Positions 1 to 64,000 of a stretch of DNA of 64,000 nucleotides are shown piece by piece. Origin of the DNA: Acidobacteriota bacterium (GTDB lineage Bacteria; Acidobacteriota; Terriglobia; 20CM-2-55-15); contig JAJEEE010000033.1 of the NCBI GenBank assembly GCA_022821145.1, positions 62,001 to 126,000 on the forward strand. The letters are read 5' to 3'. Position numbers and translations under genes: made by a program. The notes below the pieces were generated by a model that was not told where the DNA came from, did no database searches, and saw only the letters and a program-made list of their open reading frames with translations. The first letter of the stretch is position 1, and each line of letters opens with the position of its first letter.

Positions 1-406
1 CGGCCCGCCCGACGACGTGCCGCGTATACAGGTATCGGCGGTAGTTCTCGAACTTGGACGAGCCCTGTGGCGGAAACAGCAGGTGAACGCAGTCGTGGAT
101 GGTCACCGTCAACCGCGACGGCACCCACACCGGCGCCCGGTAGTGAGGGACGTGGAAGACCTGGATGCCGTGCCTCCGGAGGCGCCAGGGAATGCGCACG
201 TGCAGGTTCCAGAAACCGTTGTCGTCGGGAATGTCGATTCGAGCGAAGTTGGCGGCTAACGGCCCGAGCTCCAGGAAGTGCCGCCGGGAACCGAGGAGGA
301 AATACTCGTTGTCGTTGTCGATGTTCGAAAGGTTGCGGACGAGGTTCCAGATGTGTGTGCCGATGCCGAACTCGTGGACTCTCCGGATGTCGATCGCGAC
401 GCGCAT
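1..406 (-). CDS. Glycosyltransferase family 4, N-terminal part (runs off the window)
   Basis: Reading the minus strand from ATG at 406 gives 135 codons open to the window edge. The protein begins MRVAIDIRRVHEFGIGTHIW, the usual opening of GT-B fold glycosyltransferases (family 4/1), including the glycine-rich FGIGTH segment. It continues with VFHVPHY and TVTIHDCVHL, both typical of the acceptor-binding N-terminal Rossmann domain. The C-terminal nucleotide-sugar domain lies outside the window. It probably transfers a sugar onto a cell-surface glycan. It is divergent from the NfeD gene, with 65 bases between the two starts. The family call is solid; substrate and linkage cannot be told. Confidence 0.8.
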   Translation of the reverse strand, partial: MRVAIDIRRVHEFGIGTHIWNLVRNLSNIDNDNEYFLLGSRRHFLELGPLAANFARIDIPDDNGFWNLHVRIPWRLRRHGIQVFHVPHYRAPVWVPSRLTVTIHDCVHLLFPPQGSSKFENYRRYLYTRHVVGRA

Positions 407-455
407 GCTTCAGGGCGGGGCTTCATCACGGGTTCCTAGAATATCCGCCCCGGAT

Positions 456-464
456 TGCTATAAT
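456..464 (+). promoter_or_regulatory. Extended -10 promoter, apparently leaderless
   Basis: A perfect TATAAT at 459-464 is preceded by TG at 456-457, giving the extended -10 form TGNTATAAT. No convincing -35 box is visible. The expected transcription start is about base 471, one base before the ATG at 472, so the message would lack a leader and a Shine-Dalgarno site. Confidence 0.7.
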
Positions 465-471
465 CAACACC

Positions 472-1785
472 ATGATGCTGGCAGGCCGGAGACCCCTCCC
501 GCGCCTCTCCGCGGCGGCCTTGGCCGTCTGCGCCTTACCGCTCGCGGCGAACGCCCAGACGCCGACGCTGCTGCAAGTGGAGCTGGCCGACGTTATCCAC
601 CCGGTCAGCGCCGAATACCTCGACGAGGCATTGGCCTACGCCGGGGAAATCGACGCCGCGGCCGTCGTGATTCGACTGGACACCCCCGGCGGGCTGGTCG
701 ATTCGATGCGCGCCATGGTCGAGTCGATTCTGGCGTCGGAGGTTCCGGTGGCGGTCTGGGTCGGTCCCAGCGGCGTACGCGCCGCCTCGGCCGGTTTCTT
801 CATTCTCCTGTCCGGCGACCTGGCGCTCATGGCGTCGGGGACCAACACCGGCGCGGCCCATCCCGTGTCCTCGTTCGGGGCCGAAATCGGCGAGGTCATG
901 GAAGAGAAGATCGTCAATGACGTGGCGGCGTTTCTGCGGAGCTACGTCGCCCGGCGCGGCCGGAATCCGGAAGAAGCCGAGCTGGCCGTGACCGAAAGCA
1001 AGTCGTTAACGGCGGAGGAGGCGCTCGAGGAAGGCTTCATCGACGCGGTCGTGGCCGGCGTCCCCGAGTTGATCGAAATGTTCGACAACGCCGAGATCAC
1101 CCGATTCGACGGCCGCGTCGAGACGCTCGCCCTCGAGGGCGCCGCCGTGGAGGTCTACGAGATGAACGCCCGGCAGCGGTTGCTGTCGGCGATCATGAAC
1201 CCCAACATCGCGCTGGTCCTGGGAGTCGTCGGACTGTTGGGGTTGTACATGGAGATCACCAATCCCGGACTGATCTTTCCGGGCGTCATCGGGGGGATCA
1301 GCCTCGTCCTGGCGCTGTTCGCGTTCAACCTGCTTCCGACCAACCTGACCGGCGTTCTGCTGATCGTGCTGGCGATCGGGCTGTTCGTCGTGGAGGCGAC
1401 CGTGCCCAGCGGGGGCATACTGGCGCTGGGCGGGGCGGCGGCCCTGATCTTCGGCGGGCTGATGCTGGTCCAGGGCCCGATTCCCGAGCTCCAGATGCAG
1501 TGGGCGCCCGTCGTGGCCATCGCGCTGTCGCTCGCCTTCATCACCGTGTTCCTCGTCCGCCTGGTGTTGATCGCGCACCGGAAGAAAGCCGTCACGGGGC
1601 GCCGGGGGTTGATCGGCGAGATCGGAACCGCGTCAACGAAAGTGCACCGGGACGGAAAGGTGATGGTGCACGGAGAATACTGGGGCGCCCGGTCGCCGCA
1701 ACCCATCGAGCCCGGCGCCCGGGTGCGCGTCGTCGGGATGGACGGCCTCAGCATCGAGGTCGAACCCGTCCGTGAGGAGATCTGA
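472..1785 (+). CDS. NfeD-family membrane serine protease (ClpP-class)
   Basis: This 437-residue protein has a signal peptide ending near ANAQ, then a ClpP/crotonase-fold protease domain (about residues 25-230), four to five membrane segments (about 240-350) and a C-terminal OB-fold NfeD domain. The segment TPGGLVDSM and the AASAG motif (Ser about 106) with a downstream Lys (about 146) match the Ser-Lys dyad of the long NfeD proteases. Long NfeD proteins work with a stomatin-type partner in membrane quality control, and the next gene is exactly that, overlapping by one base (TGATG). I chose ATG 472 because it opens the signal peptide and sits just after the -10 box; ATG 475 is an alternative. 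Confidence 0.9.
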
Positions 1786-2561
1786 TGCCATCGACTGCGT
1801 TACTGATCGTTCTTGCCGTTTTTCTGCTGTGGTTGTTCAACTCCGTTCTGATCCTCCGCGAATACGAACGCGCGGTGATCTTCCGGCTCGGGCGGCTCCT
1901 CGATGACGCCAAGGGCCCGGGTCTCATCCTGGCCTTCTTCCCGATTGACAAGGCCGTCCGGGTCAGCCTGCGGACGATCACGATGGACGTGCCCACGCAG
2001 GACGTCATCACCCAGGACAACGTGTCGGTCAAGGTCAATGCCGTCGTCTACTTCCGCGTCGTGGATTCCAGGAAGGCCGTCGTGGAGGTCGAGAACTACC
2101 TGTACGCCACGTCCCAGTTGGCGCAAACCACGCTGCGCTCCGTGCTGGGCGAGGTCATCCTCGACGAGTTGCTGAGCGAGCGCGAGAAGCTGAACCAGCG
2201 GCTCCAGGAGATCCTGGACCAGCACACGGATCCCTGGGGCATCAAGGTGTCCATGGTGGAGATCAAGGGCGTCGACCTGCCCGAGGTCATGCAGCGGGCC
2301 ATGGCCCGCCAGGCCGAGGCGGAACGCGAGAAGCGGGCCAAGATCATTCACGCGGCGGGCGAGTACGAGGCGTCCGAGCGCCTGGCCGAGGCGGCCAAGA
2401 ACATCGCCGCCGAGCCGGTCTCGCTGCAGTTGCGCTATCTCCAGACGCTCACCGAGATCGGCCTGGAGCGCAACTCGACCATCGTGTTCCCGCTGCCGAT
2501 CGACATGCTGTCGTTCTTCCAGGAAGCGATGGCGAAGCAGAAGGACAACGCGGGCGCATAG
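1785..2561 (+). CDS. Slipin (SPFH/band 7 membrane protein), NfeD partner
   Basis: This 258-residue stomatin-like protein has one N-terminal membrane segment (about residues 4-22) followed by the band 7 domain, with the conserved stretches [13 protein letters not shown] and [20 protein letters not shown]. The latter begins the coiled-coil part. It is expected to oligomerise on the inner membrane and act with the NfeD protease encoded immediately upstream; the two stop and start codons overlap. The length is normal for slipins. In other organisms the partner NfeD protease cuts the C-terminus of its stomatin; whether that happens here is inference. Confidence 0.93.
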
Positions 2562-2581
2562 GAACCCGCTCGGACGGATCT

Positions 2582-3118
2582 ATGGAGGGAGAGACCCCGT
2601 GGGAAGGCCAGGGCTTCACGCTGGTGATCTTCGCCTGCATGGTCGGCCTGTGTTCCGTCTTCTTCATCCTGGGCATGGTGGTGGGGCGCAGCCAGGCGTC
2701 GCGCGCCGACGAACGCGTCGACGTCGTTGAGGCGGTGGACGAACCGTCGGCGCTTTCCCCGGAGCCGGTCGATCCCGACCTGACCTTCTACGAAACCGTG
2801 GCCGAGATCGAGCCGCCCGGCCTGGAGCCGGCGGGGCCGGAACCCGCGGCGACGGGCGACGCGGGTCCGGAGGCGCCGCCGGCGTCGAGCGACGCCGTCA
2901 TGCTGCAGGCCGGCGCTTTCGGCGCGGTCGAACCGGCCGAGGCGCTCCGCCAGGAGCTGGAAGCGAGGGGTTACCCCGCCTTCGTCCTGCGTCCCGGCCC
3001 CGACGACGCCGATTCCCTCAACCGCGTGCGCGTGGGGCCTTTCGACGACGGCGCGGAGGCCGAGCGGGTGCGCGCGGCCCTGGAAGCCGAGGGCTTCGAT
3101 CCGATCGTCGTCCAGTAG
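2582..3118 (+). CDS. SPOR-domain inner-membrane protein
   Basis: The 178-residue product has a short cytoplasmic start, one membrane helix (about residues 12-33), a periplasmic Pro/Glu-rich linker (about 45-105) and a C-terminal SPOR domain (about 108-177) with the pattern VMLQAGAFG...RVRVGPF. SPOR domains bind denuded peptidoglycan glycan strands at division sites. The topology is that of FtsN/DedD-like proteins, but nothing shows a specific role in division. It lies 20 bases after slipin and 15 bases before lnt, so it is probably co-transcribed with both. Confidence 0.85.
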   Translation: MEGETPWEGQGFTLVIFACMVGLCSVFFILGMVVGRSQASRADERVDVVEAVDEPSALSPEPVDPDLTFYETVAEIEPPGLEPAGPEPAATGDAGPEAPPASSDAVMLQAGAFGAVEPAEALRQELEARGYPAFVLRPGPDDADSLNRVRVGPFDDGAEAERVRAALEAEGFDPIVVQ

Positions 3119-3133
3119 CCGCCGCGGGGACCG

Positions 3134-4687
3134 ATGGCTTTCGGGAACGCCGGATCGGGCATTCCGTTTCCCGGAGGGCGCGGTGCGCCGTTGCGGTTCT
3201 CCATGGCGGCCGCGTCCGGCCTTCTGCTCGTCCTGGCGCTTCCCAAGCCCGACCTCCACTACCTCGGATGGGCGGCCCCGGCGCCGCTGCTGATCGCGCT
3301 GACGACGTGCGAGTCCCGCCGTTCGGCGGCCGCGGCCGGATACGTGGCCGGCCTCTGCTTCTTCGGCGGATCCTGTTACTGGATCGTGTCGACGATGACG
3401 GTATACGGCGGCCTGTCGGCGCCGCTCGCCGCCGGCGTCTTCGGTCTCTTCGTCGCCGTGTTCGCCGGGCATACGGCGCTGTTCGCGTTGTGGACGCGCA
3501 TCCACGTCGAGCGCTTCGGGATCCGGGGCGTGCTGCTGGCCGCGCCGACCTGGGTGGCGGTGGAGCTGCTGCAGTCGCACCTGGTCTTCGGCGGTTTCCC
3601 GTGGATGCTGGCCGGATACGCCCTGGCGCCGTTCGCCGGACTGCTGCAGGTCGTCGCGTGGACCGGCGTCTACGGCCTCTCTTTCCTCCTGGTCGGGGTC
3701 GGATCGCTCATCGCCTTCGGCGTCCGGGCGCGCGACGGGCGGGCGCTCGCCCTGGCCGGCGCCGTCATCGTTCTGGGGTTCGTCCTGCCGGCGCCGCCGG
3801 TGGAGACCCCGTCCGATCCGTTCGGCGTCCGCGTGGTCCAGACACACATCGACATCGAGCAGTCCTGGGCCGCCGATGACCGCGTCCGTCTCATGGACGC
3901 GCTGGAAGCGCTCACGGTCGAGGCCGGTCCCGGCGTGGACCTCGTGGTCTGGCCCGAGACACCCGCTCCGTTCCGAATGGACGGCGGGAGCTTCTTCGAA
4001 CGCCGGGCGCTGGCCATCGCCGGGCGGCTGGACTCGAACTTCCTGTTCGGGTACATCGATTCGATCGGGCAGATGCCTTCCAACAGCGCCGGTGTCGTGG
4101 CGCCCTCCGGCGAGCAGGTGGCCCGCTACGACAAGATCCACCTGGTTCCGTTCGGGGAATACGTTCCGCTTCGAAGCGTCCTGTTCTTCGCGGAATCGAT
4201 GGTGCGGAACGTGGGAGACTTCGCGCCGGGCGTCGAGCATACCGTGAGCCGCGTGGGGGGGCGCCGCCTGGCGGCGACGATCTGCTACGAGGACGTCTTT
4301 CCCGGCCTGATCCGGCGGTTCACCGGCCGCGGGGCGGAGGTCATCGTCAACATCACCAACGACGGGTGGTTCGGGGAGACCTCGGCCCCGTACCAGCACT
4401 TGAGGATGTCGAGGGTCCGCGCCGCCGAGAACCGCCGTTATATCGTGCGGGCCGCCAATACGGGCGTGTCGGCCATCATCGACCCGTACGGAAACATCGT
4501 GGCCCGGACCGAGATCGGAGAACGGAGGGTTCTCGACGGTGTCGCGGGATATCGGGGGGACCTCACCGTCTACGTGCGGTACGGCGACGTCTTCGCCTGG
4601 CTGGCGGCGCTCGCGTCCGTGGTTCTGACGGTTCTGCCGCGGGCGGGTGCGCGGACGGGCCGACGAACGGTATCATCGAGATCATGA
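3134..4687 (+). CDS. lnt: Apolipoprotein N-acyltransferase
   Basis: The enzyme adds the third acyl chain to the N-terminal Cys of periplasmic-facing lipoproteins. The 517 residues comprise an N-terminal bundle of membrane helices (about 1-225), then a nitrilase-fold domain. The catalytic triad is visible: Glu in VWPETPAP (about 275), Lys in YDKIHLVPFGEY (about 334) and Cys in TICYEDVFP (about 384), close to E267/K335/C387 of the Escherichia coli enzyme. A C-terminal membrane helix follows. The stop overlaps the prfB start (ATGA). Presence of lnt fits a Gram-negative envelope and the lipoprotein-like products predicted in this window. Confidence 0.96.
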   Translation: MAFGNAGSGIPFPGGRGAPLRFSMAAASGLLLVLALPKPDLHYLGWAAPAPLLIALTTCESRRSAAAAGYVAGLCFFGGSCYWIVSTMTVYGGLSAPLAAGVFGLFVAVFAGHTALFALWTRIHVERFGIRGVLLAAPTWVAVELLQSHLVFGGFPWMLAGYALAPFAGLLQVVAWTGVYGLSFLLVGVGSLIAFGVRARDGRALALAGAVIVLGFVLPAPPVETPSDPFGVRVVQTHIDIEQSWAADDRVRLMDALEALTVEAGPGVDLVVWPETPAPFRMDGGSFFERRALAIAGRLDSNFLFGYIDSIGQMPSNSAGVVAPSGEQVARYDKIHLVPFGEYVPLRSVLFFAESMVRNVGDFAPGVEHTVSRVGGRRLAATICYEDVFPGLIRRFTGRGAEVIVNITNDGWFGETSAPYQHLRMSRVRAAENRRYIVRAANTGVSAIIDPYGNIVARTEIGERRVLDGVAGYRGDLTVYVRYGDVFAWLAALASVVLTVLPRAGARTGRRTVSSRS

Positions 4688-5800
4688 ACGACGAACTCTT
4701 CGAGAAGTTCACCTCCCTGAAGAACCGTAGCGCCGAACTCAGGAGGTTTCTTTGACGCCGCGGGGAAGCTGAAGCGCGTCGACGACCTCGAGAAGCGGAT
4801 CGCGGCGCCGGACTTCTGGTCCGACAACGAGCGGTCCAGCACGATCCTGCGTCAGAAGGCCCGGTTGGAGGAGAGCATCGCGCTGGACGGCGAAATCGCG
4901 CGCGACGTCGAAGACGGCGAAACGCTCCTGGCCCTGGCCGAGGAAGGGGAGTCGGTCGACGCCGAGTTGCCCGAGATCGTCGACAAGCTCGAGTCGATCC
5001 TGGAACGGGTCGAGCGCCAGATGCTTCTGGGCGGCGAGAACGACCCGCTCAACGGCATCGTCACGATCCATCCCGGCGCCGGTGGGACCGAAGCCCAGGA
5101 CTGGGCGGAAATGCTCCTGCGCATGTACCTGCGATGGGCCGAGAAGACCGGCTACGACGCCCGGATCCTGGACCAGCAGGCCGGCGACGAGGCCGGGTTG
5201 AAGTCGGCCACCGTCACCGTCGCCGGGGACTACGCCTACGGCTACCTGTCGGGCGAATCCGGCGTCCACCGGCTGGTTCGAATCTCCCCGTTCGATTCGG
5301 CGAAGCGGCGCCACACCTCGTTCGCTTCGGTGTCGGTCTACCCGGAGATCGACGACAAGGTGGAAGTCAACATCGACGAGAAGGACCTGCGGATCGACAC
5401 CTACCGGTCCAGCGGCGCCGGCGGGCAGCACGTCAACGTGACCGATTCGGCCGTGCGCATCACGCACCTGCCCACGGGCATCGTGGTCCAGTGCCAGAAC
5501 GAACGCTCGCAGCACAAGAACCGGGCCGCGGCCATGAAGATCCTGCGCGCGCGCATTCACGAGCTGGAGCTCGAGAAGAAGCGCGCCGAGGCCCAGGCCG
5601 TCGAGGACGGCAAGATGGACATCGCCTGGGGCAGCCAGATCCGTTCCTATGTCCTGGCGCCGTACCGGATGGTGAAGGACCATCGCACGCGGGTCGAGGT
5701 GGGCGACGTCGACCGGGTTCTGGACGGCGGCCTGGACGGGTTCATCGAGGCATACCTGCATTGGAAGTCGACCGGCGGACCGAGGGACCCGGAGGCGTGA
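4684..5800 (+). CDS. prfB: Peptide chain release factor 2, made by programmed +1 frameshift
   Basis: RF2 recognises UGA and UAA and triggers peptide release. The gene is in two frames: codons 1-23 (4684-4752) end at an in-frame TGA (4753-4755), and the rest continues in the +1 frame from 4754 to 5800, giving 371 residues. The shift site reads CTT-TGA-C with AGGAGG six bases before the TGA, the classic autoregulatory arrangement. The tripeptide SPF (in VRISPFD) for stop-codon reading and the GGQ motif (about residue 246, GAGGQHVN) are present. The start overlaps the lnt stop; the end overlaps the recG GTG. Confidence 0.96.
4741..4756 (+). promoter_or_regulatory. prfB +1 recoding site
   Basis: The site is AGGAGG, then TTT, then CTT TGA C. 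The internal Shine-Dalgarno sequence is at the spacing needed to push the ribosome from CTT into the +1 frame when RF2 is scarce. It matches the well-known Escherichia coli element almost base for base. Confidence 0.95.
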
Positions 5801-7920
5801 GCCCGGCCGGGGTCCGAAGCCCCGGGCCGGCGGCCTCCCTTCAACTGGACACGGCCATCCAGTTCGTCCGGGGCGTCGGACCCAAGCGCGCGGCATTGCT
5901 GGGGAAGCGCGGGATCCGCCGCGTCGAGGACATCCTGTTCCACTTTCCGCGCCGTTACGAGGACCGGAGCGCGTTCGCATCGCTGGACTCGCTGCGCCCG
6001 GGCGCCTCCGCGACGATCCGGGCGACGGTTCTCGGCGTCCACTGGATTCCGACACGCGCGCGCGGCGGGTTGCTCGACGTCGTCCTGACCGACGGCCGGA
6101 GCACGCTCCATGCCAAGTGGTTCAACGGCGGACGCCTCTACCGGAGCAAGGTGTTCTCGGCGGGTGTCCGGCTCGTCGCGACCGGCAAGCCGGAACGGGA
6201 CCGTTTCGGCTCCGGCGTCGTTCTCTTCAATCCCGAGTTCGAGATCGTGCCCGACGGCGACGAGGCGTCCGGGCCCGAGCCCGCCGCCTACGTGCCGGTC
6301 TACGAGGAACTGGCCGGCGTGACCAGCCGTCAGTTGCGCTCGATCGTGGGCGCCGCCGTGGACGGACTGGCCGCGGACATCGAGGACCCGCTTCCCGGCG
6401 AGATGCGCGGCCGGTTGAAGCTCCCCGCGTTGCACGCGTCCTTGCGGGCGTTGCACCGTCCGCGGCTCGATGACGACATCGATCGTCTCAATCGCCGCCG
6501 GTCGCCGTACCACCGCCGGTTCATCTTCGAGGAATTCCTGCTGATGGAGCTGACGTCCGCCCGCGAGCGCCGCCGGACGCGGGCCCGCGACGGCGTCCGG
6601 TTCGCCACGAGCGACGTCATTCGCGAACGCGTCAAGACGATCCTGTCCTTTCATCCGACGGCCGCGCAGAAGAAGGTGCTCAAGGAGATCGTCGACGACC
6701 TGAAGGCGCCGCATCCGATGAACCGGCTCCTTCAGGGAGACGTCGGCTCGGGCAAGACCATCGTGGCGTTCGAAACCGTCGTGATCGCGGTGGAGAACGG
6801 TTTCCAGGCCGTCATCATGGCGCCGACCGAGATCCTCGCCGAACAGCACTACATCAATGCGCGCCGGGCATTCGCGCCCCTGGAGTACGAGGTCGCACTG
6901 CTCCGCAAGGGTTCGGCAAGAGACGATCCCGCGGTTCTCGACGCCGTCCGATCCGGCCGCGCGCAGCTCGTCATCGGAACGCACGCCGTCCTGGAGGAGA
7001 GCGCCGGGTTCCATCGCCTGGGACTGGTCGTCATCGACGAGCAGCATCGATTCGGCGTGCTGCAGCGGCTTCGGCTCATGGAGAAGGGGCGGCATCCCAA
7101 CACTCTGGTGATGACGGCGACCCCGATCCCGCGGACCCTGGCCATGACGTTCTACGGCGACCTGGACGTTTCGGTGATCGACGAAATGCCGCCGGGACGG
7201 ACGCCGATCCGGACCGAGCACGTCGCCGAGCAGGGCCGCGCGCGCGCCGAGACGGCCATTCGAGGCGAACTGGCCGCCGGGGGCCAGTGCTACGTGGTCT
7301 ACCCGCTGATCGAGGAGTCCGAGAAGCTGGACCTGCGATCCGCCACGGAAGGCTTCCGGCAACTCGCCGCGGCGTTTCCGGAGCGCCGGGTCGGACTCCT
7401 GCACGGGCGCATGAAGAGCGAGGACAAGGAAGCCGTGATGCATGCGTTCGGCGCCGGGCGGCTCGACATCCTGGTCTCGACGACCGTCGTCGAGGTCGGC
7501 GTCGATGTCCCGAACGCCGGTCTGATGGTCATCGAGCATGCCGAGCGCTTCGGGATTGCCCAGCTTCACCAGCTCCGGGGCCGTGTCGGTCGAGGACGGC
7601 GCCGCGGGCGTTGCCTGTTGATGACGCCGGACCGCATCGGGAACACGGCCGTCGAGCGCGTCCGCGCGGTGGCGGCCACCACCGACGGCTTCCGTTTGGC
7701 CGAGACCGACCTGAAGCTCCGCGGCCCGGGCGAGCTGGCCGGGACGCGCCAGTCCGGAATGCCCGAGTTCCGGGTCGCCGACATCGTCGAGGACAGGGAC
7801 ATTCTCATCGAAGCCCGCGACGAAGCCGAACGATGCGTGGGCGACGCGCCCGCCGCGGATGCTCTCATCCGTCGGCTCTCCGGAGGCCGCGGCCGGGCGA
7901 ACCTGACGGGCGTGGGTTGA
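5797..7920 (+). CDS. recG: ATP-dependent DNA helicase RecG
   Basis: RecG remodels stalled replication forks and Holliday junctions. With the GTG start at 5797 (GTGA overlap with prfB) the protein is 707 residues, normal for the family. It has an N-terminal wedge/OB domain (opening FVRGVGPKRAALLGKRGI), a helicase domain with Walker A GDVGSGKT, DEQH box (VVIDEQHRFGV), motif III TATPIPRTLAM, and motif VI QLRGRVGRG. All key motifs are intact. The coding frame stays open upstream of 5797, but that part is antisense-like noise inside prfB, so the overlap start is preferred. Confidence 0.96.
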   Translation: MSPAGVRSPGPAASLQLDTAIQFVRGVGPKRAALLGKRGIRRVEDILFHFPRRYEDRSAFASLDSLRPGASATIRATVLGVHWIPTRARGGLLDVVLTDGRSTLHAKWFNGGRLYRSKVFSAGVRLVATGKPERDRFGSGVVLFNPEFEIVPDGDEASGPEPAAYVPVYEELAGVTSRQLRSIVGAAVDGLAADIEDPLPGEMRGRLKLPALHASLRALHRPRLDDDIDRLNRRRSPYHRRFIFEEFLLMELTSARERRRTRARDGVRFATSDVIRERVKTILSFHPTAAQKKVLKEIVDDLKAPHPMNRLLQGDVGSGKTIVAFETVVIAVENGFQAVIMAPTEILAEQHYINARRAFAPLEYEVALLRKGSARDDPAVLDAVRSGRAQLVIGTHAVLEESAGFHRLGLVVIDEQHRFGVLQRLRLMEKGRHPNTLVMTATPIPRTLAMTFYGDLDVSVIDEMPPGRTPIRTEHVAEQGRARAETAIRGELAAGGQCYVVYPLIEESEKLDLRSATEGFRQLAAAFPERRVGLLHGRMKSEDKEAVMHAFGAGRLDILVSTTVVEVGVDVPNAGLMVIEHAERFGIAQLHQLRGRVGRGRRRGRCLLMTPDRIGNTAVERVRAVAATTDGFRLAETDLKLRGPGELAGTRQSGMPEFRVADIVEDRDILIEARDEAERCVGDAPAADALIRRLSGGRGRANLTGVG

Positions 7921-8474
7921 TGCGCGTCATCGCCGGACGCTACGGCGGGCGTCGCCTGAAGGCCCGCCCTCCGGGGGGGACGCGCCCGACAAGCGACAAG
8001 CTGCGGGAGACCCTGTTTAACATTCTGGGGGCGCGCGTAATAGAATCGAGCTTTCTGGACGCGTACGCGGGGGTCGGCGCCATCGGCATCGAGGCGCTCA
8101 GCCGAGGCGCCCGCCACGCGGTGTTCGTCGATCGATCCCCGAGAGCGTGCGCGGCGATCGAGGCCAACCTGGACGCGCTCGAGGCGGCCGATCGCGGCCG
8201 CGTGCTTCGGATGGACTTGGCCCGGGCCCTGGACGGCAGGTTGGATCGACGGTTCGACGTCGCGTTCCTGGATCCGCCGTACGCGCGCGGCGACCTCTAT
8301 CGACGTGATCTCGAACTGTTCGGCGCCGGTTCGTTGTTGGCCCCGGGCGGCGTGCTCGTCGTCGAGCACGCCGGAGCGGTGGAGCCGCCCGGCGGCGTCG
8401 CGGGCATGGATCGCGTACGGACTCGCGTTCAAGGAGACAGCGCGTTGACCTTCTACGAACAGGCCGGCCCATGA
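7920..8474 (+). CDS. rsmD: 16S rRNA guanine(966)-N2-methyltransferase
   Basis: The 184-residue SAM-dependent methyltransferase opens MRVIAGRYGGRRLKAR, typical of RsmD. The SAM-binding loop is in FLDAYAGVGAIGIEA and the catalytic motif IV is AFLDPPY. It modifies G966 in 16S rRNA. ATG 7920 overlaps the last base of the recG stop, and its own stop overlaps the coaD start (ATGA). The rsmD-coaD pairing is common in bacteria and supports both calls. Confidence 0.93.
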   Translation: MRVIAGRYGGRRLKARPPGGTRPTSDKLRETLFNILGARVIESSFLDAYAGVGAIGIEALSRGARHAVFVDRSPRACAAIEANLDALEAADRGRVLRMDLARALDGRLDRRFDVAFLDPPYARGDLYRRDLELFGAGSLLAPGGVLVVEHAGAVEPPGGVAGMDRVRTRVQGDSALTFYEQAGP

Positions 8475-8956
8475 AGCGTGCGAACGCGATCTATCCGGGA
8501 TCCTTCGATCCGTTGACCAATGGCCACCTGGACATCATCGAACGCAGCAGCCGGCTGTTCGATCGCGTGGTCGTGGCGATTCTCGTCAACACGCAGAAGG
8601 ACCCGCTGTTCACCGTCGAGGAGCGCCGCGAGCTGATCCTCGCAAGCGTCGGTCCGGCCATCGACAACGTCGAGGTCGACACGTTCGAGGGTTTGCTGGC
8701 CGACTACGCCAGCGTCCGTTCCGCGAAGGCCATCGTTCGCGGCATTCGCGCCGTGTCGGACTACGAGTACGAGCTGCAGATGGCGTTGATGAACCGCAGG
8801 CTTCAGCCCGAGATCGAGACGCTGTTCATGCTGCCGGCCGAGCGGTATTCCTTCCTCAGCTCCCGCCTCGTGCGCGAGATCGCCGAGCACGGGGGCGCCA
8901 TCCGGGGACTCGTTCCCGAGCCCGTCGAACGGGCCCTGCTCCGGCGTTTCGCCTGA
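8471..8956 (+). CDS. coaD: Phosphopantetheine adenylyltransferase
   Basis: CoaD makes dephospho-CoA from 4'-phosphopantetheine and ATP, the fourth step of CoA synthesis. The 161-residue protein has the nucleotidyltransferase opening YPGSFDPLTNGHLDI (TxGH motif), the substrate-binding AIVRGIRAVSDYEYE and the second signature SFLSSRLVREIA. The length is standard. It is translationally coupled to rsmD. Confidence 0.96.
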   Translation: MKRANAIYPGSFDPLTNGHLDIIERSSRLFDRVVVAILVNTQKDPLFTVEERRELILASVGPAIDNVEVDTFEGLLADYASVRSAKAIVRGIRAVSDYEYELQMALMNRRLQPEIETLFMLPAERYSFLSSRLVREIAEHGGAIRGLVPEPVERALLRRFA

Positions 8957-8996
8957 GGGGGCGCGGATCCCACTGGACGAAAGGACGATTCGAGAG

Positions 8997-10184
8997 ATGG
9001 ACCCAAGACTGACCGAGCGCATTTCGCGCATCTCCGCCTCGCAGACGATGGCGGTGTCGGAAGCGGCCACGAACCTGCGCGAGCAGGGCGTCCGCGTGGT
9101 GGACCTGAGCGCCGGGGAGCCGGACTTTCCGACGCCGGAGAACATCAAGGAGGCGGCCGTCCGCGCCATCCGCGACAACTTCAGCAAGTACACCGTGCCC
9201 AGCGGGACCAGCGAGCTGAAGCGCGCCATCGTCGAGCGTCACGCCGCGGATTTCGGCTCGTCGTACGACGTCGGCGAGGTCATGGCGAACGTGGGCGCCA
9301 AGCACGCGATCTTCAACGTGTTCTCGGCCATGATCGGCCACGGCGACGAGGTCGTCATACCGGCGCCCTACTGGGTGACGTTCGCCGACGTGACCCGCTA
9401 CGTCGGCGGGACGCCGGTGTTCGTGGACACCGACGAAGAGTCCGGGTTCCGCCTCACCGCCGACATGGTGGGGGAAGCCGTCACGCCCCGGACGCGGCTG
9501 CTTGTGGTGAACTCGCCCGGCAACCCGAGCGGAGCGGTGCTGGACGACGCGGAGTTCGTCCGGATCGCCGCGCTCTGCCGGGACCGCGGCGTCGTCCTGA
9601 TGTCGGACGAGTGCTATTGCCAGTTCCTGTACGACGGGCGCCGGCCGTTCTCGATCGCGTCCCGGCCCGAGTTCAAGGACTCGGTCGTCATCGTCGGCTC
9701 GGTCTCGAAAACATACGCCATGACCGGCTGGCGCGTCGGCTGGGTCCTGGGCGATTCCCGGCTGATCCGCGGAATCTCGAAGCTACAGAGCCACTCGACG
9801 TCGAATCCGACCTCGATCGCGCAGAAGGCCGCGGTGGAAGCGCTCCAGGGCCCGCAGGACTCCGTGCCGGAGATGCTCGCCGAGTACGCCCGGCGGCGGC
9901 GGTACGTGATCGATCGGTTGCGCGCCATCCCCGGAGTCCGGTGCGCGTCACCGGGCGGCGCGTTCTACGCGTACCCGAACGTCTCGGCCGCGTTCGGACG
10001 CGGCGGCATTACCGGGAGCGTCGACTTCGCCGTTCGGCTGCTCAAGGACAAGAAGGTGGCCATCGTCCCGAGCGCCGCGTTCGGAACGCGGGACCATATC
10101 CGCATGTCCTACGCCGCGTCGATGGAGGACCTGGAGCAGGGCCTGGACGCGATGGAGGGGTTCATGGGCGAGCTGGGACGCTGA
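8997..10184 (+). CDS. Aspartate-type aminotransferase (class I, PLP)
   Basis: The 395-residue PLP enzyme of the Ib aspartate aminotransferase group has DLSAGEPDFPTPENI at the N-terminus, the NSPGNPSGAV substrate loop, SDECY for the ring-nitrogen Asp, and the Schiff-base Lys in VSKTYAMTGWRVGW. The C-terminal IRMSYA carries the carboxylate-binding Arg. It probably uses aspartate or prephenate as amino donor or acceptor; the exact substrate cannot be told. It is 40 bases after coaD and is the last gene of this plus-strand run, facing mutY. Confidence 0.9.
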   Translation: MDPRLTERISRISASQTMAVSEAATNLREQGVRVVDLSAGEPDFPTPENIKEAAVRAIRDNFSKYTVPSGTSELKRAIVERHAADFGSSYDVGEVMANVGAKHAIFNVFSAMIGHGDEVVIPAPYWVTFADVTRYVGGTPVFVDTDEESGFRLTADMVGEAVTPRTRLLVVNSPGNPSGAVLDDAEFVRIAALCRDRGVVLMSDECYCQFLYDGRRPFSIASRPEFKDSVVIVGSVSKTYAMTGWRVGWVLGDSRLIRGISKLQSHSTSNPTSIAQKAAVEALQGPQDSVPEMLAEYARRRRYVIDRLRAIPGVRCASPGGAFYAYPNVSAAFGRGGITGSVDFAVRLLKDKKVAIVPSAAFGTRDHIRMSYAASMEDLEQGLDAMEGFMGELGR

Positions 10185-10295
10185 CGAAGAGAAAAAAAGC
10201 GATGAAGCGCCGGAGCGCCCCAAAGCCTCCACTGCGAATCATGCCCGCGTCCATGGGGTTTGTCCAACGACTCGACCCACGGTGACGCCCCACGA

Positions 10296-11270
10296 TCAGC
10301 GTTGGTTCGGGGGCGTCTCGGCCAACGCGTGGATCTTCCGCGTCAGCGACGTCACCGGCACGGCATCGAAGCGGACGCGCCGGTAGCCCTTCCGTCTCCC
10401 AAGCGCGCCCCGGTATACGTCGACCTCGACGCGGTGGTGCGTGATCGCGTGCCGGCAATGCCCCAGGTGCAGGAAGCCGTCGCCGGGGGGATCCGTCAGC
10501 ATGGGGAACTCCCACAGGCCCCGGTCCTCGCGCATCAGGTATCCATTGCGGTTCCGGTCCAGAACGGCGTGCAGATCGACGCGGACGGTTGGCGGCCGCT
10601 TTCTCGGCAGCGGGATCTCGGCCTGCGCGCCCGTCTTCCGAGCCTCGCACCGCCGGCGCAATGGGCACTCGCCGCACCGGGGCGCGTTCGGGGTGCAGAC
10701 CGTCGCGCCCAGCTCCATCATGGCCTGGTTCATGACCCGCGGTTCGCCGGCGCGCGCCACCGCGGCGGCGGTGTCCCACAACGTGCGCTCCTTGGGCTCG
10801 GGCCATCCGTGGAGCCGCGACAGGACCCGGCGCACGTTGCCGTCGACGACGGGGAACGGCCGGTTGTAGGCGATGCTCAGGATCGCCCCGGCCATATAGC
10901 GACCGATGCCCGGCAGTGCAATCAGCCGCTCGTGGTCGTCGGGGACGTGTGCGCCGTGGTCGGCGACGACGCGGCGGGCCGCGTTGCGCAAGTTGCGCGC
11001 GCGGCTGTAGTAGCCGAGCCCGGACCACGCCGCCAGGACGGCGTCCTCGGATGCCGCCGCGAGGGCCTCGACGGTCGGGAACCGGTCGAGGAACCGGTCG
11101 TAGTAGGGGAGGACGGTCTCGACCTGGGTCTGCTGCAGCATGACCTCGGACACCCAGACCCGGTACGGGTCGTAGGTCTCGCGCCACGGGAGCCGGCGGT
11201 GGTCCCGGCGGAACCATTCGGAGAGCGCGCGGGAAGGGAACGCGGACACGGTTGGCTTTTGGCTAGGCAA
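10296..11270 (-). CDS. mutY: A/G-specific adenine DNA glycosylase
   Basis: MutY removes adenine mispaired with 8-oxoguanine. The 324-residue protein has the catalytic Glu in WVSEVMLQQTQV, the helix-hairpin-helix LPGIGRYMAGA, the catalytic Asp in VVDGNVRR and the 4Fe-4S cluster cysteines C-x6-C-x2-C-x5-C (CTPNAPRCGECPLRRRC). The C-terminal NUDIX-like 8-oxoG recognition domain (about 225-320) is present. The gene starts inside the end of the radical SAM gene (8-base overlap), so both are probably on one message. Confidence 0.94.
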   Translation of the reverse strand: MPSQKPTVSAFPSRALSEWFRRDHRRLPWRETYDPYRVWVSEVMLQQTQVETVLPYYDRFLDRFPTVEALAAASEDAVLAAWSGLGYYSRARNLRNAARRVVADHGAHVPDDHERLIALPGIGRYMAGAILSIAYNRPFPVVDGNVRRVLSRLHGWPEPKERTLWDTAAAVARAGEPRVMNQAMMELGATVCTPNAPRCGECPLRRRCEARKTGAQAEIPLPRKRPPTVRVDLHAVLDRNRNGYLMREDRGLWEFPMLTDPPGDGFLHLGHCRHAITHHRVEVDVYRGALGRRKGYRRVRFDAVPVTSLTRKIHALAETPPNQR

Positions 11271-12396
11271 CCGGCATGGACGCGCGGTGGACTTCGGCGG
11301 ACTCCCGGAAATCGCGCTCGAGCTTCTTGATCCGGACCAGGTGCTGGGGATTGAACGCGAGCGACGGGTAGTAGCAGTCGCTCTCGTGCGTGCAGAAGCA
11401 GCCGTCGGCGACCCGTTCCCGGCGGCGGTTCATCTCCGGCGAATACCAGAGCCGGGCGAAGTTCCAGTCGTAGTCCCGCAGGTTGCCGACCGGTGAAAGG
11501 ATCTCGCAACTCGATACGGTCCCGTCGTCATAGATGACCCCGCCGGCGTCCCCGGCGAAGCAACGCAACTGCGGGCGCCCTTCCAGCGCGGTCCGGGCGA
11601 TCAACTCGTGCATCGCGCGATCCACCGCGGCCTGGAGGAAACGCGCGTCCCCGTTTCCGGGCGCCGGCCGGGCGGCGTCCTCGGCGATGCGGTCCGTGAG
11701 CGCGCGGTAGGCGTCCAGGTCGACGTCGAGCTCTTCGGGAACCGGCGAGGGCGGGCGGATGTAGTTGAACTTCGTTCTGTCGGGCTTGAGATCGTGCTTC
11801 AGGAATTCGTACCACTCGAAGATCGTGTCCTGGTTGCTGCGCATCAGGCAGGTGCAGGTCTCGACCTTCAGGCGGGGGCAGCCGGACTGGATGTCCTGCA
11901 GCTTTCGCGCCGTATCGATCGCGCGCGCCCAGCTTCCCGGCTTCCGGCGAATCGCGTCGTGCTCGGTCTCGAGACCGTCGATCCCGAGCGCCACCGTCAC
12001 CGTCAGGCCGGGGCACTCGTCGAGCATGCGTTCCACGTCGGGCAGAACGCGGTGCTGGATCTGCCCGTTCGACATCAGGTAGACGGTTTCGAGCCTGTTG
12101 TTTTCGTGGAAGGCCCGGGCGATCTCCGGCAGATCCCGTCGCGTGAACGGCTCGCCGCCGGCCAGGACCAGGATGCCGAGGTTGGCCCCCAGCGTCTCGC
12201 TGATCCGCTCCAGCTCGCGCGTCGTCATCTGGCGTTTCTTGCGCGGGGCGTCGTCCAACTCCTCGGTGAAGAAGCAGTGGACGCAGCGCATGTCGCAAAT
12301 CGAAGTGACCAGGACGTTGAGCAGGATCGGGGCGAACGGCCGTCCGGTGACCATCCGGGCATATCGCTTGAGGATCTCTTTTTGATGGAAGTCCAT
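11263..12396 (-). CDS. Radical SAM protein with a C-terminal Cys-rich (SPASM-like) region
   Basis: This 377-residue protein carries the radical SAM cluster motif CxxxCxxC (CDMRCVHC, about residues 34-41) and the SAM-binding LAGGEPFTR. Further cysteines in the C-terminal third (RCFAGDAGG, SSCEIL, DGCFCTHESDCYY) resemble the auxiliary-cluster region of SPASM/twitch proteins. Such enzymes modify peptides, cofactors or tRNA; no substrate peptide gene is visible nearby, so the reaction is unknown. The stop falls inside the start of mutY. Class call sure, function open. Confidence 0.82.
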   Translation of the reverse strand: MDFHQKEILKRYARMVTGRPFAPILLNVLVTSICDMRCVHCFFTEELDDAPRKKRQMTTRELERISETLGANLGILVLAGGEPFTRRDLPEIARAFHENNRLETVYLMSNGQIQHRVLPDVERMLDECPGLTVTVALGIDGLETEHDAIRRKPGSWARAIDTARKLQDIQSGCPRLKVETCTCLMRSNQDTIFEWYEFLKHDLKPDRTKFNYIRPPSPVPEELDVDLDAYRALTDRIAEDAARPAPGNGDARFLQAAVDRAMHELIARTALEGRPQLRCFAGDAGGVIYDDGTVSSCEILSPVGNLRDYDWNFARLWYSPEMNRRRERVADGCFCTHESDCYYPSLAFNPQHLVRIKKLERDFRESAEVHRASMPVA

Positions 12397-12455
12397 GACG
12401 CCGCGCGCGGGACGAACGTTGAGCCCCGATCGAGAGGCCGGGCCGAGTATACCGC

Positions 12456-13418
12456 CTAGCCCGGGGGTTCCGAAACCGCCGGCTCGCCGCCGCGGGCGCG
12501 GTAGCCGGGCTTGGTGGAGACGTCCAGCCGGGGGAAGCCGCGCGGCGCGTCGACCTCGACCTCGACTTCCCGCCAGGTGCCGTCGAGCGCGTCGTTCGAG
12601 GAGTTGTAGCCGATCGTGTAGTGGTTCCGGAGGTCGGCGGCGATGCGCCGGCAGATCTCCTCGATCTCGTCCAGGGTCTCCGGGAAGTAGGCCTTGCCGC
12701 CCGACGCCTCGGCCATGTCGCGCAGGTCGCGGCGCGCGCGCGAGGACGGAGAGCGCCGGAAGAGTCCGCCGCGGTCGTCGTTCAACTCCAGCAGGCCGAC
12801 GATGTAGACGGTCGCGTCAGTTTCCCGCAGGCGTTCCATGAGGGGGTTGATCCCGTACCGGCTGGACGAATCCTCGCCGTCGGTGATCACCAGCAGGGCC
12901 TTCTTGTCCATCCGCCCGCGTTCCTCGACCTCGTCGAGCGAGACCCAGACGGCGTCGTTCAGCGCGGTCTCGCCGCGCGCGTCCAGGTTGTCGAGCGTGT
13001 CAACCAGGTTGCCGATGCTTCGCGTGAAACTCTGCTCGAGGACGGCCTGGTCGTTGAACGTGACGATGAACGTCTCGTCCTCCGGGTTGCTCTCGCTGAC
13101 GAACACGAGCGCGGACCCGGCCACGCGCTCGCGCTTGTCGCGCATGCTGCCGCTGGTGTCGATGACCAGGCCCACGCTGATGGGCACGTCCTCCTGTGTG
13201 AACAGCGTGATCTCCTGCTCGACGCCGTCCTCGAAAACGCGGAAGTGTTCTTGTTGGAGCCCCATCACCGGGGCGCCGTCGCGGTCGACGACGGAGACGG
13301 GGAGCGGGACGAGATCGACGTCGACGATCAGGTCGGCCGGCCGGCCGGGTTCCCTGTCCTGGGCGCCCGGCGCCGACAGCGGAACCCATGTCAGGACGAG
13401 CGCTGCGGCGAGTCGCAC
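12456..13418 (-). CDS. Secreted VWFA-related Acidobacterial-domain protein (copy 2)
   Basis: The 320-residue product has a signal peptide (MRLAAALVLTWVPLSAPGAQ), then the strand-rich segment VDLVPLPVSVVDRDGAPV with HFRVFEDGVEQ, then a von Willebrand A domain with the MIDAS motif DTSGS (about residue 87) and LLVITDGEDSSSRYG. The C-terminal HYTIGYNSSNDALDGTWR is a hallmark of the acidobacterial family. The function is unknown; MIDAS proteins usually bind a ligand through a divalent metal. It lies six bases after copy 1, so this is a tandem duplication within one operon. Confidence 0.88.
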   Translation of the reverse strand: MRLAAALVLTWVPLSAPGAQDREPGRPADLIVDVDLVPLPVSVVDRDGAPVMGLQQEHFRVFEDGVEQEITLFTQEDVPISVGLVIDTSGSMRDKRERVAGSALVFVSESNPEDETFIVTFNDQAVLEQSFTRSIGNLVDTLDNLDARGETALNDAVWVSLDEVEERGRMDKKALLVITDGEDSSSRYGINPLMERLRETDATVYIVGLLELNDDRGGLFRRSPSSRARRDLRDMAEASGGKAYFPETLDEIEEICRRIAADLRNHYTIGYNSSNDALDGTWREVEVEVDAPRGFPRLDVSTKPGYRARGGEPAVSEPPG

Positions 13419-13424
13419 GGCGGC

Positions 13425-14372
13425 CTACTGGATCGGCGCGTAGTATCCCTGCCGGGCGCGGACCGTCAGCCGGGGCAGTCCGGGGACCCGCTCGATGCGG
13501 ACCTGGACGTCGCGCCATTCTCCATCGGTGTTCTCGTTGCTGGAGTAATAGCCCAGGACGTACTGGTTCTTCAGCTCGACGGCGATCTTGGTCGTGATGT
13601 CTTCCAACTCGTAGACCGAGTTCGGGAAGAAGGCGCGCCCGCCCGTGGTCTCGGCCAACTCGTTGATGTTGGAGCGTCCGGCCCGACCGAGGCCCAACTG
13701 GGAGCCGTAGGCGTCCACGATGCCGATCGCGTAGATCTGGACGTCGGATTCCTTCACGTACTCCCGGACGTTCGAGAACGTGTAGCGGCTGTGGTTGTCC
13801 TCGCCGTCGGTGATCATCAAGAGCGCCTTCTTCGCGTTGATCCCCTGGCCGAGCGTCTCCAGCCCGAGATAGACCGCGTCATAAAGCGCGGTCATGCCGC
13901 TGGTGCGGGCGAAGATCAAGTGGTTCTGGAGGCGGCTGATGTCGGTCGTGAACTCCTGGAGCACCTCGGCGCTCGAGTTGAATGCGACGAGGAAGTACTC
14001 GTCGTCGGGGCTTCCCGTCCGGAGGAAGGTGGCGGCGGCGTCGCGAGCCACCGACGCCTTGTCCTTCATGCTTCCGCTGATGTCGAAGATGATCCCGAGG
14101 CTCAGGGCCACGTCCTCGGCGGAGAAGTACTGGATGTCCTGCTCCACGCGGTCTTCGTACAGCCGGAAGTGTTCCCTTTGAAGGGATGTCACGTAGCGGT
14201 TGAGGGGGTCGGTGACGGTGGCGTTGACGAGGACGACGTCGACGTCGACCATCAGCGTCTGTTGCAACTCGTCCAGTACCTGGGCGAAAGCCTTCCCCGC
14301 GACGTCGGAACGCACGGCGAGGCCGAAGGCGGCCAACGCGACCGCGGCCAGCCAATATCTCTTGCGCCTCAT
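13425..14372 (-). CDS. Secreted VWFA-related Acidobacterial-domain protein (copy 1)
   Basis: This is a 315-residue paralogue of the next gene, with the same order: export signal (about residues 1-30), VDVVLVNATVTD and HFRLYEDRVEQ, VWA domain with MIDAS DISGS, LLMITDGEDNHSRY, and the C-terminal QYVLGYYSSNENTDGEWRDV. It is the first gene of the minus-strand run and has a good sigma-70 promoter about 100 bases upstream. The two copies have diverged clearly in the loop after the MIDAS strand, so they may bind different ligands. Confidence 0.88.
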   Translation of the reverse strand: MRRKRYWLAAVALAAFGLAVRSDVAGKAFAQVLDELQQTLMVDVDVVLVNATVTDPLNRYVTSLQREHFRLYEDRVEQDIQYFSAEDVALSLGIIFDISGSMKDKASVARDAAATFLRTGSPDDEYFLVAFNSSAEVLQEFTTDISRLQNHLIFARTSGMTALYDAVYLGLETLGQGINAKKALLMITDGEDNHSRYTFSNVREYVKESDVQIYAIGIVDAYGSQLGLGRAGRSNINELAETTGGRAFFPNSVYELEDITTKIAVELKNQYVLGYYSSNENTDGEWRDVQVRIERVPGLPRLTVRARQGYYAPIQ

Positions 14373-14470
14373 AAGCGGTCACCCTCGATGCGGCTCGTGC
14401 TGCGCCGCGCTCACGCGCCGTTCGCCGAGCGACGGCCCTTCGATCGACGCACCCGCCCCAGTTGACTCGG

Positions 14471-14499
14471 ATTATATGTACCTCGCGGCCTCCGTTCAA
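14471..14499 (-). promoter_or_regulatory. Sigma-70 promoter for the VWA gene pair
   Basis: On the minus strand TTGAAC (14499-14494) is separated by exactly 17 bases from TATAAT (14476-14471). The predicted start is near 14464, giving a leader of about 90 bases before the ATG at 14372. Confidence 0.75.
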
Positions 14500-14571
14500 G
14501 GAAATGGGCGCGGAACGAAAAAACGCCGGAAAGCGCCGGCCCGCAGGGTCCCGTCCTGGCCCTGGGGCCTG

Positions 14572-14580
14572 TGCTATAGT
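14572..14580 (+). promoter_or_regulatory. Extended -10 promoter of the Kdo operon
   Basis: TGCTATAGT (TG at 14572-14573, hexamer 14575-14580) lies 24 bases before the kdsB ATG at 14604. No clear -35 box is seen. The expected transcript start near 14587 leaves a leader of about 17 bases. Confidence 0.6.
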
Positions 14581-14603
14581 CGGCTTTGCCCGAACGTTTC
14601 CGG

Positions 14604-17013
<2,410 letters not shown>

Positions 17014-17014
<1 letters not shown>

Positions 17015-17838
17015 TGCCGCCCCGCGTCCGAATCCCAGGCTTCGACTGGGACCTGTCCCACGATTTCTTTCTTATCGGCGGCCCGTGCGTCATCGAAAGC
17101 GCCGACCATGCGATCCACATGGCCGGCGCGATCCGGGACGTGACGGCGCGGCTGGGCGTCCCCTACATATTCAAGGCGTCCTACGACAAGGCCAACCGGA
17201 CCTCGATCCGTTCCTTTCGCGGACCCGGCCTGGAGGCGGGCCTCGAAGTGCTGGCCCGCGTTCGACAGGAAGTCGGAGTCCCGGTGCTCTCCGACGTGCA
17301 CGAGCCGGCGCAGGCCTCGGCGGCCGGGAAGGTGCTCGACGTCGTGCAGATCCCGGCGTTCCTCTGCCGGCAGACCGACCTGCTGGCGGCGGCCGCGCAA
17401 ACGGGCCGGATCGTCAACATCAAGAAGGGTCAGTTCGTGTCGCCGTTGGACATGGCGCACGCCGTGGCCAAGGTGCGCGAGTCGGGGAACGAGCAGGTTG
17501 TCCTGACCGAGCGCGGCAGCGCGTTCGGGTACAACAACCTGGTCGTGGACTTCCGGTCGTTTCCGATCATGCGATCCCTCGAATGCCCGGTGGTGTTCGA
17601 CGTGACCCACAGCCTCCAGTTGCCGGGCGGACAGGGCCATGCGTCGGGCGGCCAACCCGAGTACATTCCGCACCTGGCGCGCGCCGGAGTCGCCGCGGGC
17701 GTCGACGGCGTGTTCATGGAGATTCACGACGATCCCGCCCGGGCCCTCTCCGACGGGCCGAACGCACTGGACCTGTCCTTGCTGGAGGGCCTCCTCGGGG
17801 AACTCCTCCGAATCCGTTCATGCCTGACGAGGACCTGA
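17014..17838 (+). CDS. kdsA: 3-deoxy-8-phosphooctulonate synthase
   Basis: KdsA condenses phosphoenolpyruvate with arabinose 5-phosphate to Kdo 8-phosphate. The 274-residue TIM-barrel protein has [27 protein letters not shown] and the [13 protein letters not shown] loop. The motif [12 protein letters not shown] is present. CxxH-type metal ligation (Cys in IGGPCVIES) suggests the metal-dependent class, but this is inference. The ATG overlaps the pyrG stop by one base, and the 3' end overlaps kdsC by 19 bases. Confidence 0.94.
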
Positions 17839-18359
17839 AGGCGCGGGCGCGGCGGATCCGGCTCGTTCTGATGGACGTCGACGGCGTCCTGACCGACGGC
17901 CGGATCTGGTACGCGCCCGGCGGCGCGGGCATGGAGGAAGTCAAGGCCTTCGACGTGGGCGACGGCGCCGGCATCGTCCTGGCGCGGAAGGCGGGACTGG
18001 CCACCGGGATCATCTCCGGCCGGGATGCGGCCATCGTCGTCCATCGGGCCCGGGAGCTGGGGATCGACGAAGTGCACGTGGGCGTCCGCGACAAGGCGGC
18101 CGTCCTGGAGACGGTCCTCGCGGCCCGGTCGCTCCGACCCGAGGAGGCCGCCTTCATCGGCGACGAGGTGGTGGATCTTCCCGTCATGCGGCGCGTCGGA
18201 TTGCCGATCGCCGTCGCCAACGCGTCGGAAGACGTGAAGCCGTACGCGGTCTACGTCACGGCCGCGGAGGGAGGTCGCGGCGCCGTCCGGGAAGCCGTCG
18301 AGCTGATCCTGAAGGCCCAGGACCGGTGGGACATGCTGTTGGCGGAGTTCCTGTCGTAG
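17820..18359 (+). CDS. kdsC: 3-deoxy-D-manno-octulosonate 8-phosphate phosphatase
   Basis: KdsC removes the phosphate from Kdo 8-phosphate. The 179-residue C0-type HAD phosphatase has the nucleophile motif [11 protein letters not shown], the ISGRD motif II and the metal-binding [12 protein letters not shown]. It is the last gene of the Kdo operon here; kdsD and the lpt genes that often follow in other genomes are absent, and the accessory region starts right after the stop. Confidence 0.93.
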
Positions 18360-18886
18360 GCGGCCGCCTTGCGCGCACGAAGTCGGATGCTCCGGCGAAA
18401 CGCGCGATGGCGCGACGCGTCGAACGCGAACCGTTCTAGCGAATGTCCTCCGGAACGAGACGGAACGCGGGGCAATGACGTGGACGAAAGATGCTGAAAT
18501 CCCGCCGATCGAGCGTCAGGATTCGATAGGAAGCGCACTGAAGCCATCCACCCATCCCATCGCTTCCCGCAGTTCCGCTCGGAGCGAAATCGCCCGCGGC
18601 GTCGTCCAATCGACCAGTCCGGAAGCGTTATCCGTATCGACTGTTTTCGATACCTTGGAAGGCGCCCGCCACGCCTCGACGGGACAACTGTGAACCGTTG
18701 GCATTCTGAACACGAATTCATTCAAACTCCAGAAGACTGGAACTCCCTCTCGTCCTACTATGCCGGAGTCCGGTCATGGAAACGCCCGCCGGCTGCGGGC
18801 GGTTGGACACCGGCCGCTACAGAGGCTGACGGTCGCGGTCCTCGGGTTCCGATCGTCGGGTACGACCACGATCATCGGAGGTTCTG
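18360..18886. other. Intergenic region between the Kdo operon and the accessory block
   Basis: Apart from the VapC remnant (18436-18725) I see no gene here. The last 20 bases hold the ribosome site (GGAGG) for the DUF6152-like gene at 18887. No convincing promoter boxes or tRNA-like attachment site were recognised. Confidence 0.5.
18436..18725 (-). pseudogene. Remnant of a VapC-type PIN-domain toxin
   Basis: One minus-strand frame ending at TAG (18438-18436) reads YRILTLDRRDFSIFRPRH and then CPAFRLVPEDIR, the classic C-terminus of VapC toxins. The frame loses family features upstream. A second frame (start at 18725) ends LREAMGWVDGFSALPIES, which resembles the segment just before the conserved ADASL motif. 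The ADASL stretch itself, with its catalytic Asp, is missing, so a small deletion with frame change is likely. No antitoxin gene is visible beside it. It marks the joint between the Kdo operon and the accessory region. Confidence 0.6.
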
Positions 18887-19363
18887 ATGACGAAAACGAC
18901 GGCGGCATGGACGGCGGCCGCGGTGCTGGCTTCGGCGGGCTCGCTGGCGGCGCACCACTCGCTCGTTCTCTTCGACACGTCGGCGCCGGTCTGGGTGAAG
19001 GGCGTCGTCGTCCGTTTCGAGCGGATCAATCCGCACAGCCGGATCTTCGTGGACCAGGAGACGGGCGACGGGCAGGTTCGAACTTGGGCCGTGGACGGCC
19101 CCGCGCGCTTCCAACTCCTCGGAATGGATCTGGCCGACGACTTCCTGAAGGCCGGCGACGTCATCGAAGTGTGCGGATTCACGATGAAGGAAGAGGTCGC
19201 GGCTCGACGCGCGCGTCCGGAAGTCGCGGACGCGAATCGATTCGACCGTTTCATGAACGGGAACCTGCTGGTGATGCCCGACGGGCGGAAACGCTTCTGG
19301 TCGGACTACGGGCACCTGAGTCAGTGCCTCGACCCGAACGATCCGGAACCGCTATTGCGGTAG
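18887..19363 (+). CDS. DUF6152-like secreted protein
   Basis: The 158-residue protein has a signal peptide whose predicted cut after Ala22 leaves a mature chain beginning HHSLVLFD. The family motif NPH is in ERINPHSRIFVD. The segment between the two, WVKGVVVRFE, matches the beta-strand part of DUF6152. Its C-terminal half departs from the family: it ends in RKRFWSDYGHLSQCLDP and has two Cys. A Shine-Dalgarno GGAGG precedes the ATG. It stands alone on the plus strand, tail to tail with the fusion gene 19392-20546. The biochemical function is unknown. Confidence 0.75.
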   Translation: MTKTTAAWTAAAVLASAGSLAAHHSLVLFDTSAPVWVKGVVVRFERINPHSRIFVDQETGDGQVRTWAVDGPARFQLLGMDLADDFLKAGDVIEVCGFTMKEEVAARRARPEVADANRFDRFMNGNLLVMPDGRKRFWSDYGHLSQCLDPNDPEPLLR

Positions 19364-19391
19364 TCGCGCTTTCAGGATTCCCCCGAACCGT

Positions 19392-20546
19392 TTAATCCTG
19401 GGCCGGCGCCGGCACCGGGGGCGTCAGATCTTCGCACGCCTCCGGGTCGTAGCGCACGTTGGCCGCCATCAGGGTCTCCGAGCCGCTGTAGCCCTCGGTC
19501 AGATACGCCGGATCCTCGGCCGTGTATTCGCGCGTCAACGTCATCGCGTCCGCGCCGAGCGAGAAACGCTCGACGACGTGGAGCCCCGCGCTGTGCGGCG
19601 TCGTGCCCGTCAGCCTCCCGGGCATGAAGCCGACCGTGTCGACCACGAGGACGTCGTCCTCCCACCGGCCGATCGAGTGGCCGGCCCAGCCCGGCTCGAC
19701 GTCGTCCGGGTGCGAGGTCATGTTCATGTGAACCGTGCGCTCCAGGCCATGACGGCCATACTGGAGCAGGATCGTATCGACGCGTTGCGTGATGCGGTTG
19801 ACCGACTCCCCGCCCCAGTCCGAGACGATGCTCCCCTCGATGCACGAGCGTGCGGCGCGAGGCATTGCGGCGAGCGTCTCCATCGCGGCCTGTCCCTCCG
19901 GGGTCAGGCCGACGACGCTGCGGCCGCGAAAACCCGCCAGGGGATTGCGCGCCTGCTCGGCCTCGGGCGTGCCGCGCGCGCCCGGGATCTCGCGCTGGCC
20001 GTCGGGCACGGCGCCCGGGGCGAAATCGCCGACCTCGGACAGCGGCACCAGCGTCCCGTCGCGGCCTTTCGGATCCGTCATCACGCGCTGCTCGACCGCC
20101 CATTCGTCCGAGATGTTCGGCTCGCCGTTGGCGAGGCGCGCCGGCCGCGTGTTCGTCGTCGTCGCCGGAATGAGCTGGCCGTAGCGGTCCAGCGTCGCGC
20201 CGTCGGGGAAGATGAGCGTGCTCGTGTAGCATGCCAGCGGATCGCCGCGGTCGGGCGAGCCCTGGATCGTGATCCGCATGCCGGGCGGGAGCATGTCGGG
20301 CGTCCACCCGGAGCGGCGCAGGGTCGTGGCCGACCGCAGCTCGCAGCGGCGTTCGACGACGGCCCCGTCCTCGCCCGTGACGTTGAAGTGCAGCCACGAG
20401 TGAGGATTGACGAGGTCGAGTCGCGTGATGACGCCCGTGAACTCGACGTCCTCGTTCATCGCGAAGTTGCCGAAGCCGTGGTGGGCGCTGGCCGTGGCCG
20501 CCGCCACGAGGCCCGCGCCCAGCAAGGCCGCGAATCGTTTCTTCAT
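19392..20546 (-). CDS. Fusion: DUF6152 domain + S(I/V)GxWE...VERF domain, secreted
   Basis: The 384-residue product has a signal peptide cut after ASA (mature start HHGFGNFA), then a DUF6152 domain (about residues 22-130, with NPHSWLHFNV and RSGWTPDMLPPGMRITI). Its second domain contains RLANGEPNISDEW and the signature SIGRWEDDVLVVDTVGF followed by LHVVERFSL. In other genes of this window the two domains are separate neighbours, so this fusion links them functionally. I chose ATG 20546 because it opens a clean signal peptide 5-10 bases after a GGGAGG site; the frame stays open far upstream but only as antisense of the next gene. Confidence 0.8.
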   Translation of the reverse strand: MKKRFAALLGAGLVAAATASAHHGFGNFAMNEDVEFTGVITRLDLVNPHSWLHFNVTGEDGAVVERRCELRSATTLRRSGWTPDMLPPGMRITIQGSPDRGDPLACYTSTLIFPDGATLDRYGQLIPATTTNTRPARLANGEPNISDEWAVEQRVMTDPKGRDGTLVPLSEVGDFAPGAVPDGQREIPGARGTPEAEQARNPLAGFRGRSVVGLTPEGQAAMETLAAMPRAARSCIEGSIVSDWGGESVNRITQRVDTILLQYGRHGLERTVHMNMTSHPDDVEPGWAGHSIGRWEDDVLVVDTVGFMPGRLTGTTPHSAGLHVVERFSLGADAMTLTREYTAEDPAYLTEGYSGSETLMAANVRYDPEACEDLTPPVPAPAQD

Positions 20547-20578
20547 TTCAGCCTCCCGCCACCGTCCCGGCGATGGCG

Positions 20579-21652
20579 CTATTTCGATGACGCCGTTTCG
20601 ATCTCCGTCGCCAACTCGATGAATACCCGCGCGTAGTCTCCGTTGTCGAGTTGCGCCATGGCGAAGTGACCGCCGCCGGGTAGGCCCCGGTCCGGCAGAT
20701 AGACCGGGGTCGCGTCCACGCCGGCCTGCCGCCACGCGGCCGCCTGGCACCGGAGCGTCTGCGGACCGCCGCGCAGTCCCATCTCGGAGCCGGCCAGAAC
20801 GACCGGCACGTCGCCGAAGTTGACGAGCCGGCTGGGATTGTCGCCCTGCATCGCGCAGCCGTCCCTGTCGACGGCTTCGAAGTCTTCCGGCAAGGGCGGC
20901 TCGACGATCCAGTCGGCCATCGGCGGGACGCCGCCGAATCCGGCCGCGACCGGATGGCTGCCGGCGGCTTCGAACGCGATGATGCCGACCACGTTTTCCG
21001 GGTTGAGATCGGGCACGCGAAACGTGCTGCCGCCGCCGGCCGAGTGCGCGAACAGTATCGCCGGGCCAATCTCGTCGAGAAGGGCCGAGAGGCTCCGGGC
21101 CGCGAGCGCGTTGCCGCAGTACGGGGCCGTGGCCGAGCTGGCCGTCCAGCCGACGACCGCGTCGTTGGTCGGCGTCGGGGCGCCGCCGGGCCAGACCGCG
21201 GCGTCGGAGGTCGCCAGGCGCGAGATGACCGCCGAGTTGGCCGTGCCGACGGTCCCGTCGCCGCACGCCGCGTGGCTCTGGGAACGCCCGTGCCCGGGAC
21301 GGTCGACGACGTAGACGTCCCATCCGTCCGCGACGAAGTAGTCCGCCCAGCCGTCGCGCCCGTCGGGCGTCTCGAGCCAGTCCGTGCCCTGGCCGCCGCC
21401 GCCGTGGATCATCACGACGGCGTATTCGTGCCGCGCGTCGGCGGGCAGGAAGTACTGGACGAACATCGCGTTGACGACGTTGACGGAACCTCCGTCCGCG
21501 GCCTCGGTGGTATGCCCGATGAACCGCGCGCCGACGTCGCGGAGCACGAGCTCGCCGGCCTCGCCGCCGGCGAGCGCGGATGTCGCATAGCCGGCGGCGC
21601 CCATGACCGCGCCCATGGTCAGGTGCAGAATTCTTCTACGCATCGAAGTCAT
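20579..21652 (-). CDS. Secreted alpha/beta hydrolase
   Basis: The 357-residue protein has an export signal (about residues 1-28) and an alpha/beta hydrolase fold. The oxyanion loop is MIHGGGGQGTDW, the nucleophile elbow is FAHSAGGG (Ser), and a likely catalytic His is in GGGHFAM near the C-terminus. RPGHGRS follows the second core strand. Four Cys could form disulfides. Similar exported hydrolases act on esters; the substrate is unknown. It lies 32 bases upstream of the fusion gene and is probably co-transcribed with it. Confidence 0.78.
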   Translation of the reverse strand: MTSMRRRILHLTMGAVMGAAGYATSALAGGEAGELVLRDVGARFIGHTTEAADGGSVNVVNAMFVQYFLPADARHEYAVVMIHGGGGQGTDWLETPDGRDGWADYFVADGWDVYVVDRPGHGRSQSHAACGDGTVGTANSAVISRLATSDAAVWPGGAPTPTNDAVVGWTASSATAPYCGNALAARSLSALLDEIGPAILFAHSAGGGSTFRVPDLNPENVVGIIAFEAAGSHPVAAGFGGVPPMADWIVEPPLPEDFEAVDRDGCAMQGDNPSRLVNFGDVPVVLAGSEMGLRGGPQTLRCQAAAWRQAGVDATPVYLPDRGLPGGGHFAMAQLDNGDYARVFIELATEIETASSK

Positions 21653-21733
21653 CCTCCCGAGAAGTCGCTCCCGATGATCCGCCGTGATGCCTTGACTTGT
21701 GAGTCATTGAAGATATTTCGTATTGCCTATTGG

Positions 21734-21758
21734 ACCCGCGGCGTTCCTCGCCGCGGGT
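21734..21758. repeat. Perfect 10-bp inverted repeat (hairpin)
   Basis: ACCCGCGGCG, a TTCCT loop, then CGCCGCGGGT. A second, weaker 7-bp hairpin (CCTCCAT / ATGGAGG) follows at 21764-21786. They lie in the 206-base gap between two minus-strand genes, just beyond the stop of the 21859-22737 gene. No T-run follows on either strand, so this may be a factor-independent processing or attenuation structure rather than a standard terminator. Confidence 0.55.
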
Positions 21759-21858
21759 GGACGCCTCCATCGCGTAGCCATGGAGGTGGCGGAGCCGAGG
21801 CGTCAGTCCAAGAAAACAAGTCCCCTGACTCACGCTCACCAACTCACGTCACGCCACA

Positions 21859-22737
21859 CTAGTGCCGAATCTGGGAGCTGACTTCATCCAACTCGGTTTC
21901 GGTGCAGCTTCCCTGCTCCTGGATGATCGTCGGGTTGTCCGAGAGTTGCAGGATCCGCGGATGCATGACCCAGGGCTCGACGAGCACTTCCGGATCCTCG
22001 ACGGTCACTTCGTAAAGCAACTCGTTCCCGGTCCGCGTGAACCGTTCGACGACCCGCATCTGGTCGGAGTGAAAGAAGCCGCCGCGCGCCAACCACGTCT
22101 CGTCGGTGAACCCGATGGAGTCGAGGACCAGCGTGTCGCCGTCCCAACTCACCACCGGGCGCCCGAAGTACGAATAGGCGAATCGATCGTCTTCGGTATG
22201 CTCGGTCTTGTCGAGCGGTATCATCCGGAACTCGGCATACCCGCCGCCGCCGTCGAGCCCGCCGCGGTAGAGCATCGCGATGTCGTCGTCGCCGTGAAAG
22301 ATGCGGACCGGCGGGCCCTGCCGCGGCAGTCCGAGCGGGAGACAGGTCATCACCGGGTCGTCGCGGTTCGTCCACATGTCCAGCGCCTGGACCTGTTCCC
22401 AGTACTCGGGTTTGTACAGCGGCTTGTTCATGTCGAGCCGCGATGAGGCCATGAACGTGAAGTCGGCGCTCTGATTGGTCCACTCCATGCAGTTGTCCTG
22501 GAACGGACTGCACCGCCGGAACATCCCGCCGGGAACCCGTTCGGGGCCGCCCCCGGCCGACCGCCACGAGCCGGTCAGATCGGGCCGGCCGTTGGCGAGC
22601 CTCGGCGTTTCGGCGTCGGCCGCCGCCGGATCGAGCCCGGCGCCGAACTGCGCTCCCGCCGGCGCGGCGGCGAAACAGAACAGCATCGCCACCGTTGCCG
22701 CGATCGGCGCCTGGATGACTTGGCGTCTCTTTTTCAT
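21859..22737 (-). CDS. Secreted protein of the WxGD...VERF family
   Basis: The 292-residue product has a signal peptide ending PAGAQ. The family pieces are RLANGRPDLTGSWRSAGG, the signature SWDGDTLVLDSIGF and MRVVERFTRTGNE. Three Cys lie in the mature part. It is 14 bases from the gene at 22752, so they share a message. Related secreted proteins are numerous in acidobacterial and some proteobacterial genomes, but no activity is known to me. The TGSW-plus-beta content suggests a beta-rich binding domain; that is inference only. Confidence 0.7.
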   Translation of the reverse strand: MKKRRQVIQAPIAATVAMLFCFAAAPAGAQFGAGLDPAAADAETPRLANGRPDLTGSWRSAGGGPERVPGGMFRRCSPFQDNCMEWTNQSADFTFMASSRLDMNKPLYKPEYWEQVQALDMWTNRDDPVMTCLPLGLPRQGPPVRIFHGDDDIAMLYRGGLDGGGGYAEFRMIPLDKTEHTEDDRFAYSYFGRPVVSWDGDTLVLDSIGFTDETWLARGGFFHSDQMRVVERFTRTGNELLYEVTVEDPEVLVEPWVMHPRILQLSDNPTIIQEQGSCTETELDEVSSQIRH

Positions 22738-22751
22738 GAGCCCGACTCCTG

Positions 22752-23723
22752 TCAGTTGTCTGCCGCCCGTACGCTCTCCGGAACGGGCACGACGACGTAG
22801 ACCTGTCCGATCTCGGTCACCACGGTACGAAGGTCGCGGACGACGGCGCCGTTCCGACGCTCGACGATGGCGCCGGCGTACAGGGCTTCGATCCGGTGGA
22901 GGGGATTGTTATAGTCCCCGAAGCTGCCGTAGACGAACTCCGTCGTGTCGGTCCCGTGGTTGACCACGACGCGCTCGGGCAGGAAGCCGGCATCGAGCGT
23001 GGCCGTCGCGGTGGCGCCCTCGAGCCCGGGGATCGGAAACGTCAGCACGGGCCGCTCCCCTTGCCATTCCAGCGTCGTGACCGGTTCCACTCCGGCCGCC
23101 GCCTGAGCCTCGAGCAGCGTGGCCGGGTTCTGGCCGAACGACTCGGCAACCGGCACGCCCGCGGCGGCGGCGATGGCGGCCTTGGGCGCGCCGTGCGGGC
23201 TGGCCCAGAGGCGAATCCAGCGCTCCGTGTGCGCGCCCGGACGCGGCGTTGCCATACCCTCGCCCGGTACGATCTCCGCGCCGGGGATATCCTCGTCCCA
23301 GGCGTAGGCGCCGCTCATCGTCTCGATGTTCGTGTAGGTCTCGCCGCTCGGGAGCGCGCACCGAATTGCGGTCCGGTAACCGGGGATGCGGTAGTTGGCG
23401 CTGATGCGATACCCGGAATCTCCGAGCGCGCCGGGATCGGCGTCCGAGTACGACGCGAGCACGCAGGTCTGGCCGTCGACCTGGATCGTGCCCTCGGCCC
23501 GGTATTCCAGCGTCTGCACGAGTTCGGGCTCGGCCTGGCCCCGCAGCATCCCCATGTGCCACGCCCAGTTGAACAGGACAGAGGTCAGGTCCTGCGCTCC
23601 GGGTTCGGGCGTGTACGCGGCCCCGCGTCCTCCGAACTGCGCGCCGGCCGGCGTCGGGCCGGTCATCGCCATGGCCAGAACGAGCATGGACGCCGCGACC
23701 GACCGTCGAATACCCATCACCAT
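22752..23723 (-). CDS. Secreted protein resembling the N-terminal domain found before some metallo-beta-lactamases
   Basis: The 323-residue protein has a signal peptide ending PAGAQFGG. I do not recognise a named family with certainty. The opening QTLEYRAEGTIQVDGQ, the middle RWIRLWASPHGAPKAAIAAA and the late AVVRDLRTVVTEI recall the substrate-sensing domain that precedes metallo-beta-lactamase hydrolase domains in secreted multidomain proteins. No metal-binding HxHxD is present, so it would be a stand-alone copy. It sits within the minus-strand accessory operon between a DUF6152 gene and a VERF-family gene. Confidence 0.5.
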   Translation of the reverse strand: MVMGIRRSVAASMLVLAMAMTGPTPAGAQFGGRGAAYTPEPGAQDLTSVLFNWAWHMGMLRGQAEPELVQTLEYRAEGTIQVDGQTCVLASYSDADPGALGDSGYRISANYRIPGYRTAIRCALPSGETYTNIETMSGAYAWDEDIPGAEIVPGEGMATPRPGAHTERWIRLWASPHGAPKAAIAAAAGVPVAESFGQNPATLLEAQAAAGVEPVTTLEWQGERPVLTFPIPGLEGATATATLDAGFLPERVVVNHGTDTTEFVYGSFGDYNNPLHRIEALYAGAIVERRNGAVVRDLRTVVTEIGQVYVVVPVPESVRAADN

Positions 23724-23750
23724 TCCCTGCGTGCCGGTTTCACGAGGCCG

Positions 23751-24152
23751 TCAGTCGATGTCGAGATCGATCCGGCGGTCGCTCAACTCCATCCGCCGGA
23801 TAAATCCCGCCGGGTTTCCGTTTCTTGCGGGAAGGGCGGTGATCCTGAGAAACTCGCCCGGCTTGATGGAGTCCCGGTTGATACCGGCCCGGCCAAGCAC
23901 CTGCGTCGAGGCGGTAGTCAGGACCCACTCGACCGTCGAGCCGTCCGCGTCCGGAACCTCGAGAACCAGGTTCGCGTGCGGGTTCCTGTAGTTCAGTTTC
24001 TGGAGCCGGCCTTCAAGGACGATCTCCGTGTTCAGGTCGTAGACGCCCGCCACGGCGTGATGTGCCTGCAGGTCGGCGCCGGCGGTCAGGAATCCGCCCA
24101 GCGCGACCAGGATTCCAATCGATCCCGTCCGTCGAATCGTCCGTCCGTTCAT
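23751..24152 (-). CDS. DUF6152 secreted protein
   Basis: A compact 133-residue member. The signal peptide is predicted to be cut after DLQA30, giving the mature N-terminus HHAVAGVYD. The body has LNYRNPHANLVLEV (NPH motif) and RAGINRDSIKPGEFLRI, matching the GWxRxxLKxGD pattern of the family. It is 27 bases upstream of the 22752 gene. Downstream of the esterase stop there is a 122-base gap before this gene, which may hold its own promoter. Confidence 0.8.
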   Translation of the reverse strand: MNGRTIRRTGSIGILVALGGFLTAGADLQAHHAVAGVYDLNTEIVLEGRLQKLNYRNPHANLVLEVPDADGSTVEWVLTTASTQVLGRAGINRDSIKPGEFLRITALPARNGNPAGFIRRMELSDRRIDLDID

Positions 24153-24274
24153 CGCTGCTCATCCCCCATTCGAGGCTGTTTCGCTCGATGCTAACAACGA
24201 TTGCGCCACAATGCGATCAGTTCCTCGCAGCTTCTTCGTTACGCTCGCCGAGGGCGTCCACACCGGGTCTGGCC

Positions 24275-25252
24275 TCAGTTCCGACCGGCGCCTCCCGGCC
24301 CCCCTCGGCCGCGTCCACCGCGGCCGCCCCGGCCGCCGCCGAAGCTCGGATACGGCTCCGGGTCGACGATCAGGCGATCGAGGAACAGGTCGATCGAGTG
24401 AGCCATCACGTCCACCGCGTCGAGCGCGCTGTTGTCGAACGCGTGCGCCGCCCCCTGGATCAGCGTCAGCGCCGCCGGCACACCGGCGTCATGGAGCCGA
24501 TTGACGAAATCGATGCTCGACGACATCGGCACCGTGGTGTCGGCCGTGCCGTGAATGAAGATCGTCGGCGCGAAGTTCTCGCCGATATAGGTCGTCGGCG
24601 ATGCGGCCTCCATGGCCCTCGCGCGCTCGTCCTCGGTCAGGTCGTCCGGGAACAGTCCGCCGGCGGTCGCGGCGCTCGTGAGCGGATAGACGCCGATGCC
24701 CGCCTGCACATCCGAGCTGACCCCGCCGTTGCCGCCGTCGCCCTCGAACTCGTCCATGCCGTTCGTGCCGGCCGCCAGCAGCGAAAGCATGCCGCCGGCG
24801 GAATAGCCGGCCACGGCGATCTTGTCGGCGTCGACGCCGATGTCGGCGGCGTTGGCGCGCACCCAGCGAATCGCCGCCTTGGTGTCATGGATTTGCGCCG
24901 GCCAGGAGCCTTCGCTCTGCAGGCGGTAGTTCGCCGAGACGTTGGTGTATCCGAGCCGTCCCAGCGCCCGCGCGTCGTTCACGATGTATCCGGCGTTCTT
25001 GTTGCCGACGAAGAAACCGCCGCCGAACAGGTGGATGACGGCCATCCGCTTGGGCGTGACGCCCTCGGGCGGGTGATAGACGTCGAGCAGGAGATCGATG
25101 TCTCCGCCCCGGCCGAAGACGATGTCGGAATCGACTCGCGGGTCGCCGGAGTCCTGCGCGCCGGCCGTCGACCATGGAAGACTCGCCAGCGCCGGGGCCG
25201 CGGCCACGGCGCCCGTCGCCCGTACGAAACGTCGTCTATTCATCTGCTTCAT
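24275..25252 (-). CDS. Tat-exported alpha/beta hydrolase (esterase/lipase type)
   Basis: The 325-residue protein starts MKQMNRRRFVRATGA, a twin-arginine signal. The fold is that of acetyl-esterase/feruloyl-esterase-like hydrolases: oxyanion motif HLFGGGFFVG, nucleophile elbow VAGYSAGGM (Ser), acid in HGTADTTVP and catalytic His in GAAHAFD. A Gly-Arg tail (about 20 residues rich in RGG) ends the protein; this low-complexity tail is odd for the family. It lies 25 bases after the tannase gene, so an ester substrate shared between the two is plausible. Confidence 0.82.
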   Translation of the reverse strand: MKQMNRRRFVRATGAVAAAPALASLPWSTAGAQDSGDPRVDSDIVFGRGGDIDLLLDVYHPPEGVTPKRMAVIHLFGGGFFVGNKNAGYIVNDARALGRLGYTNVSANYRLQSEGSWPAQIHDTKAAIRWVRANAADIGVDADKIAVAGYSAGGMLSLLAAGTNGMDEFEGDGGNGGVSSDVQAGIGVYPLTSAATAGGLFPDDLTEDERARAMEAASPTTYIGENFAPTIFIHGTADTTVPMSSSIDFVNRLHDAGVPAALTLIQGAAHAFDNSALDAVDVMAHSIDLFLDRLIVDPEPYPSFGGGRGGRGGRGRGGPGGAGRN

Positions 25253-25277
25253 CCCGTGGTCCTCCCGCGCGCGGCGT

Positions 25278-26846
25278 TCAGAAACCTTCGCCGCACACGA
25301 AGTTCGCCGCGTCATCCGTGCTCCCGGTTCCGTCGTATCGGGCCACCATCGGATAGGGACACAGCGGCCGCGTGCGCGTGACGCCGTCCACCGAACGCAT
25401 GGCCGTCAGCGTTTCCGGCGCCTGGCCTTCCTCGACCCAGGCCAGGAGCGCCTCCATCAGCCCGGTCGGAGCCGGCCCGGCGCCACCCCCGCAGTGTCCG
25501 ACTCCGGGCGCCATGAACAGCCGGATGAACTCGGCGGCCGCTTCGGCGCCTCCCATCCGCTGCTGGACGCGCGTGTAATAGTCGACGGCGCCGTCGGCGC
25601 TGATCAGCGGGTCGGCCCAGCCGTGCCACACGATCGCACGGCCTCCGCGGTCGCGGAACGCCGTCAGGTCCGGGTTGTCGGTTCCGATGACGGCGCCGAA
25701 CTGCTCCACGGATTGTTCCCAGAACCGCTCGTAGCTGTCGAGCGTCACCGTGGTCCAGTCGAATTCGGGATCCTGCGTCAGGAAGTACCGGAACCAGTCC
25801 AGGGAAATGCCGAACGCCTGGGCTTCGGGCGGATCGCCGCGCGCGCTCCACAAGGCGTTCAGCGGGGCGCCGGGGGGCAGTCCGTACCAGAGGAAGCCGC
25901 CGTCCTGGCGCCGCGGGCCCTCCCAGAGCCGGCGGATCAAGTCGGCGTCGGCCGCGGTGAAGGCGCCGCACTCACCGGCCGTCGCGCCGACGAGAGCGGC
26001 GGGATCGTACGCGCACAGTCCGGGGTCCCCGATCACGCCGTCCTCGACGCCGTCGATCCCGTCGCAGGACGCGATCGCGGCTTCCGTGGCCGCCGTCAGC
26101 TTGCACGCGGGGACGGGATTGCCCTCGATGTTCATCAGCACGGCGCCCCACATCTGCTGCACGTGCAGCTTGGGCCAGTTGATGGCGGGCGCGCCCGACA
26201 GGATCCCGTCGTAGTCGGCGGGGTAACGCTGCGCTTCCATCAACCCCTGGCGGCCGCCGGTCGAGCACCCGTTGAAGTAGGAGTACCGCGGCGCCACGCC
26301 GTACATCGCTTCGGTCAGGGCCTTGCCCGTGACGGTCATTTCGTGGATGCCCACGTGCCCGTTGTCGCGGATCAACTGCCAGTCCAGCCGCCCGTCCTCG
26401 CCGAGCGCGAAGCTGCCGCTCCCGCCCTCGTGCCCGGTGTCGGTCGCGCCGGCGGCGTAGCCCAACGCCGCGGGTTGATCGATGCGGTTGGGGCTGCCGC
26501 CGGAGAATCCGCCGCCTCCGGTTCCCATGAAGCGGCCGTTCCAGTTCGATGTCGGGATGGCCACCCAGATCCGGACGCTGTCGCCGGCGGGCGGATGCGT
26601 CGTGATTGCCGTGACTTGGCACACTCCGGGGTTGTCCGGGTCGAGGGCGGCCGATTCGATCGTGGTGTCGGGCAACGTGACCGACGCCAGGCTTTCGCAG
26701 GAGCGTACGGGGCTGGCGTCCGCGATCAGGGGTTCGGGAGGCGCCGCGGCGGGTCCGCCGCCCCCGCGTCCCTGACCGTGAGCGACGATCGGGATCAAGG
26801 TCGACAACACAAGACATGCGAAGGATGTCGGTGTGAGGCGGCTCAT
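25278..26846 (-). CDS. Tannase/feruloyl esterase family protein, secreted
   Basis: The 522-residue enzyme has a signal peptide (ending AHGQ) and the tannase fold. Cys in VRSCESL, CQVTAI, NGCSTGG, the CDGIDGVEDGVI calcium-binding-like loop, HCGGG and PLCPYP follow the family. The catalytic Ser is in FNGCSTGGRQG; Asp is in WHGWADPLI and His in GVGHCGG. These enzymes split gallate or hydroxycinnamate esters of plant or algal polyphenols. ATG 26846 opens the signal peptide. It is the first gene of a minus-strand operon with an esterase, DUF6152 and VERF-family genes. Confidence 0.88.
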   Translation of the reverse strand: MSRLTPTSFACLVLSTLIPIVAHGQGRGGGGPAAAPPEPLIADASPVRSCESLASVTLPDTTIESAALDPDNPGVCQVTAITTHPPAGDSVRIWVAIPTSNWNGRFMGTGGGGFSGGSPNRIDQPAALGYAAGATDTGHEGGSGSFALGEDGRLDWQLIRDNGHVGIHEMTVTGKALTEAMYGVAPRYSYFNGCSTGGRQGLMEAQRYPADYDGILSGAPAINWPKLHVQQMWGAVLMNIEGNPVPACKLTAATEAAIASCDGIDGVEDGVIGDPGLCAYDPAALVGATAGECGAFTAADADLIRRLWEGPRRQDGGFLWYGLPPGAPLNALWSARGDPPEAQAFGISLDWFRYFLTQDPEFDWTTVTLDSYERFWEQSVEQFGAVIGTDNPDLTAFRDRGGRAIVWHGWADPLISADGAVDYYTRVQQRMGGAEAAAEFIRLFMAPGVGHCGGGAGPAPTGLMEALLAWVEEGQAPETLTAMRSVDGVTRTRPLCPYPMVARYDGTGSTDDAANFVCGEGF

Positions 26847-27041
26847 TGGAGTTCTCCGTTCGAGACTCGATCCGGCAACGGTGGCCGTGTCGTCAGAGAC
26901 ATCGATGATACGCGGGTCGGGGGTCGTCAAGTCGAGTTTTTCGCGGGTCCCGGGAGCGGAACCCCCGGGGACTTGAAGACGGCCGCCATACGGGCCATCG
27001 TGGATTGAGGTCACTTGAGTTCGTGGAACAGCGAATCGATG

Positions 27042-27050
27042 TGGCAAAAT
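27042..27050 (+). promoter_or_regulatory. Extended -10 box next to the start codon
   Basis: TGGCAAAAT (TG 27042-27043, hexamer CAAAAT 27045-27050) ends eight bases before ATG 27059. The predicted transcript start (about 27057) would leave an essentially leaderless message, as for the gene at 472. Confidence 0.4.
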
Positions 27051-27058
27051 CTCTTCCC

Positions 27059-29533
27059 ATGAGCCGGCTCCGCTCGAGAATCGCCACAGGCGCGGCGCTC
27101 GTCCTCGTGGCCTGTACGTTGCTGCAGGCGGCTGCCGGGGCTGCCCCGCAAGTCCCGGCCTCGGGCGATGGGGAAGCGCACGCCGCCGTGTTGGAGACCT
27201 ACTGCTTCACGTGCCACAGCGCGCGCGCCGAGATGGGCGGTCTGGCCCTGGAGGGTCTGGACATCGACGACCCGGGCTCGGACGCCGAAATCTGGGACGA
27301 GGTCGTGCGAAAGCTTCGCGGACGCCTGATGCCGCCTCCCGGGAATCCGCAACCCCCGCAGGACGCTATCGATTCCTTCGTGGCCTGGATGGAGAACACG
27401 CTCGACCGGGACGCCGCGGGCCCGAGGTCCGGATACGTGCCGCTCCAGCGGCTGAATCGGACCGAGTACGCCGCCTCCGTGAAGGCGCTGGTCGGCGTGG
27501 ACGTGAACGCCGGCGAGGTGCTGCCGCAGGATATCCGGTTGGAGGGCTTCGACAACGTCGCGGCCGTGCTCGGCATGTCGCCCGCGTTCCTGGACCAGTA
27601 TTTCACGGCCGCGCGGCAGGTCGCGCGGCTCGCCGTCGGCAGTCCGACGCTGGCCAATGTGCGGTACGGGGTCGCCGAGCACCGGGACAGCGGCTTGCCG
27701 CTCCCCCCGGGCGCGCGCGGCGGCATACGCATCCGGCACAACTTTCCGGCGGACGGCGAGTACCGTATCAACGTTCTCAGCCTGGGTCTCGGTCTGTACA
27801 ACAACACGCTCGAGAACGCGAGCACGCTCGTCATCACGATCGACGGCGAAATCGTATTTCGGGAAACGGTCGGCGGCCCGGAGGACCGGGTGCTGGCGGA
27901 TCGGGAGGGTCCCGCGGGGCATGCCCGGATCATGTCGCGCTTCACCGGAATTCCCGTCCAGGCGGACGCTGGCGTCCGCGACGTGGTCGTCACTTTCATC
28001 GGGCGGTCGCGGGTGGAATCCGACGACAATATCGCGTCCGGATTCGCCGGCATCGGAGACCTGGGCTTCGGATCCGGCAACGGCCGCATGCCGCGCCTGG
28101 GCGACGGTGTCGAGATCGTCGGGCCGTACGAGCCCAGCGGGATCTCCGACACGCCCAGCCGCGCCCTGATCTTCGTCTGCGATCCCGCAACCGAAGGCGA
28201 GCCCGCGTGCGCGCGGACCATCACGGAGAACCTGGCGCGCCGGGCGTTCCGGCGTCCCGCGACCGCGGAAGAGGTGGATCGCCTGATGGCCTTCTACGAG
28301 TTCGGACGGGAAGGCGGGGCCGACTTCGATTCCGGGATCGAGCAGGTGGTGACGGCGGTGCTGGCCAGTCCCGAGTTCCTCTACCGCTCGCTCGGTGGCG
28401 CCGCGCCCGACGGGCGGGAGATTGCGGACCGGGACAGCGCCGCCGGCGAGGTTCGGCTCACGGACCTGGAATTGGCGTCGCGTCTGTCCTTCTTCCTCTG
28501 GAACACGGGGCCCGACGACGCGCTGTTGGCGCTGGCGGAGGCCGGCGGTTTGTCGCGGCCGGGCGCCCTGGACGCGCAGGTGGCGCGCATGATGGCCGAT
28601 CCCAAGGCCTCGAGCCTCGTGACGAGCTTCGCGACGAAATGGCTGGACATCGGCGATCTCGAATCCGTGATACCCGACCCGGTGCTGTTTTCGGAACGGG
28701 AATTCAGCGATCCACTGCGGCGGGATTTTTCGCGGGAGGCGGAGGCGTTCCTGACGAGCATTCTGCTGGAAGACCGTAGCGTCGTCGACCTGTTGACGGC
28801 CGACCACACGTTTCTCAATGCGCGGTTGGCGCGCCATTACGACATCCCCGGCGTTTACGGCGCCCAGTTCCGAAAGGTCATGCTGACGGGGCAGGAGCGG
28901 CGCGGGCTTCTGGGCAAGGGCGCGATGCTGCTGAAGACGTCGTACGGGGACCGCACCTCGCCCGTGCTCCGGGGCGCATGGGTGCTGGACAAGCTGATGG
29001 GCACGCCCCCGGCGCCGCCCCCTCCCAACGTCACGACCAACCTTGCCGAGGAGCCGGACGAGAGACCCCGGACGATCCGGGCGCGGCTCGAGCAGCACCG
29101 CGAGCAGCCGGCCTGCCTCCAGTGCCACGGCGTGATCGATCCGCCGGGGCTCCCGCTGGAGAACTTCGATGCGATCGGGCGGTGGCGAACCACGGACCGC
29201 CAGGCGGACGACGTCCCCATCGACGCCAGCGCCGTGTTGCCCAGCGGCGTCGCGATCGACGGTCCCGTGGAGCTCCGAAACTACCTGGCCGGGCGTCCGG
29301 AGATGTTCGTGCGGGCCCTGACGGAGAGACTGCTGATGTACGCCGTCAATCGCGAGTTGGAGTATTTCGACATGCCGCAGGTGCGCGCCATCGTTCGCGG
29401 CGCCGCCGGCGAGGACTACACGTTCTCGTCACTGGTTCGGGGCATCGTCCATACCGACGCGTTCCGCATGCAGGGCGCGCCCCCGGGCGGTTCGACGACG
29501 GAGAGCGGAGCCGGATCCGCGGCGCTCGACTGA
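27059..29533 (+). CDS. Secreted PSD (DUF1587/1595/1592/1588/1585) protein with cytochrome-c motifs
   Basis: The 824-residue exported protein has a c-type heme motif at each end: CFTCH near residue 48 and CLQCH in the C-terminal part. Domain order: heme/PSCyt-like start, DUF1587 (YVPLQRLNRTEYAAS), DUF1595 (ENLARRAFRRPATAEEVDRL), DUF1592 (ELASRLSFFLWNTGPDD), DUF1588 (LLGKGAMLLKTSYGDRTSPV) and DUF1585 (ERLLMYAVNRELEYFDMPQV). This architecture nearly always travels with a DUF1552 protein, which follows 27 bases later. The family is thought to act in periplasmic oxidation; the substrate is unknown. ATG 27059 follows an extended -10 box. Confidence 0.88.
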   Translation: MSRLRSRIATGAALVLVACTLLQAAAGAAPQVPASGDGEAHAAVLETYCFTCHSARAEMGGLALEGLDIDDPGSDAEIWDEVVRKLRGRLMPPPGNPQPPQDAIDSFVAWMENTLDRDAAGPRSGYVPLQRLNRTEYAASVKALVGVDVNAGEVLPQDIRLEGFDNVAAVLGMSPAFLDQYFTAARQVARLAVGSPTLANVRYGVAEHRDSGLPLPPGARGGIRIRHNFPADGEYRINVLSLGLGLYNNTLENASTLVITIDGEIVFRETVGGPEDRVLADREGPAGHARIMSRFTGIPVQADAGVRDVVVTFIGRSRVESDDNIASGFAGIGDLGFGSGNGRMPRLGDGVEIVGPYEPSGISDTPSRALIFVCDPATEGEPACARTITENLARRAFRRPATAEEVDRLMAFYEFGREGGADFDSGIEQVVTAVLASPEFLYRSLGGAAPDGREIADRDSAAGEVRLTDLELASRLSFFLWNTGPDDALLALAEAGGLSRPGALDAQVARMMADPKASSLVTSFATKWLDIGDLESVIPDPVLFSEREFSDPLRRDFSREAEAFLTSILLEDRSVVDLLTADHTFLNARLARHYDIPGVYGAQFRKVMLTGQERRGLLGKGAMLLKTSYGDRTSPVLRGAWVLDKLMGTPPAPPPPNVTTNLAEEPDERPRTIRARLEQHREQPACLQCHGVIDPPGLPLENFDAIGRWRTTDRQADDVPIDASAVLPSGVAIDGPVELRNYLAGRPEMFVRALTERLLMYAVNRELEYFDMPQVRAIVRGAAGEDYTFSSLVRGIVHTDAFRMQGAPPGGSTTESGAGSAALD

Positions 29534-29560
29534 CGTCGGCGCCGTCGTTCAGGAGATCAC

Positions 29561-30898
29561 ATGTACATCACCAGGAAACATCTTTCGCGACGAACGGTGC
29601 TGAAGGGCGCCGGCGTCAGCGTGGCTCTGCCGCTACTGGACGCCATGGTGCCCGCGGCGACGGCGCTGGGCCAGACGGCCGCGGCCCCGAAGCTGCGCAC
29701 GGGCTTCTTCTACATTCCGCACGGCGCGATCATGTACAACACCGCGCACGGTCCGGCCATGGACCGGTGGACGTCGAGCGGCGCCGGCGCCGACTTCCGG
29801 CTCAGCCCGATTCTCGCGCCCCTGGAGCCGTACAAGGACTACGTGACCTCGTTCGCCAACCTCGAGAACGCGGCCAGCGAGGGCTCGGTTCACACGATCA
29901 ATCCCGCGACGTGGCTCAGCGCCACGCGGCCGGACGGAGCCGGCGCCAACCCCAGCATGGCGCCGACCCTGGACCAGGTCATCGCACGGGAGATCGGACA
30001 GGAGACGCCGTTGCCGTCGCTGGAAGTCTCCTCCGAGACGACCGTCCAGAGCGCGGCGGGCGGCGGGGGCTCCTACACGACCCTGTCGTTCCGCGACGCG
30101 AACTCCCCGCTGCCGATGGAGTACAACCCGCGCAAGGTGTTCCTGCAGTTGTTCGGCGAGGGCGACACGCCCGCGGAGCGCGACTTCATCGGCCGTCAGC
30201 GGCGCAGCATCCTGGACCTGGTCTCCGAGCGCGCCCGGAAGCTCCAGGCGGAGCTCGGAAACAGCGACCGCGCCGTTCTCGACAGCTATCTGGAGACGGT
30301 CCGCGAGCTCGAACGCCGGGCCGAGCGGGCCGGCGCGACGGATCTTTCCGGTCTGGACGTCCCCGTCGCGCCCGTGGGCGTGCTCGACGACTTCGCCGAG
30401 CAGGTGACGCTGATGTTCGACCTGCTCGCGCTGGCCTTCCAGGCCGATCTCACGCGCGTGGCGTCCTACATCATGGTCGCCGAGGGCACGAACCGGACCT
30501 ACAACCATATCGGGGTCCCGGACGCCTTCCATCCCGTCTCCCACCACGCGAACGACCTGGAACGGATCGAGAAGCTGGTCCGGATCCAGACCTGGCACGT
30601 GGAGAAGTTCGCGGAATTTCTCGCCAAGATGGCGGCCACGCCCGACGGAGACGGATCGTTGCTCGACCACTCGATCTACCTGTACGGATCGAACATGTCG
30701 AACAGCGATCTGCACGACAACTATCCCGTGCCGAACGTCATCGTCGGCGGAGGCGCGGGAAGCGTGCGGCGCGGCGGCCAGCATATCGTGCTGCCGGAGC
30801 GCACGCCCATCGCGAACCTGCACCTGACGCTGCTCGAGAAGGTGGGCATCGAACGCGACGCGTTCGCCGACAGCACCGGCGTCATACCGGGTGTCTAG
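29561..30898 (+). CDS. Tat-exported DUF1552 protein
   Basis: The 445-residue partner of the PSD protein begins MYITRKHLSRRTVLKGAG, a twin-arginine signal. Its mature part has FFYIPHGAIMYN, SFANLENAA and the C-terminal HSIYLYGSNMSNSDLHDNYP, the usual DUF1552 landmarks. The fold recalls the DUF1501 (sulfatase/alkaline phosphatase-like) group. Tat export suggests it folds or takes a cofactor in the cytoplasm. It is separated from the next gene by a single base. Confidence 0.86.
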   Translation: MYITRKHLSRRTVLKGAGVSVALPLLDAMVPAATALGQTAAAPKLRTGFFYIPHGAIMYNTAHGPAMDRWTSSGAGADFRLSPILAPLEPYKDYVTSFANLENAASEGSVHTINPATWLSATRPDGAGANPSMAPTLDQVIAREIGQETPLPSLEVSSETTVQSAAGGGGSYTTLSFRDANSPLPMEYNPRKVFLQLFGEGDTPAERDFIGRQRRSILDLVSERARKLQAELGNSDRAVLDSYLETVRELERRAERAGATDLSGLDVPVAPVGVLDDFAEQVTLMFDLLALAFQADLTRVASYIMVAEGTNRTYNHIGVPDAFHPVSHHANDLERIEKLVRIQTWHVEKFAEFLAKMAATPDGDGSLLDHSIYLYGSNMSNSDLHDNYPVPNVIVGGGAGSVRRGGQHIVLPERTPIANLHLTLLEKVGIERDAFADSTGVIPGV

Positions 30899-30899
30899 G

Positions 30900-31820
30900 A
30901 TGACCGGCCGAAGACGATTCCTGACGGGCGCCGCCGGGACCATCGCCCTGTGCGCTTCGGGGCGGGTCCTCGGTGAACAAGCCTCGCCCGCGGGCGTTCG
31001 ATCTCTCTCGGGCCGGCTGGTCGTGGTGGATGCGGGGGGCGTCAACCTCGTGGCGCTGTCCGCGGACGACGGCCTCGTCCTCGTCGACAGCGGCCCCGCC
31101 CGATCCGCCGCGGCGGTCACGGCCGCGCTGGACAGCTTCGCTCCCGGTCGGGCCGTCCGGACACTCTTCAATACGCACTACCACGCCGATCAGACCGGCA
31201 ACAACGAGATGTTCGCGTCGGCCGGGGCGCGCATCGTCGCCCACGCGCGCACGCGCCGGTGGATGTCCATCGACTACTGGGTTCCGGCCGAAGACCGTTA
31301 CGAGGAGGCCCGCCCGGTGGGCGCTCGCCCCGCGGAGACGTTCCGCGCCGGCGGCTCGCTCGATGCCGGAGTCGAGGAGATCGAATACGGCTACCTGCCG
31401 TTGGCGCACACCAGCGGCGACATCTACGTCCACTTCAAGGGATCCAACGCGGTCGCCGCCGGCGATGCCGCGTCTCCACTTCGCGACCCGGAGCTCGACT
31501 ACTACACCGGCGCCTGGATCGGCGGACGCGTGGATGCGATGGACATCGTTCTCGGTCTGGGTGACGCCGAGACGCGGATCGTGCCGGCGTACGGGCCTGT
31601 CATGACGCAAGCCGAGTTCCGGGCCGAGCGCGACATGATGGAGGAAGTCCGCGCGCGCCTGTTCACCCAGGTCCGTGAAGGGAAGGGTCCGCGGGACATG
31701 TTGGAGGGCGGCCTCCTGGACGGTCTGCCCAGAACGTGGAACGATCCGTACGCGTTCCTGTACGACGCGGCCAAGGGGTTGTGGGCGCACCACAACAAGC
31801 TCGATCGCAATGTCGTCTAG
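30900..31820 (+). CDS. Tat-exported metallo-beta-lactamase-fold hydrolase
   Basis: The 306-residue protein has a twin-arginine-type start (TGRRRFLTGAAG), then a metallo-beta-lactamase fold with the zinc motif HYHADQTGNN. LAHTSGDIYVHF supplies the next His, and GDAASP a further Asp. The C-terminal PAYGPVMTQ replaces the usual His-containing loop GHG with YGP, so the second zinc site may be incomplete. The ATG begins one base after the DUF1552 stop; an in-frame GTG at 30891 is a less likely start. It probably hydrolyses a lactone or ester in the periplasm. Confidence 0.8.
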   Translation: MTGRRRFLTGAAGTIALCASGRVLGEQASPAGVRSLSGRLVVVDAGGVNLVALSADDGLVLVDSGPARSAAAVTAALDSFAPGRAVRTLFNTHYHADQTGNNEMFASAGARIVAHARTRRWMSIDYWVPAEDRYEEARPVGARPAETFRAGGSLDAGVEEIEYGYLPLAHTSGDIYVHFKGSNAVAAGDAASPLRDPELDYYTGAWIGGRVDAMDIVLGLGDAETRIVPAYGPVMTQAEFRAERDMMEEVRARLFTQVREGKGPRDMLEGGLLDGLPRTWNDPYAFLYDAAKGLWAHHNKLDRNVV

Positions 31821-33375
31821 AAGATACGCGAGACACCTCGCGCCGGCCCTGCTGCTGGTGCTCGCGTCCGCGCCCGTCCGGGCGCAGGGGCCCCCGGCGC
31901 CGCTGGCCGACCTCATCGCGGCCGGGGACCGCCAGGCCGCCCTCGAACGCGTGCGCGCCGGCGAGGACGTCAACGCGGCGCAACCCGACGGGACGCGGCC
32001 GATCCACTGGGCGCTCTTCGGGGTGGACTACGCGCTGGTGGAGGCGCTGATCGAACGGGACGCTGAACTGGACGTCCGGAACGCGTTCGGATCCACGCCC
32101 ATCGCCATAGCGGCCGAGCTGGGCGATCGGCGCCTGGTCGAAATGCTCCTGGATGCGGGCGCCGAACCGGAGGGCCCGAACGTCGACGGGCAGACCGCGC
32201 TGATGGCGGCGATCCGGACGGGCGAGACCGACGTCGCCCGATTGCTGATCGAGGCGGGCGCCGACGTCAACGCCGTCGAGGGCTTTCGCAACCAGACACC
32301 CCTGATGTGGGCCGCGGCCGCGCCCCGAAATTCGGGCCAGATGGTGCGGCTGCTTCTCGCAGAAGGCGCCGACGTCCGGCCCCGGGCGCTGTACACGGAC
32401 TGGCCCAACCAGATCACGGCCGAGCCCCGTGCCCAATACCGCCCGGTCGGGGGACTGACGGCGTTGCTGTATGCGGCGCGCAACGGCTGCCGCGACTGCG
32501 TCGACGCCCTGATCCGGGCCGGCTCCGACGTGAACCGGCCGACGCCGGAAGGCGTCACCGCCCTGATGCTCGCCATCGACAACGGCCATGACACGGTCGC
32601 GAAGCTGTTGCTGGACCGCGGCGCCGATCCCGAACTGTGGGACTGGTGGGGGCGTACGGCCCTCTATATCGCCGCCGACCGGCGCGCCTGCGCCCTCGGT
32701 AGCGGCAGCGGTTGCGATACGGGCGGCCCCGGCGCGAGCGGGGTTCCGGAGTCGAACGGGGAGATCATCGACGCCCTGCTCGCCGCCGGCGTCGATCCCG
32801 ATCCGCAACTCAACTTTCACCGGCCGAGCCGCGGCGGCAACAGCGGGCGGTTCGTCGATCCCCTGATGGGCACCGGCGCAACGCCCCTGTTGAGAGCCAC
32901 GATGGCCGGCGACGCGGAAGTCGTTCGGGCGCTGCTGGCGGCCGGCGCGGATCCGAGGGTTAACGCCATGGGCCTGACGCCGTTCCTGGTGGCGGCCGGC
33001 GTGGGCGCGGGGCACATCGGCGGGACGGGACTGGCCGCCGAGTACAGCGCCGGCGGACCGGTCGACATGGAGTTGATGGAGCTGCTCCTTCGAAACGGCG
33101 CCGACGTGAACGACCAGGTCACGGGCACGCGGACCTACTCGATGCGAATAACCCGCGCGCCGTCGGCGAACGAAGGACGGACGGCGCTGCACGTGGCAGT
33201 CGAGACGGGGAGGCTGGATCTGGTACGCTACCTCCTCTCCGAGGGCGCCGACACGGAGATCGCGGACGCCGGCGGTCTCACCGCCATCGACCTGGTGGGC
33301 GGCAACACGGAATCGCAACCGGATGGCGGGCCGGCCGCCGAGATTCGCGGCCTCCTGGCGGCCGCCGCGCGATGA
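31810..33375 (+). CDS. Secreted ankyrin-repeat protein
   Basis: The 521-residue protein has a signal peptide (ending PVRAQ) and about ten ankyrin repeats, recognisable as T/RPIHWA, GSTPIAIAAELGDRRLVEMLLDAGA, QTALMAAI, TPLMWAA, LTALLYAARNG, VTALMLAI, RTALYIAA, ATPLLRAT and RTALHVAVETGRLDLVRYLL. Long insertions interrupt the array near residues 200 and 300. Ankyrin arrays mediate protein binding; an exported one in this operon may scaffold the PSD/DUF1552 proteins, but that is inference. It overlaps the end of the previous gene by 11 bases. Confidence 0.88.
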   Translation: MSSRRYARHLAPALLLVLASAPVRAQGPPAPLADLIAAGDRQAALERVRAGEDVNAAQPDGTRPIHWALFGVDYALVEALIERDAELDVRNAFGSTPIAIAAELGDRRLVEMLLDAGAEPEGPNVDGQTALMAAIRTGETDVARLLIEAGADVNAVEGFRNQTPLMWAAAAPRNSGQMVRLLLAEGADVRPRALYTDWPNQITAEPRAQYRPVGGLTALLYAARNGCRDCVDALIRAGSDVNRPTPEGVTALMLAIDNGHDTVAKLLLDRGADPELWDWWGRTALYIAADRRACALGSGSGCDTGGPGASGVPESNGEIIDALLAAGVDPDPQLNFHRPSRGGNSGRFVDPLMGTGATPLLRATMAGDAEVVRALLAAGADPRVNAMGLTPFLVAAGVGAGHIGGTGLAAEYSAGGPVDMELMELLLRNGADVNDQVTGTRTYSMRITRAPSANEGRTALHVAVETGRLDLVRYLLSEGADTEIADAGGLTAIDLVGGNTESQPDGGPAAEIRGLLAAAAR

Positions 33376-33394
33376 CCGATCACGGAGGAACCTC

Positions 33395-33775
33395 ATGAAC
33401 ATTCGATGGACGGCGCCGTTGTCGGCGTCGTGTCTGCTTGCGGGTGTCACCGCGATGACGCCGGTGGCCGCGCACCACTCGACGTCGATGTACAACATGG
33501 ACAGCCCGGTCACGGTGACGGGCGTCGTGGAGCGGTTCGAGTGGACGAATCCGCACGCGTTCATCTACCTGGAGGTCGATCTCGGCAACGGCGAATCCAT
33601 CGAATGGGAAGTCGAGATGATGAGCCTGAACCACCTGCGGGCGTTCGGCTGGATGCGGGATACGGTGAAGCCCGGCGAAACGATCTCATGCACCGGCGGG
33701 GCCGCCCGGAGCGGCGCGCCGTCGATGATCAGCTCGGTCATCGTGCTGGCCGACGGCCGTTCGATACGATCGTAG
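33395..33775 (+). CDS. DUF6152 secreted protein
   Basis: A 126-residue member. The signal peptide cut after PVAA26 leaves HHSTSMYNMD. The body has FEWTNPHAFIYLEV, then LRAFGWMRDTVKPGETI (the GWxRxxLKPG pattern) and ends VIVLADGRSI, all standard for the family. GGAGGAA is 5 bases before ATG 33395. It directly precedes a VERF-family gene (33854), repeating the pairing seen elsewhere in the window. Confidence 0.85.
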   Translation: MNIRWTAPLSASCLLAGVTAMTPVAAHHSTSMYNMDSPVTVTGVVERFEWTNPHAFIYLEVDLGNGESIEWEVEMMSLNHLRAFGWMRDTVKPGETISCTGGAARSGAPSMISSVIVLADGRSIRS

Positions 33776-33853
33776 TCCGCGATCGTGGCGGCCCGCCCGT
33801 GCGCGGACGCCGCGCAGCGTTTCGAATCCGAAACCGAACAGGAGACTTCTTCC

Positions 33854-34939
33854 ATGAGGATCATCTTCACTCTCGCGGCCGGTTTCGCGTTTGCGGTCGC
33901 CGCCATCGGGGGCGAAACCGTCGGCGAGCCGGCCGGAACGAGCAGGCGACAGGAACCCCCGAGCCGCGTTGCCCCGGGGGCCGTTCCCGCCGCGACCGAC
34001 TCGTCCCGCGTGCTGGCCCGGGAGTTGCCGGCGCGGATCATGGAGTTCACGGCCGAGCCTTCCGAGATCGCGGCCGGCGAGCCCGTCACGCTGATCTGGG
34101 CCACGGAGAACCCTTCGGGCGTCGCCATCGAGCCCGGCCTGGGGCGCGTGACCCCACGCGGCAGCCGCCAACTGTTCCCGTCCGCGACGACGACGTACAC
34201 GCTGACCCTCGGCGGGCCCAACGATCAAGTCGTGACCCGGGACGTGACCGTCACCGTTCCCGGAACCGTGCCCGTCACGGCGGAGTCGGCGCCGGGAGAC
34301 ACGGCGGAAGCGCCGCGGACGCCGGCGGGCAGGCCGGACCTCTCGGGAGTGTACGATTTCCGCGGGCCGCCGGCGGCCGGGGGCGGTCGGGGCGGCCGCG
34401 GCGGCGCCGGACCGGTCCTGAGGGCCGGAGCCGAGGGGTTCCGCGTGGTTCGCGGTCCGACCGATACGGGGGCGACATCGGATTGCATGCCGCTGATCGG
34501 GCCCCGAGCCTTCGGTACGCCGTACCAGTTCCAGATCGTCCAGAACGCGAACCACATGGTGATTCTCTACGAGTATCCGGGCACGTTTCGCGTCATCCCG
34601 ATCGACGGGCGCCCGCACGAGGTCGATCCCGACCCGTCCTGGCTGGGAGACTCCGTCGGCCGCTGGGAGGGCGACACGCTGGTCGTGGCTACGATCGGGT
34701 TCAACGAGGAGACCGAGATCGAGGGGTACCGGCACACCGGCGCACTGCGCATCGTGGAGCGGTTCAGCCGCCCCGAGCACGGCTACCTTCGCTACGAGGC
34801 CACGATCGAGGACCCGAACGTCTTCGAGCGGCCGTTTACCCGATCCCGGGACTTCGCGCTGCGTCCGGACCTGGTGAGGATCGCCGAGTTCATTTGCGAA
34901 AACAATCGCGACTACTCCTCACTGTTCGGAGTACAGTAA
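33854..34939 (+). CDS. Secreted VERF-family protein with an added N-terminal beta-sandwich
   Basis: The 361-residue product has a signal peptide (about 1-20), then an Ig-like segment (about 55-135: IMEFTAEPSEIAAGEPVTL, PSATTTYTLTL) and a Gly-Arg-rich linker. The family domain follows, with RPDLSGVYDF, the signature SVGRWEGDTLVVATIGF and LRIVERFSR. The Ig-like insertion is unusual among the six members here. It is paired with the DUF6152 gene 78 bases upstream. Confidence 0.75.
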   Translation: MRIIFTLAAGFAFAVAAIGGETVGEPAGTSRRQEPPSRVAPGAVPAATDSSRVLARELPARIMEFTAEPSEIAAGEPVTLIWATENPSGVAIEPGLGRVTPRGSRQLFPSATTTYTLTLGGPNDQVVTRDVTVTVPGTVPVTAESAPGDTAEAPRTPAGRPDLSGVYDFRGPPAAGGGRGGRGGAGPVLRAGAEGFRVVRGPTDTGATSDCMPLIGPRAFGTPYQFQIVQNANHMVILYEYPGTFRVIPIDGRPHEVDPDPSWLGDSVGRWEGDTLVVATIGFNEETEIEGYRHTGALRIVERFSRPEHGYLRYEATIEDPNVFERPFTRSRDFALRPDLVRIAEFICENNRDYSSLFGVQ

Positions 34940-34973
34940 ACCGTTCATGACACGTCACGGCAACGGAGGACAC

Positions 34974-35384
34974 ATGCGGACGCGAACGCTCCATGCGGCG
35001 ATGCTGCTCGCTTGCGGCGCCGCGGGGACGGTGCTTGGACAGCAGGGGCATCCCCTGACCGGCTCCTGGCACGGGGTGTGGGGTCCCCCCGGCGGCTCCG
35101 ATCCCATGGACCTGACCGTGATCATGGACTGGGACGGAACCGCGGTGACAGGCCTGGTCAACCCGTTGACCGACCGCGCCCGGTTCCGGAACGCCGAGCT
35201 GGATTCCAGTGACTGGAGCGTGCGCTTCGAGGTGGACGTTCGGAATACTTCGGGACAGACGGTGAGTTGCGTTGCGGACGGACGGTTGGACAGGCTGGGC
35301 TCGGACCGCCGGACGCTGGCCGGCGCGTGGAGTTGCGAGGGCGTGCAGGCCGAATTTCACCTGACGCGGGACCGGGACTACTGA
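34974..35384 (+). CDS. Small secreted protein, unrecognised
   Basis: The 136-residue product has a signal peptide ending VLGQ. The mature part begins with GHPLTGSWHGVWG and has VIMDWDGTAVTGLVNP, a pattern like small beta-barrel binding domains that start TGxW. Two Cys (VSCVAD, WSCEG) may pair. I chose ATG 34974 over 34947 because GGAGGA lies directly upstream. It sits between two DUF6152/VERF pairs and is probably co-transcribed. No family assignment is made. Confidence 0.6.
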   Translation: MRTRTLHAAMLLACGAAGTVLGQQGHPLTGSWHGVWGPPGGSDPMDLTVIMDWDGTAVTGLVNPLTDRARFRNAELDSSDWSVRFEVDVRNTSGQTVSCVADGRLDRLGSDRRTLAGAWSCEGVQAEFHLTRDRDY

Positions 35385-35443
35385 GGCGATCCCGAAGCGG
35401 CCGCCGGCCGCGCGGGCGACAGGACTTGGGAGGAGGACCGACG

Positions 35444-35848
35444 ATGAGACACAGCGGCTTGGGACTTCTGGGCGCGCTCCTCGTTCTGGTTGTGGCGGCG
35501 CCCGTGTGGGCCCACCATTCCTTCGGGGCGCAGTACGACAGGGAACAGCCGGTCAACCTGACCGGCGCGGTCACGAAGATCGAATGGAACAATCCCCACG
35601 TGTATTTTTACATCGACGTTCTCAACGACGAGTCGGGGAGAATCGAGAACTGGGCGTGGGAGATGGGCGCGCCGGCAGTGATCCAACGGCGCGGTTGGCG
35701 CCGGAACAGCATGACGATCGGCGACCTGGTGACCGTCGACGGATGGCGGGCGCGGAACGGCGATACCCATGGAAACGCCCGGACCGTGATCCTGGTCAGC
35801 ACCGGGCAGGAGCTGGGGGCGGGTTCCAGCGTGGACGTGACGCCATGA
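35444..35848 (+). CDS. DUF6152 secreted protein
   Basis: The 134-residue member closest to the family consensus: signal peptide cut after PVWA23, mature start HHSFGAQYD, then IEWNNPHVYFYIDV and RRGWRRNSMTIGDLVTVDGWRARNG, ending NARTVILVSTGQEL. AGGAGG precedes the ATG. Its stop overlaps the start of the VERF-family gene 35845 (ATGA), so the two are translationally coupled. Confidence 0.88.
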   Translation: MRHSGLGLLGALLVLVVAAPVWAHHSFGAQYDREQPVNLTGAVTKIEWNNPHVYFYIDVLNDESGRIENWAWEMGAPAVIQRRGWRRNSMTIGDLVTVDGWRARNGDTHGNARTVILVSTGQELGAGSSVDVTP

Positions 35849-36780
35849 GAGCCCGAAACACGTTCGACGCGCCCAGCCGCCCCACCGGACTGGGCGTGCC
35901 CGCGATGATGTTGGCGTCGCTGCTGTTTCTCCCGGCCCCGCGGGCGGCGGGACAGGGCGGGGACGACGGCGGCTATCAGACGTTCCTGGAAGTGCGGGCC
36001 CGTGCTTCCGGCGAAGCGCCCGAATGGCTTCCCGACGGCGGCGAGGCCGCCGAGCCGCGTCCGACGCCGTTCTTCGAGGACGGCCGGGTGAACCTGGACG
36101 CCGTTCCGGGCGAAAAGGGTTTCTGGAACGTCATGCGGGGCGCGGCGTTCGGAACGCGGGCGCCGGGTCTGCCGACCAACATCGAGCTGGACGAGATCCC
36201 GTTCCAGGACTGGGCGCGGGACCTGTACGAGTACCGGCAGACGCAGGGCGGGTTGTACGACCCCCACGCGTCGTGCTTTCCCGCCGGCGGCTTGCGGTTC
36301 TTCACGGTTCCGAACGGCCTGAACATCGTGCAGCAGCCGGAGCTCGACCGCATATTCCTCATCTCCGGCGAAAACCGCGACTGGCGGCGGATCGCCATGG
36401 AGCCCGACCGGATGCATCCGGCGGCCGACGAGATCATCCCGAGCTACTTCGGCGATTCGATCGGCTGGTGGGAGGGCGAGACGCTGGTCGTGGACACGGT
36501 CGGCTTCAACGAGCGGTTCTGGATGATCCGGGGCGGGCTGCCGCACACGCGGCATCTCCACATCATCGAGCGATTCACCCGCGTGGACTACGACACGATG
36601 CGGTACGAGTTCACCATCGACGACACCGGTGCCTACACCGAGCCGTGGAGCGGCGGTTGGCTCATCCCCTGGCAGAGGGTGAACTACGACGAGTCGCCCG
36701 GCGGGGAAATTCACGAGTACTTCTGCTACGACAACGAGCGGGACTCGGAGCACTTCGAGCAGCTCACCGAAGGCCCATAG
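35845..36780 (+). CDS. Secreted VERF-family protein, coupled to DUF6152
   Basis: The 311-residue product has an export signal (about 1-36). The mature chain contains VPGEKGFWNV, DPHASCFPAGGLRF, the signature SIGWWEGETLVVDTVGF and LHIIERFTRVD. The C-terminus ends with HEYFCYDNERDSEHF. It starts inside the DUF6152 stop codon, the tightest pairing of the two families here. Two Cys (in ASCFP and YFCYDN) could form a disulfide. Confidence 0.78.
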   Translation: MRARNTFDAPSRPTGLGVPAMMLASLLFLPAPRAAGQGGDDGGYQTFLEVRARASGEAPEWLPDGGEAAEPRPTPFFEDGRVNLDAVPGEKGFWNVMRGAAFGTRAPGLPTNIELDEIPFQDWARDLYEYRQTQGGLYDPHASCFPAGGLRFFTVPNGLNIVQQPELDRIFLISGENRDWRRIAMEPDRMHPAADEIIPSYFGDSIGWWEGETLVVDTVGFNERFWMIRGGLPHTRHLHIIERFTRVDYDTMRYEFTIDDTGAYTEPWSGGWLIPWQRVNYDESPGGEIHEYFCYDNERDSEHFEQLTEGP

Positions 36781-36849
36781 ACACAGGCGGGGAGGGGGCC
36801 GAGGCGTTCGTCATCGGTTCCAGCGATCGACCGACAGCCGCCTGGCGGC

Positions 36850-37125
36850 TCAGAGATTCCGGTCCACGAAGCGCCGTGGTATCACGACACGGACGCCTTG
36901 GAACTCCGAAACGCGAAGCAGCGCACGGTCACCGGTGACAACGAAGCCGGAGGCCGACGCGATGGCGCACGCGATGAACTTGTCGTCGTCCGGGTCGGTG
37001 CAGACAGGTTGCGATAGCGCGGGCGCGTCCACGACCATGCCCGCGCCGGCAACCAGCGCGATCGTCGGATTCGGATCGACGCCCGGATCCGGCGGCTCGC
37101 TGGTATTTCGACTTGGGAAGACCAC
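36850..37125 (-). pseudogene. C-terminal half of a PIN-domain toxin (COG1569 type)
   Basis: The 91-residue frame contains CTDPDDDKFIACAIASASGFVVTGDRALL and ends FQGVRVVIPRRFV, the highly conserved C-terminal half of the PIN 'toxin component' family. The N-terminal half, with the first catalytic Asp (normally in a VLDTNVL opening), is not found in any upstream frame. It is therefore a truncated, inactive toxin. No antitoxin lies beside it. It ends the long plus-strand operon block. Confidence 0.7.
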
Positions 37126-37212
37126 GTGTTTCGCCTATGCTTTGGCGAACGACACCCTTCGACTTCGTTGCGTTTCGAGGCGCGACAACCATCCAGAGGG
37201 AGGATAGATCCG

Positions 37213-37935
37213 ATGACTTCAACGTTGACACGGTCCGTGCTCGCCCTGTCGCTCGTGCTGGCGTTCTGCGGCTTCGCCGTCGCGCAGGACGGCCCCGCGG
37301 CGAACATGAGCTTTTTCATCACCAGCGCGGGTCCCGGCGACGGCGGCAATCTCGGCGGCCTGAGCGGCGCCGATGCGCATTGCCAATCGCTGGCCGCGGC
37401 GGTCGGCGCCGGCGACGGGACCTGGCGGGCCTACCTGAGCGCGACCGGCGAGAACGGCGGGCCGGACATCCACGCGCGCGACCGGATCGGCAGCGGCCCC
37501 TGGTACAACTACAACGGCCTGCAAGTCGCCGCCGACGTGGACGACCTGCACAGCGAGAACAACCTGCTGAGCAAGGAGAACACGCTGACCGAGCAGGGCG
37601 GCATGATCAACGGCGTCGGCGACCAGCCCAACATGCACGACATCATGACGGGATCCACGGCCGACGGGCGCCTGGCGCCCGCCGTCCCGACGCCGCCGGC
37701 GCGCAGCCAGCCCGAGGGTTCGCCCGACCGCATGCCGACCAACCTGACCTGCGACAACTGGACCTCGAGCACGACCGACTACAACTGGTTCACGAAGGTC
37801 GGTCACCACGACCGCGTGGGCGGAGGTCCGGCCGCGACATCCTGGAACTCGTCGCACGAGTCGCACGGCTGCTCCCAGGAGCAACTGACCCGCAGCGGCG
37901 GCGCGGGCCTGTTCTACTGTTTCGCGGCGGATTGA
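37213..37935 (+). CDS. Secreted DUF1554/lectin-like protein
   Basis: The 240-residue protein has a signal peptide ending AVAQ. The mature part begins FFITSAGPGDGGNLGGLSGADAHCQSLA, the characteristic opening of DUF1554-like, often lectin-annotated, domains. Later parts are TWRAYLSATG, NLTCDNWTSS and the closing GLFYCFAAD. Cys pairs frame the domain (CQSL/CDNW/CSQE/CFAA). Such exported proteins are probably adhesins or glycan binders. ATG 37213 follows a GGGAGGATAG region. A strong hairpin follows the stop. Confidence 0.75.
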   Translation: MTSTLTRSVLALSLVLAFCGFAVAQDGPAANMSFFITSAGPGDGGNLGGLSGADAHCQSLAAAVGAGDGTWRAYLSATGENGGPDIHARDRIGSGPWYNYNGLQVAADVDDLHSENNLLSKENTLTEQGGMINGVGDQPNMHDIMTGSTADGRLAPAVPTPPARSQPEGSPDRMPTNLTCDNWTSSTTDYNWFTKVGHHDRVGGGPAATSWNSSHESHGCSQEQLTRSGGAGLFYCFAAD

Positions 37936-37963
37936 GCTCGGGCGCGGTACTGGGCTTCGGCCT

Positions 37964-37993
37964 CGGACTCGCACCGAGACGGGTGCGAGTCCG
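37964..37993 (+). terminator. 12-bp perfect hairpin after the DUF1554 gene
   Basis: CGGACTCGCACC pairs perfectly with GGTGCGAGTCCG around a 6-base loop. It begins 28 bases after the stop codon at 37935. There is no T-run, so termination would need Rho or be inefficient; the structure could instead protect the message end. Confidence 0.5.
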
Positions 37994-38100
37994 GGTCGAG
38001 GACCGATGCGCCGCGGCGTCTGAATTCAGGGGTTGTCGATGAACGCCCAATATCGATTCCGGTGCTGCACCCGTGTCACACTTGGTTCTGGGAGCCTGCC

Positions 38101-38322
38101 ATGCCGACGGACAAGAAGCGGATCCATATTACGGTCGATGACGAAACCTACGCTGCGCTGGGCCGTTTGTCCTCGGCGCGGGGGCAATCCGTGGCGGGCG
38201 TGGGATTGAGTCTGATCGCACAAGCCCTGGAATTCCAGGAAGACCTCCATTTTTCACGGATTGCGGACGAGCGGTTGAAGGCGGGTGAGAAGAGGATTGC
38301 GCACGATCAGGCTTGGCCTTGA
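38101..38322 (+). CDS. Ribbon-helix-helix antitoxin
   Basis: The 73-residue protein opens KKRIHITVDDETYAALGRLSSARGQSV, the strand-helix-helix of MetJ/Arc-type repressors used by antitoxins. A C-terminal tail (about 45-73) would bind the toxin. It overlaps the toxin start by four bases (TTGA), the usual order of antitoxin then toxin. The pair should autoregulate through an operator upstream, but I see no obvious one. Confidence 0.75.
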   Translation: MPTDKKRIHITVDDETYAALGRLSSARGQSVAGVGLSLIAQALEFQEDLHFSRIADERLKAGEKRIAHDQAWP

Positions 38323-38582
38323 CATACCGCGTCCAGTACCTTCAGAGCGTATCGACGACCGACATCCCGCAGCTTTCCACGACGGCGCAACGGCGAATCA
38401 AGCACGCGATCGAAACGAAGCCAACCTCTCATCCGATGGAATTCGGAAAGCCGCTCCGGTACAGCCTCAAAGGCGCCCGCAGCCTTCGGGCCGGTGACTA
38501 TCGGGTCGTCTTCACGATCGAACGCGACGACGTGGTCCTGATCGTCAAGATCGGACATCGCCGCGACGTCTACGAACCGTAG
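38319..38582 (+). CDS. RelE/ParE-family toxin
   Basis: The 87-residue protein has the RelE fold pattern: TYRVQYLQSV at the start, helices LSTTAQRRIKHAIET, then GKPLRYSLKGARSLRAGDYRVVFTIERDDVVLIVKIGHRRDVYEP. The LRAGDYRVVF strand and terminal GHRRDVY are RelE hallmarks. RelE toxins cut mRNA in the ribosome; ParE types poison gyrase. TTG 38319 overlaps the antitoxin stop and gives the normal N-terminus; TTG 38313 is a longer alternative. This is the only intact TA pair in the window. Confidence 0.82.
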   Translation: MTYRVQYLQSVSTTDIPQLSTTAQRRIKHAIETKPTSHPMEFGKPLRYSLKGARSLRAGDYRVVFTIERDDVVLIVKIGHRRDVYEP

Positions 38583-38695
38583 CGCGCGGGGCGGCGCGGC
38601 TGCCGTCGCGTCGGGGCGAGTCGGATCGCGCCGTATACCTTGACTCCCGTCAGCGCATAGGACCAGAATCGGCCGAGTCGATCGGAGTTCGCGCC

Positions 38696-39787
38696 ATGAA
38701 CGTCTATCGAACGGCAGCCCCGGCGCTTCTGGCCGCGATGGCGGCCGCCGTCCCGGCCACGGCCCATCACGGGCGGATCGGGCTGTTCTCGGACGAACGC
38801 ATCCAGATCGAAGGCGCGGTGTCCCGCTTCGACTGGAGGAACCCCCACGTCTACGTCTTCGTCGAAACCGTCGACGCCGGCGGCCGGACCGTGGAGTGGA
38901 TGTTCGAGAACACCAGCGTCAGCACGATGACCCGCCAGGGCTGGACCCGCGACACGCTGCGCGTGGGAGACCGGATCACGGTCGACGCCCGGCCGCACAC
39001 CGATCCGACGAAGCTACACGGCAGCAGCGCGTCCTACCGCCGGCCCGACGGGCGGCTCATCGGGCGTCCCAACAGCGAAGTCCGCCGGGAATTGCTGGAC
39101 TCGGACGCGGCGAACGACGACCTGTTCGGCACGTGGGTGGGGCTGCTGGACACGTTCAACCTGACGAACCCGCCCGACTGGGCCGAGAACCGCCTGGCGG
39201 TCCTCGAAGCCGGCGGACGCGAGTTTCCGAACGCCGCCGAGCAGGAATACGCCATGGAGGCCGTGCCGTTCCTCAACGAGCGCGGCCGGGCGGCGCTGGC
39301 CCGCTTCGACCGGAGCGATGCGGCCAACCCGTGGTGCGCGCCCTGGCCCGTGTTCCCGAGGACTCCGGGCGTGATCGTGGTCGAGGACCGGGGCGACTCC
39401 ATCTACATGCGCGACTCCTACGGGACCGGCCGCGAGCGCGTCATCCACATGGACGGACGCGATCATCCATCGGATGGGGAACGGACCCCGCAGGGCCATT
39501 CGATCGGCCGTTGGGAAGGCGGCGCGCTCGTGGTCGACACGCGGCTCTTCGCCGACAATCCATGGGGAATCGGCGAGGGGATCCCCAGCGGCGCGGCGAA
39601 GCACGTCGTCGAGCGCTACTCCCTGGCGGAAGGCGGGACGCGGATCACGGCGGAGTGGGAGCTGTTCGACCCGGAATTCATGACGGCGTCGTTCCGGGAC
39701 TCCCGGCAGTGGAAGTACGCCCCGGACCTGGTTCCGCCGGAGCCGGGTATCTGCTCCGAAGAGGTGGGCGGCCGCTGGCTGCAGTGA
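38696..39787 (+). CDS. Fusion: DUF6152 domain + SIGxWEG...VERY domain, secreted
   Basis: The 363-residue protein has a signal peptide cut after ATA23 (mature HHGRIGLFSD). A DUF6152 domain follows (FDWRNPHVYVFVET, RQGWTRDTLRVGDRITVDAR), then a linker with SEVRRELLDSDAAND and a long helical insert (LNERGRAALARFDRS). The second-family signature is SIGRWEGGALVVDTRLF and KHVVERYSLAEGG. It is the second natural fusion of the two families in this window. The middle insert has the landmark WCAPWPVFPRTPGV. Confidence 0.82.
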   Translation: MNVYRTAAPALLAAMAAAVPATAHHGRIGLFSDERIQIEGAVSRFDWRNPHVYVFVETVDAGGRTVEWMFENTSVSTMTRQGWTRDTLRVGDRITVDARPHTDPTKLHGSSASYRRPDGRLIGRPNSEVRRELLDSDAANDDLFGTWVGLLDTFNLTNPPDWAENRLAVLEAGGREFPNAAEQEYAMEAVPFLNERGRAALARFDRSDAANPWCAPWPVFPRTPGVIVVEDRGDSIYMRDSYGTGRERVIHMDGRDHPSDGERTPQGHSIGRWEGGALVVDTRLFADNPWGIGEGIPSGAAKHVVERYSLAEGGTRITAEWELFDPEFMTASFRDSRQWKYAPDLVPPEPGICSEEVGGRWLQ

Positions 39788-39852
39788 CTCCACGCCGGCC
39801 CGGCCGCCTCACTCGCGCGCGGCCGGCCGGAACGGGGAGATGAGGAGATGAA

Positions 39853-40233
39853 ATGAAACAGGCACTGATCAGCGCGCTGGTCGCCGCCGTCGTTGCCATT
39901 CTCGCCGTCGGTCTCGCCGGCACCCTGGGCGATGGCTCCGCGGACGCCGTTGCCAACGCGCGCGTGTTGAGCTTCACGATGGAGGGCATCGAGGACTCCA
40001 TCGTCAACGGCGAGCGGTACAACGGCGTGTACTCGCAGCTCCTGACCCACTCGGACAACTCCATCTGCTACCTGACCCGGGTCCAGTTCAAGGCGATGCA
40101 GGCGCCGGAGGACTCCAACATCTGCAGCATCGAGCTCGACGAGTTCACCGGGCACTGGCAGGTGAGCGCGACCGTCGAGGAGGGCGGCGGATCCGAGGCG
40201 CGCTGCAATGCCCGGTGCCTGGTGTGGGAGTAG
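39853..40233 (+). CDS. Small exported or membrane-anchored protein, unrecognised
   Basis: The 126-residue product has an N-terminal hydrophobic helix (about residues 6-24, VAAVVAILAVGLAGTL), either an uncleaved anchor or a signal. The rest is soluble, with four Cys (SICYL, NICSI, ARCNARC) that could form two disulfides. I do not recognise the family. It lies 65 bases after the fusion gene and 25 bases before a DUF6152 gene, so it is probably part of the same message. Confidence 0.55.
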   Translation: MKQALISALVAAVVAILAVGLAGTLGDGSADAVANARVLSFTMEGIEDSIVNGERYNGVYSQLLTHSDNSICYLTRVQFKAMQAPEDSNICSIELDEFTGHWQVSATVEEGGGSEARCNARCLVWE

Positions 40234-40258
40234 AACCCAAGACCGACGGAGTACCCCG

Positions 40259-40819
40259 ATGAAAGGTTACACACCGAGTTCGCTGATACTGGCCGCGTCC
40301 CTGGCCTCGGGCCACGCCCTGCCGGCGCATCACAACACGCAGGCCGAGTACGGGCCCTTCGGCTCCCCGACGACCTACGTCGAAGCCCGCATCGTTCGCG
40401 TCATCTGGGGGAACCCGCACATCGCGATCGAGGTCGAGACGACGGGCGGGGAGATTCCCGCCGGCGAGAACTGGCGGCTCGAGGGGCACCCGATCCGGAT
40501 CATGCAGGACCATGGGTTCGCCCGCGAGGACTTCACGGCGGGCGACAACGTCCGGATTCTGGGCTGGAAGCACCTGCGGGGCGTGCCGATGATGTGGTTC
40601 CGCGCCATCCAGTTCAACGACGGCCCGATGCGTTCCAACATGCGGTTCACCGACATGATCGACATCGCCAACGGCGTGTTCGAGGAGATGAACATGGTCC
40701 CGGCCGCGAACCTGAACGGCTCTCCGCCGGGCCGGGCCGGGCCCGACGCGGTCCGGACGTTGACCGGGATGGGCCTGATCGACGACGACGGGCTGATGAT
40801 CTGGCCGCCGCCGGAATAG
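40259..40819 (+). CDS. DUF6152-like secreted protein, long form
   Basis: The 186-residue protein has a signal peptide cut after ALPA23 (mature HHNTQAEYG), and [14 protein letters not shown] carries the NPH motif. The following [20 protein letters not shown] matches the GWxRxxLKxGD segment. A C-terminal extension (about 125-186) has [17 protein letters not shown] and no match I know. It is followed 25 bases later by a SnoaL-like gene. Confidence 0.75.
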
Positions 40820-40844
40820 GCCGGACCGATACGGAGGCGACCCG

Positions 40845-41231
40845 ATGAACGACCGGCTCGAGCGCAACAAGAAGGCCGTCACCGAGTTCTACGATCTCAT
40901 GTTCAATCGGTGCCGGCCCGCCGAGGCGATCGCGAAGTACGCCGGAGACCGTTACACGCAGCACAATCCCCACGTGGCGGACGGCAAGGACGCGTTCGTC
41001 GCTTACTTCGAGCGGATGGCCCGGGAGTATCCCGGGAAGCGCGTACACTTCAAGCGCGCGGTCGCCGAGGGCGATCACGTCGTCCTGCATTGTCACCAGG
41101 TGTGGCCCGGCGATGAGGAATACGCCGGGATGGACATATTCCGCCTCGACGACGACGGCAAGGTCGTCGAGCACTGGGACGTGCTCCAGGTGGTGCCCGC
41201 GGAGTCGGCGAACGACAACACCATGTTCTGA
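40845..41231 (+). CDS. SnoaL-like (NTF2-fold) protein, cytoplasmic
   Basis: The 128-residue protein has no signal peptide. [21 protein letters not shown] and [22 protein letters not shown] followed by [11 protein letters not shown] are the landmarks of the predicted SnoaL-like cyclase/isomerase group. NTF2-fold enzymes of this group act on small hydrophobic or polyketide-like compounds, but many members are uncharacterised. It is co-directional with the amidase that follows. A paralogue with an N-terminal anchor is at 50556. Confidence 0.8.
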
Positions 41232-41303
41232 CGCAACGCCCGTCTCCCGCCGCGTTGCGCGCAACATCGACGGATACGCGGTGTCCGTCCCGGAGGGTCG
41301 ATC

Positions 41304-43274
41304 ATGCCCGAGACGCTCTTGCCAGAACTTCGAATGCGCACGCCGTTACTGCTACTGGGCATGGCGCTCGCCGTCGCCGCCTGCGACGCGCCGCCGGACG
41401 CGTCTTCGGGTTTCCAGGTCGAGGAATCCACGATCGCCCGGACGCAGGAGGCGCTCCTGGCCGGCGAGGTGACCACCGTCGAGCTGGTCGAAGCGTATCT
41501 CGCGCGCATCCGCGCCTACAACGGCACGTGCGTGGAGCAGCCGGCGGGCCGGCTCGGCCCGATCGCGCCCATCGCGAACGCCGGACAGATCAACGCGTTG
41601 TCGACGCTGAACCTGCGGCCCGACGCGCGCGAGGCGCGGGGCTTCGGTCCGCGCCGGGCGCGGAGCCTGACCGACGCGGCCGACGATCGTTTGGACATGC
41701 CGGACGCCCTGGAAGTCGCAGCGGCCCAGGATCTGCTCCTGCAACAGACGGGTGAGCTGGCGGGAACCCTGCACGGCGCGGTCATGGCCATCAAGGACCA
41801 GTACGACACGTTCGACATGCGCACCACTTCGGGCGCCGACGTGGAGTACGCCGACGACCGGCCGCCCGACGATGCGACGTTCGTCGAACGCCTGCGCCAG
41901 GCGGGCGCGATCATCCTGGCCAAGGCCAATCTGGCGGAGTATGCATCCGACGGCGCGCGCAGCGCGTTCGGCGGCACGTTCTGCAACCCGTACGACACGG
42001 AGCGCGAGCCCGGGATGTCCAGCGCCGGCTCGGCGTCGGCGGTGGCCGCCAACCTGGTCACCTGCGCCATCGGCGAGGAAACCGTGGTCTCCATCCGATG
42101 GCCGGCCGCGGTCAACAGCCTGGTCGGGCTGGCGCCCACCCAGGAGCTGGTGAGCCGAGACGGCATGATCGGCGCCGGACTGAACATGCGCACGGGTCCG
42201 ATCTGCCGGACGGTCGCCGACGCGGCCCGGATCCTGGACGCCATCGCCGGGTACGACCCCCGGGACGCGTTGACGGCCTTCAGCGTCGGCCGGATGCCGG
42301 AGCGGCCGTACGCGGACGCGGCGGCGGCGGAGCGGCTCGACGGCGTGAGGATCGGCGTTGTCCGCGAGTACATGGACCGGGAGGCGTTCTCCGTAGCCGA
42401 TGAGGAGAGCATCCGGCTCGTCGAGCGGGCGCTCGTGGACCTGGAAGGGATCGGCGCCGCGATCGTCGATCCCGGTCCGGGAGGCGCGCTGTTCCAGGCC
42501 TGCATCGACCGTTACGCGCCCGAGTATTACAACAGCGCGTTCACGCGGGCGTATCCCGAGATCTTCCCCGTGGACGAGGCCGGCGAACCGGCCGCGGACC
42601 ACATCGCGACGCTGTTGGAGATGAACAGGGAACCGGAACGCGTTCCCGACCGCTGGACGCTTCGCAGCCTCGAGCGATTCGGCGCCGTCGGCGAAAGCCG
42701 CTACATGATGAACCGGTACCTTGCGGAACGCGGCGACGCGAACATCCGGAGCCAGGCCGACCTGATCGAGCGGGGCACGTTCTACGAGGACGCGAACTTC
42801 CCGGACCGCCGGGCGATCCTGGAGCGGTCCGACGCCGCGATGGTTCTGGATACGGCCGTGCGACTGCAGAACCGTTTCGCTCTGCGCGTGATCGTGATGC
42901 AGTGCCTCGAGGAACAGCAGCTCGACGCCGTCGTGTACCCGACCGCCAGCGTGCCGCCGCGCCGGCTGACCGCGCCGCGCGAGCCCGCCGTCAACGGCCG
43001 CTCGCCGGTCGGCTGGTCGCGCCTGGGACGCGAGGGGTTCCCGGCGCTGACCGTGCCTGCGGGCTTCACCACCGAAGTGTGGGACCGCGAGCGCGGCGAG
43101 GACGGGAGCACGCGGCTGGTCGGACCGGTCCCGGCCCGGCTCCCGGTGGGCGTCGACTTCCTGGCGCGACCGTTCGACGAACCCATGCTCTTCCGGATCG
43201 CGTCGGCCTACGAGGCGGCGACCCGGCGCCGGGAGCCGCCGTCCGACTTCGGGCCCCTCGGGGAGGGTCCGTAG
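41304..43274 (+). CDS. Exported amidase-signature-family hydrolase (lipoprotein candidate)
   Basis: The 656-residue protein has an export signal with a lipobox-like LAVAAC. The amidase signature domain (about 45-600) has the catalytic Lys in MAIKDQYDTFDMRTTSG. The Ser-rich loop is MSSAGSASAVAAN and the nucleophile Ser in VVSIRWPAAVNSLVGL; typical members read GGSxR, so the VV replacement is unusual. GGAGGG precedes ATG 41304; an inner ATG at 41334 would shorten the signal. It would hydrolyse amide or ester bonds outside the cytoplasm. Long inserts (about 380-500) make it larger than usual. Confidence 0.85.
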   Translation: MPETLLPELRMRTPLLLLGMALAVAACDAPPDASSGFQVEESTIARTQEALLAGEVTTVELVEAYLARIRAYNGTCVEQPAGRLGPIAPIANAGQINALSTLNLRPDAREARGFGPRRARSLTDAADDRLDMPDALEVAAAQDLLLQQTGELAGTLHGAVMAIKDQYDTFDMRTTSGADVEYADDRPPDDATFVERLRQAGAIILAKANLAEYASDGARSAFGGTFCNPYDTEREPGMSSAGSASAVAANLVTCAIGEETVVSIRWPAAVNSLVGLAPTQELVSRDGMIGAGLNMRTGPICRTVADAARILDAIAGYDPRDALTAFSVGRMPERPYADAAAAERLDGVRIGVVREYMDREAFSVADEESIRLVERALVDLEGIGAAIVDPGPGGALFQACIDRYAPEYYNSAFTRAYPEIFPVDEAGEPAADHIATLLEMNREPERVPDRWTLRSLERFGAVGESRYMMNRYLAERGDANIRSQADLIERGTFYEDANFPDRRAILERSDAAMVLDTAVRLQNRFALRVIVMQCLEEQQLDAVVYPTASVPPRRLTAPREPAVNGRSPVGWSRLGREGFPALTVPAGFTTEVWDRERGEDGSTRLVGPVPARLPVGVDFLARPFDEPMLFRIASAYEAATRRREPPSDFGPLGEGP

Positions 43275-43280
43275 GCGCCC

Positions 43281-43688
43281 GTGAAACCCGCATCCAACGA
43301 GCGACTGCGGTACTCGAACCCGAGCGGTGTGCACGCCCCGTCGGGACCGTACACCCACGCGGTCGTCGTGCCGCCGGGGGCGGGAACGCTCTACATCTCC
43401 GGCCAGGTCGGCGTCCGGCCGGACGGCGCGTTCGCCTCGAACATCGCAGAGCAGGCGGACCAGGCCTTCCGGAACCTCATCGCCGTTCTGAACGCACACG
43501 ACCTCGACGTCGCCTCGGTCATCAAGCTGACGGTCTACATGGTCGCCGGCCACGACGGCGGCGCGGTCCGGCGCGCGCGTCTGAAGCACTTCGGCGACAT
43601 CCGGCCGGCGTCGACTACGGTCTACGTGTCGCAGCTCGTCAGGCCCGAGTGGTTCGTCGAGGTCGAGGCGGTGGCGGTGAGGCCGTAG
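43281..43688 (+). CDS. RidA-family protein lacking the catalytic Arg
   Basis: The 135-residue protein, starting at GTG 43281, is a YjgF/RidA trimer-forming member: VVPPGAGTLYISGQVGVRPDG, NLIAVLNAHDLDVASVIKLTVYM and FVEVEAVAV. Canonical RidA deaminates reactive enamines with an Arg in the segment PARSxVEV; here that segment reads PASTTVYVSQL, with Ser in place of Arg. It is therefore likely one of the Rid subfamilies without enamine deaminase activity. It begins six bases after the amidase stop, so it is co-transcribed. Confidence 0.85.
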   Translation: MKPASNERLRYSNPSGVHAPSGPYTHAVVVPPGAGTLYISGQVGVRPDGAFASNIAEQADQAFRNLIAVLNAHDLDVASVIKLTVYMVAGHDGGAVRRARLKHFGDIRPASTTVYVSQLVRPEWFVEVEAVAVRP

Positions 43689-43698
43689 GACCGCGAGT

Positions 43699-43707
43699 TG
43701 ATACACT
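43699..43707 (+). promoter_or_regulatory. Extended -10 box upstream of the CMD-like gene
   Basis: TGATACACT (TG 43699-43700, hexamer TACACT 43702-43707) precedes the ATG at 43741 by about 33 bases, with a predicted start near 43714 and AGGGGGTGG as ribosome site. It may give the last gene of the run its own transcript. Confidence 0.4.
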
Positions 43708-43740
43708 GCCGGCGATACGACGAACAGGGGGTGGCTACAG

Positions 43741-44424
43741 ATGATGGCGCACAAGATTCTCGGGACGGTATCGGCGAGCGTGTTGTTGTTCGCCGCGGCC
43801 GCGTTCGCCCAGACACAAGCTTCGTCCGGCGACAGCCGGACCCTTCCCGACGACATCGATCCCGAATCGCTGTCCCGGTTGCCCGCGCTCAGCCGCGACG
43901 ACCTCGACGACCACGGCAAGGCGGTCTACGACAAGCTCATTGGCGACGGGCCGCGGCCCCTCACAGGTCCGCGCGCCTTCACCTTGTACAGTCCCACGCT
44001 CGCCGAAGGGTACGCGCTGATCAACGACTACCTGCGCTACAACGGCGTGCTGAGCCCGCGCCACACCGAAGTCGCCATCCTGGTCGCGGCGTGGGAGATC
44101 CGGCAACAGTACGAGTACTCGGCGCACGAGCCGGCGGCGTTGCGTTACGGCGCGCCGCAGGCCGTCATCGATACGATCAAGTTCGACCGGGAGCCCGAGG
44201 GGTTGAGTCCCGAGGAGACCTTGATCATCAACTTCGGCCGCCAGATCATGCGCGAGCACCGGCTCGATTCCGCGCTCTTCGCCGAGGCCGTCGAGTACTT
44301 CGGCGAGCAGGGCGTCGTCGAGCTTGCGACCGTCATGGGCGACTACGTGATGGCGGGACTCGTACTGACGGCGATCGACCAGCACCTGCCGCCCGACCGG
44401 CCGGCGTTGCTGCCGGAGCGGTAA
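43741..44424 (+). CDS. Exported carboxymuconolactone-decarboxylase-like protein
   Basis: The 227-residue product has a signal peptide ending AFAQ. The mature part has YDKLIGDGPRPLTGPRAF, then LRYNGVLSPRHTEVAILVAAWEIRQQYEYSAHEPAALRYG, the CMD/AhpD-like helical core. The usual AhpD CxxC pair is absent (QQYEYSAH), so it is not a thioredoxin-like peroxidase; it resembles decarboxylase/lyase members acting on lactones of aromatic catabolism. An exported form is uncommon. It is the last plus-strand gene before a TA graveyard. Confidence 0.82.
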   Translation: MMAHKILGTVSASVLLFAAAAFAQTQASSGDSRTLPDDIDPESLSRLPALSRDDLDDHGKAVYDKLIGDGPRPLTGPRAFTLYSPTLAEGYALINDYLRYNGVLSPRHTEVAILVAAWEIRQQYEYSAHEPAALRYGAPQAVIDTIKFDREPEGLSPEETLIINFGRQIMREHRLDSALFAEAVEYFGEQGVVELATVMGDYVMAGLVLTAIDQHLPPDRPALLPER

Positions 44425-44557
44425 CGCTATCGACGGTTCCGGAGACCGACGGCGGTCCCGCGACCTGGCCGCCGTGCGGGTTCAGTGGCGGCTGCTAACA
44501 AGCCTGTGTTGATTGCAACGCAATCACCATGTAGTCTTGAAACAAGGAGGCGTGGCC

Positions 44558-44800
44558 ATGGCGAGTATCACGATCCGCCGCCTCGACGACGACGTCAAGT
44601 CCCGACTTCGGGTCCGGGCCTCCGCCAACGGTCGGTCGATGGAAGAGGAGGCGCGGGTTATCTTGCGCGACGCGGTCGGGCGGGAAGCCGAACCTGTGAA
44701 CCTGGCCAGTTTCATCCACGAGTGTTTCGCGCCTTTCGGAGGGGTCGAGTTGGAACTGCCTCCGAGCGAACCGATGCGCGAACCTCCCGATTTCAGTTGA
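44558..44800 (+). CDS. FitA/VapB-type antitoxin, orphaned
   Basis: The 80-residue protein opens MASITIRRLDDDVKSRLRVRASANGRSMEEEARVIL, the ribbon-helix-helix of FitA antitoxins. AAGGAGG lies seven bases upstream. The C-terminal third would wrap the VapC/FitB toxin, but the toxin gene that should follow at 44810 is broken after six codons. The antitoxin is therefore alone, and could still act as a repressor. Confidence 0.82.
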   Translation: MASITIRRLDDDVKSRLRVRASANGRSMEEEARVILRDAVGREAEPVNLASFIHECFAPFGGVELELPPSEPMREPPDFS

Positions 44801-44809
44801 GGCCCGCGG

Positions 44810-44881
44810 ATGTTCGTTCTCGACACCAAATCTTCGATCCATGGGAAGGCGCGTGAGCGAGGCCTGGGCGGCCCTGCATGA
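44810..44881 (+). pseudogene. VapC/FitB toxin stump (first six codons only)
   Basis: ATG 44810 starts nine bases after the antitoxin stop and reads MFVLDT, exactly how PIN toxins begin (VLDTNVL...). The next residues, KSSIHGKARERG, do not belong to a PIN domain, and the frame stops at 44881. The rest of the toxin is missing. Confidence 0.6.
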
Positions 44882-44945
44882 GACGGCGCTCGGGTTGGCC
44901 GAGGCGGGCGTCATGGCGAAGCGCGGCCTCGACACGGTCGCTTAG
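44841..44945 (+). pseudogene. HigA-type antitoxin stump
   Basis: A 34-codon frame overlapping the VapC stump reads SEAWAALHETALGLAEAGVMAKR and then a short unrelated tail to TAG. The HETAxxLxxAGVMxK block is the N-terminus of HigA-like HTH antitoxins, normally followed by LREFD and the helix-turn-helix, which are absent. It seems a second TA locus was cut and joined to the first. Confidence 0.5.
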
Positions 44946-44969
44946 GACTCCCGTACGGCGGGTTCCGAT

Positions 44970-45335
44970 TCAAGGCCGGCTGCAGCGATACGAATCCGCG
45001 GAGTCTTCCGGACCGTCGACGTAGCGCGGATACTCCGGATAGGAGCACATCGGCAGGCTGCGCTCGCCGGCCGTCACGATCGGCGCCATCGCGCCGTCGA
45101 CGCTGCAGTGGGCCGGGGTCCGCCCGGCGGCCGCGCGCCAGACGGGCGGCGCAACCGACACGCCGGAAACGGGCTCGCCGATGAGGTCCGTGTCGATGGA
45201 GACGCCCAGCCGGGCGGCCGTGCAGCCGCTTTCCGCGATCTCGATGGGCGGTTCGGCTTGGGCGGCCGCTTCCATGGTCGCGCCCGGCCACATGAGAGCC
45301 GCGGCCAGGGCCAGACCCGGAACGCGGCGGTTCAC
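44970..45335 (-). pseudogene. Tannase-family gene with a large in-frame internal deletion
   Basis: The 121-codon frame starts at GTG 45335 (GTGA overlap with the previous stop) with a signal peptide. It has the N-terminal tannase segment SGCTAARLGVSIDTDLIGEPVSG with PAHCSVDGAMAPI. It then jumps directly to a tannase C-terminus, LPMCSYPEYPRYVDGP...ADSYRC, equivalent to RPLCPYPMVARYDGTG...ANFVC in the intact gene at 25278. About 400 residues, including Ser, Asp and His of the catalytic triad, are missing without loss of frame. The product, if made, is a short secreted disulfide-bonded remnant. Confidence 0.65.
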
Positions 45336-45769
45336 GGCGCCGGCGCTTCCAGGCCGTTCGCGTTGCCGTAGGTCTTCCCGTCGGCCGTGATCGCGCCCCG
45401 CATGTTCCCGGCCGGGCGGCCGTCGGTCAGCGGGTTGGTCCGGACGGTCACGCGGTCGCCGACCCGCCAGAAGTTGGGGGATACGCCTTCCCGGCGCAGG
45501 AGCGAGGGCGAGCTGAGCTCGAAACCCCACTCGGTGACCGCGCCGTCATCGTCGCTGACCGTCACGTACAGCCACGAATGCGGATTCAGGTACGCGAACT
45601 CGCGGACTTCGCCCGTCAGCACCAACTCCACCTCGCGGTCGAACATTGCGGAGGAGTGGTGGGCGGTCGCCGCCGGAGCGAGCAAGACGAGCGTCATGCC
45701 CACGGTTGCCCATGTCCAGTGCGTGTGTCTCTTCACGTTTCTCGCCCCCGGTGTGGTCCGACCCTTCAT
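45332..45769 (-). CDS. DUF6152 secreted protein
   Basis: A 145-residue member from ATG 45769, which overlaps the upstream stop (ATGA). A GTG at 45736 with GGGGGCGAG nearby would give a 134-residue form with a more usual signal peptide. Cleavage after ATA leaves HHSSAMFD. The body has FAYLNPHSWLYVTV and LRREGVSPNFWRVGDRVTVRTNP and ends NANGLEAPAP. It lies between a VERF-family gene and the tannase remnant, the same gene set as around 19392-26846. Confidence 0.85.
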   Translation of the reverse strand: MKGRTTPGARNVKRHTHWTWATVGMTLVLLAPAATAHHSSAMFDREVELVLTGEVREFAYLNPHSWLYVTVSDDDGAVTEWGFELSSPSLLRREGVSPNFWRVGDRVTVRTNPLTDGRPAGNMRGAITADGKTYGNANGLEAPAP

Positions 45770-46830
45770 TGGTGAATGTAGTCCTCGTTGAACCAGTAGT
45801 CGGGATTCGTGATGTCCGGTTTCTCGCCGGGCGCGTACTGGCTGACGATCCCGTCGTCGGTGATGTACCAGTTGGACCCTTCGACGCAGTCCCACTGGTG
45901 CGGCCAGACGCGTTCCCTGAGCTCCGCCGTGCGGTCGTCTTCCTTGTAGAACGCGGCGACCGTGTGCCAGGGCTCCACGAAGGTCGGGTCGTACATCGTG
46001 ATCTCGATCTCGATGCGGCCCAGCGTGTCCGGATCCAGCGGCTCGACGCGCCGCCACCGCTCGACGACCTCCATCTGGTTCGTCTGGCGCGGCATGTTGC
46101 GCTGGAGGATGCCTTCCTTGATGCCGCGCGTCCAGATCGTCAGCACGTCCTCGTCCCAGAAACCGATCGAGTAGCCGAGCCACTCGTGGGTCAGCCACTC
46201 ATCGGACGGGTGCGGCCGGCCGTCGGTGAACACGCGGCGGAACTCGTTCATCATCTCGCTGCCGAGGAGGACCTTCTCGGGGGTCAGAAAGTGCTCCCGG
46301 TAACCGTACTCGGTCACCCAGCGGGGGAAGTTCGGCGGGAGGCAGAACGAGATCGGGTCGATCGCATGGCCCTCGCGCCACATGCGCGCGTCGAAGAGGA
46401 ACTGCTCGCCGGCTTCCGGCGTCAGGCGCGCGGCCATGCCCTCGGTCGTGGACGCCAACCCCACGATCGCCAGCTCGCCCGTGTCGTTGTCGGTTCCCCA
46501 ATGGCCGGACCAGTCCGGCAGCGTGTCCTGGGCGTGGACCGTCGGGCCGCCGCGAGCCCGGGCGTCGGCCAGCAGGGCGTTGTAGTGCTGTTCGGCCGAC
46601 GCGTAGCCGCATGGGCCGCCCGGCAGCTCGAACGATCCCCACGACGTCGTGAATTCCCGGCGTGCGGAAATGCTCTGGCTGGTGCCCAGATCGGGATACT
46701 GTTCCGCCAGCGGGACACAGTCCGCCGCGCCGGTCCCGGTCGTGTCCTGCGCGTGCACGTCTTCCGAGCCGATGGCGGCCACGATGGCCATGGCGAGCAA
46801 GCCAAGCCCGGCCTTGCCGTAGAAACTCAT
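45766..46830 (-). CDS. Secreted VERF-family protein, divergent member
   Basis: The 354-residue protein has a signal peptide ending DVHAQ. It keeps DTLPDWSGHW, a family-like opening, and SIGFWDEDVLTIWTRGI with MEVVERWRRVEP, a divergent form of the signature (WDED for WEGD, VERW for VERF). YDPTFVEPWHTVA and a C-terminal NPDYWFNEDYIHQ follow. Start 46830 is preceded by GGGGAGG. Its stop overlaps the DUF6152 ATG. The divergence suggests a different ligand from the other members. Confidence 0.72.
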   Translation of the reverse strand: MSFYGKAGLGLLAMAIVAAIGSEDVHAQDTTGTGAADCVPLAEQYPDLGTSQSISARREFTTSWGSFELPGGPCGYASAEQHYNALLADARARGGPTVHAQDTLPDWSGHWGTDNDTGELAIVGLASTTEGMAARLTPEAGEQFLFDARMWREGHAIDPISFCLPPNFPRWVTEYGYREHFLTPEKVLLGSEMMNEFRRVFTDGRPHPSDEWLTHEWLGYSIGFWDEDVLTIWTRGIKEGILQRNMPRQTNQMEVVERWRRVEPLDPDTLGRIEIEITMYDPTFVEPWHTVAAFYKEDDRTAELRERVWPHQWDCVEGSNWYITDDGIVSQYAPGEKPDITNPDYWFNEDYIHQ

Positions 46831-46961
46831 GCTGCCTCCCCGGGGCACGCATCGCCAGGGTGCCCGCCAAGGTCAAAGAACGGATGACTCGTGCATGGTA
46901 TTGCCGGCCGAGTTCGAGGTCAACGCCACATGCACGATTCGGCCGCGGGCCGGCCGTGCCG

Positions 46962-46970
46962 TGCTAGCAT
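46962..46970 (+). promoter_or_regulatory. Extended -10 box giving a likely leaderless transcript
   Basis: TGCTAGCAT (TG 46962-46963, hexamer TAGCAT 46965-46970) ends eight bases before ATG 46979, and no Shine-Dalgarno sequence is present. It has the same spacing as at 472 and 27059. Confidence 0.5.
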
Positions 46971-46978
46971 CGGCCGCC

Positions 46979-47371
46979 ATGAGGATGACACCCATCGAAT
47001 GGCTCGACGCCTATCGCAAGGCCTGGGCCGAGCGTGACGCGGACGCGGCCGCCGCGCTGTTCACCGAGGATGCGACCTACGCCGAGCAACCGTTCCATGA
47101 CGCCTTCGCCGGCCGAACGGGGATACACGCGTACTGGACGCGCGTGACCGCCGGGCAGACCGGCGTCGAGATGCGCTACGGCGCGCCGATCACCGTCGGC
47201 GACCGCACGGCCGTCGAGTGGTGGACGACGTTGACGAACCAGGGCGAGCCGATCACGCTCGCAGGCGCCTTCGTTCTCACGTTCGATCCGTCGGGGCTGT
47301 GCCGCGCGCTGCGCGAGTACTGGAACCTGGTCGAGGGCGCGAAGGCGCCGCCGGACGGCTGGGGCTCCTGA
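46979..47371 (+). CDS. SnoaL-like/NTF2-fold protein
   Basis: The 130-residue cytoplasmic protein opens TPIEWLDAYRKAWAERDADAAAALFTEDATYAEQPF, typical of the SnoaL-like domain, with GRTGIHAYWTRVTAGQ and EYWNLVEGAKAP. It is a single-domain protein with no signal peptide, in a pocket fold that commonly binds small hydrophobic ligands. It is divergent from the VERF/DUF6152 operon, so it may share its control region (46831-46978). Confidence 0.8.
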   Translation: MRMTPIEWLDAYRKAWAERDADAAAALFTEDATYAEQPFHDAFAGRTGIHAYWTRVTAGQTGVEMRYGAPITVGDRTAVEWWTTLTNQGEPITLAGAFVLTFDPSGLCRALREYWNLVEGAKAPPDGWGS

Positions 47372-47399
47372 CCGGTCCCCGCATGGGTCCGCCCTCCGG

Positions 47400-48046
47400 C
47401 TACTGGATCTCGTCGTCCGTGATGACTTCCAGGTTCAGGTTCACCGCGTCGCCCTCGCGAACGACCACGCGTTCGCCCCGCGCCTCGAAACGGCGGCGGA
47501 TCTCCGGGTTCATGAACGGCGCGCCGCCGGTCGCCTCCCCCGCGCGAACAGGCGATATTCTCCGGGAGCAACGCCCGACAGCGAGTAGCTCCCGTCCGCG
47601 TTCGCGACCTCGACGCTCAGGCTGGCCCTGAAGTCCCGACCCCCGAGTCCCTCCGACCGGGCCTCCAGCGTGTAGTTTCCCGGCTCCACGTTCCGGATCG
47701 TGAAATTCCCTTGCGGGTCCACGATGCCCGTGTTGCCGAGGAAGGAGGCGAGATTCGTCGCTCCGGGCGCGTCGGGGCGGAGGCTCACCATACCGAAGCC
47801 GCCGGTCGGACCCGGGCTGACGACGCGGCCCGACACCGTGAACGTCGCCTTCACCGACAGGCGGACCTCGACGCCCAGGCGCTCCTCCCCGGCGCCGACG
47901 CGAACCGGCGCCGCGAGCGTCTCGTCCGGCACTCCGGGAAAGAAGCCGGCCATCTCCTCGTTGCGGGGTTGAGCGTTCACGTCGGTTCGGATGCGTCCTG
48001 TCCGGGTCATTCGATCAGAAGTCATGAACGTGTTCACCATTTCCAT
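47400..48046 (-). pseudogene. Broken carboxypeptidase-regulatory-like domain protein
   Basis: On the minus strand a frame from ATG 48046 reads FFPGVPDETLAAPVRV, VSGRVVSPGPTGGFG, DPQGNFTIRNVEPGNYTLEAR and GSYSLSGVAPGEYRLFA, the repeated beta-sandwich pieces of acidobacterial carboxypeptidase-regulatory-like proteins. Near 47530 the frame shifts. The continuation in the next frame reads MNPEIRRRFEARGERVVVREGD and NLEVITDDEIQ to the TAG at 47402-47400. The normal N-terminal part is also missing. It is truncated and frameshifted; a sequencing error could explain only the shift. Confidence 0.65.
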
Positions 48047-48173
48047 TGCAACCGCTCCCTCTCGGCGCCGTGTCGGAGAACAGTCCGTCCGGGTGTGCGA
48101 CAATCTACGCGACGACAGAGCCTGGAGCGCCGGCCCTGATCGATCACTGCAACCTGTCACGAACGGAGTTCGC

Positions 48174-48611
48174 ATGCGCCCGGGCGGCCTGACTGCGTTG
48201 GCGGTATTCAACTTCATCCTGAGCGCGTCGGGCGCGCTCGGCAGCCTCGGGATGGTGGCCATGGCGTTGCTGGGGCCGGTCGTCGAGGGCGCGGGACCGG
48301 AACGACCCACGCCGTTCGACGCCGTGGTCGAGTTCGGCGCGATCCGCGTCGTCCTGCTGGCGGCCGGCAGTTTCGTCGTCGCCGCGCTGGGTGTGCTTTC
48401 GGGAATCGGCTACCTCAAGCTCAGGAAGTTTCTCGGCCGGACCGTCGGGAACGTCTATGCCGTGTTTTCGATCGTGTCGACGATTCCGTGGCTGTGGGCG
48501 CCGGTCGCCGTCGGCGGTGGTTTCGACCTCTCCGTGCTCCTCTCGGTCCTGTATCCGATTCTGACCCTGGTCCTGATCAACACGACGTTCAGAGAGGACC
48601 TGGTGAATTGA
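48174..48611 (+). CDS. Small membrane protein next to an ABC transporter
   Basis: The 145-residue protein has four hydrophobic segments (about 7-30, 60-85, 97-115, 120-138), with KLRKFLGRT in the only clearly charged loop. It ends 19 bases before the permease gene. It could be an accessory subunit of the ABC system or a general membrane protein; no family is recognised with certainty. Confidence 0.6.
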   Translation: MRPGGLTALAVFNFILSASGALGSLGMVAMALLGPVVEGAGPERPTPFDAVVEFGAIRVVLLAAGSFVVAALGVLSGIGYLKLRKFLGRTVGNVYAVFSIVSTIPWLWAPVAVGGGFDLSVLLSVLYPILTLVLINTTFREDLVN

Positions 48612-48630
48612 GTTTCCGTCGAGCCGTTTC

Positions 48631-49566
48631 ATGAGTCTCGCCCACGTCCAGGCGCGCCACGTCCGTCTCGTCTTCGGCTATTCGCTGCGGCACGCCCTTC
48701 GAAGCGGTTCGGGACTGGTCTTCCTGATGTTGGCGTTCTTCACCGGTCTGACCGTGGCGCAACTGATCGTCTCGCCATTCGAATCGTTCGTGGTCCGCAA
48801 CCAGGACGCGGGATTGACCGCGGGTCCCGAAGCCGCGGAACGGATGTTGGTCGGCATGGCTCGGCCACTGATCGAGTGGGCCGTCTCGCCCCGAGAGATC
48901 GATGATCCCGAGGCGCAATCCATCGCGCGGGAACAGACCGATCGTTGGGTCACGTACCTGCTCGAGGAACGACCGGCGATTTTTTCCGCCGTCCTCCTTG
49001 TGCTGATGTACACCACGCCGTTTCTTGCTCCGGTTGCCGGCTTCAATCAGACGTCCGGAGACATCGGGAGTCGTGGTCTGCGTTATCTGCTCCTGCGGAC
49101 CGAACGGGCCAATATTTACTATGGCCGTCTGCTGGCGACGATGGCCTTGACGGTCGTCGTCCAGGTTCTCGTGGTGACCACGATCGCCGTCTACCTGGGA
49201 CTGAGGCTGCCGTTCTATGGCGGCATGGATCTCTTCTTGTGGTGCCTCCAAGGGCTGTTGGCCGTGACGTTCTGGTCTGTGCCGTACGTTGCGCTGTCCG
49301 CCTGGATTTCGGCATCCCAGGACTCCGCACTGGCGTCGCTCGTCATCTGCAACGCGGCCATCGGCGGCGTGCTGCTGGGCGCCTGGGCGGCGGCCGCGGC
49401 CTGGGCGCCGGCCTACCGCCTCGAATACCTGTTGCCGTGGGGCGTGCAGCACGATCTGCTCTCCCCGGATTGGAGCGCCGTGGGTCTCACGGCGGCGGCC
49501 TGCCTGTTGTACGCTCTGGCCTTTACGTGGTTGGGAGCGCGCAGGTTCGAGAGCCGTGATCTCTGA
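48631..49566 (+). CDS. ABC transporter permease
   Basis: The 311-residue membrane protein has about six helices. An extracytoplasmic loop of about 60 residues lies between the first two helices, and ENIYYGRLLATMALTVVVQVLVVTT-like transmembrane stretches follow in the second half (about 160-300). It pairs with the ATPase whose GTG start lies inside its last codons. The arrangement is that of ABC-2 type exporters or NosY-like permeases. The substrate is unknown. Confidence 0.78.
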   Translation: MSLAHVQARHVRLVFGYSLRHALRSGSGLVFLMLAFFTGLTVAQLIVSPFESFVVRNQDAGLTAGPEAAERMLVGMARPLIEWAVSPREIDDPEAQSIAREQTDRWVTYLLEERPAIFSAVLLVLMYTTPFLAPVAGFNQTSGDIGSRGLRYLLLRTERANIYYGRLLATMALTVVVQVLVVTTIAVYLGLRLPFYGGMDLFLWCLQGLLAVTFWSVPYVALSAWISASQDSALASLVICNAAIGGVLLGAWAAAAAWAPAYRLEYLLPWGVQHDLLSPDWSAVGLTAAACLLYALAFTWLGARRFESRDL

Positions 49567-50533
49567 GGCGCCGATCGACGTGACGTCCGCCCTCCGAGTT
49601 CAGGGGATCTCGAAGACGTTCGGGCCCGTTCGGGCGCTCGATGAGGTGAGCTTCGACGTGCCGACCCATTCCGTTTTCGGTCTCCTCGGGCCGAACGGCG
49701 CCGGAAAGACCACGCTGTTCTCGATCGTGGCCAACTTCCTGAAGGCCGACAGTGGGCGCGTCGAAGTGCTGGGCCAGGATCCGGCCCGGGTCTCGGAGTT
49801 GCGGGGCCGCCTCACCATCCTGCCGCAGGACGCCGCGTTCCAGCGGAACACGCCGATCATGGAGCAGCTCGTCTTCTTTCGAATGCTCGACGGCGAGACT
49901 CGCGATTCGGCCGAGACGGAAGTGCGCCGCTCGCTGGAGCGCGTCGGCTTGGAAGACTACGCGAAGCGCGGCGCGCGCGCGCTGTCGCACGGAATGGCCA
50001 AGCGGCTGGGGATCGCACAGGCCTTTTTCGGATCTCCCGAGGTCATCTTGCTGGACGAACCCACGGCCGGTTTGGATCCGGCCAGCGCCCGGCAGATACG
50101 CGACCTGGTCCAGGAACTCCGCCGGAAGGCGACCGTGGTCATCAGCTCGCACAACCTGGCCGAGATCCAGGAGCTTTGCGACCGCGTGGCCATCCTCGAT
50201 CGAGGCCGTGTCGTGGCCGACGGGCCGGTGGCGGAATTGACCGCCGCCTCTCGAGAATTGGACCTCCGGCTATCGCGGCGTCTGGAAGCCGCCGAGGTCG
50301 ATCGCGTGAAGGAGCTTCCGGGAGTCGCCTTCGTCAAAACCGATAACGCGCCCGATTACGCGATCGGCTTCGCCTCGAGCGAGGGGAACGATTGGGACGG
50401 CGCGGTCGCGGGTGTTCTCAGGGAACTGCTGGATCTCGGCGTTGTCCCGCGCAGGCTGCATGAAGGCCAGAGCCTGGAGCGGCATTTTCTGGCCGTGACC
50501 GGCAGCTCGGGAACGGAACGTCCCGACGGTTAG
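49556..50533 (+). CDS. ABC transporter ATP-binding protein
   Basis: The 325-residue ATPase has Walker A GPNGAGKTT, Q-loop ILPQDAAFQRN, signature LSHGMAKRLGI (His-Gly-Met where most have Gly-Gly-Gln), Walker B VILLDEPTAGLD and the switch His in ISSHNLAE. A C-terminal extension (about 235-325) is usual for drug/heme-type exporters of the ABC-2 group. The GTG start overlaps the permease stop by 11 bases. The nonstandard signature loop is worth noting. Confidence 0.86.
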   Translation: MISEAPIDVTSALRVQGISKTFGPVRALDEVSFDVPTHSVFGLLGPNGAGKTTLFSIVANFLKADSGRVEVLGQDPARVSELRGRLTILPQDAAFQRNTPIMEQLVFFRMLDGETRDSAETEVRRSLERVGLEDYAKRGARALSHGMAKRLGIAQAFFGSPEVILLDEPTAGLDPASARQIRDLVQELRRKATVVISSHNLAEIQELCDRVAILDRGRVVADGPVAELTAASRELDLRLSRRLEAAEVDRVKELPGVAFVKTDNAPDYAIGFASSEGNDWDGAVAGVLRELLDLGVVPRRLHEGQSLERHFLAVTGSSGTERPDG

Positions 50534-50555
50534 AGCCGAAGGGTGTCGCTGGCGG

Positions 50556-51092
50556 CTAGTCCCCGGACGGGCCCGTCATCCAGCCCGGCGCCAGGGTGAC
50601 CTGGTCCCAGTGCTCGGCCATCCTGCCGTCGCGTATGCGCACGGTCTCGAACGCGAAGGCCTCGTAGGTGCGTGCAGGATCGTCGGGATCCGTCATCTCG
50701 CCGCGATAGATCGCGGTGACGAGATCGCCTTCGGCCATGACGATGACCGGGTCGCGAAGCGGGATTCCCCCCAGCTCGACGATACGGATGCCGCGGCGCT
50801 GGGCTACCTCGAAGCCCTCGATCCAGGCTTGCCGCCCGGACGCGCCGGTGATCTCGTCCATCCGCAACATGCGCGGGTTGTGCTGCACGTAGTCCTCGGT
50901 CATGAACCGCTCGGCCCGCACGTCGCGGGGGCCGTCGAAGCTGAAGAAGTCGAGCAGTATCCGCTTGTTCGCTTCGAGCTCGGCCTGGCTGGGCCGGCCC
51001 GGCTCGGGATCGGGTCGCGTGGCGACGGCCACGGCCGCGGCGATGGTCGCCACGGCGGCGACCGCCCAGGAAACGCGTTCCGTGCTTGGCAT
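50556..51092 (-). CDS. SnoaL-like protein with an N-terminal membrane anchor
   Basis: The 178-residue protein has an N-terminal hydrophobic helix (about 8-25) and a soluble NTF2-like domain: RFMTEDYVQHNPRML, GRQAWIEGFEVAQRRGIRI and EHWDQVTLAPGWM. It is the exported or anchored counterpart of the cytoplasmic protein at 40845, whose QHNP and EHWD motifs it shares. It faces the end of the ABC ATPase gene and is downstream of the amidase gene on the same strand. Confidence 0.78.
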   Translation of the reverse strand: MPSTERVSWAVAAVATIAAAVAVATRPDPEPGRPSQAELEANKRILLDFFSFDGPRDVRAERFMTEDYVQHNPRMLRMDEITGASGRQAWIEGFEVAQRRGIRIVELGGIPLRDPVIVMAEGDLVTAIYRGEMTDPDDPARTYEAFAFETVRIRDGRMAEHWDQVTLAPGWMTGPSGD

Positions 51093-51155
51093 GATCGTTC
51101 GTCCTCCTGGAATTCGAGTCTCTCGCCCTTCCGAAACCGGCGCCGTGCGGCTGCC

Positions 51156-52577
51156 TCATTCGAGCGGCGGCTGCCGCGTGTGCCAATCGGTCGCCTGCTG
51201 GTACGCGTGAGCGAGCGTCAATACCGCGGCTTCGCCCATCGGCGGCCCGCTGATCTGCATGCCGATGGGCAGTCCTCCGCGGCTGAAGCCGCACAGGACG
51301 GAGATCGTCGGGATGCCGAAGATGTTGAACGGGAACGTGTTCCGCACGGAGATCTCCGCTCCGGACGCCTCCGCCGGGTTTTGGGCGCGGCGAATTTCCT
51401 CGGGCAGACCCGGCGTCGTGGGAGTGACGATCAGGTCGATATCCGCGAACGTTTCGACAATGGCGTGCCGCGCGATCGCCAACTCGCGCCTTGCCGCGAT
51501 GTAGCTCGCCGCTGAGAACTCGCCGGACGCCAGGAGCCGCTCCAGCGTCACGCGGTCGTAGAGTCGGTGATTCGCCGCGTCGGCGAGGTAGCCCGCGTGC
51601 CAGGCGTGCGCCTCCGCCAGGATGACCGGAAAGTCGGGCATCGGAGGCAGGTCCACGTCCCGGGCGCCGGCCGTCAGGCCTTCCAGGACGCCCACGGCCG
51701 CCGCGATGGCGGACTCGACGTCACCGTCGAGCGTCGCGTAGTAGGGGATTCGCGGAACGCCGATGCGCAGCGACGCCGTCGGGCCGTCGAGCGCGGAGGA
51801 GTAATCCACCGTGTCCGCATGAACGCTGACCGGATCGCGAGCGTCGAACCCGGCGATCGCCTCGAGCACGCGCGCGCCGTCGGCGACGGTGCGGGTCATC
51901 GGGCCGACGTGGTCCAGCGACTCGGCCACCGGAACGATGCCCCGGATGCTGGCCAGGCCGTGGGTCGCCTTCAGGCCGACGATGCCGCAGTAGGCCGCCG
52001 GCTGGCGGATCGACGCCAGCGTGTCCGTCCCAAGCGCCGCGGCGCACAGGCGCGCCGCAACGGCGGCCGCCGACCCGCCCGACGAGCCGCCCGGGATGTG
52101 CTCCAGGTTCCACGGGTTGTGCACGGGCCCGAAGTGCGTGATCGAGGATGTTCCACCGTAGGCGAACTCGTGCATGTTCAGCTTGCCGAGAAGGACGGCG
52201 CCGGCCTCGCGCAGGCGGCGCCACGCCTCCGCGTCGGTCTCGGGAACGCGGTCGGCCAGCAGCGCGCTCGCGGCCGTGGTCCGGATCCCGGCCGTGTCCA
52301 TGTTGTCCTTCAGCGCGATCGGAACCCCGTGCAACGGGCCGCGCCAACGGCCGTCCATCAACTCCGCCTCGAGGCGGCGCGCCTGCTCTGCGGCATGCTC
52401 CGCCGTAACGGTGATGAATGCGTTCACGCGCGGGTCGAGGCGTTCGATCCGCGACAGGTAGGCGTCGGTGATCTCGACGGGCGACAGCTTGCGGGATCGA
52501 ATCAGACCGGCGGCTTGCTCGAGCGTCAACGCGGTCGGGTCGGACGGTGCTCGAGATGCGGTGCGGGTGGAGTTCAT
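51156..52577 (-). CDS. Amidase-signature enzyme, cytoplasmic
   Basis: The 473-residue protein has the Lys of the triad in PIALKDNMDTAGIRTT. The Gly/Ser loop is PGGSSGGSAAAVAA, and the nucleophile Ser is in DTLASIRQPAAY (usually DTGGSIR). It has no signal peptide. GatA-type tRNA amidotransferase subunits look similar, but there is no gatB or gatC nearby, and LASIR departs from GatA. A plain amidase is the best call. ATG 52577 gives a normal N-terminus; GTG 52616 is an alternative. Confidence 0.82.
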   Translation of the reverse strand: MNSTRTASRAPSDPTALTLEQAAGLIRSRKLSPVEITDAYLSRIERLDPRVNAFITVTAEHAAEQARRLEAELMDGRWRGPLHGVPIALKDNMDTAGIRTTAASALLADRVPETDAEAWRRLREAGAVLLGKLNMHEFAYGGTSSITHFGPVHNPWNLEHIPGGSSGGSAAAVAARLCAAALGTDTLASIRQPAAYCGIVGLKATHGLASIRGIVPVAESLDHVGPMTRTVADGARVLEAIAGFDARDPVSVHADTVDYSSALDGPTASLRIGVPRIPYYATLDGDVESAIAAAVGVLEGLTAGARDVDLPPMPDFPVILAEAHAWHAGYLADAANHRLYDRVTLERLLASGEFSAASYIAARRELAIARHAIVETFADIDLIVTPTTPGLPEEIRRAQNPAEASGAEISVRNTFPFNIFGIPTISVLCGFSRGGLPIGMQISGPPMGEAAVLTLAHAYQQATDWHTRQPPLE

Positions 52578-52641
52578 GGAGCGCCGGTTACGGGTCGTGC
52601 GCACGCACTGTGACACACAAGCCCTGCGCCATCAACTAACG

Positions 52642-52670
52642 TTGACGCTCGTGGGCGTGTTCGGTAGATT
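52642..52670 (+). promoter_or_regulatory. Sigma-70 promoter of the MoxR/SpoIIM operon
   Basis: TTGACG at 52642-52647, a 17-base spacer, then TAGATT at 52665-52670. The predicted start is near 52677, 47 bases before the ATG at 52724, with GGAGG in the leader. It probably drives the six-gene operon up to 59386. Confidence 0.7.
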
Positions 52671-52723
52671 GGCCGTGCTTCGCACGTCGAACGGTCACGA
52701 AACGCACGCACGGAGGCACGGCA

Positions 52724-53521
52724 ATGTCCAGTCCGGAGACTCGATTCGAACCGATGACCACCGGCCGGCTGCTGGACCGGGCGTTCCGCGTCTACTTCCA
52801 GAATTTCCCGCTGATGCTCGGGATCTCCGCGTTCGCCTACATGCCGGCCCTGGCGTTCGACGTTCTGGACGTCGTGATTACCGGAACGGGTAGCGACGCC
52901 GTGCTTCCCTTCGGTTTTTTCGGTGTGCTTGCCCTCACGATCAGTTTCCTGTTCGTGACCCCGATCGCCACGGGAGCGACCAGCAAGGCCGTCAGCGATA
53001 CGTATCTCGGCAACCCCGTCACCGTCGGAACCGCCCTGAAGACGGCCTGGGGACGCATCGTCCCATTGATTCTCGCGCAGTTGGTCGCGATGCTCATCAT
53101 CATGGGAGGGTTCGTCCTGTTGATCGTGCCGGGCATTATCTTCATGGTCTACTACGCGCTGATCGCGCCGGTGGCCATCCTGGAAACGTCCGGTCATGCG
53201 GAGATCCGGCGCCGCAGTTGGAGTCTGGTGGAGGGGTACGGCGTCAAGGTCTTCGTCATCCTCTTCATCGTGGTGACCGTGGTCCAGTTCGCGTTCGGCT
53301 CCTCGGTCGGCGCCGTGTTCTTCGTGACCTCGATCGAAGCGGAATCGGGCGCGGGCCAAGCCTTGCAGATCGCCCTGCAAAGCATCACGGCGATCGTCGG
53401 CTACCCGCTTCAAACGATCGCGGCCACGCTGATCTACTACGATCTGAGGATCCGCAAGGAAGGGTTCGACCTTGAAATGCTGAGCCGCGCCGCCGCCGGA
53501 CCGGACCGGCAGGACGCATGA
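52724..53521 (+). CDS. Membrane protein, glycerophosphodiester-phosphodiesterase membrane-domain type
   Basis: The 265-residue protein opens MTTGRLLDRAFRVYFQNFPLML and has six hydrophobic helices. The segment IRRRSWSLVEGYGVKVFVILF and the terminal IAATLIYYDLRIRKEGFDLEML are typical of the membrane domain seen in this group. It is the first gene of the operon and shares four bases (ATGA) with the DUF4129 gene. A role in envelope stress is inferred only from context. Confidence 0.75.
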   Translation: MSSPETRFEPMTTGRLLDRAFRVYFQNFPLMLGISAFAYMPALAFDVLDVVITGTGSDAVLPFGFFGVLALTISFLFVTPIATGATSKAVSDTYLGNPVTVGTALKTAWGRIVPLILAQLVAMLIIMGGFVLLIVPGIIFMVYYALIAPVAILETSGHAEIRRRSWSLVEGYGVKVFVILFIVVTVVQFAFGSSVGAVFFVTSIEAESGAGQALQIALQSITAIVGYPLQTIAATLIYYDLRIRKEGFDLEMLSRAAAGPDRQDA

Positions 53522-54135
53522 TCCAGCCGGCCTCGCCCGAGCAGGTTCGCGAGATCACGCGCGCCGTCCTGGAACGCCCCGAGTTTCGGGCCGAGCCATC
53601 CCTGCTCGAACGCTTCGGGAGCCGGCTGCTCCAGGACATACTGTCATGGTTCGAGGCGAACCCGGAGCTGGCCGGTGTCTTGAGAGTCGTCCTGGTCATC
53701 GCCCTCGTCGCGATCCTCGCGTATATCGCGTACGTCGTCGGCCGCGAACAAGACACGCTGCGGCTGGCGTTGACCGGATCGCGGACCGGCGGCTCGGCTC
53801 CTGAGGCCTTGGAAGAGATCGCACCGAGCTGGAGCGAGGCGGTCGCGCTCGCCCGGGACGCGCTGGAGGCGGGAGATCTGCGCCGGGCCCTCTGGATCGC
53901 TCACCGCGTCCTGCTGTCGACGCTCGACGGCATGGAACTGTTGGCGTTCAAGCGCTGGAAGACCAACACCGACTACCTGGACGAGTGCCGGGACGCCGGC
54001 GCGCCCGGGAGCCTGCTCGTCGAGTTGACCGACGCATACGAACGCGTCATCTACGCGCATGGCGAGCTCGAACGCGAATCGGCGGCGCGGCTTCTCGGGC
54101 GGGTCGAGTCGCTCGCCGGTGGGGCGTCGACTTGA
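53518..54135 (+). CDS. DUF4129 domain membrane protein
   Basis: The 205-residue protein has a single helix (about 58-80) between an N-terminal region (ITRAVLERPEFRAEPS) and the cytoplasmic DUF4129 domain (about 100-200; SWSEAVALARDALEAGDLRRALWIAHRVLL, RWKTNTDYLDEC). DUF4129 genes nearly always sit with DUF4350, MoxR and DUF58 genes, as here. It starts inside the previous stop and ends inside the next start. Confidence 0.85.
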   Translation: MIQPASPEQVREITRAVLERPEFRAEPSLLERFGSRLLQDILSWFEANPELAGVLRVVLVIALVAILAYIAYVVGREQDTLRLALTGSRTGGSAPEALEEIAPSWSEAVALARDALEAGDLRRALWIAHRVLLSTLDGMELLAFKRWKTNTDYLDECRDAGAPGSLLVELTDAYERVIYAHGELERESAARLLGRVESLAGGAST

Positions 54136-55334
54136 GCACGCGTCGGACCAACATCCGGTCGGCCGTCCTCGGCGGGGGCGTGTGCCTGGTCCTGATCCTC
54201 GTCATCGCGATCGTTTCGGGCGACCCGGCCAGCGATCTGGCGCTCGAGCGCCCCTCCACGTTCTTCACCGACGCGACCGGAGCGCGGGCGTCGTATCTCG
54301 TGCTCGAACAGGTATCCCCGCGCGTGGAACGGTGGCGGCGTCCGCTTTCCGACCTGGCGTTCCTGCCGGAACCCCCGCCGTCGACCATGGTGGTCATGGG
54401 GCCCGTTCGCGGGTTGAGCAACGCGGAAGCGGACGCGCTCGACCGATGGATCACGTCGGGCGGCCAGCTCATCCTGGCATCGGACGCGCCGTGGCCGGTG
54501 GGTCCGCTTCGCGGCATGGACGATGGAGACGGAGACGTTGAGCGGGGCGGCGGCCGTGACGACGACGACGGCGTTCCCGACGTCATCGAACGCATTGTCG
54601 ACCGTCCGGACTACCACGCGCGTCACGGGATCGAGGTGGACGTGGACGTCGACGTCGGGGACGCGGTGGCGCGCGCCCGGATCGTTCCGGTGGGCGCCGG
54701 CCGGATCGTTCACGTTCCCAACCCGCACGCGTTCTCGAACGCCGCCCTCCGAGACACGGACAACGCGGTCTGGCTCGTGGGGCAGTGCAGCGGTTGGGGC
54801 GGCGCCGTACGATTCGACGAGTACCACCATGGGTTCGGGCAACGGCAAGACATGCGGGCGATCGCGGCCGCCTTCCTCATGACGCCCTGGGGCTTCGCGT
54901 GCCTGCAGCTCGCGCTGGCCGGCGCGGTGTATATCCTGGGCGCCCGCAGACGCTTCGGTCGTCCGATCGATCCGATGCCGCCGGAACGGACCAGCGCGCT
55001 GGAAACCGTCGACGCGCTCGGGGCGTTGTTCGAGGCTGCCCAAGCCCGGCGGTTCTCGGCACGCGCCATGCATCAATACGTGAGCGCCCGGTTGTCGGCG
55101 ACGCTGTCCCGGCCCATCGACCTGATGTCCCCGGACGAACGACGGCGCGCGGCCGAACGGCTCGGCGTGAGCGATACGGACCTGGAGACCTACGCCGGAA
55201 ACGTTCAGGGCCTGATCGCGGGGGCCGATACCTCGGACGAGAAACTCGTCGAGACCGCCGCGCAGGCCTCCCACTTACGGAGCTGGAGTCATGGAAAGCA
55301 CGGAAGCGGCGGAGACTCGTTCGCCGCTCGATAG
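54132..55334 (+). CDS. DUF4350 domain membrane protein
   Basis: The 400-residue protein starts at TTG 54132 (TTGA overlap), giving an N-terminal helix (about 10-30). A periplasmic DUF4350 part follows (RPSTFFTDATGARASYLVLE, DRWITSGGQLILAS), including an acidic Asp-rich stretch (about 130-180). A second helix (about 255-280) and a cytoplasmic tail (about 280-400) complete it. Its last 44 bases overlap the start of moxR in another frame, which is long for this genome; the terminal WSHGKHGSGGDSFAAR is thus read from moxR sequence. Confidence 0.83.
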   Translation: MSTRRTNIRSAVLGGGVCLVLILVIAIVSGDPASDLALERPSTFFTDATGARASYLVLEQVSPRVERWRRPLSDLAFLPEPPPSTMVVMGPVRGLSNAEADALDRWITSGGQLILASDAPWPVGPLRGMDDGDGDVERGGGRDDDDGVPDVIERIVDRPDYHARHGIEVDVDVDVGDAVARARIVPVGAGRIVHVPNPHAFSNAALRDTDNAVWLVGQCSGWGGAVRFDEYHHGFGQRQDMRAIAAAFLMTPWGFACLQLALAGAVYILGARRRFGRPIDPMPPERTSALETVDALGALFEAAQARRFSARAMHQYVSARLSATLSRPIDLMSPDERRRAAERLGVSDTDLETYAGNVQGLIAGADTSDEKLVETAAQASHLRSWSHGKHGSGGDSFAAR

Positions 55335-56256
55335 TCTTCGCGCGGAGCTGGCGCGCGTCGTCGAGGGCCAGGAAGCCGTGATCGAGAGCCTGGTGGTGGC
55401 GCTCGTGGCCGGTGGGCACGTCCTGATCGAAGGCGTGCCGGGCGTGGCCAAGACGCTGATCGCCCGGAGCCTGGCCGCAGCCCTCGGAGGACGATTCTCG
55501 CGCATCCAGTTCACGCCGGACCTGATGCCCGCCGACATCACGGGCGTCAACGTCTTCGAGCCCAAGACGGCCGAGTTCCGGTTCCGCCCCGGTCCCCTGT
55601 TCGCCGATATCGTGCTGGCGGACGAGATCAACCGCGCGCCCGCCAAGACGCAGTCGGCGCTGCTGGAGGCCATGCAGGAGAGCCAGGTCAGCATCGACGG
55701 GGTCACGCACCCGCTTTCGGAGATCCTGACCGTCCTGGCCACGCAGAATCCCATCGAGCACGAGGGTACGTACCCGCTGCCCGAGGCGCAACTGGACCGG
55801 TTCATGATGAAGATCCTCGTCGACTATCCCGACGAGGAGGCCGAGCGCGCGATGCTCCGACGGATGCATCGGTTGGGCGCGAACGTCGTGCATCCCGAGA
55901 AGGTCGTCGAGACCGTCCTGGACACGCAGCGTTTGCTCGCGCTCCGCGCGCGGTCCCACGCCATCGAAGTGGACGACGCCGTGATCGGCTATGTCGTCGA
56001 CATCGTCCGCGGTTCCCGGAACCTGCCGAGCCTCGCTCTCGGCGCCAGTTCCCGAGCGGGCGTGATGCTGATGCGCGCGGCCAAGGCCCGCGCGGTGCTT
56101 CGGGACAAGACATACGTGACGCCCGATGACGTCCGCGATCTGGCCCCGTCGGTGCTCCGCCACCGCGTCCAGCTCACGCCCGAGGCTGAGATCGAGGGTC
56201 TGACGCCCGACCTCTGCCTGGAGTCGCTGCTGAAGCAGGCGACGGTGCCGCGCTGA
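55291..56256 (+). CDS. MoxR-family AAA+ ATPase
   Basis: The 321-residue ATPase has the MoxR features LRAELARVVEGQEAVIESLVVALVAGGHVLIEGVPGVAKT (Walker A), FSRIQFTPDLMPADITG, VLADEINRAPAKTQSALLEAMQE (Walker B) and TQNPIEHEGTYPLPEAQLDRF (sensor region). MoxR ATPases act as chaperones that help insert or activate metal-containing or VWA-domain partners; the next gene (DUF58) is the usual partner. ATG 55291 follows GGAG. All motifs are intact. Confidence 0.93.
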   Translation: MESTEAAETRSPLDSLRAELARVVEGQEAVIESLVVALVAGGHVLIEGVPGVAKTLIARSLAAALGGRFSRIQFTPDLMPADITGVNVFEPKTAEFRFRPGPLFADIVLADEINRAPAKTQSALLEAMQESQVSIDGVTHPLSEILTVLATQNPIEHEGTYPLPEAQLDRFMMKILVDYPDEEAERAMLRRMHRLGANVVHPEKVVETVLDTQRLLALRARSHAIEVDDAVIGYVVDIVRGSRNLPSLALGASSRAGVMLMRAAKARAVLRDKTYVTPDDVRDLAPSVLRHRVQLTPEAEIEGLTPDLCLESLLKQATVPR

Positions 56257-57563
56257 TGGTTCCCACCCGCCGGCTGGTGATGCTGATAGCCCTCGGCGCT
56301 CCGGTGTGGCTTGTGGCATTGGCGATCCCGGCGGGCTGGATCGCCGGGGCCGGCTATCTTGCGGCCCTGGCGCTGTGCTCGGTCCTGGAGTATCGCTCCC
56401 TGCCGGGACCGGACGACTTCGGCGTCGAACGCCGCTTCGGACGCCTGTCGATCGGCGCGCCCGGTCCGGTGCGCCTGTTGCTGACGAATCGCACCGGCCG
56501 GGCGCTCGAGGTGCGGCCACGCGAGGAGCTGCCGCCCGAATTGGAGCAGACGACGCCCCGGGTTTCGGTGATTGCGCGGCCGCGCGCCGTCTCGGAGTGC
56601 TCGTATCAGGTGCGCCCGCGCCGGCGCGGGCGCTTCGAACTGGCCGACCTGGTCGTCCGCGTGGGGCGGCCGCGCGCGCTCGTCAACAAGCAGTTGCGCC
56701 TTCCCGCCCCGGCGACGCTGCGCGTCTATCCGCGCTTCGCGACGGCCGACGAGTACCGTCTGCTGGCGCGCATCGACCAGAGGGACGAGGACGCCCGCCG
56801 CAGACGCCAGGTTCGCGGGCAGGGGACCGAGTTCGAGAGCCTGGCCCGCTACGCCCGGGGAGACGATCCTCGCAGGATGGACTGGAAGGCCAGCGCGAAG
56901 CGCGGCTACCTTGTGACCCGGAACCTCCAGACCGAGCGCGGCCAGCAGGTTTCGCTGATGATCGACTGCGGGCGCCTGATGGCGGAACGGATCGGTGACT
57001 TTTCGCGCCTGGAGCATGCCCTGAACGCGGCGGTCATGTTGAGCCACGTCGCTCAGAAGCGCGGCGACACCGTGGCTGTCGCCACGTTTTCCGACCGGAT
57101 CGAATCGTTCACGCCGGCGCTGAAGGGCGCCACCCTCGTCCGCGCCGTGATGGACTCGCTTCTGACGGTCCAGGTCCGGCAGGTGGAGTCGGACTACTGG
57201 CAGGTGGTCGGAGAAGCGATGGACAAGCTGAAACGCCGCAGCCTCCTGATCATGGTCACCGACGTTCTCGACGCGGACGCCGGCACCGGATTGATACACA
57301 ACATGGCCCGCGCGGCGGGGCGTCACCTGGTCCTGTGCGTCGTGTTCACCGAAGCGCGCGTCGAGCACAAAGCGGACTCGACGCCGGGGAACCGGCGCGA
57401 CGCCTACCTGAAGGCGGCCGCGTCGCATCTGTGGCTCCAGCGTCACCTGGCTCTGGAAAAAATGCGGAACCGGGGGATCCTGGTTCTGGAGACTCCGCCG
57501 GAAGCGCTGTCGATCGAGTTGATCCGCCGTTATCTGGAAATCCGCAAGGCCGATCTGCAGTAA
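56256..57563 (+). CDS. DUF58 (VWA-like) membrane protein
   Basis: The 435-residue protein has two N-terminal helices (about 10-50). The DUF58 domain contains GTEFESLARYARGDDPRRMDWKASAKRG and VSLMIDCGRLMAERIGDF, a VWA-like fold in which the MIDAS serines are altered (DCGRLM). VATFSDRIESF and LIMVTDVLDADAGTG complete it. It is the expected partner of MoxR. Its stop overlaps the next ATG by one base (TAATG). Confidence 0.88.
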   Translation: MVPTRRLVMLIALGAPVWLVALAIPAGWIAGAGYLAALALCSVLEYRSLPGPDDFGVERRFGRLSIGAPGPVRLLLTNRTGRALEVRPREELPPELEQTTPRVSVIARPRAVSECSYQVRPRRRGRFELADLVVRVGRPRALVNKQLRLPAPATLRVYPRFATADEYRLLARIDQRDEDARRRRQVRGQGTEFESLARYARGDDPRRMDWKASAKRGYLVTRNLQTERGQQVSLMIDCGRLMAERIGDFSRLEHALNAAVMLSHVAQKRGDTVAVATFSDRIESFTPALKGATLVRAVMDSLLTVQVRQVESDYWQVVGEAMDKLKRRSLLIMVTDVLDADAGTGLIHNMARAAGRHLVLCVVFTEARVEHKADSTPGNRRDAYLKAAASHLWLQRHLALEKMRNRGILVLETPPEALSIELIRRYLEIRKADLQ

Positions 57564-59386
57564 TGGACCCGCACGTCTCCATCGTCACGCCGGACCGGAT
57601 CGAACTGGACTTCGAGGTCGCCGGCCTGGGTTCCCGCGCGTTGGCGCTGTTGATCGACGTGGCCCTGATCGTGGCCGGGTTTTTCGTTCTGTTTCTTGCT
57701 GCAAGCATGGGTGGGTTCGCGGCCGTCGCCGTGGGCGGCGCGGTGGGGTCCCTGGGGACGGCCTTGCTGGTATTGGTCCTGTTCCTTGCGCAATGGGGCT
57801 ATTTCGTCCTCTTCGAGGCGCTCGGCGGCGGACAGACGCCGGGCAAGAGGACCGCGGGAATTCGCGTCGTTCGCGACGACGGTTTCCCGATCGGATGGAG
57901 GGAGGCGGTGCTCCGCAACCTGGTCCGAGCCGCTGACAACATGCCGTTCCCGTCGTTCCTGGTGGGCGCCCTGTCGATCGGCCTCTCCCGGCGGGGCCAA
58001 CGGCTCGGCGACCTGCTTGCGGGCACGATGGTCGTCCGCGAGGACTTCGAATTCGGGACGGCCGGGCATGGCGCCGGTTGGGAGGCGGCCTGGGTGGCGC
58101 GGGCGGGCACGGGCGGCACCCGGCGAGGTCTGACGCTGGCCGACATGCGCGTCGAGGCGCGCCAGATCCAGGTCATCGACCGCTTTCTTGCCCGGCGCCG
58201 TCTGCTGCCCATCGACCAGCGCCGCGCGTTCGCATGGAGAATCGCCGAACCCTTCCTCGGCGCGAGCGGGGAGGACCCGGCGGTGCTGAGCGGGCGCGCC
58301 GACCGCTTCGAGGTTTGCGAACGGATCCTCGAAGAGATCATGACCCGCGCGAGGGCCGGCCTTTCCCAGGCCGCCGTCCCGGAGGGTTCGCCGGCGGCGG
58401 AGGCCAAACGGCAGGAATGGAACCGGTTCGCGGAACTCGTCACGGCGCTCCGCCGGCGGGGACGGTCCGGGCTCCGTTATCTGGGACCGGATCCGTTGGC
58501 CGAGATCCTCCGCGGCTACCGCAGCTTGACGTGCGATCTGGGGCGCGCCCGGACGATCGCGCGGAACTCGGTGATGGTCGAGCGCTTGAACCAGATGGCG
58601 GTCCAGGCGCACAACGTCCTGTACGGCCGCTCCAGGATACGGCGCGGCGCGTCCGCGGGTCCGCACTGGGCCCTCCGATTTCCCCTCGCCGTCCGGCGTC
58701 ACTTGACCGCAGTGGGGCTCTCGGCCGCACTGTTCTTCGGACCGGCGGCGATCGCCTACCTTGCGGTGCAGCTTCAGCCGGAGGTGGGATACGATCTCGT
58801 CGGGCCGGGCTTCCTGGACTTCGATCCGGCGCGCGAGGATTCGCTGCACGACATTCCCGGCATCGCGCGGCCGCTTGCAGCTTCGGGCATCATCGGCAAC
58901 AACCTTCAAGTCACGTTCCTGGTTTTCGGGCTCGGAATGACGGCGGGCATCGGCACGTCGTTCGTGCTCGTCATGAACGGGATCCATCTGGGCGCGGTCG
59001 CCGGCTGGATGACCGCGCGGGGCGAGGCCCGGGCGTTGTGGGGCTGGATCATGCCACACGGCGGGACCGAGTTGCTCGCGATCGTGCTGGCCGGCGCCGC
59101 GGGTTTCGCCCTGGCCCGCGCCATCGTCGCCCCGGGCGAGGTTTCGCGCGCCGCGGCGTTGCGGCGCGTGGCCGTGAACGCCCTGATCATCGAGCTCGGC
59201 GTGATGGCCATGCTCGTGGTCGCCGGCCTGATCGAGGGATTCGTTTCGCCGAGCAGCATCGGCTATACCGGGCGTATCTTCGTACTGGTGGGGACGGTGA
59301 CGATCTGGTTCCTGTACCTCGGACTGGGCGGCCTGGGATCCGGACGGACCGCCGGCGCGCGGGCGGACGGCGTCGAACCGACATAG
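57563..59386 (+). CDS. Fusion: RDD domain + SpoIIM-like (DUF95) domain
   Basis: The 607-residue protein joins an N-terminal RDD membrane domain (about 15-165; AGLGSRALALLIDVALIV, QTPGKRTAGIRVV, RRGQRLGDLLAGTMVV) to a stage II sporulation protein M-like domain (about 200-600). The second part has many helices, including GMTAGIGTSFVLVMNGIHLGAV and the HGGTELLAIVLAGAAGF segment. In other genomes these usually are two neighbouring genes. There is no sign of sporulation genes here; the SpoIIM-MoxR-DUF58 group also occurs in non-sporulators. It may be a transport or peptidoglycan-linked membrane complex. Confidence 0.85.
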   Translation: MDPHVSIVTPDRIELDFEVAGLGSRALALLIDVALIVAGFFVLFLAASMGGFAAVAVGGAVGSLGTALLVLVLFLAQWGYFVLFEALGGGQTPGKRTAGIRVVRDDGFPIGWREAVLRNLVRAADNMPFPSFLVGALSIGLSRRGQRLGDLLAGTMVVREDFEFGTAGHGAGWEAAWVARAGTGGTRRGLTLADMRVEARQIQVIDRFLARRRLLPIDQRRAFAWRIAEPFLGASGEDPAVLSGRADRFEVCERILEEIMTRARAGLSQAAVPEGSPAAEAKRQEWNRFAELVTALRRRGRSGLRYLGPDPLAEILRGYRSLTCDLGRARTIARNSVMVERLNQMAVQAHNVLYGRSRIRRGASAGPHWALRFPLAVRRHLTAVGLSAALFFGPAAIAYLAVQLQPEVGYDLVGPGFLDFDPAREDSLHDIPGIARPLAASGIIGNNLQVTFLVFGLGMTAGIGTSFVLVMNGIHLGAVAGWMTARGEARALWGWIMPHGGTELLAIVLAGAAGFALARAIVAPGEVSRAAALRRVAVNALIIELGVMAMLVVAGLIEGFVSPSSIGYTGRIFVLVGTVTIWFLYLGLGGLGSGRTAGARADGVEPT

Positions 59387-59404
59387 TCGAACGAGGTCGC
59401 GACC

Positions 59405-60127
59405 ATGACGACGGTTTCGATGCCGATGGGCGCCGCCGGAAAGCGGCGCGTCTACGTCGGCGTCGGGTTGCTCTTCACGCTGATGGCGCTGGTCGGTTTC
59501 TGGCCCACGTATTTCGGTCCGCTCGTCCAGGGGACGGTCGATCGGCCGCCGCTGATCCACGTCCATGCGGTCGTCTACATGGGATGGCTCGCGCTGTTCA
59601 TGGCGCAAGCGGCGTTGGCGGCCCGCGGACGGATCCGCCTGCACCGGAGGCTGGGGCGGATCGGCATCGCCTACGGGATCGTGGTGATCGCCGTCGGCGT
59701 GCTGACGGCCTTCGGCCAGTTCTCCCGCTTCATCGAAGCGGGCCAGGTCGAAGTCGCGCAGCGCCGCCTGCTGGGGCCCCTGACCGACATGGTGGCGTTC
59801 CCGGTCTTCTTCGCGCTCGCGGTGGCGTATCGCCGCCGGCCGGAACTCCACAAGCGCTTCATGCTCGTGGCGACGACGACGCTCCTGATCGCCGCCGTCA
59901 GCCGGATGTCGTTCCTGGTCGCGCCCGCGCCCCTGTGGGTCTTCCTGCCCATATGGTTCGCTCCGATCCTGCTGGCGATGGGGTACGACGTCGCGACCAA
60001 GCGGCTGATCCACCCCGCGTACGTCATCGGGTTGTGCGGGCTGTTCGTCCTGCGGTTGCGCGGAAATCTGGTGGAGACGGACGCGTGGTTGGGATTCTCG
60101 GCGTGGTTGGCCACGTTCTTCGACTGA
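59405..60127 (+). CDS. DUF2306-like integral membrane protein
   Basis: The 240-residue protein has about seven helices. Conserved His lie in PPLIHVHAVVYMGWLALF and RIRLHRRLGRIG, and RRRPELHKRFMLVATT adds another; such paired His could bind heme, as in DUF2306/b561-like proteins, but this is inference. It lies 18 bases after the RDD-SpoIIM gene and may be read from the same message. Confidence 0.7.
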   Translation: MTTVSMPMGAAGKRRVYVGVGLLFTLMALVGFWPTYFGPLVQGTVDRPPLIHVHAVVYMGWLALFMAQAALAARGRIRLHRRLGRIGIAYGIVVIAVGVLTAFGQFSRFIEAGQVEVAQRRLLGPLTDMVAFPVFFALAVAYRRRPELHKRFMLVATTTLLIAAVSRMSFLVAPAPLWVFLPIWFAPILLAMGYDVATKRLIHPAYVIGLCGLFVLRLRGNLVETDAWLGFSAWLATFFD

Positions 60128-60177
60128 GATTCGGAATCGGTCCGATCTCGTACAATGCCGGTGGCAGGAGACTTGCG

Positions 60178-60441
60178 ATGGACACCGATGACGCCCTGGA
60201 AGTCGTGTTCGCGACGAACGATCCCGCGGAGATCGCGATCGTCAAGTCGCTTCTGGAGAGCTCCGAGATCCCGTTCCTGACGCGCGGCGACGGCGACTAT
60301 GACGCGTTCCGCGGCGCGCTTCGCGGAACGTTCTACAGCCCGCGCGGCCGGCCGGTGGAATTCCTGGTCCCGGCCGACATGGCCGATGACGTCCGCAGGC
60401 TTCTGGACGAACCCGGCGAGGCGGCGGATTCCGCGGAATAG
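60178..60441 (+). CDS. DUF2007 domain protein
   Basis: The 87-residue protein has LEVVFATNDPAEIAIVKSLLESSEIPFLTRG and VEFLVPADMADDVRRLLDE, the alpha/beta pattern of DUF2007, a small PII-like domain of unknown ligand. ATG 60178 is preceded by GGCAGGAG, and TACAAT (60151-60156) is a possible -10 box. It faces the minus-strand ABC permease. Confidence 0.8.
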   Translation: MDTDDALEVVFATNDPAEIAIVKSLLESSEIPFLTRGDGDYDAFRGALRGTFYSPRGRPVEFLVPADMADDVRRLLDEPGEAADSAE

Positions 60442-60505
60442 GGGGCGCCGCCGCACCGGTGATCCGCCCGCAGCGCGGTCGAAGCGATGCGCGTCGACCG
60501 GCCGT

Positions 60506-62185
60506 CTACTCCACTTCCGTGTACAACATGATCGATCCGGCCGCGGCCGTCTGGAGGTGCAGAACGATCCGGGATTCGAGGCCCCGGAGCGCGGATCGCG
60601 TCAGGGCGTAGGCTCCGAGGGCGACGATCAGGGTCACGGCGATGACGGCGGCGACGGACATGAAGAGAACGTACTGGATCCCGACAGCTATGGCGATGGC
60701 GAACAGGAACAGCAACACGATCCCGACGGCCGCCACTTTGCGTTGCGGCTCCGGTTGTCTTCCGAACGGGAGACCGTTGACCCGTCCGAGCCAGATCGCC
60801 AGGTACAGCGACGCCGCCGCGGTCGAGTACGCGGTGAACACGACAGCCTCCCAGAGGTTCCACGACCACGCGAGCACCAGGAAGATCAACGCGTTCGGCA
60901 CAACGACCAGAAGGAGCCAGAGCGCGGCATGGACGCCATGCGCGAACGGACCGAGGGACGAGCCCGGCGCCAGGAAGAACTGCCAGACGCCCTTGTGGTC
61001 ATTGCCGTAGACCAGGAACTGACAGGTTTGAAATATCCCGAGCCCGAGCACGTGAGGCAGAAAATGGGTGGGCGCGAAGTCTCCGGAAAACGGGGAAGAA
61101 CCTCGACCGGCGACCAACACGGCGATGAAGCCGATGACAACGAAAAGACTCTCCGACGCCATGTATCGCCGGAACTGCCAGTCCCGCATCAGCATGGTCC
61201 GAGTGTATTCGTATCCCGCGCGGGCGGCCGGTCCGCCGGCGAGCCCGGACACCCATGCCCCGGTGCGTCGCCGCCTCGGCTTCCGCCGCCGAAGGGCCGG
61301 TCCCTTCCGAGTCAGGACGGAAACGCGAATCAGGTGGTCCCTCGAAAGCGCCCGAAGTCCGAATCCGACCGCGGGGATCGCAACGGCCAGCCCCGCGGCG
61401 CCTGCCGCGGCCGGCCACCCGCCCGGCACGGCGTCCAGCGTGCTCAGCCATGCTTCGGGCGGCTCGATGGACGCCATCCAGGCAGACAGGTCCTCCCACC
61501 ACCTCGAGGCCATGTTCAGGAAGATTGCCAGGCCCATCGGAAGCGCGGCGAACAGCAGCGCGGCCCCCTTGAGGCGGCGCGCGGGAACGAAGCGAACCAG
61601 CCATCCGATCAGAGCGCAACAAGCCAGCGCGGCAAACACGCCGCTGCCCAGGGTGGACACGAAATGCAGAGGCGGGTACGCCGCCGCCGGGAAGCCCGGT
61701 CCGTGCGGCAGGAAGAGACCCACCATTGCTGGCACGATGTTGACGCCGGCTACGACATAGAGAACCAACCGGGTCAGGTGGGTCAGCTTGGCGCCGGCCC
61801 ATGTGGCGCCGTTCACCGGCATGTGGGCGAAGACCGCGGCCTCGACCGGGTTCACCAGGTTCTCCGCGGCCTCGGGAAGCATGACGATCGCGAGCGGAAA
61901 GATCGTGAGCGCGATGAAGAAGGGGAGATAGAACTGGTGCGAGTAGTCGCCAGTGGCGACCCAAAGGAGGCTTGCGACGCTTGAGAACGCGAACAAGAGG
62001 ATCAGCAAGAACCCCATCGAGAAGTCGTGATGGCCGAGCTGAATCCGTTCCTGGCGCTTGCTGAGGGCCTTGTAGAGATCGACGAGCACCCAGTAGCGTT
62101 TCGGCTCGATTCCGAGGCGCTCGAGCAGGCGGGCCGCCGTGGGGCCGCGGAAACGACTCGTACCCGAAGGCGCCGGCGTCTTCAA
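60506..62185 (-). CDS. ABC transporter permease, large
   Basis: The 559-residue protein starts at TTG 62185, overlapping the stop of the ATPase gene (TTGA). It opens with a cytoplasmic part (ARLLERLGIEPKRYWVLVDLYKALSKRQERI) and has ten or more helices. The family recalls the large ABC-2 permeases of unassigned function. The reading frame is open far beyond 62185, but that part runs antisense to the ATPase. Substrate unknown. Confidence 0.75.
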   Translation of the reverse strand: MKTPAPSGTSRFRGPTAARLLERLGIEPKRYWVLVDLYKALSKRQERIQLGHHDFSMGFLLILLFAFSSVASLLWVATGDYSHQFYLPFFIALTIFPLAIVMLPEAAENLVNPVEAAVFAHMPVNGATWAGAKLTHLTRLVLYVVAGVNIVPAMVGLFLPHGPGFPAAAYPPLHFVSTLGSGVFAALACCALIGWLVRFVPARRLKGAALLFAALPMGLAIFLNMASRWWEDLSAWMASIEPPEAWLSTLDAVPGGWPAAAGAAGLAVAIPAVGFGLRALSRDHLIRVSVLTRKGPALRRRKPRRRRTGAWVSGLAGGPAARAGYEYTRTMLMRDWQFRRYMASESLFVVIGFIAVLVAGRGSSPFSGDFAPTHFLPHVLGLGIFQTCQFLVYGNDHKGVWQFFLAPGSSLGPFAHGVHAALWLLLVVVPNALIFLVLAWSWNLWEAVVFTAYSTAAASLYLAIWLGRVNGLPFGRQPEPQRKVAAVGIVLLFLFAIAIAVGIQYVLFMSVAAVIAVTLIVALGAYALTRSALRGLESRIVLHLQTAAAGSIMLYTEVE

Positions 62186-62982
62186 GACCGCAGCCCCTCG
62201 ACGATCTCGGCGACGCCGCTCATGGCGCCCTCCGCATGGGTCAGCGTGCGGAACACGTCCTCCAGGCTGCCGCGCTCGGTGGAGGTCTTCAGGGAGTCGA
62301 GCGATCCGTCCGCGATGAGGCGTCCCTCGTGGATGATGAGGGCGCGGTCGCACACGCGCTCGACCACGTCGAGCACGTGCGAGCTGTAGAGAACCGTCTT
62401 GCCGTCGGCCGCCAGGGCCGCGACCAGGTCCCGCACCATGAGACCGGCGTTGACGTCCAGGCCCGACAGCGGCTCGTCGAGCATCACGACCTCGGGGTTG
62501 TGCAGCAGGGCGGCTGCGAGCAGCACCTTCTGGCGCATCCCCTTGGAATAGGTATCCAGGGCGCGGAGCCGGTCGTCGGCCAGATCGAAGTGCTTCAACA
62601 ACAGGGCGATACGGAACTGCAGGGTCGCCTCCTCCACGTCCTGCAGCCGGCCCGCCAGCTCGAGGAACTCCTGGCCGGTCAGGCTTTCGAAGAGCTCGGC
62701 CGCCTCCGGCACGTACCCGATGCGTTTCTTGGCCTCGACGGCCTGGGAGGGGAGGGAGCAGCCGGCCACGCGGACCCGTCCCGCGTCCAGCGGCAGGATG
62801 CCGGTCAGGACCTTGATGGTCGTGCTCTTGCCGGCGCCGTTCGGCCCGAGCAGGCCGACGACCTCGCCTTGCCGGAGGGCGAACGAAATCCCGTGGAGGA
62901 CCCGCCGGCTGCCGTAGCTGAACGTGAGCCCGTCCACGGAGACGACCGGGTCCGGACTCTCGGATACGATGGAAGACTGCAT
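62182..62982 (-). CDS. ABC transporter ATP-binding protein (ABC-2 type)
   Basis: The 266-residue ATPase has Walker A LLGPNGAGKSTT, Q-loop YVPEAAELFESLTGQEF, signature YSKGMRQKVLLAAALLHN, Walker B VVMLDEPLSGLD and switch His in YSSHVLDVVERV. It is short, as usual for this class. The stop overlaps the TTG start of the permease. It is divergent from the HAD phosphatase gene, with 115 bases between the two starts (62983-63097). Confidence 0.9.
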   Translation of the reverse strand: MQSSIVSESPDPVVSVDGLTFSYGSRRVLHGISFALRQGEVVGLLGPNGAGKSTTIKVLTGILPLDAGRVRVAGCSLPSQAVEAKKRIGYVPEAAELFESLTGQEFLELAGRLQDVEEATLQFRIALLLKHFDLADDRLRALDTYSKGMRQKVLLAAALLHNPEVVMLDEPLSGLDVNAGLMVRDLVAALAADGKTVLYSSHVLDVVERVCDRALIIHEGRLIADGSLDSLKTSTERGSLEDVFRTLTHAEGAMSGVAEIVEGLRS

Positions 62983-63097
62983 GCGACGCCCGCGCCTGTT
63001 GCCGGGTCGAAGCTAGCGCAACGCGGTTGGCAATACAAGCCCGCGGCGACGGGCGCCTACCGGACGGCGCCGGGACCCGAAGAGGAGATGTGAGCCC

Positions 63098-63742
63098 TTG
63101 AAAGCGGTAATCTTCGACTTCGACTATACCCTGGCCGATTCTTCCCGGGGCATCATCGATTGCGTTCGGTACGCGTTCGGTCGCCTGGGCCTGCCGCCGG
63201 CCACGGACGAGAACATTCGCGGAACCATCGGGTTGTCGCTGACCGAGATCTTTCGGCGGTTGGCGGATCCTCGCCATCAAGCCCTCGCGGAGCGATTCGG
63301 CGGCCATTTCAAGTACCGCGCCGATCAGGTGATGGCGGACCGGACGGTGGTGTTCGGATCCGTGTCGCCGGTGGTCGAAGCCCTGAGTTCGCGAGGACTG
63401 GGCCTCGGCATCGTGTCCACGAAGTTCGGCTACCGCATTCGCGCCATTCTCGAACGCGACGGGGTGGCCGAACCGTTCGACGTGATCGTGGGCGGCGAGG
63501 ACGTGGACGCGTACAAGCCGGACCCCGCGGGGTTGCGCCTGGCCCTTCGAAAAATGAATTGCCTGCCGTCGGAGGCGCTTTACGTTGGAGACAGCGTCGT
63601 CGACGCCGAAACCGCGAAACGGGCCGGTGTCCCGTTCGCGGCGGTCCTTTCGGGTGTGACGCCGGAAGCCGCGTTCGACGACTACGAACCCGTCGCGATC
63701 CTCCGTGATCTTGGCGGCCTGCTCACGCTCGACCCGGGTTGA
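63098..63742 (+). CDS. HAD-superfamily phosphatase (phosphoglycolate-phosphatase-like)
   Basis: The 214-residue protein has HAD motif I DFDYTLADSS, a helical cap (about 15-85), motif II IVSTK, motif III Lys in AYKPDPAG, and motif IV VGDSVVDAETAKRAG. It is like phosphoglycolate/beta-phosphoglucomutase-type enzymes; the exact substrate is not shown. It is a single gene with its own start region between two differently oriented units. Confidence 0.86.
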   Translation: MKAVIFDFDYTLADSSRGIIDCVRYAFGRLGLPPATDENIRGTIGLSLTEIFRRLADPRHQALAERFGGHFKYRADQVMADRTVVFGSVSPVVEALSSRGLGLGIVSTKFGYRIRAILERDGVAEPFDVIVGGEDVDAYKPDPAGLRLALRKMNCLPSEALYVGDSVVDAETAKRAGVPFAAVLSGVTPEAAFDDYEPVAILRDLGGLLTLDPG

Positions 63743-63804
63743 CGTTCGACGCCGGGTCGGTATACACAGAACGATTCCATTCCATGAAGGACGAGGAACG
63801 AACG

Positions 63805-64000
63805 ATGAAATTACTTGCACTCACAGGTCTGACGCTGTTCGCGTTCACTGTCGCGGCCAGCGGCCAGGGCGGTCCCATCCAGGTGGGCGGTCCCCTGGGC
63901 GCGGTCAACGAATCCGGCGCTCCGACGCCCATGTCCTCCAACGTCAAGGTCTATGGCAGCTTTCGGTTCGCCGAGAGCTGCACCTTCGACCCCGGCCGGA
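63805..64000 (+). CDS. Secreted protein, N-terminus only (runs off the window)
   Basis: From ATG 63805 the frame reads MKLLALTGLTLFAFTVAASG, a signal peptide, then QGGPIQVGGPLGAVNESGAPTPMSSNVKVYGSFRFAESC up to the window edge (65 codons). Too little is seen to assign a family. ACGAGGAACG lies before the start. Confidence 0.6.
   Translation, partial: MKLLALTGLTLFAFTVAASGQGGPIQVGGPLGAVNESGAPTPMSSNVKVYGSFRFAESCTFDPGR

Follow-up and report, generated by a model that had tools for sequence, protein, structure and literature searches.

A gene of 121 codons on the reverse strand of the window (the whole stretch of 64,000 nucleotides analysed here), at positions 44970 to 45335, is very probably the loss-of-function remnant of a secreted alpha/beta hydrolase of the tannase/feruloyl-esterase family, left by a single deletion of 1344 bp that probably arose by slippage. 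Most likely it is a recently inactivated gene, that is, a young pseudogene, and one that is ordinary in kind. The product, P0001 (121 aa), is read from a GTG start codon that overlaps the stop codon of the preceding gene by GTGA, in a frame free of stops; frame, start overlap and sequence agree with the description in the first-pass annotation. Its N-terminal piece, codons 1-86 at positions 45078 to 45335 (reverse strand), begins with a putative signal peptide (approximately residues 1-26, by inspection) and continues as CTAARLG...PAHCSVDGAMAPI; its C-terminal piece, codons 87-121 at positions 44970 to 45077 (reverse strand), consists of VTAGERSLPMCSYPEYPRYVDGPEDSADSYRCSRP and the stop codon. 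Four cysteines are left in the product, two before the join and two after it. Upstream on the same strand lie a DUF6152 (PF19649) gene, at positions 45332 to 45727 as translated without a fixed start codon, and a gene for a secreted VERF-motif protein of 360 aa with no Pfam family above cut-off, at positions 45766 to 46848, such that the coding-strand order of the cluster is VERF, DUF6152, tannase.

The two ends can be recognized for what they are by comparison with the closest sequenced relative among the genomes searched, a member of the same genus (G001; MAG of Acidobacteria bacterium isolate p16x33bins.48) in which the region is approximately 88% identical to the window. Both ends of the remnant match, at approximately 80% identity, within one open frame of 521 aa on the sister contig JAJEDW010000132.1. 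This frame begins at the end of its contig, and the gene's first 40 residues are encoded at the edge of a second contig, directly 3' of the orthologues of the VERF-like and DUF6152 genes; two sister contigs, C67 and C200, thus end within the gene, and the synteny shared with the window suggests that both fragments are parts of a single gene. Both upstream neighbours are intact in the sister genome (91% identity for the VERF-motif protein, approximately 90% for the DUF6152 protein, which directly precedes the tannase there too), and a RidA-like gene and an amidase lie downstream of the tannase locus in both genomes. With neighbours shared upstream and downstream, the locus is syntenic between the window and its sister. 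In the alignment, the N-terminal piece matches the ends of C67 (residues 1-38) and C200 (residues 49-86), with 82% identity over residues 49-86, and the C-terminal piece matches the last 35 residues of the orthologue, with 85% identity over residues 82-121, so that the tannase origin proposed earlier for both ends stands and chance similarity is rejected, because both align with one syntenic gene.

The region downstream of the remnant differs between the two genomes. A segment of approximately 1.28 kb in the window (43689 to 44965), carrying a carboxymuconolactone decarboxylase-like gene and an antitoxin gene, is absent from the sister genome, where just approximately 47 bp separate the tannase and the RidA-like gene, reflecting either an insertion in the window or a deletion in the sister. 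Within positions 44513 to 44945 on the forward strand, the antitoxin gene, which encodes a FitA-like ribbon-helix-helix protein (PF22513, E=6e-19), precedes a few opening codons, and no more, of what resembles a VapC toxin start (MFVLDTK...), perhaps a second truncated gene beside the remnant.

The intact sister orthologue, P0002, is a full member of PF07519 (E=1.4e-88, profile positions 1-489 of 490), and over its whole length its structural model agrees with structures of feruloyl esterases, MHETase and tannase (Z 27-34; Z 33.8 over 441 residues for 3wmt). By comparison, P0001 scores 13 bits against the family's gathering cut-off of 29.8, and its residues 90-118 correspond to positions 460-489 of the 490-position Tannase profile at an E value of 0.047 that is weak alone. 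In the structural model of P0001, residues 85-121 can be overlaid on residues 557-602 of MHETase at 1.3 A. Thus the C-terminal 30 residues do resemble tannase C-termini, a likeness whose absence the first-pass annotation had named as grounds for abandoning its reading.

When the window gene is compared codon by codon with its sister orthologue, exactly 448 codons (1344 bp) are missing: the gene tracks the N-terminal part of the orthologue as far as AMAPI and then resumes with the C-terminal part from VTAG. The missing segment corresponds to residues 39-486 in the numbering of the partial sister frame, and this alignment to a syntenic intact gene bears out the earlier description, in which the catalytic middle was lost by a clean in-frame deletion. 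The nucleophile Ser157, together with Asp402 and His440 in the same numbering, all fall inside the deleted codons, and each of the 59 full-length relatives compared (58 homologues and the sister) has this catalytic Ser, Asp and His without exception. The catalytic residues are gone, as had been claimed, and the remnant lacks the Ser-Asp-His set that a PF07519 tannase or feruloyl esterase requires. Homology to an intact syntenic orthologue together with the loss of essential parts, here the triad, is one of the marks of a pseudogene. A disulfide next to the active-site Ser and His (C224-C529 in MHETase) is typical of the family, being present in more than 80% of members, but is not obligatory (PMC6461665), and no Cys was found before the Ser or after the His in any of the 59 sequences, P0002 included. 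The membership of P0002 in PF07519 stands without this disulfide, which is a typical and not a defining feature. The same combination, an intact triad without the typical active-site disulfide, marks a tannase subfamily spread over many phyla, comprising L024:14000-15565 (reverse strand) and the homologous loci L032-L102.

The breakpoints themselves offer a plausible route to the deletion. The junction in the window, at positions 45077 to 45092 on the reverse strand, reads GCGATGGCGCCGATCG and is the one remaining copy of an imperfect 16-bp direct repeat. In the sister gene the sequences at the breakpoints are GCGATGGCGCCGATCG and GCAATGTCACCGGTGG, which are identical at 11 of 16 positions and lie in the same frame, encoding AMAPI and AMSPV. 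When 20,000 in-frame deletions were placed at random in this gene by simulation, just 1.9% reached a similarity of at least 11/16 at their ends, and replication slippage between the imperfect repeats is therefore a likely, though not proven, mechanism; the microhomology is imperfect, and its origin by chance is only moderately unlikely.

No other assembly examined so far carries the deletion. Among 76 homologous loci compared (from Acidobacteriota, Verrucomicrobiota, Planctomycetota, Bacteroidota and others), 58 carry full-length frames of at least 557 aa, the rest being short owing to contig ends, to breaks in the frame or to the start that was chosen, and in none of the 58 was a gap of more than 13 residues found across the deleted segment. 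No conserved short form turned up in a search of 60 relatives, in any of the 11 genomes analysed from the order or at the 76 homologous loci, and scanning genome_contigs with the remnant itself detected no relative. The missing middle was not found elsewhere in the window's own genome either, where the best paralogue is 38% identical and none of the seven other tannase genes (counted by hand) exceeds 43% identity to any stretch of P0002. A lone tannase C-terminus of 25 residues (CSYPAYPKYVSGPSGSAGSYVCAAP; L030:7470-7565, forward strand) occurs in the relative G010, which has an intact gene elsewhere; this is another tannase stump, and at 25 residues only it was rejected as a second case of the same reduced form. 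One public record consulted (L065), titled Bordetella parapertussis (MAG HRS-HS12-bin-180), apparently corresponds to a genome of the window's own class, G013, and its title is probably wrong.

How long ago the deletion occurred can be approached from the substitutions that separate the two genomes. Synonymous divergence from the sister is similar in the three genes: 0.32 for the remnant, 0.31 for the VERF-like gene and 0.35 for the DUF6152 gene. Between the species, omega is 0.29 for the mature ends and 0.14 for the neighbours, but the value for the ends mostly reflects the time before the deletion. Over the 73 mature positions that remnant and sister have in common, identities to 31 homologues total 1163 for the remnant and 1159 for the sister, and of the 21 positions at which conservation is at least 90%, the remnant has changed one and the intact sister gene one. 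The remnant thus shows neither faster substitution than the intact gene nor decay. Had it been free of constraint for more than approximately 30% of the time that its lineage has been separate, too many replacements would be predicted (Poisson P <0.05, taking six changes on the window lineage); without constraint, the deletion would fall within roughly the last 30% of the lineage. This prediction, and the similar closeness of the two genes to their homologues, imply that the deletion is recent or that the remnant has stayed under constraint. For a remnant so short and apparently so recent, the data do not distinguish these readings, of which a recent deletion is the simpler.

The possibility of constraint bears on one of the rival explanations, in which the two tannase ends fold into a small disulfide-stabilised domain and persist as a secreted protein with a binding or regulatory role. 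This is very improbable, and that the fused ends now form a small secreted protein with a use of its own is judged highly unlikely. The retained frame, start overlap and putative signal peptide, the lack of stops and a substitution rate no faster than in the intact sister would all suit such a protein, but an undecayed sequence is also what a recent loss predicts, just as continued selection on the remnant would equally be expected to produce it. The four remaining cysteines would suit it too, and may correspond, as two pairs, to two of the disulfides of MHETase. MHETase has five disulfides, which are highly conserved in the family (PMC7568301). An AlphaFold model of the remnant (mean pLDDT 80) exceeds 80 in local pLDDT along most of the mature chain, but this local confidence stems from an alignment of the full enzyme, a pTM of just 0.46 gives no confident packing of the two halves, and the sole credible structural match is that of the C-terminal 37 residues to MHETase. 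A new small fold was rejected, the credible matches being solely MHETase C-termini (Z 2.4), and a match to a BamACDE complex (Z 2.2, 4.1 A) was taken as chance. Such a form occurs in no other genome examined. The first-pass annotation had left the choice between a fresh pseudogene and a reduced secreted binding protein; the pseudogene fits better, given that no relative carries a shortened version and that the substitutions agree with a deletion of recent date, and the binding protein is without positive support. It is very unlikely that the assembler joined two ends, or captured a minority strain variant in a population mostly carrying the full gene: the genome is assembled in 89 contigs and the sister assembly breaks within the same gene, but the repeat copies, judged on the sister sequence, share identical runs of only approximately 3 bases, far below any assembly k-mer, the join is exactly in frame within a contig that runs on at both sides, and the assembly, at 99% completeness, contains no copy of the missing middle.

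It had been proposed that the same gene order recurs in an intact operon at 19392-26846, but the order there is reversed: the 19-27 kb cluster reads, in coding order, tannase, BD-FAE hydrolase, DUF6152, unknown, VERF-like, hydrolase, DUF6152. The co-occurrence of DUF6152 with tannase at both places is real, but as a linkage it means little, because the genome carries 88 DUF6152 matches. By hand count, a DUF6152 gene lies within 3 kb at four of eight tannase loci, against a background of 88 matches in 4.2 Mb, a mild enrichment and not a fixed pairing. The 88 matches (PF19649) in this genome, G000, as against none in 14 control genomes, are a striking expansion of a family whose function is unknown.

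The history that best accounts for the remnant would begin with one 1344-bp deletion in the lineage of the window organism, probably by replication slippage between short, imperfect, same-frame direct repeats, which would have taken out residues 39-486 with the entire catalytic triad. Left with an open frame and a start that overlaps the DUF6152 stop codon, the gene may still yield a short secreted peptide, which would be unable to hydrolyse esters by the family's mechanism. The peptide would be without function, and the deletion recent. An open, coupled, apparently secreted frame of 121 aa would pass in annotation as a hypothetical protein when it is really an esterase stump, and it offers a clear case of deletion endpoints captured before decay.

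Among known systems, the remnant resembles the tannases and feruloyl esterases of PF07519 (MHETase, AoFaeB and fungal tannase) in that its two ends align with the ends of the family and its intact sister orthologue is a full member in fold and catalytic Ser-Asp-His, but it differs in lacking any catalytic residue, the hydrolase core and the lid. A second known kind to compare is that of bacterial pseudogenes that arise by internal deletion between short direct repeats, where a single deletion would be expected to keep the frame by chance in one case of three. A literature search on pseudogenes from in-frame deletion between direct repeats found nothing useful. The remnant differs from such pseudogenes in keeping its frame and in showing no later decay as yet, and is like them in its single deletion, in the imperfect repeats at its breakpoints and in its absence from relatives.
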